Origin: Palaeococcus ferrophilus DSM 13482
GTDB taxonomy: Archaea > Methanobacteriota_B > Thermococci > Thermococcales > Thermococcaceae
DNA length: 64,000 nucleotides
Assembly (NCBI RefSeq): GCF_000966265.1
Contig: NZ_LANF01000013.1
Span: 1 to 64,000, forward strand
Reading direction: 5' to 3'
The notes below the pieces were generated by a model. The model saw nothing but the letters and a program-made list of their open reading frames with translations, was not told the DNA's origin and did not search any database. This document shows, in pieces, positions 1-64,000 of the stretch (positions within the stretch are counted from its first letter, which is position 1; every line of letters begins with the position of its first letter). The position numbers and the translations under genes are program-made.

Positions 1-778
<778 letters not shown>

Positions 779-925
779 TCAGACTTGGAGGTGGTGTATA
801 AATATCTTTTGAGGCGAGCGGGTTGTTGGGCCCGCGGTAAGGAAGAGAAAATTAAGAGGGAAACCAAACATCATCGAAGCCGAGTTTTATCTTGTGGACT
901 ACTCTTCAGTTTTAGAGAGAGGAAA

Positions 926-1381
926 TCACGGCGCCCGTTTAAAGCCGTAGGCCTCAAAATCCCCGTCAAAGGTAAAAGCTTCTTTTATACCGAGCCTCTC
1001 CATGATGGCGAAGCTCAGGCAGTCTGTAACGTCCATCCCGTCGTGGTCGTCGAACCTCTCGAATATCTCCCACGCCCTCTCCCAGTCCTCCTCGGTTTCG
1101 TTTTCGACCCTTACGAAGTGGCTTGCCTCTATCAGCCTCTTGAGTTCAAGCGCAACCTTTTTTCCAGCCCTCTTCGATGCCCCGTTGAGGAACTCCATCA
1201 GGACGGGGCGCCCGATTACGAACCTCGCCCCGGACACTGCCTTAGACTCAAAGAACTCCACGGCCCTTTTGTGGTTCTTGTCGTTCGGGTTGAAGAACGC
1301 TATCAGCGCACTGGTGTCCATGTAAACGAGCTCTGGCTTGATGGCCTTTCCGCGCTTTCTCTTCCTCACTCGCTTGACCAT
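926..1381 (-). CDS. vapC: PIN-domain ribonuclease toxin, VapC family
   Basis: Predicted Mg-dependent endoribonuclease toxin of a VapBC module. From the ATG at 1381 the product has 151 residues and carries the acidic PIN residues: Asp22 (MDTSALIA), Glu63 (LMEFLNG), Asp117/Asp120 (GMDVTD) and Asp139/Asp141 (TFDGDF), so the active site looks complete. An upstream in-frame GTG at 1396 is possible, but the ATG is preferred: it sits in a 16-base overlap with the antitoxin stop and follows a GGGGGACGG stretch. The N-terminus is unusually basic (RVRKRKRGK), a tail not common in VapC, perhaps for RNA or antitoxin contact. It is co-transcribed with the RHH-type antitoxin gene just upstream. Cellular target is not deducible. 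Confidence 0.85.
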   Translation of the reverse strand: MVKRVRKRKRGKAIKPELVYMDTSALIAFFNPNDKNHKRAVEFFESKAVSGARFVIGRPVLMEFLNGASKRAGKKVALELKRLIEASHFVRVENETEEDWERAWEIFERFDDHDGMDVTDCLSFAIMERLGIKEAFTFDGDFEAYGFKRAP

Positions 1382-1626
1382 TCGACCGTCCCCCACTCGT
1401 CCTTCTCGCTCTCATCCTTCTCGGCCCTCTTCAGGAGTCCGATGCCCTTCCAGAGTGGGTCTTCGTGTACCTCACGGAGCATCTCCTTCTCGGCACTCTC
1501 GGCGTACTCCCTGAGAATTTCCCGCAGAATCTCTTTGAGGGGCACCCCTCTATCCACTGCCATCGCCTTGAGTGCCCTGTAAGTCTCCATGTCGAGCTCG
1601 GTCTGAACTATCTTTGTGGAGGACAT
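1366..1626 (-). CDS. vapB: VapB-like antitoxin (ribbon-helix-helix type)
   Basis: Short 86-residue protein immediately upstream of, and overlapping, the PIN toxin gene. The N-terminus (TKIVQTELDMETYRALKAMA) has the spacing of a ribbon-helix-helix DNA-binding domain: a beta strand followed by two helices; the acidic C-terminal half (residues 45-86, rich in Glu and Asp) is what normally wraps the toxin. The ATG at 1626 has an AAGGTGAC ribosome site five bases upstream. By family analogy the VapB-VapC complex would repress its own promoter; a near-perfect 16-base palindrome sits at the predicted transcription start (1640-1655). No strong family name beyond RHH antitoxin can be given from sequence alone. 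Confidence 0.8.
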   Translation of the reverse strand: MSSTKIVQTELDMETYRALKAMAVDRGVPLKEILREILREYAESAEKEMLREVHEDPLWKGIGLLKRAEKDESEKDEWGTVEWSSE

Positions 1627-1639
1627 TTATAGTCACCTT

Positions 1640-1655
1640 AATGAAATATTGCATT
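1640..1655 (-). promoter_or_regulatory. Candidate VapBC operator palindrome
   Basis: AATGAAATATTGCATT is a 16-base palindrome with one mismatched pair. It lies between the likely TATA box of vapB (AAAATTTATTAG, about 1662-1673 on the minus strand) and the ribosome site, that is, over the expected transcription start. This is the usual place for autoregulation by an RHH antitoxin. Function is inferred from position only. Confidence 0.5.
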
Positions 1656-1709
1656 TAAAACTAATAAATTTTGCTATCAAATGTAATGATGGAGAACAGA
1701 AAAATTGCC

Positions 1710-2780
1710 TCACTCCATTATCGCAACCACGCCCTTCCACTTCTTCCCGAAGCACTCGCTGGCTAAGATGTGCTTTCCGGTAAGCTCTTCGAGGAGCCTC
1801 AGTCCGGGGTGGCACTTCTTGAAGCCCGTCGCTATGCCGACGGTGAATCCCTCCACCTCACGGATTCCAACCCTCTTCTGGCCATCGAGTTTCTTCTCCA
1901 GAGTTTCCCCGTACTTCCAGAGTATTCTCCTTGGATCGAGGAGGACGTCCCTCTCTATGCCATCAAGCACCTCCTCGAAATCCCTCACGAACTCCGTCCT
2001 GCTCTCCTCCCTCCCGAAGAGGGTGAAGCGACCTGTCTGCCACTCGCGGAGGAGCCACCTCGCGGTCTCCTCGAGGTCAACCTCCCCTCCTGCTTTAACC
2101 AGCCCGCGCCTCTCTCCTATCCTTCTCAGGACGGCCTCCACGTCGTCGAAGTTATCCACCCCAAACTTCTCGGTTAAGGCCTCCCGACGCGTCTCTATAA
2201 TGCGTTCTATGAGACGGAGTGCCGGCGGCACGGGGTTCTCTATCTTGTCCGCAGGGAAGCCGCCACGTATGACGAGCTCGTCGAAGTCCTCGATGGGCAC
2301 AACCCCCGGGCTGTCCAGGAGCCATATCTTCTTGCTTAGCTTTATGAGCTGCTTCCCCTTCGTGTAGCCGGGAATGGGGGCGGTTCCTACCGCTCTTTTG
2401 CCCTTCAAGGTGTTGATTATCGTGCTCTTTCCCACGTTGGGGTAGCCTATGAGGGCCACCTTAACCCGCTCTTTCTCGTCCAGATGGGGTTTTGCGAGCT
2501 TTTTGATCTCTTTCCGGAGTATTCCAGTTCCCTTCCTCTCGCGGGCGGAGATGAAGACAACAGGGATCTCGCTCTTTCGCTTGTATTCCTCCGCCCACTC
2601 CTTTGGAACCAGGTCCGCCTTGTTCATGACTATAAGCAGGGGCTTTCCCTCTTCCACGATGATACGCTCCAGCTTGAGGTTCCTCGTGCCTATCGGGTCT
2701 CTCGCGTCAACTACCTCGATTATCATGTCCGCCTCCTCTATTACCTCCCTCACCACTCTCCACGCTTTCTTCTGCTTCAT
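1710..2780 (-). CDS. Circularly permuted GTPase, YlqF/Nog2-type ribosome-assembly family
   Basis: P-loop GTPase in which the motif order is permuted: G4 (MNKAD, residues 52-56) and G5-like (FISARE, 76-81) come first, followed by G1 (GYPNVGKST, 112-120), G2 region (TAPIPGYT) and G3 (DSPG, 156-159). This order defines the YlqF/YjeQ/Nog2 class, whose members act in ribosome assembly, here probably of the 50S subunit. At 356 residues it is longer than bacterial YlqF; the C-terminal about 150 residues are a helical extension of unknown role. The ATG at 2780 has a GGTGGTGAG ribosome site. Its start overlaps the end of the upstream TIGR04076-like gene by 74 bases, suggesting a shared transcript. Confidence 0.88.
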   Translation of the reverse strand: MKQKKAWRVVREVIEEADMIIEVVDARDPIGTRNLKLERIIVEEGKPLLIVMNKADLVPKEWAEEYKRKSEIPVVFISARERKGTGILRKEIKKLAKPHLDEKERVKVALIGYPNVGKSTIINTLKGKRAVGTAPIPGYTKGKQLIKLSKKIWLLDSPGVVPIEDFDELVIRGGFPADKIENPVPPALRLIERIIETRREALTEKFGVDNFDDVEAVLRRIGERRGLVKAGGEVDLEETARWLLREWQTGRFTLFGREESRTEFVRDFEEVLDGIERDVLLDPRRILWKYGETLEKKLDGQKRVGIREVEGFTVGIATGFKKCHPGLRLLEELTGKHILASECFGKKWKGVVAIME

Positions 2781-3069
2781 CTCTCACCACCGTTATCTCA
2801 AATATAACCGTCCCGCCGTCTGTGTACGGTGCTCCGGGATCGAGGCACTGGACGTAGGCTTTCTCTCCCCTGCCTAGGCCTAGCTCCCTCGCCTTAATAC
2901 CCTTTCGGAGGGCCACGAGATGGGGAAGGAAGGAGGCAAAGGCGTGGGTGCAGAGGGCGTCGGTCTCTCTGAGGTTCACCCGGGGGCCCTCGACGACTAT
3001 CCTGTCCCCCTTTTTGAAGACCGGGCATCTCCCCCTAACTTCGACAACTCGGATTACTACCCGCTCCAT
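2707..3069 (-). CDS. TIGR04076-like small protein
   Basis: Predicted 120-residue cytosolic protein. The segment VRGRCPVFKKGDRIVVEGPRV followed by a Cys-Thr-His (ALCTHA) and, near the end, VQCLDPGAPYTDGGTVIFEI fits the TIGR04076 family, small Cys-containing proteins of unknown function in archaea and anaerobes. The ATG at 3069 is preferred over the in-frame GTG at 3078, because that GTG is itself part of the ribosome site GGTGAG. The last about 25 residues (acidic, then Gly-rich) have no family look and are read inside the start of the downstream GTPase gene; either the overlap is genuine or a stop has been lost. Confidence 0.65.
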   Translation of the reverse strand: MERVVIRVVEVRGRCPVFKKGDRIVVEGPRVNLRETDALCTHAFASFLPHLVALRKGIKARELGLGRGEKAYVQCLDPGAPYTDGGTVIFEITVVRDEAEESVESGEGGNRGGGHDNRGS

Positions 3070-3172
3070 GCTTCTCACCGAAACTTAAATAAGGTTATTA
3101 CTCATATTAATGACTTAGGATATCCAGTCTCAAAGTTGGGGTATCGGCATAACTCTCATGGTGGTGTCGGCT

Positions 3173-4603
3173 GTGTCTGAGAATATTGAGGAAAAGATTA
3201 GGAGATTACGTGAGCTGGGTAAAAGCGCGGCGGAACCGGAGCCTGTTGTTCCTGCAAAGCCCGCCCGCGTCGGCAAACCTCCTCGCAGACCCTCCAGAAT
3301 TGGAAGTTTAAGGCAGAAAGAGCGTCGTAAGAGGGTTTTAATCGGTGCCATGGTCATAACAATAATCGCTATAATCATAGTCGCTTTTGTGTACACTTAT
3401 ATGCAGAACCAGGAGGTCAAGAAGCTCCAGAGCGCAAAGCAGGCCAAACTCGCGGAGGTCAACAAGTACTTCACGGGCAACCTAAGCAACGACCCGGTTA
3501 AGGCCCAGCTGATATCGCAGATCAACGCCGCCAAAACCGTGGAAGAGGTGAACGCCATAGACGTCAAGGGCGCCTACCAGCGTAGAGTCCAGGAGCTGAA
3601 AGCGCAGGAAGAACAGAGAAAACAGCAACAGCTGATGGAGGAGCTGAACGCCCTCAAGGAGCAGAAGAAGGCGGAGGTTGAAGCTGCATTCACCCCCCTC
3701 CTCGCGGAGCCCCTACCCTCCGACCTGAAAAACGAGGTAATCTCGACCCTCAATTCCCTCGAGGGGACTATAGACTCCGCCACATCGAAGGAAGAAGTTG
3801 GCACGGTTGACCCGACCCCCTACCTCAACGACCTGTGGAGGAAGTACTACTACTACCTCATAGACTCCGTCCCGACGGACAAGGTGGTCCTCAAGAAGGG
3901 CTCGGAGAAGCACATCTACACCAAGGTCGAGGCCAAATACGAAATAAGCAAGGTTGAGAGCTACACCGAACTCCTCCAATACGAGGTCACGAAGGCCGAG
4001 ATGGTGAGACTGGCCCTCGTTCTCACGAGGGAGAGCGTTGTAAACGGCTACCTTGAGCCTGGAGCGAGGGTGCAGCTGTTCGCCAAGAACGGGAGCAACG
4101 TTTACGTTAGGATAGTTGATGAGGGATTCGTGAACGCGGTACTCCTCCCAACCCAGGCGGGGAGCATCTCAGTCAGCGAGAGCCAGAGTGATTCCTCCTC
4201 CTACACCAACCAGGCCAGCAGCTCCTACTCCGAGACGAGCTCCAGCCAGGAGAGCTACCAGCCGGGAAGCCAGAGCCTTAGCAATTCGGAGTCATCAACC
4301 TACAGCGACCAGCAGACAACGGGGCAGACCTCAACGGAGTCCTCAAGCGCCTCCTACACCTACAGCACGAACCTCGCCGAGATACTAAAGGCGCTGGCCG
4401 CGGGTAAGATAGTGGCTGGGGAGGACGTACAGCGGACCCTCGACCGCTACGGATGGAAGCTACTCGACCTGGAGCAGGCCACGAAGATGATGGTCCTTGA
4501 CCCCAACACCCCTGTACTCGTTATAGTGGAGGTTCCCTCCGAGCTGGTGCCCGACATACTGACCTACAAGAACCAGCTCTACGTGGCCGAGATAGTGGGG
4601 TGA
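3173..4603 (+). CDS. DUF515-family membrane protein of the pilus/secretion operon
   Basis: First gene of the pilus-type operon. The protein has a short basic cytoplasmic N-terminus, one hydrophobic segment (about 20 residues, LIGAMVITIIAIIIVAFVY), then a long outward part with coiled-coil-like Lys/Glu/Gln-rich helices, and a roughly 65-residue Ser/Tyr/Gln/Thr-rich low-complexity tract near residues 335-400 before a final globular piece. This layout matches archaeal DUF515 proteins found next to type IV pilus ATPases; the role may be a membrane-anchored assembly or alignment factor. An ATG at 3158 is in frame but lacks a ribosome site, whereas the GTG at 3173 follows GGTGGTG by seven bases; the true start is one of these. 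Function is inferred from context. Confidence 0.75.
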   Translation: MSENIEEKIRRLRELGKSAAEPEPVVPAKPARVGKPPRRPSRIGSLRQKERRKRVLIGAMVITIIAIIIVAFVYTYMQNQEVKKLQSAKQAKLAEVNKYFTGNLSNDPVKAQLISQINAAKTVEEVNAIDVKGAYQRRVQELKAQEEQRKQQQLMEELNALKEQKKAEVEAAFTPLLAEPLPSDLKNEVISTLNSLEGTIDSATSKEEVGTVDPTPYLNDLWRKYYYYLIDSVPTDKVVLKKGSEKHIYTKVEAKYEISKVESYTELLQYEVTKAEMVRLALVLTRESVVNGYLEPGARVQLFAKNGSNVYVRIVDEGFVNAVLLPTQAGSISVSESQSDSSSYTNQASSSYSETSSSQESYQPGSQSLSNSESSTYSDQQTTGQTSTESSSASYTYSTNLAEILKALAAGKIVAGEDVQRTLDRYGWKLLDLEQATKMMVLDPNTPVLVIVEVPSELVPDILTYKNQLYVAEIVG

Positions 4604-4607
4604 TAGC

Positions 4608-5633
4608 ATGAAGAAGTTTTCTTTCTTCTTTTTTGGGTTTTTGTTAGTTTCGGCTTCCCTTGCGATGGCCCAGAGCTACTCCCTCCCGGGCCAGGGTTAC
4701 AATAACATAGGTATTAGCGCGTACGCCCTCGTTGATTTGAACCTCACCCTCGTTAACGAGGCCCCGTTTGATAAATTCGTTCTCCTCAACCCTCACTTCA
4801 ACTACACGATATACAGGGAGAAGGGGGACCTGGTTTTTGGGGCCAACCGCTCGTTTAACCCCACAACCAACATGATGAACTACTACTTCGGTTTCTGGAT
4901 TAAGCCCTATGAAGTTTTGAAGGTCAACATCAGGACCGTCGAACCCCTCACGGTGAACCTCACGGTTGAGGACGACGGAAACAACGTTCCCTACTCCCGC
5001 AGCGTCACCTACAGCGGTTCCGCTGTTTACGTGAACGCCGATGGTACCGAAGATGTGAACTTCTTCTACGGCACCCTCTATCCAAGCCTCATACTCTACC
5101 CCCAGAAGTACTACGACCCGAGGTTCCTCATGGGTGTTGACCCCTACATAAAAGTTCTCGAGTACGATGGAGAGGTTACCCTCGTCATCCAGGACGTGCC
5201 CGATGAGTTCGGGCTTTTCAGGGAGGTTTTTGCTGTTGGAGTGCCCCTCCTCTTCGAGGATGCTTACATGTACGACTTCACCCCCGAGTACACCATGAAG
5301 TACAGCGAGTACGTCCACGACTTCCTCCCAATGTACCTCGGCACCCCCTCCGTGGAGAGGGAAAAAGAGGATAAGAACGAAGAACACACCTCAAAAACGA
5401 CCATGTTCTCTCTGACCGATAGTCTTCTGACTGGAGGCAAGGTTAAAAAGCCTGAGCCCGTGGGTAGGAAGAAGATAGAACCCTTTGATTTCCCCGTGTG
5501 GATAGTGTGGTTTGGAGGGGACCGGTTCGAAATAAGCTATCGTGTGAAATGGACAAATGAGGAGAGGGTGAGCTCACTTGGAGGAGAAAAAGAAAAAATC
5601 CGGTTTGTCCTGGATAGAAGAGATATTAGGTAA
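4608..5633 (+). CDS. Exported protein of the pilus/secretion operon, unknown family
   Basis: A 341-residue protein with a clear N-terminal signal peptide ([21 protein letters not shown]), then a beta-rich, Tyr/Asn-rich body with several N-glycosylation sequons (for example NLT, NYT, NRS), typical of archaeal surface proteins. The last about 90 residues become charged and lack a clear membrane anchor. It starts four bases after the DUF515 gene, with GGTGAT before the ATG, and its 3' end overlaps the KlbA start by 56 bases, so translation of the three genes is probably coupled. I do not recognise the family. Position suggests an outer component or accessory factor of the pilus-like machine. Confidence 0.7.
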
Positions 5634-8600
5634 TGAGAACGCTCCCCTTGATAGCCTCATCAAAAGGGAGGAGGAGCCCAAGAAGGAGGAGGTTCCTCCC
5701 AAACCCTCCAGCCTATTTGATATTCTGGGCAGCGAGAAAAAACCCTCCAGAGAGGAGATACTTCAGAAACGGCCCGTAAGACAGGAAAAGCAGGCAGCGG
5801 AGGCTTCACCCGCCGCTGCTGTCCCACCGGCCCGTCCGGGAGGTGGAATGAGCCTCCAGGATCTTCTCGGAGCCACTCAACCCAAGAAGCTTCCCATACC
5901 CAGCGTCTCCATGGGGGAGGGTGTCAAGGTTCTCGACGCCTACGGAAACGTACGCATCCTCCGCATAAAGGGAGAGCCCGTCCCGATTTACGAGCTCAGG
6001 ATGCCTCAGCTCTCGAGGGAGGAGGAGAAGCTCCTCAAGATGGTGAGGGACAGGGCGATAGTGGAGATTCAGATTGATCCCGAGAGCATACCCAATCCCG
6101 AGGAGAGGAGGAGGGTATTCATAAAGGCAGTGAAGTCCATGGTCCGCGAGATGGCGCCCACACTGTCCGAGGGAAAGGCGGAGGTCATAACCGAGCTCAT
6201 AGTGCAGAACATGATAGGCTACGGCAAGATTGACCCCCTCATACGAGACGACAACCTGGAGGAGGTCATGGTCATAGGAACAGGGAAGCCCGTCTACGTG
6301 TGGCACAGGCGCTTCAACATGTGCAGAACCAACATAGTCTTTGAGGAGGATAAGGAGATACTCCACATAATCGAGCGCATAGCAAGGGAGGTAGGGAGGA
6401 GGATAGACCAGCAGAGCCCCCTCCTGGATGCGAGGCTCTCCGATGGCTCCCGTGTTAACGCTACGATTCCGCCGATAAGTCTTGAAGGTCCAACCATAAC
6501 CATCCGTAAGTTCAAGAAGGATCCCCTCACGATAATAGACCTCATAAAGTACGGTACCCTCAACTCGGAGATAGCGGCGAGGCTCTGGGTGATGGTGGAC
6601 GGACTCGGCGTCAAGCCCGCCAACGTCCTCGTGGCGGGTGGAACGGGTTCAGGTAAGACGACCCTTCTAAACTCCCTCGCGATGTTCATCCCTCCAAGCG
6701 AGCGCGTTATCTCCATTGAGGACACCGCCGAGCTCCAGCTCCCAATAGAGCACTGGGTCAGGCTTGAGACCCGGCCGCCGAACATCGAGGGCAAGGGAGA
6801 GGTCACGATGGACGACCTCGTTAAGAACACCCTCCGTATGCGTCCGGACAGGATCATAGTCGGTGAGGTCCGTGGTCCGGAGGCAAGGACGATGTTCACG
6901 GCCATGAACACGGGACATAATGGTGCCCTCTACGACTTCTCGGTCATACAGCTTTCGGACGGGAGGTTCGAGCTCATAGGGGACCTAGTTGGTAAGCTCT
7001 TTGAGAAGTACTCCAACAGGGTTGAGACCTACAAAGACCTCGAATACATAACACTCGATGAGAAAGATCGCTTTGAGGTGGTGAGCGTCGGTCCGGACCT
7101 CAAGGCTGGAAAGCACGTTGTCTCAAAGGTATGGAGGAGGAAGGTCAGGGAGGGCGAGAAGCTTCTGAGGATAAGAACAAGGACCGGAAACGAGGTCATC
7201 CTCACCAAAACCCACCCGTTCTTTGTTTTCTCCGATGGCGATGTCGTGAGAAAAGAGGCAGAGAAGCTCAAACCCGGAGACAGGGTCGCGGTGATGCTCA
7301 GACCTCCGAAACCCCCACAGAGGAAGGCTGTGGTGTCTCCAGAGGTCTATGCTGGTATAAGCGACTATTATCTTGTTCCCAATGGGAAAGGCATTGTTAA
7401 AGTTCCCAACGACGGAATTCCACCAGAAAAGGCACAGTTCCTGCTCTCAATGAACTCAAACCGCGTTAAGCTGATCAGGGAGGTTGATGAGAGGTTATCC
7501 TACATAGTCGGTGTTCTCCTCGGGGATGGATATCTCTCTTCAAATGGGTACTATCTCTCCGCCACCTTCGATGAGATGGAGTACATGAACGCGTTCATCG
7601 AAAGCGTGTCCAATTTCCTTCCCGACACCAAACCAGCTATAAAGGACAACGGCACCAGTACCGTCGTTACATACGGCTCAAAGATCTTCGCCGAGATGCT
7701 TTCCCGTATATTCAATGTGCCTAGGGGTAAAAAATCCTCCGTGTGGGATGTTCCTGACGTCGTACTCTCCAACGATGACTTAATGCGCTACTTCTTGGCG
7801 GGCCTCTTCGATGCCGACGGCTACGTTGATGAGAGTGGTCCTGCGGTGGTTCTGACCACAAGGAGTGAAAGCGCCGCCAGAAAGGTCTGGTACGCCCTTC
7901 AGAGGCTCGGAATAATAAGTACTGTCTCAAGGGTTAGAAACAGGGGCTTCAAGGAGGGGATGATATTCCGCGTCACGATAAGCGGAGTCGAGGATCTGGG
8001 CAAGTTCTACCGGCTAATTCCCCTCCGCCACTCCAGAAAAATTGAGAAGCTTGAAAAAATCCTGAAGGAAAAGAAAGCCTGGCGCGGCAGGAGGACCTAT
8101 CGTGTTCCCATCTCAAGCGGCATGATAAGGCCCCTCCGCCTGAGACTTGGACTCACGGTTTCAGACCTCTCAAAACTGGCCTCTCACCATGCAGGTGAGA
8201 AGGTCTCGGAGAGTCTCATAAGGCACGTGGAAAAGGACAGGATGGGGGAGATACGCCGCACCGCCCTCAAGGGAATCGCCCTCGCGTTCCAGCAGGTGGC
8301 CAAGGACATCGGGGATGAAGAAGCCTGGGTAATGGCCAGGCGCCTTGAACTGATAGCAGAGGGCGACGTTTACTGGGATGAAGTGGAGGGTGTGGAGGAG
8401 GTCTCACCTGAAGAGCTTGGTATAGAGTACCTCTACGACCTCACCGTTGACGATGACCACAACTACGTCGCCAATGGCATACTCGTCTCGAACTGTATGG
8501 GCACTATCCACGCCAACAGCGCCCGTGAGACCATTGTGAGGCTCGAGAGCCCGCCCATGAACGTCCCGAGGATCATGATTCCCGCTCTCGACGTCATCCT

Positions 8601-8994
8601 AATGCTCGTCAGGTTCCACAGCAGAAAGAAGGGAACCATAAGGCGCGTCACGGAGATAGCTGAGGTGTCGGGAATAGAGGGCGAGAGCGTTCAGCTCAAC
8701 AAGCTCTACAAGTACGATGCCGCTAAAGATGAGCTCGTCTCAACGGGCGTTCCCAGCAGGTTCATAAACGTCCTCGCCCAGCACACGGGTATGACCCCCA
8801 TGGAGCTTGAGCTTGAGATAGAGAAGCGCCGCCTGCTTCTCGACTGGATGATAGAGCGCGGAATCAGGAGCATCGAGGAAGTCGGCCACTACATAAAGGA
8901 GTTCTACATTGACCCGGAGGCCCTCCTGAAGCGCATAGGTGCATCCACGGAGACATCAGAGGGCATAAGCAAGAGAGCGCAAAGACTTGTGTAG
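5578..8994 (+). CDS. klbA: KlbA-type secretion ATPase (GspE/VirB11 superfamily) interrupted by an intein
   Basis: Hexameric cytosolic motor ATPase expected to drive assembly of a type IV pilus-like fibre. Host (extein) sequence totals about 615 residues: a Lys/Glu/Pro-rich N-terminus, the N-terminal domain ([32 protein letters not shown]), Walker A GGTGSGKT (354-361), the Asp box ([12 protein letters not shown]), Walker B-like [13 protein letters not shown] and, after the intein, the His box [11 protein letters not shown]. The intein sits exactly between NTGHNG and CMGTIHANS, a conserved catalytic stretch. Translation starts at a TTG with GGTGAG upstream. The two following genes encode the membrane platform. 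Because the host protein is active only after splicing, pilus assembly depends on the intein. Confidence 0.92.
6925..8493 (+). mobile_element. KlbA class 2 intein with LAGLIDADG homing endonuclease
   Basis: In-frame insertion of 523 residues (450-972 of the precursor). It starts with Ala ([13 protein letters not shown]) instead of the usual Cys or Ser and ends [12 protein letters not shown] before a Cys +1, the signature of class 2 KlbA inteins, which skip the first acyl shift and attack the N-terminal splice junction directly with Cys +1. Block B ([16 protein letters not shown]) contains the TxxH motif. Two dodecapeptide motifs, GVLLGDGYL and [10 protein letters not shown], keep their acidic residues, so the homing endonuclease looks intact. 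There is no frameshift. Orthologous inteins at this site are known in Pyrococcus, Thermococcus and Methanocaldococcus KlbA. Confidence 0.93.
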
Positions 8995-9004
8995 GTGATG
9001 CAAA

Positions 9005-10072
9005 ATGGGGCTTGGTGACGCTTTCATCCATTTTTTGGAGAAAATAGGGGAGCGTACAATAGAGGTTAGTGAAACCACGATCCTGCACCGCATTCCCGAG
9101 AGGGCAACGATACAGGAGCGCCTCCAGCTGCTCAAGCAGATGCAGGAGGAGATTGAGAAGGAGAAGGAGAGCAAGAAGGAGGAGGAACTTGATCAGATAC
9201 TCGAGTGGAGGACGGAGGTGGAAGTTCGGGAGCCCATGATGAAGCGCCTCGCCGAAGCCCTGAGCCAGCAGATGAGGGGCCCCATAGAGTACCTGGCCCA
9301 CTCCATCAAGGGTCTGGACTACGACCTCTACAGGGCCAACATAAAGACCGCCCCCAACGTCTACGTGGCCCAGATGATCATAGTGGCTATCGTGATGGGA
9401 ATCTTCTCCGGCATATTCATGTTCCTGATGATGTTTCCCCCTGATCTCTCCGTCATGGTGGGTTTTCTGGGCTTCATAGCAGGTTTTCTTTACATGCGCA
9501 ACTACCCCAAGATAGTCTTCCGCTCGAGGCTCTCAGAGTGTGAGAAAGCCCTCCCCTACGTCCTGAGGCATCTTGCCTCGCTCTTGAGTGCGGGTGTGGG
9601 TATAGCGGAGGCCATGATATCTGTTGCCAACGCAGACTACGGCCCAATCTCGGAGGAGTTTGAGCTTATAATAAAGGACATGCGCTCCGGGGCTTCCCTC
9701 GAGGACGCCCTCGAGAGGTTCGAGAGGAAGATGGGCTCGGAGAACATAAGCCGCGTTGTCAAGCAGATACTCAGGGCGGTTAAGTTCGGTGGGAACCTCG
9801 CGGACATTCTCTACAAGCTCGCGGAGGACTTCTCCTTTGAGTACCGCATGAGGCTCCTCGACTACGTGCAGAAGATAAACGGTTTCGCCTTCATCTACAT
9901 GTTCCTCTCAGTTGTGATGCCCACCATGTTCCTAGTGGCGATACTCGCGGCCTCGGCGATGAGTCAAAGGCTCGTCCTCCCGCCCCAGGGAATGGCAGTG
10001 CTCCTGCTGTTTGGATTCCCCTCACTCTCGCTCCTAATGGTGGTTATGATAAAGCGTAGGGAGCCCAGGTGA
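9005..10072 (+). CDS. Type II secretion F / TadC-like membrane platform protein (first copy)
   Basis: A 355-residue integral membrane protein with the archaeal FlaJ/TadC pattern: a long charged cytoplasmic N-terminus with a coiled-coil-like stretch (residues 35-65), two hydrophobic segments near 120-165, a large cytoplasmic loop containing the T2SSF domain (LPYVLRHLASLLSAGVGI, about 185-300), and one or two C-terminal membrane segments. It would form the inner-membrane platform on which the KlbA motor acts. The ATG at 9005 has GGTGAT six bases upstream and follows klbA by ten bases; its stop overlaps the ribosome site of the next gene. Confidence 0.85.
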   Translation: MGLGDAFIHFLEKIGERTIEVSETTILHRIPERATIQERLQLLKQMQEEIEKEKESKKEEELDQILEWRTEVEVREPMMKRLAEALSQQMRGPIEYLAHSIKGLDYDLYRANIKTAPNVYVAQMIIVAIVMGIFSGIFMFLMMFPPDLSVMVGFLGFIAGFLYMRNYPKIVFRSRLSECEKALPYVLRHLASLLSAGVGIAEAMISVANADYGPISEEFELIIKDMRSGASLEDALERFERKMGSENISRVVKQILRAVKFGGNLADILYKLAEDFSFEYRMRLLDYVQKINGFAFIYMFLSVVMPTMFLVAILAASAMSQRLVLPPQGMAVLLLFGFPSLSLLMVVMIKRREPR

Positions 10073-10077
10073 TAACG

Positions 10078-10983
10078 ATGGCTAGAATATCACTGCTTTC
10101 AGGCCTTGTGAAAGTCACGAAGAAAGTGATCCCTGAGAGGTGGCTCAAGAGGTACGATGCCTACCTGTACTCCGCTGGAATAGGCTTCCTGGCCGCGGAG
10201 TACCTCACGGTTACGATACTCTTCGCGGTGCTCCTTGGGCTCGTCGTTGCCCTCCTCAACCCGCTGTACGGTATAGGGACGGCCCTTGCTGTGGGGCTGG
10301 GCATCGGTGTCTTCTACCCATACTGGCGCACGGCCAAGAGGATAGAGGATATGGAGAGGACGCTCCCCGATGCCTTCTTCTACCTTGCAAGCTCCCTCAG
10401 GGCGGGTATCTCCTTTTCCGAGGCCCTTGAGGAGCTCACCACTGCGCGCTTCGGTGCCCTGACGGATGAGTTCAAGAAGACGGTCTCCGAGATAAAGAAG
10501 GGGAGGCCCACGATAGAGGCCCTTAGGGCCTTCGCATTCAGGAACAGAAAGTCAAAGGTCATCTACCGCTCCATGATGATAGTTATAGAGGCCTTTGAGC
10601 GCGGTGCTCCGATGGCGGACGTTCTCGTCGCGGTTGCCAACGACGTCCGTGAGATACTCAGGATTCAGAGGGAGAGGAAGTCCTCGACAGGAATGCAGAC
10701 CATGTTCTTCATAGTGGCCAGCGGTGCAGTGGGCCCGATGATACTCGGCATACTGCCCAAGATAATGTCCTCCATGACCGCCTCGGGCACCTTTACACTG
10801 CCCATTGACACCATAAAACTAATCCTGCTGGGTTTTGTGGTCCTTCAGGCCATCGTTTCCGGCCTGGGCATAGGGGTAATAAGAGAAGGGAAGTTTTCAG
10901 CGGGCCTCAAGTACAGCGGAATGCTCGTGGTAATGGGCGTTGTTGTCTTCCAGCTAATAGGAATATTGAACATAGGGTTCTGA
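10078..10983 (+). CDS. Type II secretion F / TadC-like membrane platform protein (second copy)
   Basis: A second, diverged T2SSF-domain protein of about 301 residues. The core LPDAFFYLASSLRAGISF (about 95-112) corresponds to the core motif of the gene before it, flanked by paired membrane segments at about 37-75 and a C-terminal hairpin (about 235-300). The ATG at 10078, preceded by AGGTGAT, is preferred over an overlapping GTG at 10069. Archaeal pilus operons often carry two such proteins that form a heteromeric platform. No pilin (class III signal peptide, [K/R]G followed by Q-rich hydrophobic helix) follows in this operon, so the fibre subunits must be encoded elsewhere. Confidence 0.83.
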   Translation: MARISLLSGLVKVTKKVIPERWLKRYDAYLYSAGIGFLAAEYLTVTILFAVLLGLVVALLNPLYGIGTALAVGLGIGVFYPYWRTAKRIEDMERTLPDAFFYLASSLRAGISFSEALEELTTARFGALTDEFKKTVSEIKKGRPTIEALRAFAFRNRKSKVIYRSMMIVIEAFERGAPMADVLVAVANDVREILRIQRERKSSTGMQTMFFIVASGAVGPMILGILPKIMSSMTASGTFTLPIDTIKLILLGFVVLQAIVSGLGIGVIREGKFSAGLKYSGMLVVMGVVVFQLIGILNIGF

Positions 10984-10987
10984 GGGG

Positions 10988-11464
10988 TTACTCCCCCTCA
11001 GCCTCGGCCTTTTCTATGTCCACAATCTCGACCTCGAAGATGAGGGTCTTCCCTGCGAGCGGGTGGTTGAAGTCGAGCTTAACCTTGTCCCCTTCCACTC
11101 CCGCTATCTTCGCTATACCGCTGTCGGTCATGACGTACATGCCAACCTCCGGTGTGAGGCCGACCTCCTCGAACTGTGAAGCGTCTATGTCCACTATGAG
11201 GTCCTCCCTCGGCATACCGTACCCGAGTTCAGGTGGTACCGTGACCGTCTTCTTCTCCCCAACCTCCATTCCGAGAAGCGCCTCGTCCAGACCGGGGATG
11301 ATCTCTCCAACGCCGACGTTGACACCGAGGGGACCGTACTCCCTTTCCTCCACGTAGATTTCGTTTTCCTTTGCGATGTCCTCGTAACTCGTGTCAAAAA
11401 CTTCCCCGTTCTCAAACCTTCCGATGTAGTTAAAAACCACAAAATCTCCTTTCTCAACTTTCAT
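10988..11464 (-). CDS. FKBP-type peptidyl-prolyl cis-trans isomerase (SlyD-like, long form)
   Basis: Cytosolic prolyl isomerase and folding helper of 158 residues. The FKBP core is split by an inserted flap domain, as in archaeal long-type FKBPs: VVFNYIGRFENGEVFDTS (residues 9-26), GVGEIIPGLDEALLGMEVGE (51-70), VPPELGYG, the insert, then DFNHPLAGKTLIFEV (130-144). These are the residues that line the active pocket in the family. It is convergent with the pilus operon, with only four bases between the stops. The ATG at 11464 has GTGGTGAAAG upstream; a TATA-like ATTATAAAGG at about 11508-11518 gives a leader of about 20 bases, whereas a nearer TATATA-like sequence would place the start of transcription inside the gene. 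Confidence 0.92.
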   Translation of the reverse strand: MKVEKGDFVVFNYIGRFENGEVFDTSYEDIAKENEIYVEEREYGPLGVNVGVGEIIPGLDEALLGMEVGEKKTVTVPPELGYGMPREDLIVDIDASQFEEVGLTPEVGMYVMTDSGIAKIAGVEGDKVKLDFNHPLAGKTLIFEVEIVDIEKAEAEGE

Positions 11465-11592
11465 ACTTTCACCACACGTTTATATTCGAGGGTAGTAGGC
11501 GGTAGCCTTTATAATGCTTTTGGCCATTGTTACCCATTTATGGGTGGGAGAAGGTTATATACAATGCCGCGTATACTAACACGGTGAATAAG

Positions 11593-11886
11593 GTGGGATA
11601 CTTCAGGGATATTTTGGAGGAGAGTTTCGGGAACTTGAGAGTTAAGGAGGTGTACTCAACCACCCTGGGCAACAGAAACGTGGAGATTCTGGAGGTTGAG
11701 GTGGACAAGGGAAGGTTTCTGGCAATGTTTCAGAGCGAGGAGAAGAAGCACGGCCTCTACCTCTGGTCGCTGATAATAACGAGTGCCAATAACACGCGCA
11801 CGATTCAGGGTATGGACAGGATGGACACCCTTGAACTCCGCATACGCGACAACATAAAGTCAATAATAGAGGGGATAGAGGGTTAA
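11593..11886 (+). CDS. Conserved-type hypothetical protein, 97 residues
   Basis: Small, probably soluble alpha/beta protein (VGYFRDILEESFG at the N-terminus, RIRDNIKSIIEGIEG at the C-terminus). I do not recognise its family. The open frame reaches back to 11527, but the upstream part contains the promoter: GGTTATATAC at about 11553-11562 is a good TATA box, and GGTGA at 11583-11587 is a ribosome site five bases before the GTG at 11593. The alternative GTG at 11584 lacks such a site. The 3' end overlaps the convergent DUF2118 gene by four bases. Confidence 0.6.
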   Translation: MGYFRDILEESFGNLRVKEVYSTTLGNRNVEILEVEVDKGRFLAMFQSEEKKHGLYLWSLIITSANNTRTIQGMDRMDTLELRIRDNIKSIIEGIEG

Positions 11887-12377
11887 TCCTCGGGCAGGAG
11901 ATAGTAGACGTAGTGGGGCCTGTTCCGCACCTCGTCAATGAAAACCACAACGCCGTTCTTCGGTGGTTTAAGGTAGTGCACCTCACCCTTCTTGGTCGTT
12001 ACAGCCGCGAAGGCGTCGCTCTTCCTGACGCGGTTTCCAACGTCGGCTATTGGCGTTTTAACGAACCCCTCCACCGGAAGAAGAAGCAGCTCGTCCCCCT
12101 TCTTGAGCCTTATCTGGGTTCTCCTGTCCGGGAGAACGATTATGGCATCTACACTCATCCTCATCTCGTGGGCATCAACATAAAGGTAAAAGCGGTCGTA
12201 GACTTCCTTCCTCAGGAACTTGCTCTCCTCGGGGGTTATGAACCCGGGAAGTGAGTCTCCCTTTGAAAGCCAGACCTCAACGTTCCCCTGGATTACAACG
12301 CAGTCGTAAAGTGCCTTTCCTTCCTCAAAGCACTCCTCGTAGGGAGCCTCCACGAAAAGCATTGGCATCTTCTCCAT
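11883..12377 (-). CDS. DUF2118-like protein with a lipoyl/biotinyl-type fold
   Basis: A 164-residue cytosolic protein. The C-terminal half (VKTPIADVGNRVRKSDAFAAV, GEVHYLKPPKNGVVVFI) reads like a biotinyl/lipoyl hammerhead domain with the hairpin lacking the modified lysine; this and the N-terminus (MPMLFVEAPYEECFEEG) resemble archaeal DUF2118 proteins, whose function is unknown. ATG at 12377 follows GGTGAGGGA, which is itself part of an 8-base inverted repeat (12378-12400). A second ATG at 12368 is possible. Assignment rests on remembered family features, not on a search. Confidence 0.6.
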   Translation of the reverse strand: MEKMPMLFVEAPYEECFEEGKALYDCVVIQGNVEVWLSKGDSLPGFITPEESKFLRKEVYDRFYLYVDAHEMRMSVDAIIVLPDRRTQIRLKKGDELLLLPVEGFVKTPIADVGNRVRKSDAFAAVTTKKGEVHYLKPPKNGVVVFIDEVRNRPHYVYYLLPED

Positions 12378-12400
12378 TCCCTCACCTCCGTAGTGAGGGA
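12378..12400. promoter_or_regulatory. Perfect 8-base inverted repeat over the DUF2118 ribosome site
   Basis: TCCCTCAC - 7 bases - GTGAGGGA. The arm next to the ATG at 12377 is the ribosome site, so the mRNA could fold it into a hairpin; the repeat also lies at the predicted transcription start of the minus-strand gene and some 25 bases upstream of the TATA box of the divergent gene at 12448. It could be a protein-binding site for both promoters or an RNA hairpin that limits translation. Confidence 0.5.
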
Positions 12401-12447
12401 GGCCGCAAATTATTTAAGTTTTTTTAATTTAATGGTTTGGGATTAAA

Positions 12448-13269
12448 ATGAGGAAGATGGCCGTTGGTTATATTCTGCTTTTCCTCCTTCTATCCGCGGC
12501 GATGCTTTCAGGTAGGGTAAGCAACGTGGAAATCCATTCCGCCAACTACAGCTATGTGGGGCCGATGCTCTTCTGGGCGTTCTTCTTCGCGAGTGCGGTC
12601 GTTCTTGCTATCATGCTCCTCATGATGCGCGACCCCTTCCAGCGTCCCCCGGAGGGGAAGCTTGACCTATGGAACATCGTGGCGTACATGGCGGTCATAC
12701 TTGTCATGGTGGGCCCCGCGGTTCTGCTGCGCAGGTTTAGGCGCCCCGGGGCGATGACCACCCCCGGAAACACCACTTCCGGCCCGATTGCGGGGGAAGC
12801 CACCAAAGCCGCCGTCCACTCCCCCGTGATTCAAAAGTTCGTTAGTTCAGACTACGTGAGCGGGGCGCTCATCGTGGCGGCCATAGGTGCGGTTCTCGTG
12901 GGTGTTCTTGTTTACACAGCCTTCAAGATGAGGGAGGCCATGAGGGTCAGGAAAATACGGGAGGAGCTTGAGAGCTTTGAAAGAAGGATGGAGGAGGGAG
13001 ATTTCGACCTGAACAGGGATCCAAGGGAGGTAGTGGTTGAATCATACCGCAAGGCGGTGCTTTACTTTGACATGATAGGCGTCCCATACAGGGAGAGCTG
13101 GACACACTGGGAGCACTACGGCGTTGTGAAGTACCGGAGGGATGCCTTCAGGGAGCTGACGCTCCTCTTTGAGAAGGCCAAATACGCCCCGGAGAAAGTA
13201 ACTACAGAGGACGCGAGGAGGGCCTACGCCCTCTACAGGAGAATAAGGGGTGAGGGAAATGAGGGCTGA
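12448..13269 (+). CDS. Membrane protein with C-terminal DUF4129 domain
   Basis: A 273-residue protein opening the first MoxR-DUF58 operon. It has an N-terminal signal-anchor, two further membrane segments at about 34-52 and 75-92, a Gly/Thr-rich outward loop, another segment at about 145-165, and a cytoplasmic tail with the DUF4129 pattern (ESYRKAVLYFDMIGVPYRESWTHWEH; last about 70 residues), as found with transglutaminase-like and MoxR-linked proteins. The TATA box AATTATTTAAG (about 12407-12417) gives an almost leaderless mRNA. The next gene starts within its last codons. Confidence 0.7.
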   Translation: MRKMAVGYILLFLLLSAAMLSGRVSNVEIHSANYSYVGPMLFWAFFFASAVVLAIMLLMMRDPFQRPPEGKLDLWNIVAYMAVILVMVGPAVLLRRFRRPGAMTTPGNTTSGPIAGEATKAAVHSPVIQKFVSSDYVSGALIVAAIGAVLVGVLVYTAFKMREAMRVRKIREELESFERRMEEGDFDLNRDPREVVVESYRKAVLYFDMIGVPYRESWTHWEHYGVVKYRRDAFRELTLLFEKAKYAPEKVTTEDARRAYALYRRIRGEGNEG

Positions 13270-13690
13270 AAGGGCCGCTTTCCTTTTAATAATCGCCATA
13301 CTCCTCGCGGGGGCGTCTTTCGCGGGCTCCTACGGATTAAGATGGGTGTTCCTCCTCCTCGCTTCGATGGGTATGTTCGTACTCTTCCTCGCGGAAGCGA
13401 GGATTTACTATGCCGAGAGGCCGCGGAGGGAGAAGGAAGAGGAGAGAAAGGACGAGTTCGAAAGAATGACTCACCTGATTGAACTCGCTGGAAAGGGAAG
13501 CACGAGCCGAAACATACTCTACGAGCGCCTTATCGAGCTCTATGCCCGCCTGGAGGATAGACCGATCTCGGAAATTAAGAGCGATCCACCCGCGGCCCTC
13601 CGGGAATACTGGAAGGGTGATTTTTACGATTCCCTCGATGGGACGCTATCCGGAATTGAGGAGGAGATAGAAAGGAGGTTGAAGGTATGA
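13259..13690 (+). CDS. Small membrane protein of the first MoxR-DUF58 operon
   Basis: About 143 residues: two adjacent hydrophobic segments (residues about 6-45) followed by a charged cytoplasmic helical domain ending in [10 protein letters not shown]. No family recognised. The ATG at 13259 follows GGGGTGAGG, which makes it a better start than the GTG at 13250. It overlaps the DUF4129 gene upstream and the moxR gene downstream by a few bases, so it is translated as part of the operon. Equivalent positions in other MoxR operons hold membrane proteins that may link the ATPase to the membrane. Confidence 0.6.
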
Positions 13691-14640
13691 AGGTGGAAGA
13701 AGTTCACCTTAAGGGTAAGGAGGTACTCAACGAGGTTTCTAGGGCGATAGTCGGCAAGGAAGATGTCCTCAAACTGATACTCACCACCATCCTCGCGGAC
13801 GGCCACATACTCCTTGAGGATCTGCCCGGACTGGCCAAGACCCTCATGGCGAAGAGCTTCGCAAGGGCTCTCGGGGTGGAGTTCAAGCGCGTGCAGTTCA
13901 CTCCGGACTTGCTTCCGAGCGACATACTCGGTGTGAGCGTCTTCAACCAGAAGAGCCTCGAGTTCGAGTTTAGAAAGGGGCCGGTATTCACGAACGTCCT
14001 TCTGGCCGATGAGATCAACCGCGCCCCTCCAAAGACGCAGAGCGCCCTCCTAGAGGCCATGCAGGAGCGCCAGGTAACCATAGAGGGGAAGACCTACGCC
14101 CTAAAGCGCCCCTTCATAGTGATAGCCACGCAGAACCCCATAGAGCAGGAGGGAACCTATCCTCTCCCGGAGGCCCAGCTCGACCGCTTCCTCGTCCGTT
14201 TAAGGGTGGGCTACCCGAGCAAGGACGACGAGATGGAGATCCTCAGGAGGAGGATAGAGAGGAGACAGGACGACGTGGAAATTCGGCGGGTGGTGACGCC
14301 GGAGGAGCTCCTCGAGATGCAGAGGGCCGTCGAGGACGTCTACATAAGCGACGCCACCCTGCAGTACATCGTGGACATTGTCGAGGCCACGAGAAACGAC
14401 AGGAGGAACATCGAGATAGGCGCCTCCCCCAGGGGCAGTCTGGCCCTCATGAAACTCTCAAGGGCCTACGCCGCGCTGGAGGGCAGGGACTACGTTATCC
14501 CCGACGACGTTAAGGCGGTGGCGGTTCCGGCGCTGAGTCACAGGATAATCCTCAAGAGGGAGCTGTGGTACCTCCACGTGAGCCAGGAAAAGGTGGTTTC
14601 GAGCCTCCTTGAGAAGGTGCCGGTACCAAAGTTCGAGTGA
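13687..14640 (+). CDS. MoxR-family AAA+ ATPase (first copy)
   Basis: A 317-residue AAA+ ATPase of the MoxR group, chaperone-like factors that activate or insert cofactors into target proteins. Walker A is EDLPGLAKT (about 42-50), Walker B is [20 protein letters not shown], sensor 1 is [23 protein letters not shown] (split in this family by the helix-2 insert), and the C-terminal lid helix carries the sensor 2-type SPRGSLAL. All key residues are present. The pair MoxR plus DUF58 is a recurrent unit; here it sits with two membrane proteins before and one after. Its target is unknown. Confidence 0.92.
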
Positions 14641-15878
14641 TGGCTATGGAGCAGATGGCTACCTCAAAAGCGGCCCTATTCCTCGTGGCCCTCTGGAGCG
14701 TCCTGCTGATGGCCTTCGGGCTTACCCGGTGGGAGCTGGTCTACCTAGCCCTGCCTTTCGTGGCGGTACTGACGGTGGCGCTCCTCTTCTTCAAACCCGT
14801 GCTGGACGTGGAGGTGGAGAGGGCCATCCCCAACGAGCGCATTCTCGAGGGGGAAACCGTCGAGATTAAGCTTAAAATCCGTTCCCGCGAGAGGATACCG
14901 AGCCTGCGCCTCGTTGACCTCCTTCCCCCGGGTCTTGAGCTGGTTGAGGGCAGTTCAGAGTTCATACTATCACTCCACAGGGGTGAGGAGAGGGAGCTGA
15001 GCTACAAGGTGAGGATGAGGAGGGGAATCCACGAGTTCGAGGGAGTTGTACTCGAGTACCGCGACCCCTTTGGCTTCTTCTTCATCTCCAAGCGGGTGGA
15101 GCTGTACGATGAAATCGTCGGTGTTCCGAGGCTGGAGGATGTCATAACCCCCTACTCCACGAAGGGAACCAAGGTCACCGTCGGCCCGCTCCCCAGCCCG
15201 AGGGTGGGGGAGGGCGTGGAGTTCCACGCCATCAGGGAGTACCAGCCGGGAGATCCCCTCAAGATAATCAACTGGAAGGCGAGCGCGAGAACCGGAAAGA
15301 TAATGTCCAACGAGTACGAGAGCGAGAGGAAGATAGACGTGGTTGCAATCGTTGATGCAACGTACAAGGGGAAGGGCGTCTTCGACTATTTGATACGGGC
15401 CGCTGCATCCTTCCTCCTCGATGCGCTCAACAACGGCACGAGCTTTGGTCTGCTCATAGCGGAGGAGGTTCCGCTCTGGATAAGGATAGACTACGGGAAG
15501 AGGCACTTCTTCAAGTGCGTTGACTTCCTTAGCATGTCCAAACCGGACAGGAACAACATGATAGCCTACCAGGTGGAGCACCTCCTCAGGACGCGCTTCC
15601 CCGCCAGGGTGCAGGTGCTCTACTTCTCCCCCCTCGTGACGGAGGAGGGCATTGAGGCGCTCAAGCTCCTCTACCGCTACGGCTACAACGTCGTGGTGAT
15701 AACCCCCAACCCCTACTCGGGCATAGAACCCAAAACGAGGGAGGAGAAGCTGGCCAGGAAGTTCCTGCTGATTGAGAGGAAGGCCCTTCTGGCGAAGCTC
15801 GCCGCCTACGGTCTGATAATTGACTGGGACGTTAGGAAGCCCCTTAAAACGGCCATAGGGGAGGTGGTGCCCGTATGA
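14640..15878 (+). CDS. DUF58 domain protein (first copy)
   Basis: A 412-residue protein: two membrane segments at the N-terminus (about 8-50), an Ig-like beta domain (about 55-150), and the DUF58 core with the hallmark REYQPGDPLKIINWKASARTG (about 200-220) followed by a von Willebrand factor A-like fold (VVAIVDATYKGKG). DUF58 proteins are the usual partners of MoxR. The TGA of moxR overlaps the ATG used here (TGATG); further in-frame ATGs at 14646 and 14655 are alternatives. It lacks an obvious perfect MIDAS motif (DxSxS reads DATYKG), common in DUF58. Confidence 0.88.
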   Translation: MAMEQMATSKAALFLVALWSVLLMAFGLTRWELVYLALPFVAVLTVALLFFKPVLDVEVERAIPNERILEGETVEIKLKIRSRERIPSLRLVDLLPPGLELVEGSSEFILSLHRGEERELSYKVRMRRGIHEFEGVVLEYRDPFGFFFISKRVELYDEIVGVPRLEDVITPYSTKGTKVTVGPLPSPRVGEGVEFHAIREYQPGDPLKIINWKASARTGKIMSNEYESERKIDVVAIVDATYKGKGVFDYLIRAAASFLLDALNNGTSFGLLIAEEVPLWIRIDYGKRHFFKCVDFLSMSKPDRNNMIAYQVEHLLRTRFPARVQVLYFSPLVTEEGIEALKLLYRYGYNVVVITPNPYSGIEPKTREEKLARKFLLIERKALLAKLAAYGLIIDWDVRKPLKTAIGEVVPV

Positions 15879-16300
15879 GGCCAAGGATAAGGTTCTCTGT
15901 GCTCCCGTTCTTCCTCCTGCTCCTCCTCACCTACGGCACGCGCTTTTTCGTCCCCTCCCTGCTCCTCGCCCTCGGTTTTCTATCCTACGCCATGGGCATG
16001 CTCGCCCTCCTGGCCCTCGTCCTCTTCATAGTTTACTACAGGGCGGGCGGCCTCTACGGGATGGGGCTTGTGGCTCTCTCCCTCCTCTTCCTCGAGAGTG
16101 CGGAGATGGACAGGAAGAGGGCCCCCGGGGAGCACTACCTCATACTGCTCCTGGCGGTCTTCCTTGCGCTGCCCCTCTACTACCTCGTCGTGGGACTCGC
16201 ACCCCTGATGCCCTCCCTGGAGGTTACGATGGTGGCGGCGCTGATGGTGGTGCTCCTCTATCTCGTCTCGAGGCTCGTGGTCGCTGAGCAAACTAAATAA
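15875..16300 (+). CDS. Polytopic membrane protein ending the first MoxR-DUF58 operon
   Basis: 141 residues that are almost entirely hydrophobic: about four or five membrane segments with short loops (RAGGLYG, ERKRAPGEHY-type polar turns). It starts at an ATG overlapping the DUF58 stop by four bases. No family recognised. The same gene order (MoxR, DUF58, hydrophobic protein) occurs again at 49328-52102, where the last protein has a similar look, so it is probably a membrane partner of the DUF58 protein. Confidence 0.65.
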   Translation: MRPRIRFSVLPFFLLLLLTYGTRFFVPSLLLALGFLSYAMGMLALLALVLFIVYYRAGGLYGMGLVALSLLFLESAEMDRKRAPGEHYLILLLAVFLALPLYYLVVGLAPLMPSLEVTMVAALMVVLLYLVSRLVVAEQTK

Positions 16301-16333
16301 AGGAAGTGGTAGTAGGGGATAAAGGGGGTAGTG

Positions 16334-16981
16334 ATGGCGATCTTCGGTGGGAAGGAAAACAACGTGTTCGAGGTCATTGAGGAGCACCTCAAGGCCGTGG
16401 GAAAAACCCTCCAGAAGTTCAAGGAGCTTGTGGAGGCGTACGTTGAGGGGGACGAGGAGAGGGCCAGGGAGCTCATGGGCGAGGTGGAGGATGCCGAAAG
16501 GGAAGCGGACGGCCTCAGGAGGGGCATAGAGGAGATGCTTTACGGTGGGGCATTTCTCCCGTCCAGCAGGGGCGACTACGCCAGGCTGATAGAGGTCGTG
16601 GACAACGTGGCGGACGCGGCCGAAAGCGCCGCCCACGTTCTTATACTTGCGAGGCCCAAGGTTCCGGGGAGCCTGAGGGAGGAGATAATCAAGACCGTCG
16701 AGGCCGCCCTCGATACCTACACCACCCTTAAGAAGGCCGTATCGAACCTATACAGGGACGTTGACCTTGCCATAGAGTACGCGAAGAAAACGGAGCACCG
16801 CGAGGAGATATCCGATAAAGTGGAGCTAGACCTCATGGGAAAGATTTTTGAGAGCGAGGACGTAAGCACCTACGCCAAGCTTATATGGCAGCAGGTGGTA
16901 ACCAAAATCGGCGATATAGCGGACAGGGCGGAAGACGCTTCCGACCAGGTCCTGCTAATAGCTATTAAACGGAGGGGTTGA
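16334..16981 (+). CDS. DUF47 / PhoU-like protein (TIGR00153)
   Basis: 215 residues, all-helical, with the PhoU-like repeats: AEREADGLRRGIEEMLYGGAFLPSSRGDYARLIEVVDNVADAAESAA is in the middle region and DIADRAEDASDQV near the end (each family-typical acidic ExxxD helices that bind metal clusters). DUF47 proteins usually accompany PitA-type phosphate transporters and are thought to regulate them; no phosphate transporter lies in this window. The ATG at 16334 follows GGGGGT; a GTG at 16331 is also in frame. A short AT-rich stretch (AACTAAATAAAGG, about 16291) may be its promoter. Confidence 0.85.
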   Translation: MAIFGGKENNVFEVIEEHLKAVGKTLQKFKELVEAYVEGDEERARELMGEVEDAEREADGLRRGIEEMLYGGAFLPSSRGDYARLIEVVDNVADAAESAAHVLILARPKVPGSLREEIIKTVEAALDTYTTLKKAVSNLYRDVDLAIEYAKKTEHREEISDKVELDLMGKIFESEDVSTYAKLIWQQVVTKIGDIADRAEDASDQVLLIAIKRRG

Positions 16982-16982
16982 T

Positions 16983-17897
16983 ATGAAAGTGCTCGTTGCT
17001 GCGCCGCTTCATGAGAAGGCCCTGGAGGTTCTGGAGAACGCGGGCCTTGAGGTCGTTTATGAGGAGTACCCGAGCCAGGAGCGCCTCCTCGAGCTTGTGG
17101 GCGATGTTGAGGCGATAATCGTCAGGAGCAAGCCTAAGGTCACTAGGGAGGTTATAGACGCCGCCCCGGGGCTCAAGGTCATAGGAAGGGCCGGCGTCGG
17201 TCTCGACAACGTGGACGTTGAGTACGCCAGGGGGAAGGGCATCGAGGTCGTCAACAGCCCGGGGGCAAGCTCAAGGAGTGTTGCCGAGCTCGCGATAGCC
17301 CTCATCTTCAACGTGGCGAGGAAGGTTGCCTTCGCCGACAGGAAGATGCGCGAGGGTGTATGGGCCAAGAAGCAGGCCATGGGAATGGAGCTTGAGGGCA
17401 AGACGCTTGGCGTTGTGGGCTTCGGAAGGATAGGCTACAGCGTTGCCAAGATAGCCAGGGCCCTCGGCATGGAGGTTCTCCTCTACGACCCCTACCCGAA
17501 CGAGGAGAGGGCGAAGGAAGTTGGAGGAAAGTTCGTTGAGCTTGAGACGCTCCTCAAGGAGAGCGACGTGGTAACGCTCCACGTCCCGCTAATTGACGCG
17601 ACCTACCATCTCATAAACGAGGAGAGGCTCAGGCTCATGAAGAAAACTGCTATACTCATCAACGCCGCCAGGGGAGCCGTCGTTGACACCAACGCCCTCG
17701 TCAAGGCCCTCCAGGAGGGCTGGATTGCCGGAGCTGGTTTGGACGTCTACGAGGAGGAGCCTCTCCCGAAGGACCACCCGCTCACCAAGCTCGACAACGT
17801 CGTCCTAACGCCCCACATCGGCGCCTCAACCGTCGAGGCCCAGATGAGGGCTGGAGTAGAGGTGGCCGAGAAGGTCGTTAAGGTTCTCAAGGGTTGA
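16983..17897 (+). CDS. serA: D-3-phosphoglycerate dehydrogenase, short archaeal type
   Basis: NAD-dependent oxidation of 3-phosphoglycerate to 3-phosphohydroxypyruvate, first step of serine synthesis. The 304 residues form a substrate domain and a Rossmann domain: GRAGVGLDNVD (about 68-78), dinucleotide loop GVVGFGRIGYSVAKIA (about 140-155) with acid LLYDPYP that selects NAD, NAARGAVVD with the catalytic Arg, a Glu in EEEPLP, and His in LTPHIGAST. The ACT regulatory domain of longer SerA proteins is absent, as in Pyrococcus homologues, so no serine feedback by that route. A general D-2-hydroxyacid dehydrogenase role (glyoxylate reductase-like) is the alternative. It follows the DUF47 gene by one base. 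Confidence 0.85.
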   Translation: MKVLVAAPLHEKALEVLENAGLEVVYEEYPSQERLLELVGDVEAIIVRSKPKVTREVIDAAPGLKVIGRAGVGLDNVDVEYARGKGIEVVNSPGASSRSVAELAIALIFNVARKVAFADRKMREGVWAKKQAMGMELEGKTLGVVGFGRIGYSVAKIARALGMEVLLYDPYPNEERAKEVGGKFVELETLLKESDVVTLHVPLIDATYHLINEERLRLMKKTAILINAARGAVVDTNALVKALQEGWIAGAGLDVYEEEPLPKDHPLTKLDNVVLTPHIGASTVEAQMRAGVEVAEKVVKVLKG

Positions 17898-17923
17898 TTG
17901 CCCTTTTCAACTATTTTATCAAC

Positions 17924-18598
17924 TTACTCAAGCCCCCTGAACTTCCAGAGGAGCAACACTCCAAAAACCGCCCAGATAAGAGAGATTAGGGTTGCGTTTC
18001 CAGCCTCTCCCGCTATTAATCGGGCCGCGCTCACCGTTGGAAGGAGGTTCATAATCGCGGCGATTTTCTCGGGGAGAACGCTTCCAGGGTAGTAAACCGG
18101 CGGAAAGACCGTTAGGGCCGTAACGGTTAGGTTGGAGAGCCTCATAACGGTTAGCGGCTCCCTTGTCTTAACCCCCATGAGAAAGCCAATTCCAGCGCTC
18201 CAGAGCCAGAGCGAAACTATTCCAAACAGCATCCCGGGCACCGCCTTCAACCCGAGGCGCCACGAGAGGAGGAAGAAAAGGAGCAGGACGTAGGGAAAGG
18301 CCGGGATGCTCATGCCGATGGAGATTCCAAGGGCCTTCCTCCAGTTCCCTCCTGGAATGGACATCACTATGTCGTAGAACTTCGAGCGGGCCTTCATGCC
18401 CACGAGCTCGATGGAGAGGTCGGCCATCCCGACGCCGGCTATGAAGCTCACAATCGCTCCCGCCAGGGCTCTGTCGAGGAACCTCCCGCCGCTCACGACG
18501 TAGACGATGAAGATGAAGGAAACTGGCTGAAGCGCGAAGCTCACCAGCGCAAACTTTCCCTTCGTGAGGGCCCTAGCGTAGTACTCAATCAGCGCCAT
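17924..18598 (-). CDS. ABC transporter permease (ABC-2 type)
   Basis: About 224 residues with six hydrophobic segments separated by short polar loops, the layout of ABC-2 type permeases that export drugs, polysaccharides or lipids. It pairs with the ATPase gene just upstream, overlapping it slightly. Two adjacent ATGs (18601, 18598) follow GGTGGT; the second has the better spacing, and the GTG at 18610 has no site. No substrate can be deduced. The gene ends shortly before the convergent serA gene; the 26 bases between are T-rich. Confidence 0.8.
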   Translation of the reverse strand: MALIEYYARALTKGKFALVSFALQPVSFIFIVYVVSGGRFLDRALAGAIVSFIAGVGMADLSIELVGMKARSKFYDIVMSIPGGNWRKALGISIGMSIPAFPYVLLLFFLLSWRLGLKAVPGMLFGIVSLWLWSAGIGFLMGVKTREPLTVMRLSNLTVTALTVFPPVYYPGSVLPEKIAAIMNLLPTVSAARLIAGEAGNATLISLIWAVFGVLLLWKFRGLE

Positions 18599-19466
18599 CA
18601 TCAATACCACCGACCAGGAAGACGTCCTCTATGGTTACCCCCTCCCTTTTGAAGGGGACTCCGAGCTCCTCAAGCCTCCCGATGATTTCCCCCTCCTCCG
18701 CTTTGGAGCGCGCGTAGATGTAGGTATTCCTTCCAGTCCTTCTCAGGGTAAAGCCCTCAAGTGAAATCTCCTCAAAGGCGACGATCTTCGAGGCAAAACC
18801 CCTTAGATAGTCCCTAGCTATTTCCTCCGGTCTGCCGTCGGCGACTATCTTTCCCGCTTTGAGGAGGAGCACTCGATCACAGACGCTCGATATCTCGTTT
18901 AAGTAGTGGCTCGTGAGGATTATCGTTGCTTCCTCAGCCCTTTCTCTAAGCATCTCCCACAGCTTGAGCCTGTTCTGGACGTCGAGGCCGACGGTTGGCT
19001 CGTCGAGGAAGTAGAGCGGAACCTCGGCGGAGAGAACCATAGCCAGAAGGGCCCTTCTAACCATCCCTCCGGAAAGGGTAGAAAAGAGCTCATCCGCATA
19101 GTCTATCCCGAAGGTTTCCATTGCTTCATCGGCCTTCTTCATGGCTTCCCCCTTTGGGAGACCGCGCATTCTCAGGTAGTGATAGACGTAATCCCTCGGC
19201 GTGAGCGTGTAGAAGTGGGCCCTGACGTCCTGGGGCAGGAGCGCGAAGAACTCCCTGGCTTTCTCGGGTTCCCGCCCAAAGAGCCTCACCTTTCCAGAGT
19301 CGGGCTTCAAAAGCCCCGTGAGTATTCTAATCAGGGTGGTCTTTCCGGCGCCGTTGGGGCCGATTACCCCCACTATCCCTGGCCCTTCTATGGAAAAAGA
19401 AACGCCATCGAGGGCACGCTTTGAGCCGAAGGATTTTGAGAGGTTCTCGGCTTTGATGGCGGGCAT
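18585..19466 (-). CDS. ABC transporter ATP-binding protein
   Basis: 293 residues: nucleotide-binding domain with Walker A GPNGAGKTT (36-44), Q-loop LLPQD, signature LSGGM, Walker B LYFLDEPTVGLD and the switch His in LTSHYLNE, followed by a C-terminal about 80-residue domain (FEEISLEGFTLRRTGRN) typical of ABC-2 exporter ATPases of the CcmA/NatA group. It is the energy unit for the permease gene overlapping its 3' end. The start ATG at 19466 is followed upstream by AT-rich DNA (TTTTTTATCGGGG), with no clear GGTGA site, so a short-leader mRNA is likely. Confidence 0.92.
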   Translation of the reverse strand: MPAIKAENLSKSFGSKRALDGVSFSIEGPGIVGVIGPNGAGKTTLIRILTGLLKPDSGKVRLFGREPEKAREFFALLPQDVRAHFYTLTPRDYVYHYLRMRGLPKGEAMKKADEAMETFGIDYADELFSTLSGGMVRRALLAMVLSAEVPLYFLDEPTVGLDVQNRLKLWEMLRERAEEATIILTSHYLNEISSVCDRVLLLKAGKIVADGRPEEIARDYLRGFASKIVAFEEISLEGFTLRRTGRNTYIYARSKAEEGEIIGRLEELGVPFKREGVTIEDVFLVGGIDDGAD

Positions 19467-19557
19467 ACATAGAGTTTAGACGAATCCCCGATAAAAAAGT
19501 TTTTGGAAAATTGTCCCGTTGTCGGCATTCGCTGAAAGAGAAAATGCAAAGAGAGCG

Positions 19558-20115
19558 TCAAGGGCCCACGACTTCCGGGATAAGGGCACTGCACTTCCGC
19601 TGAAGCTCGGGATTGGCTCTCAGGAGCTCTTCAGCTGGATATTTACCGTTTTCGCGCCATTTTACCACAAAGTTGTGGATCATGTCCAATCCCTCGCGGA
19701 CTGCAGGTATGTTGGCGGTTCCGTTTAGGACGGCATCTCGGGAAACCTCTATAAACGTGATACAGCCGTCATTTTTCGTCATATTTGCCACAGTTGCATT
19801 ATCGGGGAAGTCCTCCGGAAAGATGAGCATCGCTGACCTTACAAGGTTCGACTCCAATCTTGAAAGATCGCGGGTAAGCTCCACCATTGAAAGATTAAAG
19901 GTCTCCGTGGAGTTCTGCTCCAGCGACTCGAGCGCCACTTTCGAATGGAACCTAATGTCACTGAGAGCTATCGAGGTCATCTGGTGAATGCAGAGTTCCT
20001 CGCGGTCTCTCTGCCCCTCTATGAACCTTTGAGAGCCGTATTCGCCTATCGAATGGTATAAAACGCCACCAACGACGATCAGGGCGAGGGTTGCGAGGAT
20101 TATCCTGCCTTTCAT
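19558..20115 (-). CDS. Small exported or membrane-anchored protein, unknown family
   Basis: 185 residues from the ATG at 20115: a single N-terminal hydrophobic segment (GRIILATLALIVVGGVLYH), then a helical extracytoplasmic domain with sequons (NST, NLS, NAT, NGT) and four Cys residues that may pair. The open frame extends to a GTG at 20205, but GGGGGT six bases before 20115 and the signal anchor starting right there favour the shorter form; a TATA-like AAAATTTATAC at about 20250-20262 would give a leader of 110 bases for it, or about 20 bases for the GTG. I do not recognise a domain. Confidence 0.6.
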   Translation of the reverse strand: MKGRIILATLALIVVGGVLYHSIGEYGSQRFIEGQRDREELCIHQMTSIALSDIRFHSKVALESLEQNSTETFNLSMVELTRDLSRLESNLVRSAMLIFPEDFPDNATVANMTKNDGCITFIEVSRDAVLNGTANIPAVREGLDMIHNFVVKWRENGKYPAEELLRANPELQRKCSALIPEVVGP

Positions 20116-20262
20116 AGGTGTACCCCCAAAGGAATTTGATTTCCCTGTTACCGCTTTCCTTGGCACTACTCCAATATCATCGGGTCCCTCTTTTGGTCCC
20201 TCCACGATGTTTAATCTTTGCCAGTATTAACTCTTTTTTGGATAGGAAGTATAAATTTTGGA

Positions 20263-20582
20263 GATTTAAAAAACTTGCTCCAGCTTGTTGAGTCATTTAT
20301 CAGTACCCCAAAGATCACCCATGTAAACACCTGAGCCTTCCCCTTCACACCGAAACGCTGACTTCCACACGTGTCTCGTGGGAATCGTAGAGGGCAACGA
20401 GTCTGTAGTAGGGAATGGGGGGAGCAGGGCCAAACTCGTGTTTCCTGTGTTGGTTGTCCTCACGCCCACATTAAGAGGACGGAAAAAGCCGCCAGGGCGC
20501 TCTTTAAGCAGCCCACTTCCACAGAATATCGTTTGTCGTGGGGTTTAAAATCAAAGAAATCAGAAAAGGTTAGGAAAGGACT
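20263..20582. other. Intergenic segment with coding-like remnant, no intact gene
   Basis: About 320 bases between the small exported protein and the thermosome gene, with a GC content closer to genes than to promoters. On the minus strand bases 20345-20470 form an open frame of 41 codons with no start codon that ends RVEVSVSV and TGA; it contains GPAPPIPYYRLVALYDS, which looks like real protein. On the plus strand a different frame is also open. Nothing identifiable as tRNA or other known RNA. It may be a gene remnant or a structured RNA locus. Confidence 0.35.
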
Positions 20583-22217
20583 TCACTCGAAGTCCTCGCC
20601 GCCGCCCATTCCGCCTTCGCCGCCCTTCTCCTTCTCGAGCTTGCTGGCAGCTATGACGTCGTCAATGCGGAGTATCATTATCGCGGCCTCGCTGGCGCTC
20701 TTGATGGCCTGCTTCTTGACGCGAACCGGCTCTATGACGCCGCGCTCCATCATGTCTGCCGGCTCGCCCTCGAAGACATCAACACCGATGGTCGGTCCCT
20801 TCTCCTTGTGGGCGGCGGTGACCTTAACGAGGGTCTCTATCGGGTCGAGACCTGAGTTCTCGGCGAGGGTCCTCGGTATGACCTTGAGGGCCTCGGCGAA
20901 GGCCTCGATGGCAAGGGCCTCCTTACCGCCAACCTCCTTCGCGTACTCGTCGAGCCTGACGCTGAGCTCTATCTCTGAGGCTCCTCCACCGGCGACTATC
21001 TTGCCGTCCTCGATGATGTCCTTGACGACCTTGACCGCATCTTCGAGGGCCCTCTCAACCTCGTCAACGACGTGCTCGGTTCCACCGCGGATGAGGATGG
21101 TCACTGCCTTCGGGTTCTTGCAGCCCTCAACGAAGATCATGTTCTCGCCGGCAACCTTCCTCTCCTCAACGAGCTCGGCCTCACCGAGGTCTTCGCTCGT
21201 GAGGTCGCGGATGTTGGTGACGATCTTGGCGCCGGTGGCTTTCGCGAGCTTCTCCATGTCGCTCTTCTTGACCCTCCTAACCGCGAGTATTCCGGCCTTG
21301 GCGAGGTAGTGCTGGGCAAGGTCATCAATGCCCTTCTGCACGAAGACGACGTTGGCCCCGACCTCCTTGATCTTCTCGACCATCTCGCGGAGCATGCGCT
21401 CCTCCTGCTCGAGGAAGGCCTGGAGCTGCTCCGGGCTGGTGATCCTTATCTCAGCATCTGTTTCAGTCTCCTTGACCTCAAGGGCCTCGTTTATGAGCGC
21501 TATTTTAGCGTTCTCAACCCTCTTGGGCATTCCTGGGTGGACGCGCTCCTTGTCAATGACGACACCCTTGATGAGCTGGGTGTCCCTGGTGCTTCCCCCC
21601 TCCTTCTTCTCGAACTTGATGTTGTCAATGTCAACCTTGTATGCCTCCCCGACCTTCTCGGCCACCTGCTTGACGGCCTCGACCGCTATCTCGGCGAGGT
21701 ACTCCTTCTCCTCCTCGGCGGCCTTTCCGGTGATTGATGTCATGGCGGCCTTCTTGAGGCTCTCCCTGTCCTCAACGTCAACATCCTTGGCTATCTTGTC
21801 GAGTATCTCCTGGGCCTTCTCGGCCGCCATAGTGTAACCCTTAACTATGATACTCGGGTGAATGTTCTGATCAAGAAGCTCCTCAGCCTTCCTGAGAAGC
21901 TCACCGGCGATGACAACGGCGGTTGTGGTGCCATCACCGGCCTCCTTATCCTGAGTCTTGGCAACCTCAACCATCATCTTGGCGGCCGGGTGCTGGATGT
22001 CCATCTCGTCGAGTATGGTGGCACCGTCGTTGGTGATGATTATGTCGCCGAGGCTGTCAACGAGCATCTTGTCCATGCCCTTCGGGCCGAGGGTGGTCCT
22101 GACGGTCTCGGCTATGATTCTTCCGGCGAGAATGTTGAGCCTCTGGGCGTCCCTTCCAACATACCTCTGGGTCCCCTCGGGGAGAATAACAACCGGCTGA
22201 CCTGCGAGCTGGGCCAT
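20583..22217 (-). CDS. Thermosome (group II chaperonin) subunit
   Basis: ATP-driven archaeal chaperonin, double-ring, cytosolic. All 544 residues show the group II pattern: [14 protein letters not shown] (39-52), NDGATIL (63-69), the nucleotide loop GDGTTT (94-99), and in the last third GGGASEIEL and [20 protein letters not shown]. The C-terminus ends in a Gly/Met/Glu-rich tail ([13 protein letters not shown]), as in Thermococcus chaperonins; I cannot tell whether it is the heat- or cold-induced paralogue. Strong ribosome site GGAGGTGGG before the ATG at 22217, and a good promoter with BRE/TATA (22304-22317). Gene is complete and typical. Confidence 0.96.
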
Positions 22218-22303
22218 CTTGACCCACCTCCTTTTATTTTTTTGTGTGAGGCTTTTCCGGTTTTAGTTACAATATGTGCTTCCGCTCATATGTTCCTTTG
22301 GGT

Positions 22304-22317
22304 TATTTATAAATTTT
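22304..22317 (-). promoter_or_regulatory. Thermosome promoter (TATA box)
   Basis: On the minus strand CCGAAAAATTTATAAATAA presents a purine-rich BRE followed by a strong TATA box. The expected transcription start is near 22285, giving a 5' leader of about 70 bases with GGAGGTGGG before the ATG. Just downstream of TATA lies TATAAATAACCCAAAGG and ACATATG, which partly matches heat-shock-regulator (Phr) sites as I remember them, but weakly. Confidence 0.6.
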
Positions 22318-22402
22318 TCGGTTGAAGACCAGGAGGCGAGAATTGTGCTGGAAAGTGATACGAAGCGGCACATACGTCTCCGTGGCCTTTTAGAGTGTAT
22401 TT

Positions 22403-22465
22403 GCCTCAGGTGGGGATAAAACGTCTTCATCGCAGCGCTCCGCTGGGATGACACTCATCATCGGC
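22403..22465 (-). ncRNA. Candidate box C/D guide sRNA
   Basis: On the minus strand: C box ATGATGA (22461-22455), D box CTGA (22409-22406), 56 bases from C to D, the standard size for Thermococcales C/D RNAs. Flanks GCC(G) and GGC can form the terminal stem. Internally CGATGA (C'-like, five of six) follows CGGA (D'-like, three of four). The guide next to D ends TTTTATCCCCAC; that next to D' is GTGTCATCCCAG. By the N-plus-5 rule a G in a GTGGGGATAA-like target would be methylated; I could not identify the target. Call rests on boxes and spacing alone. Confidence 0.5.
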
Positions 22466-22559
22466 GGTGAGAGTTCTCCCTCCATCTTAATAACCTTTTG
22501 CAGGAGAGATGGCCCATGGGGGAGATAAACTTATTTACGCTCTTCCCGCACTCCATCAC

Positions 22560-23193
22560 ATGCCCCGCTTAACCCTCGGAGGGAGGGAAATTGAATACGA
22601 GCTCGTGCTCAGAAACGTCCGCTACGTCAGGATTAGCCTCCTCCCCGATGGGCGGCTGAGGGTTGTCTCGCCCACGGCCGATGTTGAGCCTTTTCTCCTT
22701 AAAAAACGCCGCTGGATACTCGGAAGACTGGCCCTCCTTGAGGAGGCCCGGGTGGATGGCTTTCCCTACTTCGGGGAGTTCCTCAACGAGCCGCCTGCTC
22801 GGGGTGGTGAACTTGAGACGCTCTTAAGGAAGGAACTCAGAAAAACGGTTATGCCACTCGTGGTGAAGAGGAGCGCTGATTTCAACGTTTCTCCAGGAAG
22901 GGTTTACATCCGAAAAGCCCGGAGCAGGTGGGGGAGCGCTTCCTCCAGGGGAAACGTCAGCTTCAGCCTCGCGCTCGCCGCCCTGCCCTTGGAGATTATA
23001 GACTACGTGGTGACCCACGAGGTGGCCCACCTCAGGCATATGAACCACTCCCGGGCATTCTGGTCCCTCGTTGCGAGCGTGCACCCCGACTGGAGGGAGA
23101 AGCGGAAGGAACTCAAAAAATGGTGGGCGGTTGTGAGCTTAAACGACGTGTGGCGGGAACTCCTCACTCCAGGGGGGGAGCCCTCACCTATGA
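22560..23193 (+). pseudogene. YgjP-type zinc metallopeptidase (DUF45), reading frame disturbed near the 3' end
   Basis: Predicted zinc-dependent metallopeptidase, SprT/wss1-like clan. It has the family motifs RSRWGS (121-126), the zinc helix THEVAHL (HEVAH 153-157) and a third ligand His163 in MNHSRAFW. As read, the frame does not stop where the family ends but continues to 23366 into the opposite gene. Deleting one G from the run of seven at 23172-23178 brings TGA at 23191-23193 into frame and gives a normal 210-residue protein ending TPGGSPHL. Start is uncertain: ATG at 22509 has AGGAGAG upstream; ATG at 22560 fits the family N-terminus and a TATA-like AAACTTATTTA 25 bases upstream (leaderless). 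The catalytic domain is intact either way, so pseudogene status is only formal. Confidence 0.7.
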
Positions 23194-23593
23194 GGTGCAT
23201 CACGACCTTCCTGTGCCGGGGCCTCACGTCCAGCTCCACGAAGAATATCTGCTGCCATATCCCCTTCACCAGCTTCCCCTTTATGACGGGAAGCGCCAGT
23301 GACGGCCCGAGGAGACTCGCCCTCAGGTGGGAGTGGGCGTTGTTGTCTATTATGTCGTGCCGGTAGCCCTTACCCTTGGGTATCAGCTCCTCCATCATGC
23401 GCTTGAAGTCCTCCACAAGGCCATCCTCGTTCTCCAGGGCAACCACCGCCCCCGTGGCCCCTGGAACGAATATAAGCACGTGCCCATCGCGAACGCCGGC
23501 CCTCTCCACGAAGCGCTCCACCTCATCCGTGATGTCAACCATGTCAATCTCACCCTTCGTGGTGAAGTGCAGCTCCTCAATCACCACCTTCAT
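23164..23593 (-). pseudogene. YjbQ / UPF0047 family protein, reading frame disturbed near the 3' end
   Basis: Family TIGR00149, described as a secondary thiamine-phosphate synthase in Escherichia coli. Expected core is complete: VPGATGAVVALENEDG (43-58), the histidine cluster DNNAHSHLRASLLGPS (83-98) and GIWQQIFFVELD (111-122), ending KVVMHLIGE. As read the frame runs on to 23003 with about 65 residues that are only the antisense of the YgjP gene. Removing one base of the seven-G run (C on this strand) gives GEGSPLE and TGA, a 142-residue protein of normal length. The ATG at 23593 follows GGAGGG; the frame opens at 23626 but the family starts here. It is third in a minus-strand operon headed by a ThiN-domain regulator. 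Confidence 0.75.
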
Positions 23594-23864
23594 TCCTGAC
23601 CCTCCAAATCCCGTATCCAACGGCAAACCCTATTAGGTTTGCGGCCATATCGTGGAGGGAGAACGTCCTGCCCGGCACGGCGAGCTGGAGCACCTCGAGC
23701 AGGATGGGGAAAACTACAAGCCACGCCCTCCCCCCGAGGACGCCGAGCAGGAGAAACTCAATGAGATGAACCACCTTGTCCCCGTTGGCGACGGGGGAGG
23801 CTGGAACCACGGGGAAGAGGTTCAAAAGGAAGAGGAGGATTACGTAGGCTTTTAAGCCCCTCAT
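23577..23864 (-). CDS. VanZ-like small membrane protein
   Basis: 95 residues with three or four membrane segments: an N-terminal one (AYVILLFLLNLFPVV), a second preceded by the VanZ-type DKVVHLIEFLLLGVLGG (about 29-45), and two C-terminal ones (WLVVFPILLEVLQLAVPGRTFSL and ANLIGFAVGYGIW). The order D-K-x-x-H followed later by an acidic residue, then PGR and a D..AN motif, is that of VanZ-like phosphotransmitter domains. Its 3' end overlaps the yjbQ start by 17 bases; its 5' end overlaps the stop of the ThiR gene. Whether it has any thiamine link is unknown. Confidence 0.75.
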   Translation of the reverse strand: MRGLKAYVILLFLLNLFPVVPASPVANGDKVVHLIEFLLLGVLGGRAWLVVFPILLEVLQLAVPGRTFSLHDMAANLIGFAVGYGIWRVRNEGGD

Positions 23865-24748
23865 AGAAAGCTCTCCAGCAGCTTTACCTTCCTCAGAACG
23901 TCGAGGGGGTCCTTCCCGAAGATGTATATGACGGGCTCTATACCGAAGCCACCCTCGTCCACCACCGCGTCCAGCGCCTCCCCTTTGAAGAGGTCTATGA
24001 TCCTTTTCACGGTCTCCTCCTCGCTCCTTTTCCCGGGTTCTATGCTCGCCGTCCTAAGGCCGGCCTTTTGGAGTGCCTCCTCTACCCTCTCATCGTACTT
24101 TATGTTGATGACGCTCCTCAAATCCACATCGAGCCCGATGAGCCCGAGCAGTATCGAGGCGGAGTGCCTGCTCGCCCCGAATTCAGCTGGCAACGCGTAC
24201 ACCTTTCCCTTCGAGAGAGTTATTCTCCCGGGGATTGCCGCGACGTCTTCTATACTCCGAGCATCCGGCAGGGCGTAGGCGAAGTTGCTCCGCACCTCTG
24301 GAATGAGCGAGGGGAAGAGCTCATCTCTTGAGAGCTCCCGCACCGCAAGGTTCAGGAGGGTTAGGACCTCGGACCTGTCCTCGCTCGGGGCTAAGAGCTC
24401 GCCGCAGAAGCTTTCGTTATCTATCCCTGCGTATCGCAGGTACTCCCCGCAGAGCTCCCCATCCAGAAGCTCGAGGAAGCGGCGGAAGGAGTACTTTATT
24501 ATCTCCTCTCTGGGCGCCCCGTAGAGTATCATGTCGCCTATCTCGCGCGCGCTGTCCTCTATAATGGCCTCTATCTCTTCCACCTTTTTGTACTTCCCGC
24601 CTATGTACTTGCTCACCATCGCCTGGGTTATGCCGAGGCGCTCGGCTATCTCCGACTGGCTCATGCCCCTCTCGTAGAGGTAGCGCGCCACCATGGCCCT
24701 CAATCCCGGGGCCACCACCTCGGCCCAGAAACTGCACGGCGTTCTCAT
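23861..24748 (-). CDS. ThiR-like transcription regulator (HTH + ThiN domain)
   Basis: 295 residues: an N-terminal helix-turn-helix (about 20-50, MSQSEIAERLGITQAMVSKYIGG), a helical linker, and a C-terminal ThiN domain (about 125-290) as in the thiamine-phosphate synthase half of ThiDN. ThiN without ThiD, fused to HTH, is the architecture of the archaeal thiamine repressor ThiR, which senses thiamine phosphates. It heads an operon with vanZ-like and yjbQ genes. Its promoter (TTTTATAAC, about 24781-24789, minus) is back to back with that of pyrB. The regulator's target genes are not visible here beyond its own operon. Confidence 0.82.
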   Translation of the reverse strand: MRTPCSFWAEVVAPGLRAMVARYLYERGMSQSEIAERLGITQAMVSKYIGGKYKKVEEIEAIIEDSAREIGDMILYGAPREEIIKYSFRRFLELLDGELCGEYLRYAGIDNESFCGELLAPSEDRSEVLTLLNLAVRELSRDELFPSLIPEVRSNFAYALPDARSIEDVAAIPGRITLSKGKVYALPAEFGASRHSASILLGLIGLDVDLRSVINIKYDERVEEALQKAGLRTASIEPGKRSEEETVKRIIDLFKGEALDAVVDEGGFGIEPVIYIFGKDPLDVLRKVKLLESFL

Positions 24749-24770
24749 CCCACCACCTTATTGAATTGCT

Positions 24771-25787
<1,017 letters not shown>

Positions 25788-26243
25788 ATGGCCGAACTTA
25801 AGGTTACCGCGATTAGAGAGGGAACGGTTATAGACCACATTCCAGCGGGCAAGGGACTCAAGGTCATCGAGATACTCCACCTCAACAGGGTGAACGGCGG
25901 CGTTCTATTGCTCGCCGCAAACGTGTCCAGCGGCAAGCTGGGCAGGAAGGACATAGTGAAGGTCGAGGACAAGTTCCTGAGCGAGGAAGAGGTCAACAAG
26001 ATAGCTCTTATAGCGCCCAACGCGACCGTGAACATCGTGAGGGACTACAGGGTGGCCGAGAAGTTTAAGGTGGAGATTCCGGACGAGATAGTGGGCATAC
26101 TCACCTGCCCGAACCCCAACTGCGTCAGCAACCACGAGTACGTGAGGTCGAGGTTCCACGTGGAGAGCAAGGAGCCTTTGAAACTCCGCTGCCACTACTG
26201 TGAGAGGACCGTTGAGGGGGAGGACATCCCCCGCAGCCTCTGA
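25788..26243 (+). CDS. pyrI: Aspartate carbamoyltransferase regulatory chain
   Basis: Binds CTP/ATP in the N-terminal alpha/beta domain and docks on PyrB through a C-terminal zinc ribbon. 151 residues; effector-site features EGTVIDHIPAGKGLKV (11-26) with Lys, and zinc ligands Cys107, Cys112, Cys135 and Cys138 (TCPNPNC, RCHYC). The ATG directly follows the pyrB stop, so the subunits are made together. An inverted-repeat terminator follows the stop. Confidence 0.96.
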   Translation: MAELKVTAIREGTVIDHIPAGKGLKVIEILHLNRVNGGVLLLAANVSSGKLGRKDIVKVEDKFLSEEEVNKIALIAPNATVNIVRDYRVAEKFKVEIPDEIVGILTCPNPNCVSNHEYVRSRFHVESKEPLKLRCHYCERTVEGEDIPRSL

Positions 26244-26270
26244 CATCTTTTTTAATTAAAATTAAAGATG
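26244..26270. terminator. Bidirectional terminator-like inverted repeat between pyrI and ECF gene
   Basis: CATCTTT - 13 AT bases - AAAGATG. The seven-base arms sit in the 28-base space between convergent stops, with T-rich tracts on both strands (CTTTTTTAATTAAAA). Archaeal termination needs mainly T tracts, which exist in each direction here. Confidence 0.5.
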
Positions 26271-26271
26271 C

Positions 26272-26853
26272 TCACTCCCGCACCACGTGGGGGAGCGCCC
26301 TCAGGACGGGCACTATCACGAGGAACGCCCCGATAACATCAACAACTGTCTGTATTGCGTTGGGGAGGCTTATCGCCAGCCAGAATGGCATGTGGGTGAA
26401 CTCCTCGACCAGTGGAATCACCTGCTCCCTGGGAACTCCGAACCATACGGGGATGGCGTAGTAGTAGTTCATCGCCATCATGAGGGGTGCCCTTATCAGA
26501 ATCCCGAAGACCGTACCGAGAACTATGAATGGCAGGTACTTCTCGGGGGAGCCGACCTTGAAGTGTGTGAGCCTCTTCGCGAGCTCGAGGCCGAGGACAA
26601 CGCTCAGCGTGGCTAGGAACTTCATGCTCGCCCCGAGCCACGAGGAGCTGCCCACCATGCTGATGCCGAGGAACAGGAGCACCAGGCCGAGGAAACCCGT
26701 TTCCAGGCCGTAGAGGAGATAGAGCAGCACCATCGGCACCGCCACGAAGTCAATGTCCATCCCCCACGGTGTTTTGACCTTCAGGGGGGAGAGCTGGAGG
26801 ACGAGTGCGAGCGCGAGCATCAGGGCAAGTATGGCAACGTCTCTCGCCTTCAT
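26272..26853 (-). CDS. ECF transporter substrate-binding (S) component-like membrane protein
   Basis: About 193 residues with six hydrophobic segments; RDVAILALMLALALVLQL at the N-terminus and DFVAVPMVLLYLLYGLETG match the S components of energy-coupling-factor vitamin transporters, closest in look to the riboflavin type (RibU); the substrate cannot be proved. The start is ATG 26853, preceded by GGTGAAG. A longer frame reaches 26904 but would place the ATG inside the promoter: TTTATAAA (26885-26892) is the TATA box. A long palindrome lies just upstream of it (26895-26916). No EcfA/EcfT genes are nearby, so it would use a shared energising module. Confidence 0.75.
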   Translation of the reverse strand: MKARDVAILALMLALALVLQLSPLKVKTPWGMDIDFVAVPMVLLYLLYGLETGFLGLVLLFLGISMVGSSSWLGASMKFLATLSVVLGLELAKRLTHFKVGSPEKYLPFIVLGTVFGILIRAPLMMAMNYYYAIPVWFGVPREQVIPLVEEFTHMPFWLAISLPNAIQTVVDVIGAFLVIVPVLRALPHVVRE

Positions 26854-26874
26854 GGACTTCACCGGAAGAAACAA

Positions 26875-26916
26875 TGTTCCAAAATTTATAAAAGTTTGTT
26901 CCAATAATGGAACAAA
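26875..26916 (-). promoter_or_regulatory. ECF gene promoter with palindromic operator
   Basis: Perfect inverted repeat TTTGTTCCA - ATAA - TGGAACAAA (26895-26916) directly upstream of the TATA box (26885-26892), plus a third half-site TGTTCCA at 26875-26881 downstream of it. The three half-sites bracket TATA and BRE, so a regulator bound here would control access of TBP/TFB. A vitamin-sensing regulator is a reasonable guess. Confidence 0.6.
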
Positions 26917-26923
26917 AGAGGAA

Positions 26924-27649
26924 TCAGAGGAAGGCGTGTCTGTTCTTGTAGAGGGCGTAGGCCGCGTAGCTCAGGAGGCCCATGCTGATGAGCCCGAGAA
27001 CGAGGACGAGGGCCACAACCCCCTGTGCAAAGGAGAGTGATTTTCCAAGGGCCTCCGCTATGCGGGCGAGCTCCTCGGGGTTGTTGATGGCGTATATCCC
27101 ATACCTCACTGAGAAGCCCGCCATCACGAGCGGGACGGGAATGGCGGCAAAGGCGAGCATAACCCCGAGGCTTCCCCTCTTCCTGATGCTGAGCATTGAG
27201 AGCAGGACGGGCACTATTAGTATGAGCGCCGTCAGCGCATAGGCCGGTCCGAATATGCCGGCCAGGATGAAGAATGGCACCATTCCAAATAGGTACGCCT
27301 TGTAGGCCTTGTTTACCTCCATTATCCTCTCCGTGAAGTCGTAGGGAGCTGATCTGGAATACTTGAGCATCAGCTCAACCTCGCGGAGGTAGGATTTGGT
27401 GTCCTCTCCAACAGTCTTCTCTTTGGTCATGTTCTTCAACCTGACGGCGCGCTTGTAGAAGAAGTTCGCCAGCTCCTCGTTGTCAATCGTTACACTTTCG
27501 CTCAGCTCGAGAAAGTTCTTCTTGGCCTCTTCAAGCTTATTTATAACCTTAATCTTCTTCTTGTCCGGAAGGGATGATAGTGAGTTAACCTTCTCCTGGG
27601 TCTCACCCAGAACCTCGGCTGTCTGCCTGAGAATCTCGGGACTCTTCAT
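26924..27649 (-). CDS. Membrane protein with N-terminal coiled coil, unknown family
   Basis: 241 residues: a cytoplasmic helical N-terminal half (residues 1-115, Lys/Glu-rich heptads such as KKIKVINKLEEAKKNFLELSE is split by this region), then four hydrophobic segments at about 118-150, 155-180 and 205-235. I do not recognise the family. Translation starts at an ATG with GGAGGTG upstream (CCAGAG then GGTGTTTTC on the sense strand is weaker). It lies downstream of the NSS transporter operon with a 40-base gap that contains TATAAATTT-like sequence, so it may have its own promoter. Confidence 0.6.
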   Translation of the reverse strand: MKSPEILRQTAEVLGETQEKVNSLSSLPDKKKIKVINKLEEAKKNFLELSESVTIDNEELANFFYKRAVRLKNMTKEKTVGEDTKSYLREVELMLKYSRSAPYDFTERIMEVNKAYKAYLFGMVPFFILAGIFGPAYALTALILIVPVLLSMLSIRKRGSLGVMLAFAAIPVPLVMAGFSVRYGIYAINNPEELARIAEALGKSLSFAQGVVALVLVLGLISMGLLSYAAYALYKNRHAFL

Positions 27650-27691
27650 GAAAACACCTCCAGAGGAAATAAAAAAGGGAGGGCTATAAAT

Positions 27692-27790
27692 TTATTGCCC
27701 TGCCTTCAACAGCTTGGGAATGCTCCACCCCATGAGGGCAAATATGAACCCCCATGCAACAAGGAGGAATGCCAGGGCTCCTGCGTCCAT
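27692..27790 (-). CDS. MetS-like small subunit of the NSS transporter, 32 residues
   Basis: Very short gene not found by length-limited gene callers. It encodes a single membrane helix: MDAGALAFLLVAWGF, then IFALMGWSIPKLLKAGQ. In bacteria, MetP-type NSS transporters carry a comparable one-helix partner (MetS) encoded directly downstream. Here it starts ten bases after the NSS gene stop, with GAGGTGG seven bases before its ATG. It is followed by TATAAATTT and T-rich DNA. Position, length, ribosome site and composition agree; sequence similarity to MetS is a judgement by eye. Confidence 0.75.
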   Translation of the reverse strand: MDAGALAFLLVAWGFIFALMGWSIPKLLKAGQ

Positions 27791-27800
27791 CTTAACCACC

Positions 27801-29387
27801 TCACATCTTTATAATGACCTCGTTCTTGGCGAGCTCTTCGCCGTACTTCTTCTTGATGGCCATGTACGCCTCGATGGCGCCGATGATGAGTATTGCTATG
27901 ATGACCAGTCTTGCCCTGAGGACTATTGGAACCGCATCTGGGTAGGTTCCGCCGAGGACACCCTCAACGTAGGCCTTGGAGACGTGGAGGGCAAGGGCAC
28001 CCATGCTGTAGTAGTCCTTGGTGTTTCCTATGAGGAGGACTATCATGAAGAGCGGCGCTATTATGGTCATTATCGGCTTGAACCAGCCCGGAACGTCAAT
28101 GTAGGCTCCCTTGTGGAGCTCCTCCCAGAAGTTGTCGGGCTTGAAGAGCCAGACCGCAACTATGACGTCGAAGAGACCGAGGAGCACGAGGAAGTATGAG
28201 CCAACCCACATGTCGAGCTCGCTGAGGTAGACGAGGCTGCTGTCGAGCGCAACCGGCAGTCCAAGGAGGAAGAGGAATCCGAAGACTACCCAGGTGCCTA
28301 TCTTCCTGTCGAGCTTTATGTCCTCCTCGAGCATTGCCACCAGGTAGTTGTAGGTAGCTATGGCCGAGGTGAATCCTGCGAACCAGAGGAGCAGGAACCA
28401 GAAGGCACCGAATATCTGTCCTGCGGGCATGTTGGCGAAGACGTTCGGCAGGGCCATGTAGGCGAGACCAACGCCACCCTTAACGGCCTGCTCCGGACCG
28501 AGGTAGGCGAAGGCTATCGGTATGGCGAGTGAACCACCGAGGATAACCTCTGCGAACTCGTTGAGCGAAACCGTAGCGATACCGCTGAGGGCAACGTCAT
28601 CCTCCGGGCCGAGGTAGGAGGCGTAGTTGTGTATGATACCCATACCCAGCGAGAGTGTGAAGAATATCTGTCCTGCCGCGGCCAGGCTTATCTTGAAGAA
28701 GTTCTGGCTTAGGGCCTGGAAGTTCGGCTTCCAGATGTACTCGAGACCCTTGATGGCGCTCCACTCGGGCTTGACCGGTGAACCGAGGGTGAGGGCCCTC
28801 AGCACGAGGATGATAGCGAAGACGTACAGAGCGGGCATCATAACCTTAACCCATCTCTCGATACCCTTGCTGACGCCCTGTGCCACCGCTATTCCGAGTA
28901 TAACCATCGTCAGGGCCCAGAAGAAAATCACCGCCTTGGTGTTGGTGACGTAGCTGATGAAGAACTGCACGGTGTCCTTGCCGAAGTATGCTCCCGTGAG
29001 GCTGTAGTAGGTGTAAGCCGCTGACCAGCCTATGATCTGGTAGTAGTAAGAGCTCAACAGTGATGCCACCGAGAAGGCTAGCATTCCACCGATGATACCG
29101 AAGATCAAGGCCGTCTTCGGCTTTACGCTCTCCCTGGCCATGAGGTAGAACATCGGTCCAATCGTTCCGTGTCCGTACTTTCCTCCGTACCTTCCCGTGG
29201 TCCACTCAACCCACATCACGGGAATACCGAGGAATATCAGTGCCACGAAGTAGGGTATCATGAAAGCCCCGCCACCGTTGCTTGCGAGCTGGTAGGGGAA
29301 TCTCCAGAAGTTTCCAAGGCCTATTGCGTTTCCGGCCATTGCCAATATAAGACCGAGTTTAGTTGCCCATCTATCCCTTTCTTCCAT
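27801..29387 (-). CDS. Sodium:amino-acid symporter, NSS (SLC6/LeuT) family
   Basis: Na-dependent uptake of amino acids. 528 residues, about 12 membrane helices. The first helix carries the family hallmark AMAGNAIGLGNFWRFPY (unwound region binding Na and substrate), and helix 6 to 8 segments AAGQIFFTLSLGMGIIHNYASY and FAGFTSAIATYNYL also fit. The downstream 32-residue gene suggests a MetP/MetS-like two-part system, hence possible specificity for methionine or alanine; not provable here. TATA box TTTTTATATG at 29467-29475 on this strand; ATG at 29387 follows GGGGTGG. Confidence 0.92.
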   Translation of the reverse strand: MEERDRWATKLGLILAMAGNAIGLGNFWRFPYQLASNGGGAFMIPYFVALIFLGIPVMWVEWTTGRYGGKYGHGTIGPMFYLMARESVKPKTALIFGIIGGMLAFSVASLLSSYYYQIIGWSAAYTYYSLTGAYFGKDTVQFFISYVTNTKAVIFFWALTMVILGIAVAQGVSKGIERWVKVMMPALYVFAIILVLRALTLGSPVKPEWSAIKGLEYIWKPNFQALSQNFFKISLAAAGQIFFTLSLGMGIIHNYASYLGPEDDVALSGIATVSLNEFAEVILGGSLAIPIAFAYLGPEQAVKGGVGLAYMALPNVFANMPAGQIFGAFWFLLLWFAGFTSAIATYNYLVAMLEEDIKLDRKIGTWVVFGFLFLLGLPVALDSSLVYLSELDMWVGSYFLVLLGLFDVIVAVWLFKPDNFWEELHKGAYIDVPGWFKPIMTIIAPLFMIVLLIGNTKDYYSMGALALHVSKAYVEGVLGGTYPDAVPIVLRARLVIIAILIIGAIEAYMAIKKKYGEELAKNEVIIKM

Positions 29388-29701
29388 TTCATTCCACCCC
29401 TTTCATTAGTCCCAAACCCAAAACACAAATGGACATGAACCAACACTAATGTTAAGGATTGTGGGCATATAAAAAGCTTTCTCTCGCCTTTTTTCGGCAA
29501 AAGCCGACTTACTACGGTTCTAACGTAGGAAGTTAAGTTTCGTCGTTTTGGAACAGATCGCTAAGTGATATACTAGATATCTGACACAATGACAAAAACT
29601 TGGGCGAGTAAAGACTTCCACTATCCTGCAGAATAAGAGATGATTTGTGATCATTACAAGAATTGAGGCATTAAGTCAGAAATAAAGGGAAGGAGAAGAA
29701 A
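29388..29701. promoter_or_regulatory. Intergenic region between NSS and glutamate dehydrogenase genes, four short inverted repeats
   Basis: Contains the NSS promoter (TATA at 29467-29475, minus) and, upstream of it, four perfect short inverted repeats: TCGGC-AAAA-GCCGA (29494-29507), CTACG-7-CGTAG (29512-29528), GATAT-5-ATATC (29567-29581) and ATGAT-5-ATCAT (29640-29654). The first begins 19 bases behind TATA. No gene was found. Confidence 0.45.
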
Positions 29702-30961
29702 TCACTTCTTCACCCATCCGCGGTGCTTCATGGCCTCGTAGACCCTCTGGACTGAGACAACGTAAGCGGCATCCCTCATCGGGATGTTCTTCTCCTTGTG
29801 GGTGTTGTAGACGTCCCAGAAGGCCTTGGTCATCTTGTCGTCGAGCCTCTTCCTGGTCTCCTCGACGGTCCAGTAGAAACCGTTTATGTTCTGGACCCAC
29901 TCGAAGTAGCTGACGGTAACACCGCCGGCGTTACAGAGGAAGTCCGGTATGATGAGGACGCCCTTCTCGTGGAGTATCTCGTCGGCCTCCGGGGTGGTCG
30001 GACCGTTGGCGAGCTCGGCAACGATCTTGGCCTTGATCTTGTCAGCGTTGTCCTTGGTTATGACACCCTCGATGGCACTCGGGGCGAGAACGTCAACCTC
30101 GAGCTCAAGGAGCTCCTCGTTGGTTATGTTGGTCGCGCCTGGGAAGTCCTTGACACTACCGTTCTTCTTCTTCCACTCGAGAACCTCATCGGCGTTGAGG
30201 CCGTCCGGCTTGTAGATGCCGCCCTTGCTGTCGCTGACGGCGACGACCTTCATGCCGTACTCCTCGGTCATGATCTTGGCCATGTAGTAACCGGCGTTAC
30301 CGTAGCCCTGGATGGCGATGGTCTTGCCCTTGAGGTCCATGCCGAGGGCCTTCGCTGCTTCCCTAACGGTGAAGCTGGCGCCCCTGGCCGTGGCGTCCAT
30401 CCTGGCGACGATACCGCCAACTCCCGGCGGCTTGCCGGTGATGACACCGAAGGCCGGGCCCTTTCTCCTGCTTATGACCTCGTACTCGTCCATCATCCAG
30501 GCCATGATCTGCGGGTTGGTGTAAACGTCAGGAGCGGGGATGTCGGTCCACGGGCTGATAACGTCGTAGATGGCCCTTATGTAGTTCCTGGCGAGCCTCT
30601 CCTTCTCCCTGTCGGAGAGCTCCTTCGGGTTGACGATGATGCCACCCTTACCTCCACCGTAGGGGAGGTCAACGACTGCAACCTTCCAGGTCATCCAGGT
30701 GGCGAGGGCCTTAACGGTGCTGAGGGTCTCGGCCGGGTGCCACCTTATACCACCCTTGGTCGGACCGCGAGCCCAGTTGTGCTGAACACGGAAACCGGTG
30801 AAAACCTTGACAGAACCGTCGTCCATCTCGAGCGGAACGCTGACCTCAACAATCCTCATGGGCTTCTTGAGCCACTCAAGGGCCTCTTCGCTTATGTCCA
30901 TGAACTGGGCAGCCCTCTCGAGCTGCTTAACGGCCATCTCAAACGGGTCTATGTTGGTCAT
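29702..30961 (-). CDS. gdhA: Glutamate dehydrogenase
   Basis: Reversible oxidative deamination of glutamate to 2-oxoglutarate, a very abundant hexameric enzyme in Thermococcales, NADP-preferring in this group. 419 residues, the usual length. Substrate domain: GGIRWHP (about 69-75), catalytic Lys in PYGGGKGGI (about 100-108) and second Lys in the K-A-T-W-M-T-W-K segment; Asp in IPAPDVYT; dinucleotide-binding loop [10 protein letters not shown] (about 215-224); C-terminal [14 protein letters not shown]. Strong promoter (TTTATATAG at 31014-31025) and AGGAGG ribosome site eight bases before the ATG, consistent with high expression. Complete. Confidence 0.97.
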
Positions 30962-31013
30962 GACTCATACCTCCTGCCAATAAGTTGATTGGCGATGTGA
31001 TTTTCGATAATTA

Positions 31014-31025
31014 CCTATATAAACC
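31014..31025 (-). promoter_or_regulatory. gdhA promoter (TATA box)
   Basis: On the minus strand GGTTTATATAGG preceded by GCGAAA (BRE). Predicted transcription start near 30994 leaves a leader of about 33 bases including AGGAGG at 30970-30975. The element is close to an ideal Thermococcales TATA box. Confidence 0.75.
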
Positions 31026-31278
31026 TTTCGCTAAAAAGCATGGAAAGCCGTCTGTTTTAAACAAATGGTTACATAGTCCGTTTTTGAGGCAAACACTAGA
31101 ATCACCGCTCTTTTCCATCTCAAATCTCCCCTTAACGGCCTTATTTTACATACATCCATGTCCATAGGCGTATATCAATGTCTTAAAATTTTGGACACAT
31201 GAAATATTTCATCAACAAACCCATATTTCAGCGCCCGAAAGCACCCATTAGAGCTTTGCACCAAAAGGGTGTTAAGAG
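31026..31278. promoter_or_regulatory. Spacer upstream of gdhA and of the winged-helix gene, with operator-like palindrome
   Basis: No gene seen. It holds the rear of the gdhA promoter and the plus-strand promoter of the gene at 31279: TATA-like CTTAAAATTTTGG (31182-31194), followed by a perfect 14-base palindrome ATGAAATATTTCAT (31199-31212) over the predicted transcription start. The palindrome is a likely repressor site, perhaps for the regulator encoded next to it. Confidence 0.5.
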
Positions 31279-31818
31279 ATGAGGGGGAAACTACCCGTGA
31301 GCACCATGGAAACAAGAGATGCCATAATGGAGCACATCCGGAGAAAGCCTGGGATAACGTTTCGCCAGCTTGCCAGGGAGCTCGGGTTAGGCATTGGCAC
31401 GGTGCAGTACCACCTCCACCGCCTGGAGAGGGAGGGGAAGGTGGTTTCCTTCAGGGCAAATCGAAAGCGCTACCTGTTTCCAAACGACTTCAACGAGAAC
31501 TACGAGGCACTGATGACCGCGATATCTAACTCCACTCAAAGGAGGATCCTGCTGCTTATAGCGGAGGAAGAGAGGACCCTCAGTGACATAGCATCGGCCC
31601 TGGGGCTGACACCCGCAACCATAAGCTACCACATGAAGCGCCTCGAGAAGCTGGGGCTCGTGGAGAGGCGCCCTTGCGGGAAGTACGTGGCCTTCAGGCC
31701 GGCCTTTGATGTGGACACCCTGCTGAGGCTGCTTAAGGAGTACCGCCCGAAGATATGGGATGAGCTCGCTGACAGGCTCGTTGACCTCGTGCTCAACCTG
31801 AAGGGGGAGGGAGAATGA
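31279..31818 (+). CDS. Transcription regulator with two winged-helix domains (ArsR/MarR-like)
   Basis: 179 residues with two tandem winged-helix DNA-binding domains: the first about 12-65 (LARELGLGIGTVQYHLHRLEREGKV), the second about 85-140 (ASALGLTPATISYHMKRLEKLGLVERR), each with a recognition helix of the form TVQYHL / TISYHM and a basic wing. No ligand domain. It overlaps the next gene by four bases and forms a three-gene operon with a small membrane protein and a Lrp-type sensor domain, suggesting a signalling unit. ATG 31279 has GGTG upstream; a second ATG at 31306 after GTGAG is possible. A palindrome in its promoter suggests autoregulation. Confidence 0.82.
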   Translation: MRGKLPVSTMETRDAIMEHIRRKPGITFRQLARELGLGIGTVQYHLHRLEREGKVVSFRANRKRYLFPNDFNENYEALMTAISNSTQRRILLLIAEEERTLSDIASALGLTPATISYHMKRLEKLGLVERRPCGKYVAFRPAFDVDTLLRLLKEYRPKIWDELADRLVDLVLNLKGEGE

Positions 31819-32078
31819 TGGCCCATCTTGCCCTCATCATTGACATGATCATACTGGCACTTGCGGCCCTGCTGGCCTTCATCTCCTGGAGGGCCTACAG
31901 GAGAAGCAACCTTAAGAGCCTGCTGCTCCTGATGTTCGCCTTCGTCCTGGTGGGGCTCAAAAAGATAGTGGAGAACCTGCCGGCTGTGGGAACGCACGAG
32001 TATTCGGAGCTGGTTATCGGACTGATAGAGCTTTCGTTCGTGGTGCTGGTGTTTGTGGCTATCGCGAAGGAGAGGTGA
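31815..32078 (+). CDS. Small three-helix membrane protein
   Basis: 87 residues with three hydrophobic segments (about 5-22, 33-50, 66-85) and short polar turns (SWRAYRRSNLK). It resembles the small membrane proteins that sit next to winged-helix regulators in haloarchaea (DUF7521-like), though this is an impression only. The start overlaps the stop of the regulator by four bases; two successive ATGs are available. It may tether or inhibit the regulator. Confidence 0.6.
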   Translation: MMAHLALIIDMIILALAALLAFISWRAYRRSNLKSLLLLMFAFVLVGLKKIVENLPAVGTHEYSELVIGLIELSFVVLVFVAIAKER

Positions 32079-32083
32079 GGAAG

Positions 32084-32314
32084 ATGCCGCTTGGGATATA
32101 CGTCCTCAGGGTGAAGCCCGGGAAGGAGAAGGAAGTGAAGGAGAAGCTCCTCAACGAGTTCAACTTCGATGAGGTGCACATAGTTACGGGCCCCTTCGAC
32201 TTGATAGGGAAGATATTCGTGCCCCTGACGAGAAGGGGATTCGAGGAGCTCAAGGGCGAGATAGAAAATATGGAGGGGGTAATAGAGGTCAAGTACCTGG
32301 AGGCCCTCGATTAG
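32084..32314 (+). CDS. Stand-alone Lrp/AsnC ligand-binding (RAM) domain protein
   Basis: 76 residues from the ATG at 32084, preceded by GAGGTGAGG. The whole protein is the C-terminal alpha/beta domain of Lrp/AsnC regulators: GIYVLRVKPGKEKEV, then HIVTGPFDLIGKIFV and EGVIEVKYLEALD, without the DNA-binding half. Such domains bind amino acids and form octamers, or pair with full-length regulators. Third gene of the winged-helix operon. Ends four bases inside the convergent Usp gene. Confidence 0.85.
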   Translation: MPLGIYVLRVKPGKEKEVKEKLLNEFNFDEVHIVTGPFDLIGKIFVPLTRRGFEELKGEIENMEGVIEVKYLEALD

Positions 32315-32766
32315 CGCACTATGAGCATGGGCGGCTTTATTAGTCCTGCCAGCTCCTCCAGGAGGCTGCCTATTCTCGTCTTTCCGCTCTTACCGTAGGC
32401 GCCGAGAACCACCAGGGAGTAGTTCCCGTTGTTTGCCTCCTCCAGTATTCTGTCCTTCGCCGTCCCCTCAACTATCTTTATGGAGCAGTTAACGCCCTCC
32501 TCCCTGCAGAGGTTGAGAAGGTTTGTGAGGACGTCGTGGACATCTTTCTTCATGCGCTTCCATATCTCCTCCTCGAAACCCTTGATGTCCTTGACGTCGC
32601 CGCTTCTAGCTCCCATGTTGAAGGCGAAGGCCTTGGCTTCCCTCCTGTCGAGAACGGAGAACAGGACGATCCTTCCTCTCTTCCTCTTGGCCACGCCCAC
32701 CGCGTGGAGAGCCGCCTTCTGGCTCCACTTTGAGCCATCAACGAGCACGAGTATCTTCACTTTCAT
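32311..32766 (-). CDS. Universal stress protein (UspA family), downstream copy
   Basis: 151 residues, one Usp domain: [20 protein letters not shown] at the N-terminus and the nucleotide loop LGAYGKSGKTRIGSLLEE near the C-terminus (G-x2-G-x7-GS), so ATP binding is likely, although the loop is a little shorter than the textbook motif. Start ATG overlaps the transporter stop (TGATG). Lies at the end of the operon Usp - ion transporter - Usp, so it may sense the energy state for the transporter. Confidence 0.88.
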   Translation of the reverse strand: MKVKILVLVDGSKWSQKAALHAVGVAKRKRGRIVLFSVLDRREAKAFAFNMGARSGDVKDIKGFEEEIWKRMKKDVHDVLTNLLNLCREEGVNCSIKIVEGTAKDRILEEANNGNYSLVVLGAYGKSGKTRIGSLLEELAGLIKPPMLIVR

Positions 32767-34043
32767 CACCCCACGTACCTAAGCCAGAGTATCCCTACAC
32801 CCGCCAGAACTGTAAGGGTCATTATCACCATGCCCACCTTCAGGAAGTCGCCGAAGGTTATCTTAACGCCCTCACGCTCGGCTATTCCTATTACGACCAC
32901 GTTGGCGCTGGCACCTATCGCGGTTCCGTTTCCCCCAAGGCACGCCCCGAGGGAGAGCGCCCACCAGAGGGGGTAGGTGTTGAGGGAGCCGCCCATGGCT
33001 TTTATCAGGGGTATCATGGTCGCGGTGAAGGGTATGTTGTCAACTATGGCCGATGCAAACGCCGAGAACCACGATATTATGAGGAGGGCCTCTCCCTCGC
33101 TGTGAATATGGGAGGTAATCCAGCGGGCGAGCTGGTCAATGGTGCCAGTCTCTACAAGGGCCCCGACTATTATGAAAAGCCCCCCAAAGAAGAACAGCGT
33201 GGGCCACTCAACCTTCTCCAGAACCCCCTCGGGGTCTTCCCTCGCCCATAGAAGTATGGCTGAGGCCCCGGTCAAGGCCACGACCGCGGGCTCTATGCCC
33301 AGCCTGTCGTGCACGAAGAACACCGCCACAATCATGAGTATAACGATTACGGACTTCCTGAAGAGGACTATGTCCTTTATGGCGGCCCTCTCGTCTAAAT
33401 CCTCAAGCGTGCGGAGGATTCTGCGTCTCTCCTCGCCGCTGACCTTGAGGGTCCCCCTGTAGGCAAGGTATATCACCCCCACCGTGACCAGCAGGTCAAT
33501 CAGGGCTATGGGCCCCATGTTCACTATGAACTCGTTGAAGCTTAAATTGGCGGCAGAGCCTATCATTATGTTCGGAGGATCGCCTATGAGCGTCGCCGTT
33601 CCGCCTATGTTCGACGCAAAGACCTCCGAGAGGAGGAAGGGGACAGGGTTGAGCTCCATGAGCCTGCTAACGTAGAGGAGCATGGGCGTGAGGAGGAGAA
33701 CCGTGGTGACGTTATCGAGGAACGCACTCACAACCGCGGTGACGACGGAGAAAAGGAGGAGCACACGTATTGGACTCCCCTTTGCCAGTTTTGCCGTCCT
33801 TATTGCTATATATTCAAAAAGACCGCTGTTTCTCGCGGTGTTCACGACTATCATCATGCCCGTGAGGAGCAGTATCGTGTCGAGGTCGAGGTAGATGTGG
33901 AGCCTCTCCCAGGGGACTATGTCGAGGAAGAGAACCACTGAAGCCCCTGCCATCGCCGCTATGGTCCTGTGGATCCTCTCGCTCATCACGAGTGCGTACG
34001 TAAGGAGGAACACTGTAACGGCCACTGCCTCAGCGTTTATCAT
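32766..34043 (-). CDS. Ion transporter of the ArsB/NhaD (CitMHS) superfamily
   Basis: About 425 residues with 11 or 12 membrane segments. Family signs are LYLDLDTILLLTGMMIVVNTA near the start, the conserved FLDNVTTVLLLTPML and SNIGGTATLIGDPPNIMIG in the first half, and FASAIVDNIPFTATMIPLI and GACLGGNGTAIGASANVV in the second half, which is the inverted repeat of re-entrant loops. Substrate may be Na/H exchange, arsenite or an anion. The ATG at 34043 follows GAGGTGAT. It lies between two Usp genes on the same strand with almost no spacing. Confidence 0.85.
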   Translation of the reverse strand: MINAEAVAVTVFLLTYALVMSERIHRTIAAMAGASVVLFLDIVPWERLHIYLDLDTILLLTGMMIVVNTARNSGLFEYIAIRTAKLAKGSPIRVLLLFSVVTAVVSAFLDNVTTVLLLTPMLLYVSRLMELNPVPFLLSEVFASNIGGTATLIGDPPNIMIGSAANLSFNEFIVNMGPIALIDLLVTVGVIYLAYRGTLKVSGEERRRILRTLEDLDERAAIKDIVLFRKSVIVILMIVAVFFVHDRLGIEPAVVALTGASAILLWAREDPEGVLEKVEWPTLFFFGGLFIIVGALVETGTIDQLARWITSHIHSEGEALLIISWFSAFASAIVDNIPFTATMIPLIKAMGGSLNTYPLWWALSLGACLGGNGTAIGASANVVVIGIAEREGVKITFGDFLKVGMVIMTLTVLAGVGILWLRYVG

Positions 34044-34053
34044 CTCCATCACC

Positions 34054-34596
34054 TCAGTACACTATCACCGGCTTCTCCACGTGCTGAACAACCTTGAAGA
34101 CCACGGGGCTTATGGGGGACACCTTGGTTATCTCCGAGCCGTATCCCTTTGACAGGACTACCATGTCGTAGTCATCGGCAAGTTTTATCACGTCCTCGCT
34201 TTTGTCACCGAAGAACAGCCTCCTCTGGACGTTGAGTCCGCTCTCCTTCAGCCGCTCGCTTACCTCCTCAAGGAGCTCCATGCCGTAGGCCTCCTCGTTT
34301 TTTCTGAATTCTTCGCTCGCCTCGCCGCTGAGTGTGTCTCTGATTATTGAGAACAGGGTGGCGTCTATTATGTAAACCAGCGTCACTGTGGCATCGTAAG
34401 CCGAGAGAGTCTCGTAGAGTTCTTCGGGAATCTCGTGAACGAATCGGTCCAGGGGCATGAGTATCGAGTGTATCTCCGGAAGGACCATCTCCTCCTCAGT
34501 TAGGAGGAACTCGCGGTACTCCCTGAGAATCTTCTCGTAGCGCTTTCCCGCTATGTTCTTAAACTTCCTCTCGATGAGTGATGAGTAGAGTCCCAT
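34054..34596 (-). CDS. Universal stress protein-like, upstream copy with N-terminal extension
   Basis: 180 residues. About 35 charged residues come first (MGLYSSLIERKFKNIAGKRY), then a Usp fold (HSILMPLDRFVHEIPEEL, ATVTLVYIID, DMVVLSKGYG, VEKPVIVY). The phosphate-binding loop of ATP-type Usp proteins (GxxGx7-9GS) is not recognisable here (SKGYGSEITKVSPISP), so this one may not bind ATP. First gene of the operon with the ion transporter. Upstream (34597-34680) is AT-rich and divergent from the S16 protease gene. Confidence 0.8.
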   Translation of the reverse strand: MGLYSSLIERKFKNIAGKRYEKILREYREFLLTEEEMVLPEIHSILMPLDRFVHEIPEELYETLSAYDATVTLVYIIDATLFSIIRDTLSGEASEEFRKNEEAYGMELLEEVSERLKESGLNVQRRLFFGDKSEDVIKLADDYDMVVLSKGYGSEITKVSPISPVVFKVVQHVEKPVIVY

Positions 34597-34728
34597 GTTG
34601 CCTCCCCTCTCGCCGCTTCATCTGAATGTTTTTAAATATGTCGGTCATGCCCGAATTTTAAGAAATTTTGAACCGTGAACCACAAGGGATATTTAAGGTT
34701 TTGGCGAAGGTTTTTCCGGGTGGTGAAG

Positions 34729-36636
34729 ATGAAGAGAGTACTCGGAGTTCTGGCGGTTCTCATGGTGGCACTCTCCCTAGCGACCCCGTCTTTAGCGCAG
34801 TGCCCCGCCGAGGGGAACACGGTCTACATAAAGGCCCCGGCCGTTTCGAGAACGGCCAGCGGTGAGCTCGTTGGTGTGGCAACGACCTTCTCCATAACCG
34901 TGGCCCCTGGTAGCGGTCACGTTTACGTGGAGACGTGGCCACTCACGGAGGTTGATATGCAGGCCTCGGCGAGGCTCGCGGCGCAGATCGCGGGAAAGGT
35001 GCTCGGCGTTGATATGAGCAAGTACGACGTCTTCATACACGTGGCCTCGGACGCGCCAACCATAGGCGGCCCCTCCGCGGGCGGAACAATGACCGTTGGG
35101 ATTATCGCGGCCCTCAAGGGATGGAAGCTCCGCGACGACGTCATGATGACGGGGATGATAAACCCCGATGGGAGCATAGGCCCCGTGGGTGGAATCCTCG
35201 AGAAAGCTTCCGCTGCCCACGATGCGGGCATGAGTGTCTTCCTTATCCCGGAGGGCCAGAGGATTCAGATGGTTCAGCACACGGAGAAGAGCCAGATCGG
35301 CCCCCTCGTCCAGATAACGAGCAAGGCCGAGCCCGTTGACGTTGTGGAGTACGCGAAGGAGAGGTGGGGCCTCCAGGTTGTTGAAATAAAGGACATATAC
35401 GATGCCATCTTCTACTTCACGGGCCACAGGATAGAGAGGCCCAAGGCCCCGGAGAGCATCTCAATAGACACGTCCTTCGTTAAGGATGACGCCCTCCGGG
35501 ACTACGACAACACAACCGCCTACTACAGCCTCGTGGAGAAGGAGCTCAACGACAGCGACGTGGGCTACTCAACCTACAACCTCCTCAAGGGCGCCCTCAA
35601 TCAGGCCAAGGAGAAGATAGACTCCGCCAAGGAGAACATTGACAAGGGCAGGTACTACACCGCCATGAGCCTCGACTTCCAGGCGAGAATAACGATAAGG
35701 ACGGTGGAGTGGAGCCTCAAGGCCGACACTCCGGAAAAGGTCGAGGATCTCCTTAGGAGCGTTGAGAGCGACATCAAGGAGATGGAAAACCAGAGCTACA
35801 CCATAAGGGGCGTTACAATGCTGCAGGCCATAGCGGGTAGCGAGGAGCGCGTTGAGGAGGCCAAGGAGTACATGAAGGACGCGTGGAGCGCCTACTACCA
35901 GTCGGACTACTGGAACGCCATAGGCAACGCGGCCTTCGCCTACGAGAGGCTTCAGACGGCGAAGTTCTGGGCCCTGCTCGGCCAGAGGTACGCCAAGGGT
36001 GACGTCATAAGCCCCGAGGTCGTCAGGGACACCGCCAGGAACTACCTTGACAACACGAGGCTCGTGGTTACTTACATAAGCTCCATGTTCGGCGAGGCCA
36101 ACGTTGGGGACCTTGTGAAGGAGCTGGACAAGGGTGAGGAGTACTACTCCGAGGGCAAGTACTCTGCGGCCCTCTTCTCGGCGATAGAGGCGAGCGCCAG
36201 GGCCAACATACTGCTCGACACGATAGGCATCGAGAACGAGACGGTGCTCACCAAGAAGCTGGAGGAGATGAAGAAGGACGCGGAGGTGGCGATAGCGACC
36301 GCTCAGAGCAAGGGCGTTTACCCGCTCCTCGGCGTGGCCTACTACGAGTTCGCCCAGAGCTACGAGGAGCAGGGCGGCCTTGAGAACCTCGTTACCGCCA
36401 TGACGTTCTACCAGTACGCGAAGGAGTCCTCAACGATATTTCTGAGCTCCACGATCACCCCGAAGGTAGAGGATATTACGCCGGAGGTGCCGCCCATCAC
36501 CACGGTTACTACCACCACAACGGCAACGGAGAGCGAGAAGCGTCCAGCCACCCCCGAGAGAAGTCAGCCCGTCCTGCTCGCGGGCGCGCTAATAGTGGGC
36601 TTGCTCTTTGGCATAGGAATCGGCAGGAAGCTTTGA
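34729..36636 (+). CDS. Exported, membrane-anchored Lon-type (S16) serine protease
   Basis: 635 residues: a signal peptide (KRVLGVLAVLMVALSLATPSLA), an S16 protease domain with catalytic Ser116 in GGPSAGGTM and Lys159 in GGILEKASAAHD, the Ser-Lys dyad of Lon, a long helical region (about 250-580), a Thr-rich linker and a C-terminal membrane anchor (LLAGALIVGLLFGIGIG). There is no ATPase domain, so proteolysis is ATP-independent and outside the cell. The frame is open from 34675, but ATATTTAAGG at 34688-34697 is the TATA box, and GGTGGTGAAG precedes the ATG at 34729. Similar secreted proteins occur across Thermococcales; substrates are unknown. Confidence 0.88.
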   Translation: MKRVLGVLAVLMVALSLATPSLAQCPAEGNTVYIKAPAVSRTASGELVGVATTFSITVAPGSGHVYVETWPLTEVDMQASARLAAQIAGKVLGVDMSKYDVFIHVASDAPTIGGPSAGGTMTVGIIAALKGWKLRDDVMMTGMINPDGSIGPVGGILEKASAAHDAGMSVFLIPEGQRIQMVQHTEKSQIGPLVQITSKAEPVDVVEYAKERWGLQVVEIKDIYDAIFYFTGHRIERPKAPESISIDTSFVKDDALRDYDNTTAYYSLVEKELNDSDVGYSTYNLLKGALNQAKEKIDSAKENIDKGRYYTAMSLDFQARITIRTVEWSLKADTPEKVEDLLRSVESDIKEMENQSYTIRGVTMLQAIAGSEERVEEAKEYMKDAWSAYYQSDYWNAIGNAAFAYERLQTAKFWALLGQRYAKGDVISPEVVRDTARNYLDNTRLVVTYISSMFGEANVGDLVKELDKGEEYYSEGKYSAALFSAIEASARANILLDTIGIENETVLTKKLEEMKKDAEVAIATAQSKGVYPLLGVAYYEFAQSYEEQGGLENLVTAMTFYQYAKESSTIFLSSTITPKVEDITPEVPPITTVTTTTTATESEKRPATPERSQPVLLAGALIVGLLFGIGIGRKL

Positions 36637-36645
36637 TTCCTCTTT

Positions 36646-37992
36646 TCATTTTAGCGAGGTCTTCCCCCTGCTGAGGAACAGGTAGGCCTCTTTCTCGAGC
36701 TTCTTCGGCACGAAGTCCACCAGGATGTCGGCCTCTCTGATCGGGCCGCGAAGGTGCTTGCCCAGGGGCACGCTTCCCCTCTCGAGGAGCCTCACGAGGG
36801 TCTCCACTATGTCCTCCTCCTGCTCCCTCTCCGCGTAGAGCGTTCTCTCAACTAGCCACACCCTATCGTACTTTTCGTAGAACATCTTCCCCTGCTCGGA
36901 GTAGAACTCGGGGCCGCGCTGGAGCCTCACCCCCGGCCTCTCAATCCTCTCCACCTCGAACATTATGAAGCCCCTTCCCCAGGTGTGGCCCCTCACGGTG
37001 AAGCCCTCCACATCGAGGCCCCTCGCTATCCCCCGGGCGCTCTTCTCCACCTGGGGAAGAACCACGTCGTCAACACCCTCCGGAGCCTCAAAGAGGAGTG
37101 TGAGCAGGTGCGTCCCCTTCTCCCTGAGGAGCCTCAAATAGTCCCCGCTGAAGGGCTCGGGCGGGAAGAAGTGCTCCACGGAGGGCCTTTCCAGGAACTC
37201 CCTCGCCTTGAAGTAGAACCTCCCAAAGCGCTCCCAGCTCAGGTTGGCCGCCACGTTCCTCCTTGGATCCACGGGATCGAGCACCACGAGCGGCTTCTCT
37301 TTTTCACGCTCCACGGTGGCCATCGCGAGCTCCCTCTCCCTCCTGAGCCAGCCGGTGCTGTCGATTATCTTCCCCCTCAGCATAACTTCCGCGGAACTCA
37401 GAACTTCCCGGAACGAGCCGTATTTGATGACGAGTATCTCCGCGAGGTAGCCCGAGAAACCCCTAACGTAAACCTCGCTGCCGTAGGCTTTTATCCCCTT
37501 GAGGAAGCGTTTTAATAGCCTAACCTCGTCGTTTTTCCCGTTAATGTTCTCGAGAACCCAGCGCGTGTGGAGGATTGAGCGGTCAACGGCCGTCCTCACG
37601 TCCCTCCAGTCCCTCACGTCGTAGCAGGGGACGAGGTCAACCTCCACATCCCTGTAGAGCCCCCTCACGTAGGGGTGCTCCGCGTAGGCCACCTCGTGGG
37701 AGTCGAGATTTTCCGCTATGGCCTTTCCGAGCTCTAAACCTCTCTCCCTCAGCTCTTCAATTGGTGTATCGAGCGGAAAAGCTAAGAAAAGGTCAACGTC
37801 GTGGTCTCCAGCTAAATATGTATCCTTGGCGAGCGAGCCGACGAAGTACGGCCTGACGTCGAGGCCGAGCCCCTCTATTGCCTCCCACGCGATTTCCTCA
37901 AGCTCCTCCATCAGTTCATTAACGAAGGCCCTCTCCTCCTCGGTTGGCACGATTTTTTGAAGGATCTCCTCAATGACCCTCTCCATGTCCAT
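36646..37992 (-). CDS. cca: CCA-adding enzyme (tRNA nucleotidyltransferase), archaeal class I
   Basis: Adds CCA to tRNA 3' ends without a nucleic acid template. 448 residues from the ATG at 37992 (AGGTGTGAGC upstream). Nucleotidyltransferase head: FVGSLAKDTYL and DHDVDLF (carboxylates about 65 and 67), third Asp in EVDLVPCY; then the neck (KAYGSEVYVRGFSGYLAEILVIKYGSF split across about 165-195) and body/tail domains as in the Archaeoglobus enzyme. Complete. It shares a 90-base AT-rich region with the divergent ATPase gene; its TATA box is GATATATAAATATTTTG at about 38020-38036. Confidence 0.95.
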   Translation of the reverse strand: MDMERVIEEILQKIVPTEEERAFVNELMEELEEIAWEAIEGLGLDVRPYFVGSLAKDTYLAGDHDVDLFLAFPLDTPIEELRERGLELGKAIAENLDSHEVAYAEHPYVRGLYRDVEVDLVPCYDVRDWRDVRTAVDRSILHTRWVLENINGKNDEVRLLKRFLKGIKAYGSEVYVRGFSGYLAEILVIKYGSFREVLSSAEVMLRGKIIDSTGWLRRERELAMATVEREKEKPLVVLDPVDPRRNVAANLSWERFGRFYFKAREFLERPSVEHFFPPEPFSGDYLRLLREKGTHLLTLLFEAPEGVDDVVLPQVEKSARGIARGLDVEGFTVRGHTWGRGFIMFEVERIERPGVRLQRGPEFYSEQGKMFYEKYDRVWLVERTLYAEREQEEDIVETLVRLLERGSVPLGKHLRGPIREADILVDFVPKKLEKEAYLFLSRGKTSLK

Positions 37993-38004
37993 GCTCACAC
38001 CTGA

Positions 38005-38056
38005 TTGATAGTTTGATATCAAAATATTTATATATCTTTTGTTACTATGCTATCAA
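38005..38056. promoter_or_regulatory. Divergent cca / DUF4143-ATPase promoter with nested palindromes
   Basis: TTGATAG (38005-38011) and CTATCAA (38050-38056) form an inverted pair flanking the TATA region AAATATTTATATATC, and a perfect 12-base palindrome TTTGATATCAAA (38012-38023) lies between. The outer repeat brackets both TATA boxes, which would allow one factor to control both directions. Confidence 0.55.
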
Positions 38057-38077
38057 CGATGGGATATGGAGGAGCTT

Positions 38078-39385
38078 ATGGCCGTCCAGAACCCGTGGTG
38101 GGCCGACCCCGATGCGATATACGATGATGAACGGGTAAAAAGGGCCCTCTCTCAAACGCCCCGGGTTGAATACCGATTTGAACCAACCAACAAGGTTCTA
38201 ATCGGGCCGAGACAGGTCGGTAAGACCACGTACATGAAGCTCTCCATAGCGAAACTTATCGAGGCGGGAATCAGCCCGAGGAACATTCTCTACTTCTCCT
38301 GCGACCTTTTGAGGGATTACAATGAGATAGTTTCGCTTGTCAGGTCTTTCTTGAGGATGGTAAGGGGGGAGGCTTACGTCTTCCTCGACGAGGTTACCTT
38401 TGTCGAGGGCTGGGAGAGGGCGGTCAAGTTTCTTCTCGATTCCCCGCTTTCTTCACGCATGGTTCTTCAGGTTACGGGCTCGACCTCGGCGGGCCTCAGG
38501 CGTGAGAACTTCCCCGGAAGGGATATAATTGTGGAAGGGTTTCTCCCCCTCAACTTCAACACCGTTGCGAGGATTTTTGATTCAAGGCTTCAAAAAGTCG
38601 AGCTTCCCCACAAAAGCCCGAAAACGCCCATGGAGTTCTATGAGAACGCCCTCGAGCTGTACCCCTATTTCGAAGCCCTCTCCGGGGCTTTGGATTTCTA
38701 CATGACATCCGGCGGCTACCCCCGCGCCGTTTATGAACTCCTCGAGGGGGGAATAAGGCCGGAAACCTACGAGATGGTTTACAACGCCACCGTCCTTGAC
38801 GTCGCAAAGATCGGGAGGAGCGAGAGAATTGCTCTTTCGATGGTTCTTGGGCTCATGAGGAGGTACGGCGACAGGATAACCCTTAACTCCCTCGCCAAGG
38901 AGCTCGAGATAGGCTCCCACGTCACGGTCAGGGACTACCTTGAACTCTTTGAGGAGCTGTTCATTGGGAGGAACTACTTTCAGGTCAAACTCGATGATTT
39001 CACACCCCTTTTTAGAAAGGAGAGGAAGTTCTACTTCCTGGATCCCCTCCTTGTTGGGACATTCTCCAGGCTCTTTGGTTTCTCTCCGGACACTTCGAGG
39101 GTAATAGAGGGAATAGTTGGGGAGCATCTAAAGCGGCTCTACCCGACGTACTTCTTCCACGGCTCCCGGGAGGTGGACTTCGTTACGCCCCATTTCGGGG
39201 TGGAGGTCAAGTGGCAGGGAAGGGTTTCCCCCTCGGATTTCCCGAGGGTCGGGATAAAGAACAAAATACTGCTCTCAAAGGAGGGGCTGGACTTCGTTGA
39301 GGGCAGGAACCTGGCGATAATCCCTGTCCCGCTCTTCCTCTTCCAGCTTCACTCCGCCAGCTCGAACCTCGCAACCGTCTCGTAA
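38078..39385 (+). CDS. DUF4143 AAA ATPase
   Basis: About 435 residues. AAA domain with Walker [10 protein letters not shown] (about residues 45-53) and Walker B AYVFLDEV, sensor Ser/Thr in [10 protein letters not shown]; then a winged-helix-like segment (about 280-310, [20 protein letters not shown]) and the C-terminal DUF4143 domain with EVDFV and GVEVKW, which carries the spacing of a PD-(D/E)xK nuclease fold. Cellular role of this large, patchily distributed family is unknown; many are near mobile DNA. Start: ATG 38078 with GGAGGAG; TTG 38039 and ATG 38066 lack such sites. Its 3' end overlaps the convergent thpR gene by 37 bases. It separates cca and thpR, which are both on the opposite strand. 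Confidence 0.85.
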
Positions 39386-39903
39386 ATCGGCCCCTTTGGA
39401 GTGAGCGTGCTCTTCTTCAGCTCTATCGCTTCAACCTCGAACTCCCCGAAGTCCTCGTTCGCCAGCTCCTTCAGGGCCATGGCGAGCTCGAGCTTGTCCC
39501 TCACGAACTTTACCCTGCCAATAGTGATATGGGCCACGAAGTCCTTCTCCTTCTTGAAGCCGAGCCGCCTCATGGCCTTCTCCACATCTTCAGCTATCGC
39601 TCTTATCCCCTCGTCGTTCTCTATCCCCGCCCAGATTACCCTCACGTAGTTCGGGTTAGGGAAGACGCCTATCCCCCTCACCCTGGCGCGGTGCTTTCTG
39701 TGCCTCTTCGCTATTTCCTCCAGGGCCCTTTTGACGTCCTCGGCCGTTGTCTCGTCTATCTCCCCAAGGAACTTGAGCGTCAGGTGGAGGTTTTCAGGCT
39801 CGACGAACTTTATCTTCGCCGCTTTATTTCCTATCCTATCCTGAGCCTTAACGAGGTTGCTCCTGACGGCATCGTTAACCTCTATCGCTATGAACGCCCT
39901 CAT
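39349..39903 (-). CDS. thpR: RNA 2',3'-cyclic phosphodiesterase ThpR (2H family)
   Basis: Hydrolyses 2',3'-cyclic phosphate ends of RNA to 2'-phosphomonoesters; in vitro also called 2'-5' RNA ligase. 184 residues with both HxTx motifs, HLTL (40-43) and HITI (125-128), the active-site pair of the 2H superfamily, in the expected spacing. Ribosome site GGTGTT directly before the ATG. In related species this gene neighbours cca; here a DUF4143 ATPase gene on the other strand separates them. Confidence 0.93.
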
Positions 39904-39952
39904 AACACCACCGTAGAAAAGGGGAAGTTAAAGAATAAAAACCTTCCCGGAC

Positions 39953-40465
39953 TCACTCGATGTTCTTCAGCACGCCGAGGGTCTCCCTGAGCCCCTCGTA
40001 GCCGAACTCGAGGTAAGTCCTGCCCTCTTCCTCGTAACCGTCTGCGTAGGCACTCCATGCCCTGTTGAGGCTCCTCTCCGCCCTGCTGAAGGTCGTCATG
40101 AGCTCTCCATATGCCTTGATGCTCTCCACCCTTATTGGCTGGGCCTTCTCGGCGAACTCCTCGAGCACCTCGAGCACCCTCGAGAGCGTGCTCCTGATGG
40201 TGCCGCTTTCCCCTGCGCTGAGTGCCTTCTCGAGCTGCGCTATGCTCTCTTTGAGGAGCCTCTCAAGCTCCTTGACTCCGCCGCTTCCGCTTTTCGCTGC
40301 CCTGTGGAGCTCTTCCTTCTCTCCACGTCTCCTGAGGACTATTCCCGCTCCCATAACGACGAGCGAGCCCACGAGACCGCCCCACATTGGGGGTATCCTA
40401 GCGGAGCTTATGGCCCCGCCGATGAGTCCCGCGGTGAGTAAGAGGTTTCCTGCGAGCTTCTTCAT
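39953..40465 (-). CDS. Membrane protein with helical tail, unknown family, in OPT operon
   Basis: About 170 residues: two hydrophobic segments (residues about 5-45, LAGNLLLTAGLIGGAISS and GGLVGSLVVMGAGIVL), then a basic stop (RRRGEKEE) and a roughly 110-residue cytoplasmic coiled-coil-like helical domain. No family recognised. The ATG at 40465 follows GAGGTGAT, which contains the stop codon of the OPT gene, so the two are coupled; the protein may be an accessory of the transporter. Confidence 0.6.
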   Translation of the reverse strand: MKKLAGNLLLTAGLIGGAISSARIPPMWGGLVGSLVVMGAGIVLRRRGEKEELHRAAKSGSGGVKELERLLKESIAQLEKALSAGESGTIRSTLSRVLEVLEEFAEKAQPIRVESIKAYGELMTTFSRAERSLNRAWSAYADGYEEEGRTYLEFGYEGLRETLGVLKNIE

Positions 40466-40475
40466 TTCCATCACC

Positions 40476-42218
40476 TCACGGGTGGAGCACTCCCGCCACG
40501 GTGAGCACCGCGAAGAGCAGGGTCATCGCGGCCTCGCCGACCATGAGTCCCGCGGCGAAGGGGAGCACCTTCTCGGTTATGAACTCGTGGCCCTTCCTCC
40601 TCTTCACGACCTCGTTGACCACGCAGCCGAGACCGTAGGGGAGGATGTAGAGCATCGGCAGGTACATGGAGAGGCCCACGAGGACACCAAGTCCCGGAAT
40701 CCCGCTGAGTGAGAGGGCGAAGCCGAGTATTCCGCCGGCGAGGAACTTGTCAACCGGGACGCTTCCCCCGAGGATGGCGTCAACCATTGACTTGAGGGCC
40801 ATCGCCTGCGGGGCTGGGACCATGTCGTTTCCTATGCCGTAGGCCTTCCATATGAGCCCGACGACGGTGAGGGCTATTATCGGCCCTATCCACGCCGTTA
40901 GGAGCTCGACCTTCTGCTGCCTTGAGGGTATGCCACCCACGAGGTGGCCGGTCTTGAGGTCCTGCATCATGTCCGCTGCGCCGGAGATTGCCACACCGAC
41001 CGTGGCGCCGAGGAGTATGGTGAGGGGCACGTTCTTGTTGGTGAGGTAGAGGAGTATCATGACGGAGACGAGCGAGAGGCCGGAGACCGGACTCCAGTCC
41101 GTCATTCCCGTGGACATGGCAACGAGGAGGGAGGCTATGAATATCCACGCGACTCCGACGAGGGCAGTGAGGAGGCTCCTTCCAAGGCCGAGGTCGGAGA
41201 GCCTGTAGGCGGTGACGAAGAGCAGGAGGAACGCTAACCCGGCACCCACGTAGAGGTAGCTTATCGGGAGCTCCTCGTTCTTTCCGGATTCGAGCTTGCT
41301 GGCCCTGGCGATGCTCTTAATGGCCACGGCTATGACCGGGAGGGAGAGTATGAGGCCGGCTATCGAGCCGCCGAGGAGCATTCCTATACCGAGGGGCCTC
41401 GTCATGTTGGCGTAAACGAAGCCGCTAACGCTACTCCCGGTGACGTCGCCCGGGAGCCACCCGAGGGCCTTGACCACGGGGGTGATTATGTAGTAGGAGA
41501 GCGCCCCACCTGCGAGGACTATGAGGCCGTTCCTTCCTGTGATGAGGCCCATACCGAAGACCATGAGCGAGAGGGCCATGGCGAGGCTGACCCAGCTCGG
41601 GAGGTGGAGGGCCGCGCCGATGTCCACGACCTCCGGGAGGACGTGGGGAAGTCCAAGGAGCGGAAACTGCTGGACGAGGTAGACGACGGCGCTAAGCGCC
41701 ATTCCGAAGAAGAGAAGCCTCGCCTTCTCTATTCCGCTTCCAGGGGTCTTGAGAACGGTGGCGACGGCGGTCCCGGTCGGGAAGCGGAGGCGGTCTATCT
41801 CAATCATCTGCTTCCTCAGCGGGATGATGAAGGTGATTCCGAGTATGGCTCCCGCAGCGGTCGCGAGGAAGAAGTAGAGGGTGTTGATCTCCTGGTGCAG
41901 GCCCATTATGTAGAGGGCCGGTATGGTGAAGATGACTCCCGAAACTGAGATGTTGACCGCCGAAGCGATCGTCTGGACGATGTTGTTCTCGACGACGGTT
42001 CCCTTCTTGAGGATTCCCCTGAGGACACCCCATCCGACTATGGCCGCTATGGCCGAACCGCCGGAGGTGAAGCCCATTATCATTCCCGCGTAGGTGAAGC
42101 TCGCCGCCATGAATGCTCCCCAGAGGACACCGAGGATTATGGCGGCGGGAGTGATTTCACGATAGGTGCTTCCACCGTCTTTGGTCACGTTCTTTGGCAT
42201 GTCTCCAAAGCTTTCCAT
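40476..42218 (-). CDS. OPT-family transporter (oligopeptide / metal-chelate)
   Basis: 580 residues, about 16 membrane helices. Family signs: the N-terminal REITPAAIILGVLWGAFMAAS and YAGMIMGFTSGGSAIAAIVGWG, the TGTAVATVLKT segment after the PLRKQMIEIDRLRFP stretch, and, in the second half, GAADMMQDLKTGHLVGGIPSRQQ split over about 390-415, all usual for prokaryotic OPT/YSL transporters. They import oligopeptides or metal chelates by H symport. ATG at 42218 follows GGGGGTTGAAGG. TATA AAACTTTATATG at about 42302-42312. Confidence 0.92.
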   Translation of the reverse strand: MESFGDMPKNVTKDGGSTYREITPAAIILGVLWGAFMAASFTYAGMIMGFTSGGSAIAAIVGWGVLRGILKKGTVVENNIVQTIASAVNISVSGVIFTIPALYIMGLHQEINTLYFFLATAAGAILGITFIIPLRKQMIEIDRLRFPTGTAVATVLKTPGSGIEKARLLFFGMALSAVVYLVQQFPLLGLPHVLPEVVDIGAALHLPSWVSLAMALSLMVFGMGLITGRNGLIVLAGGALSYYIITPVVKALGWLPGDVTGSSVSGFVYANMTRPLGIGMLLGGSIAGLILSLPVIAVAIKSIARASKLESGKNEELPISYLYVGAGLAFLLLFVTAYRLSDLGLGRSLLTALVGVAWIFIASLLVAMSTGMTDWSPVSGLSLVSVMILLYLTNKNVPLTILLGATVGVAISGAADMMQDLKTGHLVGGIPSRQQKVELLTAWIGPIIALTVVGLIWKAYGIGNDMVPAPQAMALKSMVDAILGGSVPVDKFLAGGILGFALSLSGIPGLGVLVGLSMYLPMLYILPYGLGCVVNEVVKRRKGHEFITEKVLPFAAGLMVGEAAMTLLFAVLTVAGVLHP

Positions 42219-42539
42219 CCTTCAACCCCCTGTACGTTTATGTACATTACGTTCGGGTTCAATTCCCTGTAAGCAAAAGCAGGACATAATGGCTTTTCTG
42301 CACATATAAAGTTTTTTAGAGCGTTTAAATTCACAATGGGATGTTTTTAATCAGCGGTTGCTAAAAAACCGCCATAATATGGCTTTTTATTCATCAATGA
42401 AATTGATTTCATCATAAAAATGCATACATGGACACTAGAGCACGTTACGACATTGGAGATGAGGAGGGAATGGGAACATTGGGAGGAAAGCTGCTGACTC
42501 CCGTGGGTAAAATCCAGCCGTTCAAAAAGGGGACGAAAA
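42219..42539. promoter_or_regulatory. Intergenic region upstream of the OPT gene, three inverted repeats
   Basis: No gene was seen. It contains the OPT promoter on the minus strand and, further upstream, three close inverted repeats: GCGGTT-7-AACCGC (42354-42372), GCCATA-A-TATGGC (42371-42383) and ATGAAAT-TG-ATTTCAT (42397-42412). The first two share two bases. The arms of the third are the same as those of the palindrome at 31199-31212. They may be operators for a metal or peptide sensor. Confidence 0.45.
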
Positions 42540-42974
42540 TCAGAGGAGCCCCTCGTAGATCACCTTAAGCCTGTAGGCGTGCTTGAGCTCCTCGGAGGCC
42601 ATCATTGAGAAGAGCTCCCCGAGGGTCCCCCCGAGGATTTCGGAGAGCCTGCTGTAGAGCTCGTAGGCGTGCTTCTCCCTTATGAGGGCCTCGAGAATGA
42701 GGTCTTCGATGCTCTTCGGCTCTGCCCTCTCGTCGGAGAAGTAGGGCTCTATTTCCAGGCTATCGAAGTAGTCCACGGGATAATCCCCGAGGGTCTTCTC
42801 TCTGAGGAATGATTCCGCGGTCTTCCTGTGCCTCAGCTCCTCACTTGCGAGCCACGCGAAGTGGGGCACGAGGGAGGGCCTTTCGTAGGTTGCGAAGGTT
42901 TCTCCGAGCTTGTAGAGGTTGTAGAGCTCGTTCTCCTGGTGGATTATGCCCTTCAGAAGCTCCTTTGCGTTCAC
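42540..42974 (-). CDS. Ferritin-like diiron protein (rubrerythrin-related, no rubredoxin domain)
   Basis: 144 residues forming a four-helix bundle with two diiron half-sites: Glu14/Glu16 (HQENELY), EELRH (45-49), then Glu100/Glu105 (REKHAYELY) and EELKH (128-132). This is the ExxH arrangement of rubrerythrin/ferritin-like proteins; the C-terminal rubredoxin domain of true rubrerythrin is absent. It could reduce peroxide or act on iron. The start overlaps the stop of the HAD gene by four bases (ATGA). Confidence 0.82.
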   Translation of the reverse strand: MNAKELLKGIIHQENELYNLYKLGETFATYERPSLVPHFAWLASEELRHRKTAESFLREKTLGDYPVDYFDSLEIEPYFSDERAEPKSIEDLILEALIREKHAYELYSRLSEILGGTLGELFSMMASEELKHAYRLKVIYEGLL

Positions 42975-43765
42975 AGCACCGCCTCCAGGTAGCTTAGGAG
43001 TTCCCCAACGTCAGGGAGCACGAGGTCGGGCTTAACCTCGGAGCGCTCCACATCGCCCAAGGTACTTACGCCTGTGAGAACCATGATGGCCTTCATGCCG
43101 AAGCGTTTGGCGAAGGCAATGTCGGTATCGAGCCTGTCTCCAACCATCCAGAGCTCATCAACGCTCAGCTTCTCCCTGACGACCTCATAGGCCGCCTCAT
43201 TGGGTTTGCCGATGATGAGGGGCTTAACGTCCGTCGAGGCCTCGAGGGCCGCCAGAATGGAACCGGCCCCAGGGTAGAGGCCCTCCTCGGCCGGATAAGT
43301 TGTGTCCGGGTTCGTGCCTACAAAGCTCGCCCCGTTCCTTATGGCCAGCGTCGCGTACTTGAGCTTCTCGTAAGTAAGGTGGGGATCAAGGCCGACCACG
43401 ACGTGTTTCACTTCACGCCATGCACCGTCCCTTGCATCTTCAACCCCAATCACGCCCCAGCCGAGCCTCTCCATCTCCCTCCTGAGTCCTTCGCCCCCCA
43501 CGACGAACACCCTTCCGGGCTCGAGGTGCTTCTCCATGTAGAGCCTCGTCGCGAGGCCCGAGGTTAGTATGGCCTCCTCCGGGACGTCCATCCCCATGGA
43601 GCGCAGCTTCTCCCTGTACATGGAGGGGTCTCTCGTGGAGTTGTTCGTGAGGAACAGGAAGGGAATTCCTCTGGCCTTCAGAAAGGCTATAACCTCCTTG
43701 GCGCCCCTGACGGGCTCTTTCCCCCGATAGAGAACGCCGTCCATGTCAAAGATGATTCCTATCAT
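42971..43765 (-). CDS. HAD-superfamily phosphatase (NagD/AraL type)
   Basis: 264 residues from the ATG at 43765. HAD motif I FDMDGVLY (Asp7 nucleophile, Asp9 acid/base), motif II FLTNNSTRDP (Thr/Asn), the cap domain of class IIA (about 80-180), motif III Lys in IIGKPN and motif IV MVGDRLDTDI. The architecture fits p-nitrophenyl phosphatase/NagD-like enzymes, which remove phosphate from small metabolites. A GTG at 43774 precedes it but the GGTG ribosome site favours the ATG. Substrate unknown. Confidence 0.9.
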   Translation of the reverse strand: MIGIIFDMDGVLYRGKEPVRGAKEVIAFLKARGIPFLFLTNNSTRDPSMYREKLRSMGMDVPEEAILTSGLATRLYMEKHLEPGRVFVVGGEGLRREMERLGWGVIGVEDARDGAWREVKHVVVGLDPHLTYEKLKYATLAIRNGASFVGTNPDTTYPAEEGLYPGAGSILAALEASTDVKPLIIGKPNEAAYEVVREKLSVDELWMVGDRLDTDIAFAKRFGMKAIMVLTGVSTLGDVERSEVKPDLVLPDVGELLSYLEAVL

Positions 43766-43812
43766 CGCTGGCACCGAAAGAATAGGGGGAGGGGAGGTTT
43801 ATAGGGGTTCCG

Positions 43813-44406
43813 CTACTGGCTCGCGTAGACTCTCAACGTCACCTCCATCCTGTCGGTGAGGCACTCGTTGCCCGCTGAATCCACAAGCCTCAAGAGGGCT
43901 TTTATCTCCATCCGCTCACCGGGGCCAAGGGGCAGGCCCGGGAGGTCAATCCACGTGCCGTTGAGCTCCTTCAGGGTTTTTCCATTAACGCCATCAACCT
44001 CGAAAACCTGACCCTCCTTCACCACCTTGAGGGCATTTACCACGACCTTTCCGCTCAGCTCGCCGACATCCGCTGTTCCGTCCACGGAGGCCTCAAGGTC
44101 GCTGTAGTCCTCCTCGAAGTCCTCAACCTCAAAGGCCAGCTTTAGAGAGGAGAACGGAACATCCCCGGCGTTCTTAACGTGGAATGTAACCTCCTCCTCG
44201 TCCCCCGGCTTCAGGTTCCCGAACTCAAAGAGCTTGACCTCATCGTAGAACCTGCTCCCGTCCCTGCTTATCCTGACGTCGAAGTCTCCCGTGGAGAGCT
44301 CGTTGCCCTTTGAGGTCGCCACGTCGCTGAAGAGCGCTCCCCCGTAGTGGGCACCTAAAGTCCCCACCATAATTCCCACTAAAAGAACCACGAGGAACTT
44401 CCTCAT
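43813..44406 (-). CDS. TasA/CalY-like exported fibre-forming protein candidate
   Basis: 197 residues. After a signal peptide (residues 1-19) the mature part starts AHYGGALFSDVATSKGN and STGDFDVRI, the pattern of camelysin/TasA (SipW-dependent) proteins, then NLKPGDEEEVTFHVKNAGDVP typical of that beta-sandwich. TasA-like proteins polymerise into extracellular fibres by donor-strand exchange; archaeal relatives form bundling pili in Pyrobaculum. The ATG at 44406 follows GAGGTGAT. TATA AAACTTTTTATAG on this strand is at about 44447-44459. Upstream is a DUF1616 gene on the same strand, often found with such proteins. Fold assignment by eye only. Confidence 0.7.
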   Translation of the reverse strand: MRKFLVVLLVGIMVGTLGAHYGGALFSDVATSKGNELSTGDFDVRISRDGSRFYDEVKLFEFGNLKPGDEEEVTFHVKNAGDVPFSSLKLAFEVEDFEEDYSDLEASVDGTADVGELSGKVVVNALKVVKEGQVFEVDGVNGKTLKELNGTWIDLPGLPLGPGERMEIKALLRLVDSAGNECLTDRMEVTLRVYASQ

Positions 44407-44536
44407 GCACATCACCTCGATTTACAACTTAAAATTGTTAATTAGCACTATAAAAAGTTTTGTGAATTAAAATATTCATCGAAATAAAATGGTGGGGGTT
44501 GTGGAAGGTTTCAACCGACATGAAAAAGTCAAAAAC

Positions 44537-45541
44537 CTAAATCTCCCTCACCTCGATGTTGAGCTTCAGGCTCTGCACGGTGCCGTTTATGGCCTCGAGA
44601 ATCCTCCACGTTGCGTTCGTGGGGGCGTAGTCCCCGTTGATCGGCTCTGGCAAGTATGGTTTTTCGTCCTTGAATAGGAGGAACCAGAGCTGCCACTTTC
44701 CGGGTTTGTCTATGCTGAAGGTGTAGTTTCGCTCCCACTGCGGCGTCCAGTTCCCCTCGATGTCCACGGGCTTGTGGGGGAGCGTGACGTTGAGGTAGTC
44801 CATGAAGTACATGTTATGAATTAGGGTCTCGTTGGTCGTGGTGTTGTAGGTTAAATTCACGAGCCATACTTCTACGTGGTACGTCACGTTCCTGTACTCG
44901 TGGTTGGCTATGCCTATTATCACCGTTCCGTTCTCCCCAACGAAGAGCTCTGTTGGATAGTCGGCCGCCTTCCCTCCCGGCCCGAGGATGTAGAACTCCG
45001 TGAACTTCTCGCCGGGCTTCGGATGGGTTATAACGTAGCCGAGGGTTGCTATGGAGGAGATAATCGCTATTATGAGTATGACCGTTAGGGCTTTGTCGAG
45101 CCTGCTCGCCTCCTCCCACTCGAGCTCCTCCTTGAGCCTCTCAACCGTTATCCACGGCACCCACGGGTTTATGGCATTCGCCCTGCGATAGATCGCGGCG
45201 AGGGCAAAGAGGACGTTGAAGACGGTTAAGCTCACGAGGATCGGCGTGAGCCTTATCCCCCAGGGGGTGTAGTTGAGGCCGAGCCCTATGAGAGGGACTA
45301 TCGCTATGCTCAGGCCGAAGCTGAGCGCCAGCCTCTCCAGGTTGTCGAGCTCCTTCTTCTCCGGGAAGAGAGCTGTTACGAAGGCGTAACCCGGGAAGAA
45401 GAGGACGAACGCTAAACCGAGGGCCTTCCTCGCCAGGCTCTCCGGGAAGTAGAATATAAGGAGGTCAAGGAGCAGTGAGAGTGCGATGATGGTTATTAAA
45501 TCCCAGTACCCCTTCCATCCTGCCGGTTTGGCTTTTTCCAT
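44537..45541 (-). CDS. DUF1616 membrane protein
   Basis: 334 residues. The N-terminal half contains four membrane segments (about 14-35, 42-60, 75-95, 100-120) with the DUF1616 motif FVLFFPGYAFVTALFPEK, a fifth at about 152-172, followed by a large extracellular domain with many sequons (NGT, NVT, NLT, NTT, NET, NWT, NYT, NAT). DUF1616 proteins of archaea are linked to surface-protein assembly, but the function is unknown. Downstream is the TasA-like gene; upstream are two small membrane proteins, the nearest only seven bases away. Confidence 0.82.
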   Translation of the reverse strand: MEKAKPAGWKGYWDLITIIALSLLLDLLIFYFPESLARKALGLAFVLFFPGYAFVTALFPEKKELDNLERLALSFGLSIAIVPLIGLGLNYTPWGIRLTPILVSLTVFNVLFALAAIYRRANAINPWVPWITVERLKEELEWEEASRLDKALTVILIIAIISSIATLGYVITHPKPGEKFTEFYILGPGGKAADYPTELFVGENGTVIIGIANHEYRNVTYHVEVWLVNLTYNTTTNETLIHNMYFMDYLNVTLPHKPVDIEGNWTPQWERNYTFSIDKPGKWQLWFLLFKDEKPYLPEPINGDYAPTNATWRILEAINGTVQSLKLNIEVREI

Positions 45542-45548
45542 TATTCTC

Positions 45549-45791
45549 TCACCCCGCGAGCACCTCGTAAACCTTCTTCATCACTATTATCGCGAAAATC
45601 ACAAGAAGGAGCTCCACCAGGGGCGTCAGGTTCTCCTTCTGCTCCCTGCTTAAAAACAGACTCCCCACCTCAAGGGTTATCAAGAGCCCGATGAGGGTCA
45701 GGGTGAGGAATACATCAACGCCCTTTACAGCCAGAGCCGAGACAAGAACCCAGAATGAGAGGAAAAGGAGCATGTAGTCCTCTACATCCAT
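45549..45791 (-). CDS. Small membrane protein, unknown family
   Basis: 80 residues with three hydrophobic segments (about 4-22, 27-45, 58-75), no recognisable family. The ribosome site and start overlap the 3' end of the 247-residue protein gene upstream by ten bases, and its stop is seven bases before DUF1616, so it belongs to the same operon. Likely inner partner of the DUF1616 protein. Confidence 0.6.
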   Translation of the reverse strand: MDVEDYMLLFLSFWVLVSALAVKGVDVFLTLTLIGLLITLEVGSLFLSREQKENLTPLVELLLVIFAIIVMKKVYEVLAG

Positions 45792-46522
45792 TCCCTAACG
45801 CCTCCGAGCTTTTTGCCCCTTATCTCAATGCCGTAGTCCTTTTTCTCAACACCCTCTACCTCAATGAGCTGGCCCGTTGCCTTCGCCAGCGCGAGCAGGA
45901 CGGAGGAACATACCGGACACGGCACCCGGCTGCACCCCTCGGGGGAGCACCTCACACCGGGCCTCACCACAACCCTGTAGTTCTCCTCCTCTTCCTCTAT
46001 GTAGACGGTGCTTGCGAGACCGAGCGCCCTGAGTACCGCCGAGGAGGCGCTCTCAGCCTCGGCCACGCTTCCCAAGGGGCCCTCAAGGTGCTCCTCGAAC
46101 TTCTCAACGAGGTTGGCTCCCGGGGGGAGCAGACAGAGCCCCATGCCCTTCTCGTTCGGCACGTCCGTTAGGAAGACGACCTCCTCGTCGAGTCTCGCCA
46201 AATCGAGGGTGAAGTCCCGGTGCAGGGGCAGGAAGAGCCCTCCCCTCGGCAGGTTCTCGTAGGGGGGTACGAAAACCGCGTTCCCCTCGAGGTTCAGGGA
46301 ATCAACCATCCCATCGAGAACAGCCTTCTGGGAGTTCAGAACTGTTTCCAGAGCTTCCTTTCTAACGTAGGTGGATGGTTTGAGAACGAGGATGACGGCC
46401 CCTATCACCATTGCGGCTATCCCGAGGTTTATGTAGCCCGTTACACCATTTAAAAATCCTCTGAGTGCCAGAAGTCCGCCGAAGGCTATGAGGGCCCCGC
46501 TCACGATGTACTTCATGTTCAT
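45782..46522 (-). CDS. Membrane-anchored soluble-domain protein, unknown family
   Basis: About 246 residues. Two N-terminal hydrophobic segments (YIVSGALIAFGGLLALRGF and GIAAMVIGAVILVL) followed by a cytoplasmic domain of about 190 residues containing LPRGGLFLPL, LLPPGANLVEKFEE and a cluster of Cys (CSPEGCSRVPCPVC), which could bind a metal. I do not recognise the family. ATG at 46522 follows GGGGGAGATTG; a second ATG at 46516. First gene of the minus-strand operon with DUF1616; divergent from the second MoxR-DUF58 operon, sharing a 70-base promoter region. Confidence 0.6.
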   Translation of the reverse strand: MNMKYIVSGALIAFGGLLALRGFLNGVTGYINLGIAAMVIGAVILVLKPSTYVRKEALETVLNSQKAVLDGMVDSLNLEGNAVFVPPYENLPRGGLFLPLHRDFTLDLARLDEEVVFLTDVPNEKGMGLCLLPPGANLVEKFEEHLEGPLGSVAEAESASSAVLRALGLASTVYIEEEEENYRVVVRPGVRCSPEGCSRVPCPVCSSVLLALAKATGQLIEVEGVEKKDYGIEIRGKKLGGVREWM

Positions 46523-46591
46523 CAATCTCCCCCAAGGTTGGACAACCACTAATCTTAAAAGGTTTACCCGGAGAACTCAGAGACGGTGGAG

Positions 46592-48322
46592 ATGAAGGCG
46601 AAGATTGCTGGAATACTGCTCGGACTCCTGATCTTGAATTCACTCCCTATTCAAGCCGGGCCCCCAGTGCAGAGGGACGATTCGGGGGCTTATGCCTATT
46701 TCAACTCCCTTCTCTTGGACTTCGGCGAAGTTCTTGACCTGATCTCCGAGGGCAGTAACGAGAGCGTGAAGCGAGCAACCCAGTTCTACGAAGTTACGGG
46801 TACAGCCTATGAGGAAGTTCTCACGTACTCAAACAAAGGCGTTGGGGAAAACGTCCTGAAGCTCTCAAGGCTCTTCAGAGACCTGGGAGAAAACTCACTC
46901 CGCCTGGCCACCAGTGTGGAGAGACTCCGTATGAGCATGACCACCAAGGACTATTCCACGGCAAGGCAGGCCCACTTCACGGCTGAGGCTTCCCTTGAGG
47001 AGTGTTCACGGCTCCTCGAGCAGATAAAGGGTGTGAGTCTCCTTGGGGCTAACGGGGAGAATCTCACCCTCGATGTGGAAAATGTCACTGATAGCACGTC
47101 CAAACTCAGGAGTATCCTCTCCACCTACGGGGATATGTTAAGCAGAACCGTAACGCCCTCCGACTTCGAGATAATAGCCGCCAGCCCCGAGATGATAGCG
47201 GGGGAGAACATCACTTTTAAAATCTTTGTGAACACGAGTGCTTACCCCTTCCTGAGTCAGAACACCTTTGAGTTCTCCGCGAGGTTCAACAAACCCGGAG
47301 AGTATGTTCTGTACGGCATCACGGCCAACGGGAGTAGGCTGACGTTCAGCAAACCCGTGGTAGTCAAGATCAACAAGATACCTACCAGAATAGTGACCTC
47401 GGAGTATCCAAACGGTGTTCTGAGGCTTGAGGGCCACCTAATTGACTACTCGGGCAACCCCCTCCTCAATAAGACAGTCTATCTCATCATAGATGGCTAC
47501 GCCTTCCCCACCATAACTGAGGAGAACGGACTGTTTTACTTCAACATAAGCGGCCTCACGGAGCCAATAAACGCCACCCTCATATTCAAGGGGGATGAGT
47601 TATACGAAGGGACAGAGACGAACGTGACCCTCGTTCCACCCAAGCCGAGGCCGGTCATACGGCTCTTCCCTCCGGAGGGGAGCCTCCTCGCGGGAAAGAC
47701 CTTCGAGATAAATGGCCTTATCAACGGCACCGACGAAGAAATCCCCCTGGAGGTGGTGGTGGACGGGAAGGTGAAGAAAGTTGAGAGGTTCTCGGGGGAG
47801 TTTTCCCTTCTGCTCTCTTTGGGCAGTGGGAACCACACCGTCCAGGTTGTTTTTCCGGGGAATGATCGGTACGAGCGGAGCGAATCCAACATCGTTGAGC
47901 TCGACGTGAAGCCCTACAGCCTCGTGAGAAGGCTGATCATCGCGGCCCTAGTCCTCATCATTGGTGCACTGCTCTATCGCCTCGCCGGAAGGAGGAGAAA
48001 GCCCCATGTCGCGGAAGTGGAGGAGCCGCCTTCACAGATGGAGACCGGGGTCATTGAGGGGAGTTCCCCAACGTTCATTGAGGCGTACCGCTTACTCTAC
48101 ACCCTTCTCCTCCGCCTCTACCGCCTCCCCCGCTCCCTAACGCCGCGGGAACTCCTCAAGACACTGAGAGGGGAGCCGTTCTTTAGAGAGCTGGGGGAGC
48201 TCACTTACATTCATGAGGCTATGGCGTACGGGAAAAAGGTGCTGGGGGAAAGGGCCCTTGCTAGAGGGCTAAGGAAGGTGTCGAATGTCATAGCGACAGT
48301 TATTGTGAGGGATGAACTGTGA
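46592..48322 (+). CDS. Exported Ig-like protein with membrane anchor and DUF4129-like tail
   Basis: About 576 residues; opens the second MoxR-DUF58 operon. Signal peptide (KAKIAGILLGLLILNSLPIQA), a helical domain to about residue 190, then three or four beta-rich Ig-like repeats of about 85 residues (IVTSEYPNGVLRLEGHLIDYSGNPL; RPVIRLFPPEGSLLAGKTFEINGL split by domain), a membrane helix at about 450-470 (LIIAALVLIIGALLYRLAG) and a cytoplasmic tail with RLPRSLTPRELLKTL, the pattern of DUF4129. Outside it may bind glycans or protein. ATG 46592; a GTG at 46586 is an alternative. Confidence 0.7.
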   Translation: MKAKIAGILLGLLILNSLPIQAGPPVQRDDSGAYAYFNSLLLDFGEVLDLISEGSNESVKRATQFYEVTGTAYEEVLTYSNKGVGENVLKLSRLFRDLGENSLRLATSVERLRMSMTTKDYSTARQAHFTAEASLEECSRLLEQIKGVSLLGANGENLTLDVENVTDSTSKLRSILSTYGDMLSRTVTPSDFEIIAASPEMIAGENITFKIFVNTSAYPFLSQNTFEFSARFNKPGEYVLYGITANGSRLTFSKPVVVKINKIPTRIVTSEYPNGVLRLEGHLIDYSGNPLLNKTVYLIIDGYAFPTITEENGLFYFNISGLTEPINATLIFKGDELYEGTETNVTLVPPKPRPVIRLFPPEGSLLAGKTFEINGLINGTDEEIPLEVVVDGKVKKVERFSGEFSLLLSLGSGNHTVQVVFPGNDRYERSESNIVELDVKPYSLVRRLIIAALVLIIGALLYRLAGRRRKPHVAEVEEPPSQMETGVIEGSSPTFIEAYRLLYTLLLRLYRLPRSLTPRELLKTLRGEPFFRELGELTYIHEAMAYGKKVLGERALARGLRKVSNVIATVIVRDEL

Positions 48323-49338
48323 GAAGGGCCTTCTACGCCATCCTCCTCATCGTTGGCATCGGGCTCATGGTAATGCCCCTCTCCGTGCCCGTGATGAAGA
48401 GCAACGCAAAGTACAGCGTTTTAAACACGGGCCCCAGGGGTGTTTCAAGCTTCGGAAGGCTCCTCTACTCGAGGGGCGAGATATTCCCCCTCCTCTCTAC
48501 GTATGATTCCTCCGGCTTGGGGGGGAAGAGGGGCACCCTTCTGGTCATAGGGCCCAACCTAGCCTTCACGGACGAGGAGGTGGGCGAGCTCAAAGTTTTC
48601 CTCGAGGGGGGAAACACGCTGATTCTGGCCGATGATTTTGGAACGGGGAACGCCCTTTTAAGCGCTCTGGGTGTTAAGGAACGGTTCTCGAAAGGGGAGG
48701 TTATAAGCCCCATCTACCGGGAAGCCTCCGGATCCGTGATGACGTCCAATGTGCTGCTCCCCGAGCTTCAGAAGGGTGTTGAGGTCGTGGTGACGCTCAG
48801 ACCCTCCGCCGTCCTAAACCCCTCCAAACCGCTGGTGCTCTTTCCCAACGCCTCGCTCCTCAACGGAAAATACGGTGCATTTACACTGGTGGATGAGGTG
48901 TCCTACGGTTCCGGGAGGATAATCCTCGTTTCGGACCCGGATCTTTTCACAAACGCCCTGTTTAAAGACAACGAGGCATTTATAAATAACCTCCTTGACT
49001 ACGCAACGGGGCCATTCTACATCGACGAGGCCCACCATAGCGATTTCAACCCATACACCTCGGGAACAATAACCATAAAGCGGGTTGTCAACAAGGAGCA
49101 CGTGTTCTACTACGTCCTCTTCGTTGCCTTCGTTGTTTTCATCATTGAGAGCGGCCTCTGGCTTCTCCTTCTCGAGAAGATGCGCTCGCTTCTGTTCTTC
49201 TTCGTGAAGGAAGAAAAAATGGAACTTGAGGAAATCGTTAAAAGCCTCGAGGAAGAGGGACTTGACGGCGAGGTGTTGAGGAAGATAATCCGTGAAATAG
49301 AGACAGGTTCAAAGCTTGGTGATGCCCATGGACGGTAA
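48319..49338 (+). CDS. DUF4350-domain membrane protein
   Basis: 339 residues: one N-terminal membrane segment, an extracytoplasmic domain of the DUF4350/GldG-like type (LLVIGPNLAFTDEEVGELKVFLEGGNTLILADDFGTGN is within residues 73-115, of which the middle is diagnostic), a membrane segment at about 260-280 (YYVLFVAFVVFIIESGLWLLLL) and a short charged tail. DUF4350 proteins regularly stand between DUF4129 and MoxR genes. GTG start overlapping the previous stop (GTGA). Confidence 0.78.
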   Translation: MRRAFYAILLIVGIGLMVMPLSVPVMKSNAKYSVLNTGPRGVSSFGRLLYSRGEIFPLLSTYDSSGLGGKRGTLLVIGPNLAFTDEEVGELKVFLEGGNTLILADDFGTGNALLSALGVKERFSKGEVISPIYREASGSVMTSNVLLPELQKGVEVVVTLRPSAVLNPSKPLVLFPNASLLNGKYGAFTLVDEVSYGSGRIILVSDPDLFTNALFKDNEAFINNLLDYATGPFYIDEAHHSDFNPYTSGTITIKRVVNKEHVFYYVLFVAFVVFIIESGLWLLLLEKMRSLLFFFVKEEKMELEEIVKSLEEEGLDGEVLRKIIREIETGSKLGDAHGR

Positions 49339-50257
49339 GGGATTCATGGAAAGGCTTAAGAAAGAGATTAGGAAGGCCGTCGTCGGCAAAGAAGATGTAA
49401 TAGAGTTGCTCACAATAGCCCTCCTATCGGAGGGACATGTCCTCATAGAGGGCATTCCCGGTGTGGCCAAGACAACCATAGCCAAGGCCTTCTCGCAGGC
49501 GATAGGGTTGAAGTTTTCGAGAATTCAGCTCACCCCCGACCTCCTTCCAGCGGACATAGTGGGTATCTTCTACTACGACCAGAAAACCGGCGAGTGGACC
49601 ATAAAGCACGGGCCGATATTTGCCAACGTTGTTCTCGCGGACGAGATAAACAGGGCACAGCCCAAAACCCAGAGCGCCCTCCTAGAGGCGATGCAGGAGA
49701 AGCAGGTCACCATCGAGGGCACCACGCACAGACTCCCTGAGCCATTCTTCGTCATAGCCACCATGAACCCTCTGGAGCACGAGGGCGTCTACGTTCTTCC
49801 GGAGGCCCAGCTCGACAGGTTCATGCTCAAGGTTGAAGTCGGCTATCCACCAAAGGAAGAGGAGCTTAACCTTCTTCGCAGGAAGAGTACCAACGACTTT
49901 GGTGAAATAAGGCCCATTGTGACACATGGGGGCCTCATGAGGCTCATAAGCGAAGCTAAGAAAGTCTCTGCCAGTGACGAAATCATCGAGTACATATACT
50001 CGATAGTCGCAAGGACGAGGGAGGATGAGAGACTGCTCTTCGGAGCGTCCCCCAGAGCTGGAGAGCACCTCCTCTACGCGGCAAAGGCCTCGGCTTTCCT
50101 CGACGGGAGGGATTATGTCATCCCCGACGATGTCAAGAAGGTGGCAAAGCCCGTCCTCGTGCACAGGCTCATCCTCAAGGCGGAGTACGAGCTCGAAGGA
50201 TTAAAAACGACGGACGTCATAGAGGACGTTCTGAGGAGCACAGCGGTGCCGGTGTGA
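49328..50257 (+). CDS. MoxR-family AAA+ ATPase (second copy)
   Basis: 309 residues from the ATG at 49328, preceded by GGTGAT. Walker A EGIPGVAKTT, Walker [21 protein letters not shown], and [25 protein letters not shown] are complete, as is the C-terminal SPRAGEHLL. It is clearly a paralogue of the MoxR at 13687 (about half of the residues look identical by eye in the central domain). It is embedded in its own operon with DUF4350 and a second DUF58 gene, so the two systems probably serve different targets. Confidence 0.92.
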   Translation: MDGKGFMERLKKEIRKAVVGKEDVIELLTIALLSEGHVLIEGIPGVAKTTIAKAFSQAIGLKFSRIQLTPDLLPADIVGIFYYDQKTGEWTIKHGPIFANVVLADEINRAQPKTQSALLEAMQEKQVTIEGTTHRLPEPFFVIATMNPLEHEGVYVLPEAQLDRFMLKVEVGYPPKEEELNLLRRKSTNDFGEIRPIVTHGGLMRLISEAKKVSASDEIIEYIYSIVARTREDERLLFGASPRAGEHLLYAAKASAFLDGRDYVIPDDVKKVAKPVLVHRLILKAEYELEGLKTTDVIEDVLRSTAVPV

Positions 50258-50260
50258 GAG

Positions 50261-51556
50261 ATGACGCGCGAAGAGCTTCTTCTGCTTCTCTCTTTCCTCC
50301 TCGTTCTTGAGGGTTACCTCGGTGAGAACACGGCCCCTGCGGTGTTGGGGTTCTTTATCCCCCTCTACCTCCTCGCCGTCAAGAGACGTGTGAGCTTTCA
50401 AATTGGCGGTGGCTTTGAGGCGCCAAAAAGCCTCGAGGAGGGTAGGTGGGGGAAGGTTCTTCTTAAAGTGAGGAACGGGGGGAGAAATGCGAGGGTTAAC
50501 GTGGGGTTGAACACGGGGGGACTTGAAGTTGAGGAACCAGGGGAGGTCTTTCTCTCGCAGGGAGAGGAGATAGAGATCGAGCTGAGGATAAGGGCCCACT
50601 CGAAGGGAGAATTTTCGGTGGGGCCCGTGAAAGTGAGAGCGGAGGACGAGAGGGGCCTCTACTTTGAGGACTTTACCCTTGGGGAGGAGGTAAAGCTCCC
50701 GGTTTATCCCTCCGTGGAGGCGATAAAGGAGGCGGTGAGGAGCGACCACAACATACGCCTAGCTGAGATGTACAGACGGAGTCAGTTCCTCGGGAGCGAG
50801 AGCATGGAGATAAAGGAGCTCCGCGAATTCCAGCACGGGGACGACTTCAAGAGGATAGACTGGAAGGCCTCGATGAGGCTTGGGGAACTCATAGTGAGGG
50901 AGATGCTTAGGGAGGAGGAGGCCGACGTTTACATATTCGTTGACAACGGCAGGGAGATGAGGAAGGGCATAGAGAGGGCCAAAATAGACTATGCAGCTAC
51001 CCTTGCCCTCCAGCTGGCCTCCAACCTTATAAAGTCGTACAGGATTGGGATGGTAATCTACGACGAAGAAAATGCTGACTTCCTGAAGGCCTCCAGGGGA
51101 GCGGCGCAGCTGGGGAGAATGAGGCAAAAGCTTGCCATACGGAGGGAGAAGAAGGAGATGAGCCTCAAGTTCGGTCTTCAGGTGGCGGTGAGCGAGAGAG
51201 CTAGGGAGTTCTTGAGAAAGGTGTTTCCCCTTAGAAAGGGCAGGCGCGGAAGCAAAGGGGTCTTCGAGGGCCTCTCCCTCGTAAAGCAACCCTCAATCCT
51301 CATCTTCATAAGCGACCTTAGTAATCCCTCGGACCTATACAGGGCCATAGCAAGCGCGAGAAGGATTCACCGCGTTCTTCTCCTCTCGCCCAACCCTGTA
51401 CTGTTCTACTCGAAGGAGCTCGACGAAGAAACCCTAAAGCGGCTCTACAGGGCCTATCTGGAGAGGGAAAGGCTAATCAAACGCTTCGGCTCTCTAGTTC
51501 CAACACTCGACCTCGGGCCCAGCGACTATATAAACGAGATAGCGAGGGTGATGTGA
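50261..51556 (+). CDS. DUF58 domain protein (second copy)
   Basis: 431 residues. Only a short hydrophobic N-terminus, an Ig-like beta domain (about 45-135), the DUF58 motif REFQHGDDFKRIDWKASMRLG (about 188-208) and a von Willebrand A-like domain with VYIFVDNGREM. It follows moxR by three bases (GTGTGAGAG then ATG). Compared with the copy at 14640 it is shorter at the N-terminus and has a longer insert (REKKEMSLKFGLQVA) in the C-terminal half. Confidence 0.88.
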   Translation: MTREELLLLLSFLLVLEGYLGENTAPAVLGFFIPLYLLAVKRRVSFQIGGGFEAPKSLEEGRWGKVLLKVRNGGRNARVNVGLNTGGLEVEEPGEVFLSQGEEIEIELRIRAHSKGEFSVGPVKVRAEDERGLYFEDFTLGEEVKLPVYPSVEAIKEAVRSDHNIRLAEMYRRSQFLGSESMEIKELREFQHGDDFKRIDWKASMRLGELIVREMLREEEADVYIFVDNGREMRKGIERAKIDYAATLALQLASNLIKSYRIGMVIYDEENADFLKASRGAAQLGRMRQKLAIRREKKEMSLKFGLQVAVSERAREFLRKVFPLRKGRRGSKGVFEGLSLVKQPSILIFISDLSNPSDLYRAIASARRIHRVLLLSPNPVLFYSKELDEETLKRLYRAYLERERLIKRFGSLVPTLDLGPSDYINEIARVM

Positions 51557-52102
51557 ATGATAGGGGTTGCGGCTGTTATAATTTCATCGTTGGTGCTGGG
51601 GCAGCCGGTTCTGCTACTTGGTATTTTTCCCTTCATCCTCTCCATGAGAAGCAGGGACGCTGGTTTGGGAGCCTATTTCCTCTACGCCCCCTATGTGGCT
51701 TCGAAGGTTCCCCCATTGAACCTCTACAGCTATCTGGATGGGATCAGCATTCTCATCTTCGCCCTCTCACTTCTCCTCCTTCTGGAGGACGTTCTAAGGA
51801 GCACCATCAAGATTAAAAAAACCGAACTTGCAGCGGGGGCAATAATGCTCCTGTCCCCGCTCTTCCCGGAGGCTTTCATAGTGGGGGCACTCCTTTACCT
51901 GGCCTCCCTGAGACCGGAACCCCTGGTGATGCTGGCTCCCGCTATGGTCACGGTTGTGATGCTCATCGCCCGGGACACCCTCCAAAACCTCGGGGGCAGC
52001 GGGGGAGTTCTCGTCCTCGGGGGGTTCACGGCCCTCACCGCAATCCTCCTAGCGCTGAAAAACGTTAAAAGTAGTGAAATGCTTATACCGGGAGGGGATT
52101 GA
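51557..52102 (+). CDS. Polytopic membrane protein ending the second MoxR-DUF58 operon
   Basis: 181 residues, nearly all hydrophobic, with five or six membrane segments and no recognisable domain. Positional equivalent of the protein at 15875. The start ATG directly follows the DUF58 stop; its stop TGA lies just before the AglB start at 52104, whose ribosome site (GGAGGGGAT) is within this gene, so the oligosaccharyltransferase may be read from the same transcript. Confidence 0.62.
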   Translation: MIGVAAVIISSLVLGQPVLLLGIFPFILSMRSRDAGLGAYFLYAPYVASKVPPLNLYSYLDGISILIFALSLLLLLEDVLRSTIKIKKTELAAGAIMLLSPLFPEAFIVGALLYLASLRPEPLVMLAPAMVTVVMLIARDTLQNLGGSGGVLVLGGFTALTAILLALKNVKSSEMLIPGGD

Positions 52103-52103
52103 T

Positions 52104-54488
52104 ATGGACGTAGAAAAGCTCTTCAGGCCAAAGTTTGCGGTTCCGGGCATAACGCTTATTACACTCATATACCGTCTCATACCCCTCCGCTTCAAGTACC
52201 TGCTCGGCTTCGACCCCTACTTTCACCTCGCTTACATAGAGGAGGCGTTGAAGGCCGGCGAATGGTTCAACTTTTTGACCATCGCGGGTGGTCCATGGGG
52301 GTATCAGGTGAAGCTCGTCCATCCCCTCGGCCTCTGGATGACCCCCGCTTACGTCTATAAATTGCTGAGCATCTTCGGTCTCTCCCTCCAGACGGCCTTC
52401 AGGATAACGCCCGTTATATTTGGGACGCTGACGGTTCTGGCGTTCTACTTCGCCCTTTTGAGGCTCTACGATGAGAAACGTGCCTTTTTTGCCTCACTGT
52501 TCTTGGCCATAAGCTACGGGCACGTGTTCAGATCAATGGCCAACTACTATCGCGGCGACAACTACATGCTCTTCTGGTACAGCGTGGCATTCCTCGGGAT
52601 TGCCCTTGCGCTCACCTATAAAAAAGGGCCCAAGCGTTTTGCCTTCTATCTCATCCCCGCCCTTGCGAGCGGGTTTGCAAGTATTTTCTGGCAGGCGTAC
52701 TATCCAATCTTCATCTTCCTCCTTTCAAATGCTCTCCTTATCGGCGCTGGTGCCTTCATCCTCGGTGAGAAAGAGGGTTTTAAGGACGCCATGTTAATCG
52801 TTCTTTCCACTGTCCCCGGCGTTCTACTTGCAAACGCCCTTGGGGGGAAGTTCGGCTACGGGATGTTGGGGTATAATGACTGGACGGGGAAGCGTATCGC
52901 TGAAGAACTCGGACTTAGCTTTGGCATCCTCAAGGACGCTTACCTGATTGTTCACCTGAGATATCTCGTTCCCCTCTCGCTTGCGTTTATTGTTTTCCTG
53001 TTTCTTCTCGTGAGGATTTTGAAGGATAAGCGCCACAGGGCAGGATTCGTTATTGTTCTCGCCTTCATAGGGATTCTTCTGCTCTTCAGGGGGGCTGGTC
53101 CGCTCAAAGAGCTCTCCGCGGGATTTGGAATCTTTAAAAACTGGCCCGTCCAGGAAACAGGCCCTCCAACTAAAGGTGACCTGTGGGCATCATACAATCT
53201 CGCCCTCTTCCTCCTCCCGCTCTACGCCCTCTCCTTCAGAAGGGGGAACGTCAGGGACTTTCCGCTTCTTGGGTTAATGCTCCCATCACTTTACATGCTG
53301 GCCTTCTGGAAGCGCTTCCTTTTCATAGCCTCCCCCGCTATAGCCTTTCCAGCAGGGATTGGGCTGGTGGAGCTCTACGAAGCTATTAGGCCGCGCTTGA
53401 GTGGAAGGAAGTTCCTGGCCATCGGACTAGTACTCCTTGTCCTGATTCCCTCCACATCCGGGGCACTCGCCCTCTCGAAGGTATGGAACACGAAACCAAT
53501 AATAACCGAGGAGTGGGTCGAGGCACTCACCTGGCTCAAGGAAAACTCCAACGAGAACGACATAGTTCTGGCGTGGTGGGACTACGGACACTGGATAACT
53601 TACTACTCCAGAAGGTCTCCTGTGGCGCAGGGAAGCTCCAACCCTTCCGTTGCAGCCTACCTCCTCGGCCTCCTCGGCGAGAACTGGGCACAAAATCTAG
53701 GTGTGGACTACGTGATAGTCTCTTACGAGGACTTCCTCAAACTGGGACCGATTATCAACACGGTAAAACTCTCCAAGCGGTGGGAGAACATCACGGATGA
53801 GGAGTACGGCTTTGCCCTCCTCCCCCTAACGGGGGTGTATGGAAACATATTCACCTTTGAGAACGGTCCTTATAAGGCTCTCGTAGCCAAGAGGAACACA
53901 ATCTGGGAAGCAAAGGTTGTGGCGGGCGGCGCTACCGGGTATCCCTCGGAGCTCCTGGTGGAGGTTGGCAATGAAACTATCAACGCCCCGCTTTCCTCCC
54001 GCGCTTCTCTCGGTCCCGTCCTCTACGTCAACCTGAACTACGGCTATGCGTTCCTCATGAGCCGAACCATAGCGAACACAACCATGGCGCGCCTCTTTAC
54101 TGGCGATGCTCCGAATCACTACCGTCTCGTTTATTCGGACGGCGGAAGGATTAAGATATACCGATTCGAGCACCCCAATGTGATAGTTACAAGAACAAAC
54201 GGCACTGTAGTGTTTCACTTCAAGAACACCACAGGAACGGGACTAGGAATATGGGGCTTCCTCGACAACGGGACGCTCGTCTTCAAGAAGTGGTACGGTG
54301 TTAAGGGTCTTGAGGAGTTTGAGCTGCCGGGAGATGTTAACGGGACAGTGATAAGATATGCCTATGCAGAGGGAAAACAAATTGTTGACAGGGGAGTGTT
54401 CAGATGCAATGGGAGGAAGCAAAATGTGTCAAAAAGTAGTGTTTTACAAATTTTCGTATCAAAAAACTTATTAAATGCGCGGCGGTAA
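52104..54488 (+). CDS. aglB: Oligosaccharyltransferase AglB (STT3 family)
   Basis: Transfers a lipid-linked oligosaccharide to Asn in N-X-S/T sequons on the outer face of the membrane. 794 residues from ATG 52104. About 12 or 13 membrane helices carry the first acidic motif GFDPYFH (Asp37) and the second, YYRGDNY (about 154-160); the globular C-terminal domain contains WWDYG (491-495), the sequon-binding motif. The size fits the short AglB form rather than the long one. The last about 25 residues (RKQNVSKSSVLQIFVSKNLLN) are AT-rich in DNA and have no family look; they overlap a TATA-like element of the following glycosyltransferase gene. Confidence 0.93.
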   Translation: MDVEKLFRPKFAVPGITLITLIYRLIPLRFKYLLGFDPYFHLAYIEEALKAGEWFNFLTIAGGPWGYQVKLVHPLGLWMTPAYVYKLLSIFGLSLQTAFRITPVIFGTLTVLAFYFALLRLYDEKRAFFASLFLAISYGHVFRSMANYYRGDNYMLFWYSVAFLGIALALTYKKGPKRFAFYLIPALASGFASIFWQAYYPIFIFLLSNALLIGAGAFILGEKEGFKDAMLIVLSTVPGVLLANALGGKFGYGMLGYNDWTGKRIAEELGLSFGILKDAYLIVHLRYLVPLSLAFIVFLFLLVRILKDKRHRAGFVIVLAFIGILLLFRGAGPLKELSAGFGIFKNWPVQETGPPTKGDLWASYNLALFLLPLYALSFRRGNVRDFPLLGLMLPSLYMLAFWKRFLFIASPAIAFPAGIGLVELYEAIRPRLSGRKFLAIGLVLLVLIPSTSGALALSKVWNTKPIITEEWVEALTWLKENSNENDIVLAWWDYGHWITYYSRRSPVAQGSSNPSVAAYLLGLLGENWAQNLGVDYVIVSYEDFLKLGPIINTVKLSKRWENITDEEYGFALLPLTGVYGNIFTFENGPYKALVAKRNTIWEAKVVAGGATGYPSELLVEVGNETINAPLSSRASLGPVLYVNLNYGYAFLMSRTIANTTMARLFTGDAPNHYRLVYSDGGRIKIYRFEHPNVIVTRTNGTVVFHFKNTTGTGLGIWGFLDNGTLVFKKWYGVKGLEEFELPGDVNGTVIRYAYAEGKQIVDRGVFRCNGRKQNVSKSSVLQIFVSKNLLNARR

Positions 54489-54539
54489 AGCCTAATAACC
54501 TGATCAGTATGGGGGTAATCACTCCAACAGGGGACGGAC

Positions 54540-55412
54540 ATGAGGACGCTGATAATAATTCCCGCGTACAACGAAGAGCTTACGATTGGATCAATCGTTG
54601 CGCTGGCCAAGAAGTACGGCGACGTTCTGGTAGTTGATGATGGCTCAAGCGATAGAACATCGGAGATCGCTCAAAAGGCAGGGGCCATCGTTATAAGGCA
54701 CAAAACCAACAGCGGCAAGGGTGCCGCCCTGAGGACGGGCTTCGAGTACGCGCTTAGTAAGGACTACGATGTTGTTGTAACAATTGACGCCGATGGACAG
54801 CACAACCCTGAGGAGATTCCTTACCTCGTTGAGCCACTCATTAAAGGAGAAGCTGATTTTGTTATAGGCTCCCGCTATCTTAACGGTTCTAAGAAGAAGA
54901 TACCGTTGTACAGGAGACTCGGCCTCTGGGTGCTTAACAAGAGCACCAAAGTTGCCTCGAAGATGGAAGTTGACTCGCAGAGCGGGTTCAGGGCCCTAAG
55001 GAGAAAGGCCCTTGAGAAGTTGAACTTAAGCAGCAGTGGCTACGCCGTTGAGACTGACATGGTGATCAACGCAAGGGAACAGGGGCTTAGGATTAAAGAG
55101 GTCCCGATAAGTGTGAGGTACGATGTCCCGAACAAGCACAAGAAGAACCCGGTTTCCCACGGCTTGGGTGTCCTGGCCAGCGTTGTTGGTTTAATTGGGT
55201 ATAAAAGGCCCCTCCTGCTCTTTGGGGTTTTGAGTTTGATGTCCTTTGTAACTGCTGGAGTACTGGCTTACTTGGCCCTCCAGCCTTATTATCACGGGGG
55301 AAGGGTTTTTTTAACTCAGGCAATAGGTGCGGGCATATTTACTATAATAGGAATACAGCTCTTTGTTGCAGGACTGACGTTGAACGTGTTAGCGAAGATG
55401 GTGAGGGAGTGA
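54540..55412 (+). CDS. Glycosyltransferase family 2 with C-terminal membrane helices (DPM/GtrB type)
   Basis: 290 residues. GT-A catalytic domain: IIPAYNEE (6-13), VVDDGSSDRT (31-40), the metal-binding TIDADGQHNP (about 80-89), SRYLNGS, and the acceptor motif SQSGFRALRR; then two membrane helices (about 225-250 and 262-285). This is the dolichol-phosphate mannose/glucose synthase type, which makes the activated lipid sugar for AglB. ATG at 54540 with GGGGACGG upstream; a TATA-like AACTTATTAAATG (about 54467) lies within the end of aglB. Confidence 0.9.
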   Translation: MRTLIIIPAYNEELTIGSIVALAKKYGDVLVVDDGSSDRTSEIAQKAGAIVIRHKTNSGKGAALRTGFEYALSKDYDVVVTIDADGQHNPEEIPYLVEPLIKGEADFVIGSRYLNGSKKKIPLYRRLGLWVLNKSTKVASKMEVDSQSGFRALRRKALEKLNLSSSGYAVETDMVINAREQGLRIKEVPISVRYDVPNKHKKNPVSHGLGVLASVVGLIGYKRPLLLFGVLSLMSFVTAGVLAYLALQPYYHGGRVFLTQAIGAGIFTIIGIQLFVAGLTLNVLAKMVRE

Positions 55413-55415
55413 GTT

Positions 55416-56609
55416 ATGGTGTTAAAATCACCAAGTATTGCTCTAGTGGGCTCTAGAGGCATTCCAGGGAGGTACGGGGGAACTGAAACAGTTGTTCATG
55501 AACTCTCGAAGAGATTGAAAGCCAAATTTCAGGTTTATGTAACATGTGAGTCCGATAGATTCTCTGAGGATGAATATGACGGAATAATCAGAGTTCATAT
55601 TCCATCTGTCCAAGGAAAGAGCTTGACTATCCCCTCGGTCAATGACGTCATTGCTACCACGTACCTCCTTCTTAGACACTCCAAAGACGTTGATCTTATT
55701 TACCACGTTTCGCCTGATGGTGCTCTGGCAGCTGTTCTCTCAAGACTGGCAAAGAAGAGGGTCCTAATAAACTCTGATGGTGTTGAGTGGCGCAGGTTAA
55801 TAAAGAGGAGCCGGTTTGTGCCGTTTCACCTCTTCCCGCTTTACCTCGCTACGATGGTACACATGTACCTGATGGAGCGCCTTTCCTGCAAGTTGCCGGA
55901 TGTCACTATTGCAGATTCTCTTGCCATCGAAGAACATCTTAAGAGAATGCACAAACCAAAAAAAGTGGTATACATTGCCTATGGGGCGAGGGAATTGATG
56001 CCCTCAAGCATTCCAAAGGAAGAGGAGCGTAGTATTTTAGGAAAATTCGGCATTAAACCTAGAGGATACTATCTCACTGTGGCTAGAATAGTTGCGGAGA
56101 ACAACATCCACATTGAACTGGAGGGGTTTAAAAAAGCAAACTCAACAAAGAAGCTTGTTATCGTTGGGAACTTCAACAAAAATGATCCGTATAGTAAACA
56201 TCTCTTCAAACTGGCCAAGGGCAATGAGAATATACTTTTACTTGACCCAATCTATGACCGGGAAATCCTTGGAGTTTTAAGGAAGAATGCCTTTGCCTAT
56301 ATCCACGCCTATGAAGTTGGGGGGACAAATCCTTCCCTGCTTGAGCAGATGCTGTTCAAGAGACCTATCTTGGCATATGATGTCCCATTTAACAAGGAAG
56401 TCTTGCAAGAGGGAGGAATATACTTTAAAGATGCCGAGGATTTAGCCAATAAAATGGAGATGCTTGAGAGAGGGGAGTTCAATTTAAGGCTTATAAAGAA
56501 AACCCAGATTAAGAGAATAAAGAGACAGTACAACTGGGAGAAAGTTGCAGGGGAGTATGAAAGGTTGTTTAGACTAGTATTGCGGGGGCGGTCTTATGAG
56601 GGAGAATGA
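55416..56609 (+). CDS. Glycosyltransferase family 4, DUF1972 type
   Basis: 397 residues. The N-terminus ALVGSRGIPGRYGGTETVVHE is the DUF1972 hallmark (rhamnosyltransferase-type), with a DVTIADSLAIEEHLKRM linker and a GT4 C-terminal domain (YYLTVARIVAENNIHIELEGF; IHAYEVGGTNPSLLEQM with the ExxxxxxxE motif). Uses a nucleotide sugar to extend a surface glycan on a lipid carrier. Starts three bases after the GT2 gene stop. The specific sugar is unknown. Confidence 0.86.
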   Translation: MVLKSPSIALVGSRGIPGRYGGTETVVHELSKRLKAKFQVYVTCESDRFSEDEYDGIIRVHIPSVQGKSLTIPSVNDVIATTYLLLRHSKDVDLIYHVSPDGALAAVLSRLAKKRVLINSDGVEWRRLIKRSRFVPFHLFPLYLATMVHMYLMERLSCKLPDVTIADSLAIEEHLKRMHKPKKVVYIAYGARELMPSSIPKEEERSILGKFGIKPRGYYLTVARIVAENNIHIELEGFKKANSTKKLVIVGNFNKNDPYSKHLFKLAKGNENILLLDPIYDREILGVLRKNAFAYIHAYEVGGTNPSLLEQMLFKRPILAYDVPFNKEVLQEGGIYFKDAEDLANKMEMLERGEFNLRLIKKTQIKRIKRQYNWEKVAGEYERLFRLVLRGRSYEGE

Positions 56610-58143
56610 TGTTAAAGTTTTTGTGCTGGGGCTTGATGGAGGCTCTTGGAATGTCATAATGCCGTTAATCACGGAAGGCAAGTTGCCCACATTCAAAAGG
56701 CTTCTTGAAAAAGGGGCTTATGGCAAATTAAAAAGTATCATACCACCAATCTCGGTTCCTGCTTGGAAATGCTATTTTACTGGAAAAGATCCCGGCAAGT
56801 TGGGGGTTTATGCATTTCTCAAGTTTGATCCAGGAACGTATAAACTAAAAGTCGCGGATTCTCGTGACTTTAAGTCTCTTGATCTTGCGGACATCTTGGG
56901 TATGCATAACAAAAGAATTGTAATCTACAAAATGTTCTCTACATATCCAGCCAAAAAGGTTAATGGTGTTATGATAACGGATTTTCCAAACTTGCCCAAG
57001 GGAACTTACCCGGAAGGGTTGTATGAGATCATTAAGAAAAAATTTGGGGAAATCTTTCACAATATTGCTTTTACTACGGACAGAGTACGCACCTATGAAA
57101 TAGTGCTCGAGGAGACAAAGAGGGACTTTGAAGTCATTAAGTGGTTAATAACTGAAAATAATCCCGATTTCGTTCATATGAGTGTTCCCCACACTGATGG
57201 TGTCCAGCACTTCTTCTGGAGGGATATGCTAGATCCGGAATCTCCATATCATGATTACATAGAACGTATGTGGGTTATGGTGGACGGCCTTGTTGGGGAT
57301 TTGCTGAAGTTCCTCGAAAGCACGGGAGATAAGTGGTATTTCTTCATAATGTCAGACCATGGTTTTACAGAGTGCAAATACCGCTTTAATATTGCAAACT
57401 GGCTGATAAAGAAAGGCTATCTGAAGCTGACTTTTAGAGGGAAAGTTATTAGGAGTGTTTCAAGAATTATCTCGCTTGATACTGCTTACAAGATTGTCGA
57501 AAAAACGATCAAGTTTGGCAATGAAAAACTGAGAATAAAACGACTTAAATGGGGAGTTCAGCACAAGCTGGCAGGTGACGTACTTTACCAGGTTATAGGC
57601 TTCAAAAACACGAAGGTTATACCCATTGAGGGCCAGCTGCTGTACCTAAACCGCCGGCTGTTCAAGAATGAAGAGGAAAGAAAACGCTTTGTCACCCAGC
57701 TTGTTAGTGAACTCAAAAATATAATAAGACCTGATGGTGAGCCATTTACACTGGAAATCTACGAGGGACATCAGTTATACAACGAGAATGCACCAGATAT
57801 AATTCTGTTGCCCAATCAGACGTACGTGTATTCTCTTCCGTTCATCCATAGTGATTGGGACATCCCCCCAGAAGGCAAATGGACTGGAATGCATGATCTA
57901 TATGGAATTTTTGTTGCCGTTGGAGGAGGGATAAAAGAAAATTATGAAGTTGATGGGGCAAGGTTGGTGGATCTAATGCCTACGATACTACAAGTGTATG
58001 GTATTCCGATCCCAAAAGATGTAAGTGGAAAAGTCTTAAGGGATATTTTTGAGGACAGAGAATTTAGAGAAGAGGAGCCTGAATATGTTGATTATAACCT
58101 TAAAATGCAAGTGAGGAAGATTGCAAAAAAGTTGAAACTGTAG
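56596..58143 (+). CDS. Alkaline-phosphatase-superfamily phosphodiesterase/nucleotide pyrophosphatase-like enzyme
   Basis: 515 residues. Metal-site pattern of type I phosphodiesterases: FVLGLDGGSW (first Asp, residue 11-ish), SVPAWKCYFTGKDPGKLG (nucleophile region), then HTDGVQHFFWR (Asp/His) and MSDHGFTE (Asp-His) and, near the end, HSDWDIPPEGKWTGMHDLYG with His. In archaea such proteins often occur in glycan clusters and could hydrolyse nucleotide sugars or attach phosphate-linked groups. No signal peptide, so cytosolic. Overlaps the previous gene by 14 bases. Confidence 0.82.
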   Translation: MRENDVKVFVLGLDGGSWNVIMPLITEGKLPTFKRLLEKGAYGKLKSIIPPISVPAWKCYFTGKDPGKLGVYAFLKFDPGTYKLKVADSRDFKSLDLADILGMHNKRIVIYKMFSTYPAKKVNGVMITDFPNLPKGTYPEGLYEIIKKKFGEIFHNIAFTTDRVRTYEIVLEETKRDFEVIKWLITENNPDFVHMSVPHTDGVQHFFWRDMLDPESPYHDYIERMWVMVDGLVGDLLKFLESTGDKWYFFIMSDHGFTECKYRFNIANWLIKKGYLKLTFRGKVIRSVSRIISLDTAYKIVEKTIKFGNEKLRIKRLKWGVQHKLAGDVLYQVIGFKNTKVIPIEGQLLYLNRRLFKNEEERKRFVTQLVSELKNIIRPDGEPFTLEIYEGHQLYNENAPDIILLPNQTYVYSLPFIHSDWDIPPEGKWTGMHDLYGIFVAVGGGIKENYEVDGARLVDLMPTILQVYGIPIPKDVSGKVLRDIFEDREFREEEPEYVDYNLKMQVRKIAKKLKL

Positions 58144-58153
58144 GTGTGGTAAT

Positions 58154-59266
58154 ATGAGAATACTAATGACCGCTCCTCCTCTAGCCGATGTTTTATCTCC
58201 GGGGGGAATTTATAAAGTCATTAGGGAAATATCTAAAAATCTTGTTAAGAGGGGGCATGAAGTTATTGTTTTACAGTTAAACCCCCTAAATCGACCAAAT
58301 GAGGAGGAGTATGATGGGTTTAAGATAATCCGAGTTGATTCAAAACATTTCTATGGACTGAGCCTTGGGATGTACTCCTACCTGAAAAAGCATTTAGCTG
58401 AGTTGGATCCAGATATTGTTCATGTTCATGGGTATCATAATTTGCTTGCCCCTGAAGTAATTTGGGTAATCAAAAGAAACTACCCCTCTGTACCTTTGGT
58501 ATTTTCACCTCATTTGGATGTGGCTAGGAGCACATTGGGGGGTAGATATTTTTGGAGAGGTTATAATGCCATTATCGGAAAGAAAGCATTTGACCTAGCG
58601 GATCGTATAATTTCACCTTCTGAATTTGAGGTCAACATTCTTGTACACCAATTTAGCATTAGTCCAGATAAAATCTTAATAATACCACATGGTGTGGATA
58701 TAATTGATACAGAAAAGCCTCTAAAGCAGAGAGATAAAATCTGCCTTCTTTATTCTGGTTATTTAATAAAGAGGAAAAGGGTTGAGTATGTATTGGAGAG
58801 CCTGCATAGCTTAGTTTATGATTTCGGAGTGGACGATGTTATCCTCACGATAATTGGGGAAGGTCCAGAGAAAAAAAGATTATTAGAGTTAGCTAGGAAA
58901 CTAAGGATTATGAATAAGATAGAATGGAAACCCTTTTTACCAAGAAAGGAATTTATAAATAAAATAAAAAACGCAGATGTGTTTTTGTTGCTCTCTGAAT
59001 CTGAGGCATATGGAATAACTGTTGCGGAAGCTCTAGCTTTGGGGACCCCGGTAATAGTAACAAAAAAAGCTGCTTTAAGAGAGTTTCTAACTGAGCCTGG
59101 GTGCTTTGGTGTGGATTACCCTCCAAATCCAAAAGAGGTTGCTAGATTAATACTAGAGATTGCTAATAATGATGTTAAAGTGGGGCCGTTTAGTAAAAAG
59201 ATAAGAACTTGGAAGGAGGTGGTAAAAGACTATGAAAACCTTTACAAAGATATACTTGGAATATGA
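58154..59266 (+). CDS. Glycosyltransferase family 4 (first of two)
   Basis: 370 residues. Typical GT-B: SPGGIYKVIREISKNLVKRGHEV, DIVHVHGYHN, ADRIISPSEFEV and, in the C-terminal domain, LLYSGYLIKRKRVEYVLESL and FLLLSESEAYGITVAEALALGTPVIV with the catalytic ExxxxxxxE. ATG at 58154 follows GGTGTGGT. Base composition is visibly AT-rich compared with the gene before, the first gene of the AT-rich part of the glycan region. Confidence 0.88.
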   Translation: MRILMTAPPLADVLSPGGIYKVIREISKNLVKRGHEVIVLQLNPLNRPNEEEYDGFKIIRVDSKHFYGLSLGMYSYLKKHLAELDPDIVHVHGYHNLLAPEVIWVIKRNYPSVPLVFSPHLDVARSTLGGRYFWRGYNAIIGKKAFDLADRIISPSEFEVNILVHQFSISPDKILIIPHGVDIIDTEKPLKQRDKICLLYSGYLIKRKRVEYVLESLHSLVYDFGVDDVILTIIGEGPEKKRLLELARKLRIMNKIEWKPFLPRKEFINKIKNADVFLLLSESEAYGITVAEALALGTPVIVTKKAALREFLTEPGCFGVDYPPNPKEVARLILEIANNDVKVGPFSKKIRTWKEVVKDYENLYKDILGI

Positions 59267-60461
59267 AGTCAAAAATAATAAAAAGATTAATGCTGTCTTC
59301 TTGAGTTGGTACTTTCCAAAAGGAAGTGGGGGATTTACATATCGGAAAAAACTTTTAACCTTGTTATCTTCACTTGAGTCAATTGGAAGGATAACGGTTT
59401 TGACAAGTGATAATGAGTTGAAAAAAATTCAGAATTCCAAAATTAGAGTGCTTATTTTAAATGATACTATTCCAAAAAACCCACTGTCTAGATTCCTTAA
59501 ATTTTTGCTGTTCCAATTTAAGACAATACTCCATCTCATAAAACTTAGTAGAGATTACTCAATGGTGTTTGTCATGGCCGGAAACAATTTTACTTTTCCA
59601 GTGTTGTTTTCTAAATTCATTTTAAAAAAGAAAATTGTATATTTAATGTCTGGTGTGGGAGGCATGTCAGTATGGAAGTTATATTCAAAAAATCTCTTGT
59701 CAAGACTAGTTGCTATTTTGGATGAACTTGTTCTTCTGATTAGTGATTTCATTATCCTCGAATCTCCTGGATTAAAAGATACCCTCAAGCTTGATAGATA
59801 CAGGGGAAAAGTTATTCAAAATGGACGTATGTATGTAGAATCAGAAAAAATGCAGTACATAACTCCCTTTTCTAAACGAGCAACTTTGGTTGGGTATATT
59901 GGTAGACTAAGTCCTGAAAAGGGGATTGTAAATTTTATACATGGAATATTAAAAATATTTAATGAGCCCAAAAGAAGTTCCCAGTGTGGATTTAATGTTA
60001 TCATTGGAGGCAAGGGGCCTTTAGAGAGTAAAATTAGGGAATTAGTAATCCAGCAGAATGACGACATCAAAATGAAAATAAAAATTTTGGGGTATATCCC
60101 CGACAATGAACTAATAAATGTACTGAATAAGTTGAGACTTCTAGTGTTCCCATCCCCAATAAATAGTTTAGACGGATTGCCTAATATAATATTAGAAGCA
60201 ATGGCATGTGGAACTCCGGTATTAGCAACGTCTACAGGAGCAATATTAGATGTAATTATTGATGAAACGACTGGGTTTATTATGGGTAGCAACTCTCCGG
60301 GGGATATCTCAAGGAATATTAAGAGGGCACTAATGCACCCAGAGTTGCTGAAAATATCGAAAAAAGGCATGGAATCCATAAGAAAAGAATTTAGTTTTGA
60401 TAGTGCTTTAAGACGATGGGAGAGAATAATATCCACTTATCTTGGTGAGGGAAAATGGTAA
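59232..60461 (+). CDS. Glycosyltransferase family 4 (second of two)
   Basis: 409 residues. GT-B fold: FPKGSGGFTYRKKLLTLLSSL at the start, a middle hydrophobic segment (FLKFLLFQFKTILHLI), then LVGYIGRLSPEKGIVNFIHGI, and LLVFPSPINSLDGLPNIILEAMACGTPVLAT with the ExxxxxxxE-type motif. Starts inside the end of the previous gene (35-base overlap), ATG after AAGGAGGTGG. Strongly AT-rich codon use (many AAA, ATA, TTA). Confidence 0.87.
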   Translation: MKTFTKIYLEYEVKNNKKINAVFLSWYFPKGSGGFTYRKKLLTLLSSLESIGRITVLTSDNELKKIQNSKIRVLILNDTIPKNPLSRFLKFLLFQFKTILHLIKLSRDYSMVFVMAGNNFTFPVLFSKFILKKKIVYLMSGVGGMSVWKLYSKNLLSRLVAILDELVLLISDFIILESPGLKDTLKLDRYRGKVIQNGRMYVESEKMQYITPFSKRATLVGYIGRLSPEKGIVNFIHGILKIFNEPKRSSQCGFNVIIGGKGPLESKIRELVIQQNDDIKMKIKILGYIPDNELINVLNKLRLLVFPSPINSLDGLPNIILEAMACGTPVLATSTGAILDVIIDETTGFIMGSNSPGDISRNIKRALMHPELLKISKKGMESIRKEFSFDSALRRWERIISTYLGEGKW

Positions 60462-62122
60462 ATCGGATTAAAATTGTTATGTTAGTAGAGGCTATGATCT
60501 TAGCATTTGTTATATTGCTAGTAGATATCCTGACCAATAGGTTTTCTTATTACTCTGGGGATAATATCTTTATTGAATTTCCGTTATTGGCGTGGATTTT
60601 GATATTATTGATACCATGTATCGGTGGTTATATAATATGGACATCCAAAAACGAAAACAAAAAGACAACAATATTCATCCCTGTTGGGTTGATTTATGTA
60701 CTTCTCCTTTATTCTCTTAACATATATTTTATAATTCCATATCGACAAGTTGAAACTACGAGTATTCCTCTTGCCATAAAACTACTCGTTAAATATCCTC
60801 ACATTAACAAAGATCTTGCGGGTATTTATTCATACCCGGTTTCATATCCTCTTTTTTTCATAATGGCGAGATTTATCATGTTAATATCTGAGGTTGGAGC
60901 GACGACATTATACACTTTGTTCTTTATTATATTTCTTGTGATATTTTATTTTATTCTCCTATCATATTATTCTACTGATGAGGATATGTTTTCAAGTGTG
61001 TTAGCTGTTTTAGGATATACAGTCCTTTCTTTTTATGTGATAAATTTCCAATTCGCCCCTCAAACTTTCTCATTGATGTATCTTCCTCTTTTGTATAAGA
61101 TTACGACATCTACATTACATTCAAATTCGATTGCAAAAAATATGGTGCTCTTATTTATTCTTTGGACATCATTAATACTCACACATCCATTTATGTTTAT
61201 TTTTTATATTCTTCCCACATCTTTTCTACTTGGGTATCTGTATATAAATAAATCCTCGTATACATCAAAATTTGGGATAGCAATTTTTACTTTATGGGGG
61301 TCATACCTAGCGGGGTTTGTTTATATTTATTACCTCAAACTACGGGTTCCCCTCGTTTTGTTCTTTAGAACTATTGGAAGGTCAATGGGGGAAACTTGGT
61401 TGGTAATTAGGTGGTTTCTTAGAACAATGAGTAGCCCTCAGGCTCCTAAGGTATTCCCACACTATGATATGGTACCTAGATTTTTTAATGCCTTTCAAGC
61501 AACGGGCGTTAGATTGATACTAATTACGTTGCTTCTTTTGGTAATTTATGGCATATTCAAAGAAGTCATTACTGACAAAAGAACACTACAATTTGTGTAT
61601 GATATCCTTGTGTTGATCTCTTCTGTGATTTTATTTTTAGTTGGACTTTTCACGATTTTTCTTGGTCAGAGAGCACTTCAGGTATTCATGATGCCCATTT
61701 CGAGATATATTAAAAATTTAAAAGCTTACAAACGTTTGTTATTAATGCTAATAATCATATTAATTGTGACGCCTTTTATGTATACTCTTAATGTCTTGAT
61801 AAGTTTAAGTGTAGGGCCTCAGTTATTTGTCCAGGACACATATCTAGTGACATCAGGATTATTTGGAGAAATGAATTTTCCCGATGCTTGCAATATTTCT
61901 GTTGTGAGAGAAATATATCCAACAGTATATCCAAACCGTCATAAGTTTGAGTTTTCGACAGACTTCTATCCAAAGGCGAATTCCAACTGGGACTATTTAT
62001 ATTGGTCTCCAAAATTTACCCATGTGGCTAGATATTTCGGGATTTATGATGAGTATAAAAAAGAACAAATGGTATCAAATTGGATTTATAATAACTATAT
62101 CGTAACTATACTGTCAGGATAA
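60455..62122 (+). CDS. Polytopic membrane protein, possible polysaccharide polymerase or GT-C enzyme
   Basis: 555 residues with about 12 hydrophobic segments spread over the length, a polar stretch near residues 95-130 (YPHINKDLAGIYSYPVSYP) and a short non-hydrophobic C-terminus of about 80 residues. The general plan (multi-pass membrane protein between glycosyltransferase genes) fits an oligosaccharide polymerase, flippase or GT-C-type transferase, but I see no decisive motif. ATG at 60455 follows GGTGAGGGAAA. The gene ends inside the convergent GT2 gene (9 bases overlap). Confidence 0.65.
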   Translation: MVNRIKIVMLVEAMILAFVILLVDILTNRFSYYSGDNIFIEFPLLAWILILLIPCIGGYIIWTSKNENKKTTIFIPVGLIYVLLLYSLNIYFIIPYRQVETTSIPLAIKLLVKYPHINKDLAGIYSYPVSYPLFFIMARFIMLISEVGATTLYTLFFIIFLVIFYFILLSYYSTDEDMFSSVLAVLGYTVLSFYVINFQFAPQTFSLMYLPLLYKITTSTLHSNSIAKNMVLLFILWTSLILTHPFMFIFYILPTSFLLGYLYINKSSYTSKFGIAIFTLWGSYLAGFVYIYYLKLRVPLVLFFRTIGRSMGETWLVIRWFLRTMSSPQAPKVFPHYDMVPRFFNAFQATGVRLILITLLLLVIYGIFKEVITDKRTLQFVYDILVLISSVILFLVGLFTIFLGQRALQVFMMPISRYIKNLKAYKRLLLMLIIILIVTPFMYTLNVLISLSVGPQLFVQDTYLVTSGLFGEMNFPDACNISVVREIYPTVYPNRHKFEFSTDFYPKANSNWDYLYWSPKFTHVARYFGIYDEYKKEQMVSNWIYNNYIVTILSG

Positions 62123-63145
62123 TAATGAATCTAAGAACAGAGATAGTACATGTGAATCCCGATGTTTAATTGAAAGAATAATAATTCCGATGCTTATTTT
62201 AATGGCTACATGCAAAAAGCGATGAAAAAAGCTCAATCTGTCCGAGTGTTTCTGTATCAATTTAATATAATCTAAATGGGTCTTAATAAAGAGCTCCGGG
62301 GATACGCTTGCAACTTTCTTTCTGGCAACTCCCACTTTATGCCAAATCTTGGCTTTTGGAACATACATGTTAATCAATTCCCGTTTTGAGGCATGGATAC
62401 AGAGATCAACATCTTCATTTCCAAAGAAATAGTCCTGACTTAGTATAGTTAGTCTTCCCAAGTTGTTAACTTTTAAAAGCATTGAAGCTCCAGTAATCCA
62501 ATCCACACTAGTTGGGGAGGTGCTATACTTTTCGGCGATTTTTTGATCTCTGTGATAATAAAACCATCCAAATTGAGATAATTCTCCTCCGGCGAACCAT
62601 ATCACGTCATCCCTTCCATTGTAGTCGTAATAATATATTTTTGGACCAACAATTCCAATCTTCTCATCACTCTCTGCAACTTTAATGAGCTCTATTAAAA
62701 AGTTCGGATCTACAACGGTATCATTATTTAATAGTAACACATAGTCTGGGTTTAGAACACTCAGAGCAAACTTTATCCCAACGTTATTCCCGCCAGCAAA
62801 TCCGTAGTTGTCTTCGTTTTTGATTAAAATCATCCTTCTATTGGAATCAAATTTCCCGTAATGAGGTCTGTTGAACTTCCCCTGTTTTGCTTCATTTTCA
62901 AGTATCTCAAAAACCTTAATCGGTTTGTTATATGGATTGTACTCAAAGAACTTTGAATTAACCTTGATTTTCCCCGCTGCATACTCTTTAATTTTTTGAA
63001 CAGAGTCATCTTCTGACCCATTATCCACAACGATAACATCATAGTTGGGATAGGTTATCCGATAAAGCGATTCGAGGCATTCAATAGTGTCTCTCCAGCC
63101 GTTCCAGTTTAAAATGATAATCGAAACTCTAGGAACCTTCGACAT
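62114..63145 (-). CDS. Glycosyltransferase family 2 (cytosolic GT-A, rhamnosyltransferase-like)
   Basis: 343 residues. VSIIILNWNGWRDTIECLESL at the N-terminus, VVDNGSEDDS, a long insertion (about residues 60-105), then GFAGGNNVGIKFAL, LLLNNDTVVDP (metal-binding), and GASMLLKV plus FFGNEDVDLC: the pattern of COG1216 glycosyltransferases. The C-terminal about 40 residues may form an amphipathic anchor. It shares 17 bases with the upstream UGM-like gene, so both are on one transcript from the right. Confidence 0.88.
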   Translation of the reverse strand: MSKVPRVSIIILNWNGWRDTIECLESLYRITYPNYDVIVVDNGSEDDSVQKIKEYAAGKIKVNSKFFEYNPYNKPIKVFEILENEAKQGKFNRPHYGKFDSNRRMILIKNEDNYGFAGGNNVGIKFALSVLNPDYVLLLNNDTVVDPNFLIELIKVAESDEKIGIVGPKIYYYDYNGRDDVIWFAGGELSQFGWFYYHRDQKIAEKYSTSPTSVDWITGASMLLKVNNLGRLTILSQDYFFGNEDVDLCIHASKRELINMYVPKAKIWHKVGVARKKVASVSPELFIKTHLDYIKLIQKHSDRLSFFHRFLHVAIKISIGIIILSIKHRDSHVLSLFLDSLLS

Positions 63146-64000
63146 ATTTTTTCACCATTTTAACTACCGCATCCATATTTGCATACTCCCAACTTCCGAA
63201 TCTTCCAATGCTGTCGATTCCTATCGTCTTTAAATAACTAAATATTGTTTTAAGATTTTCTTTATAATTCAGATCGTAAATCACATAGGCATACTTGAAT
63301 CTATAAACTGTTGTTAGGATTACCTCATCCTTATCAATTATTCCTAACCTATCCAAATCTTCCACAGTTCTCTCTGCAATTTCTTTGTCACTCGCCCGGC
63401 TTACCCCATCCCCGTCTTTGTATGTTATCTCAGCCAGAACTGAAGACTTCCCTTGAGGAGCCCCATAAGGCGAATAGTTGGAGGGGAAGCTAACCCTGTG
63501 AGTTAAAACGTCCTTATCCGGAATGTAGAGCCATGAAAAGTCATTGAGTTTTGGCTTATCAACTCCTATTCCGACCGTTATTAGAGAGTTGAACTTCAAG
63601 TTATTTACTGCCTCGATAACTTCATTGGGCACGTCTTCTAGGGCTTTAATTAACTCTTGCAATGGAATTGTAGAAATTAGCTTATCAACTTCAAATTCTT
63701 GCTTCCCGTTCGAGATTATCCACTTCCCTTCTTCTTTTTTGATCTTTCTGACTTCAAAATTTGTAATTATGTTACCATTTATCGGCTTTTCAAAGGCTTT
63801 TGCCAGGCTCTGTATCCCACCGTATTTTGGATAATAGAAGTAGATCTGGTGAGTATAGCCTTCAGTTGGTATTCCAAGGGAGGACTTTATTATGTCCTCA
63901 ACTGGTGGCTGGGGGATTCTATCGACCCAGACTGTGCTCATTTGATCTAGGGGGTACTTCCAAATCTTCTCGTTGTAGGGGATCAGATATTTTTCTGCAA
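63129..64000 (-). CDS. FAD-dependent amine oxidase / UDP-galactopyranose mutase-like protein, 5' end outside window
   Basis: The visible 290 residues are the C-terminal part of a flavoprotein; the frame is open to the window end and begins AEKYLIPYNEKIWKYPLDQMST. Signs of the protoporphyrinogen-oxidase/UGM-like family are WVDRIPQPP, YPKYGGIQSLAKAFE, the C-terminal FAD motif GSWEYANMDAVV and the LISTIPLQEL stretch. In glycan clusters this type makes or oxidises nucleotide sugars; UDP-galactopyranose mutase-like is a guess. The N-terminal GxGxxG is not seen. An ATG at 63941 exists but is internal. Confidence 0.8.
   Translation of the reverse strand, partial: AEKYLIPYNEKIWKYPLDQMSTVWVDRIPQPPVEDIIKSSLGIPTEGYTHQIYFYYPKYGGIQSLAKAFEKPINGNIITNFEVRKIKKEEGKWIISNGKQEFEVDKLISTIPLQELIKALEDVPNEVIEAVNNLKFNSLITVGIGVDKPKLNDFSWLYIPDKDVLTHRVSFPSNYSPYGAPQGKSSVLAEITYKDGDGVSRASDKEIAERTVEDLDRLGIIDKDEVILTTVYRFKYAYVIYDLNYKENLKTIFSYLKTIGIDSIGRFGSWEYANMDAVVKMVKKYVEGS

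Follow-up and report, generated by a model that had tools for sequence, protein, structure and literature searches.

The window analyzed here, a stretch of 64,000 nucleotides from Palaeococcus ferrophilus DSM 13482 (contig NZ_LANF01000013.1, positions 1 to 64,000), contains two convergent genes whose reading frames, as deposited, run through each other. On the plus strand, a YgjP-like metallopeptidase gene (PF01863, E-value 9.9e-40, 137.2 bits with a gathering cut-off of 26) is open from 22560 to 23366 and would encode 268 amino acids. On the minus strand, a gene of the YjbQ (UPF0047) family reads from its start at 23593 to 23003 and would encode 196 amino acids. Its assignment rests on a full-model match to PF01894 and TIGR00149 (E-values 3.8e-35 and 7e-36; 122.9 bits with a cut-off of 67.75; model positions 5-132 of 132). 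The two frames share 364 bases, as the original prediction had stated. Seven consecutive G residues, read directly from the sequence, are located in this overlap at positions 23172-23178 (c-a-ggggggg-a, 23170-23179).

The original prediction attributed the unusual ends of both genes to this run and proposed that deletion of a single G would restore them. The run, its coordinates and both predicted TGA stops were confirmed when the sequence was read again with one G deleted. In the six-G version, YgjP ends at the TGA at 23191-23193 with TPGGSPHL (gene 22560-23193, plus strand, 210 amino acids) and YjbQ ends at the TGA at 23164-23166 with GEGSPLE (gene 23164-23593, minus strand, 142 amino acids). 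These are probably the true stops, and they would leave a tail-to-tail overlap of 29 bases.

It had also been argued that one base thus repairs two genes. Deletion of one G does restore both, but a scan of single-base changes showed that loss of any base in 23167-23190 (24 positions) yields the same 210 and 142 amino acids. In convergent genes with overlapping stops, one insertion or deletion between the stops breaks both frames, and the double repair therefore follows from the geometry and is not special evidence. Within 23167-23190, the seven-G run is the place most prone to error, and thus the obvious site for one.

The extra tails beyond the predicted stops look like noise. The YgjP tail (23194-23366, plus strand) reads the YjbQ gene antisense in a shifted frame, and the YjbQ tail (23003-23163, minus strand) reads the YgjP gene in the same manner. 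With a codon model trained on the P. ferrophilus genome itself, the YgjP tail had a log-odds score of -9.9, versus +24.2 for YjbQ over the same stretch, and the YjbQ tail scored -4.2, versus +10.4 for YgjP. A frame model switched from YgjP to YjbQ at 23179/23180, and used neither tail.

The tails were also described as unlike the respective families, and comparison with other genomes bears this out. We searched for relatives in genome contigs and in 94 genomes of the family, and found a long YgjP or YjbQ tail in none of them; tails common to the homologues would have spoken against a surplus base. Thermococcaceae orthologues of YgjP have 202-226 amino acids, and their C-terminal homology stops at RELL, as it does in P. 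ferrophilus. Orthologues of YjbQ (63-75% identical) have 137 amino acids, except for one with 138 and the P. pacificus protein with 143. A change of one base in run length is thus enough to bring both proteins back to family length.

The arrangement expected with six G is also found in relatives. In seven genomes of a Pyrococcus-like genus, YgjP and YjbQ are convergent and overlap by 14-47 bases (26 bases in G003, G004, G006, G009 and G010, 14 in G008 and 47 in G005), and the 29-base overlap would therefore be a natural arrangement. These pairs have the same genes in the same orientation as in P. ferrophilus and a similarly short overlap once one G is removed, but they end normally as deposited, whereas the P. 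ferrophilus genes overlap by 364 bases unless this G is removed. Long overlaps as a shared trait of related genomes were considered and rejected, because orthologues that are likewise convergent have their stops where the family normally has them. The run itself is not conserved at this site: no run of seven G was found in the Pyrococcus-like overlaps, and in P. pacificus the two genes are separated by a gap of 748 bases.

We then asked how homopolymer runs behave elsewhere in the P. ferrophilus draft assembly (2,206,431 bases in 23 contigs), in which a search for seven consecutive G gives 59 forward and 62 reverse matches. Stretches around about 90 such runs were sampled, 304 kb in total including the window. 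Frame switches were sought with a frame model that allows gaps, and doubtful cases were read by eye. Among 73 coding G or C runs of at least seven, five break a gene exactly at the run, a count from a model that can miss breaks near gene ends; all five genes read on if the run has six residues. In addition to the run at 23172 in the window, these are L148:4995, L149:1477, L117:1544 and L178:1508 (the L numbers designate sampled stretches). The other 68 runs are in frame. None of the 685 coding G or C runs of five or six in the sampled stretches was broken (0/108 of six, 0/577 of five), although the sample was picked for runs of seven G and rates for other run types derive from neighboring sequence. 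The difference between runs of at least seven and runs of five and six together is significant (Fisher p = 7e-6; p = 8e-5 if the run in the window is left out), as is that with runs of six alone (p = 0.01). A run of six A in L162 has one A in excess, and every break detected in the sample was +1.

Three further candidates were rejected on reading: at L131:1855 the gene end is genuine with seven G in the run, L179:1908 is a gene overlap, and L180:3658 a case of two genes. Longer noncoding runs also occur in the genome, with ten C at L115:1503 and nine C at L173:1483, the latter near a contig end.

For all five broken genes outside the window, both halves map to a single unbroken frame in relatives. 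The most informative is the gene for dolichol-phosphate mannose (DPM) synthase, which is split at L148:4995-5001 (G000:C11:299994-300000) and whole with six G. Its two halves match residues 23-156 (E-value 2e-64) and 160-371 (E-value 1e-93) of PDB entry 5MLZ. The gene is single copy in P. ferrophilus and was found in 85 of the 94 family genomes. Among those listed, the frames have about 350 amino acids or more, with the exceptions of P. ferrophilus (238) and one copy that lies at the edge of a contig (232). A living strain is unlikely to have lost DPM synthase along with the other broken genes. The latter encode a DUF3887-like membrane protein (L149), an uncharacterized protein (L117) and a group 1 glycosyltransferase (L178), each with one base in excess at the run, and a DUF2139 protein (L162, six-A run at about position 932 (-)). 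In genome coordinates, the three runs of seven G or C other than those in the window and in the DPM synthase gene are at G000:C11:312176, C4:136143 and C18:41807.

Comparison with the frames of all relatives shows one base in excess at the run in the window, and a like excess at other runs. We infer that this excess is a fault of the assembly and that the cells lack it. With a probability of about 0.8, the true run at 23172 has six G, and the seventh is a recurrent homopolymer overcall of the draft. In the organism, the convergent genes would then overlap tail to tail by an unremarkable 29 bases. In the assembly, one surplus G in the brief interval from one stop to the other would shift both frames beyond them, and each would run antisense through the other gene. 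The original prediction had left the choice between an assembly error and a slipped run. Its claim of one base too many is strongly supported, and error is favored because four other runs of seven G or C, including the one in the single-copy DPM synthase gene, and one run of six A carry the same +1 defect. Its suggestion that slippage could vary both proteins finds no support, since most coding runs of seven G leave their gene in frame, relatives do not conserve the site, and geometry accounts for the double effect.

Alternatively, the seventh G could be real, due to a slipped-strand +1 mutation in the sequenced culture or strain that lengthened both proteins without purpose. Runs of G are natural slippage sites, and a shared mutational bias could also explain why all observed breaks are +1. 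Moreover, slippage in vitro is reported for PolB and PolD of Pyrococcus abyssi on hairpin templates that carry direct repeats (PMC4134008), and real slippage by archaeal replicative polymerases is thus not impossible. We nevertheless consider such a mutation improbable, as at least five other genes, including the family-conserved DPM synthase gene, would have to be broken likewise in the same culture. Much less probable still is a recoding or variable site, at which slippage of polymerase or ribosome would produce normal as well as long proteins, both from this pair and from the other broken genes. Several unrelated genes are indeed broken at runs of seven and each could be restored by a one-base slip, but efficient slippage would damage the other 68 coding runs sampled, which are in frame, the relatives have no conserved site, and the run of six A shares the defect. 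We also give very little credence to the idea that P. ferrophilus truly carries surplus bases at several runs of seven G in unrelated genes, including that in the single-copy DPM synthase gene, because of lax control of run length, and obtains intact proteins by transcriptional or ribosomal slippage. Least credible of all are genuine long overlapping frames with functional tails. Both frames are open as deposited, but neither tail occurs in any relative, both score negative as coding sequence, and convergent orthologues stop where expected.

Homopolymer-length errors of the pyrosequencing type are known from draft assemblies, where they cause one-base frame breaks at the longest homopolymers in unrelated genes. 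The breaks reported here are similar, as they fall at the longest homopolymers, affect unrelated genes and are mended by changing the run length by one. They differ in that only +1 errors were seen in the sample; no published account of how the P. ferrophilus genome was sequenced was found in a literature search. Phase-variable poly-G tracts of bacterial contingency genes are another point of comparison, since there, too, the length of a coding G run sets the frame. Unlike those tracts, the run in the window has only seven G, affects neither a surface nor a restriction gene, and belongs to a class of runs that are mostly in frame. A double-gene switch at this run is not supported, and the feature is ordinary.

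The main consequence of an overcall would be for annotation. Neither the YgjP nor the YjbQ tail should be taken for a domain, and other genes of the draft with runs of seven G or C, DPM synthase first among them, may be recorded as broken in error. Surplus bases that proved real would point to lax control of run length or to recoding in a hyperthermophile, which can be tested directly.

The neighborhood of the two genes may itself have changed. YgjP and YjbQ are also convergent in P. pacificus and in many Thermococcus-like genomes, but there they lie 748-835 bases apart (1546 in one case). The P. pacificus gap contains a gene for a metallo-beta-lactamase-fold protein (L111:1103-1849), which was not found in the P. 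ferrophilus genome by a search that does find the P. pacificus copy. The intervening gene thus appears to have been lost in P. ferrophilus, and its loss would have brought the ends of YgjP and YjbQ together.
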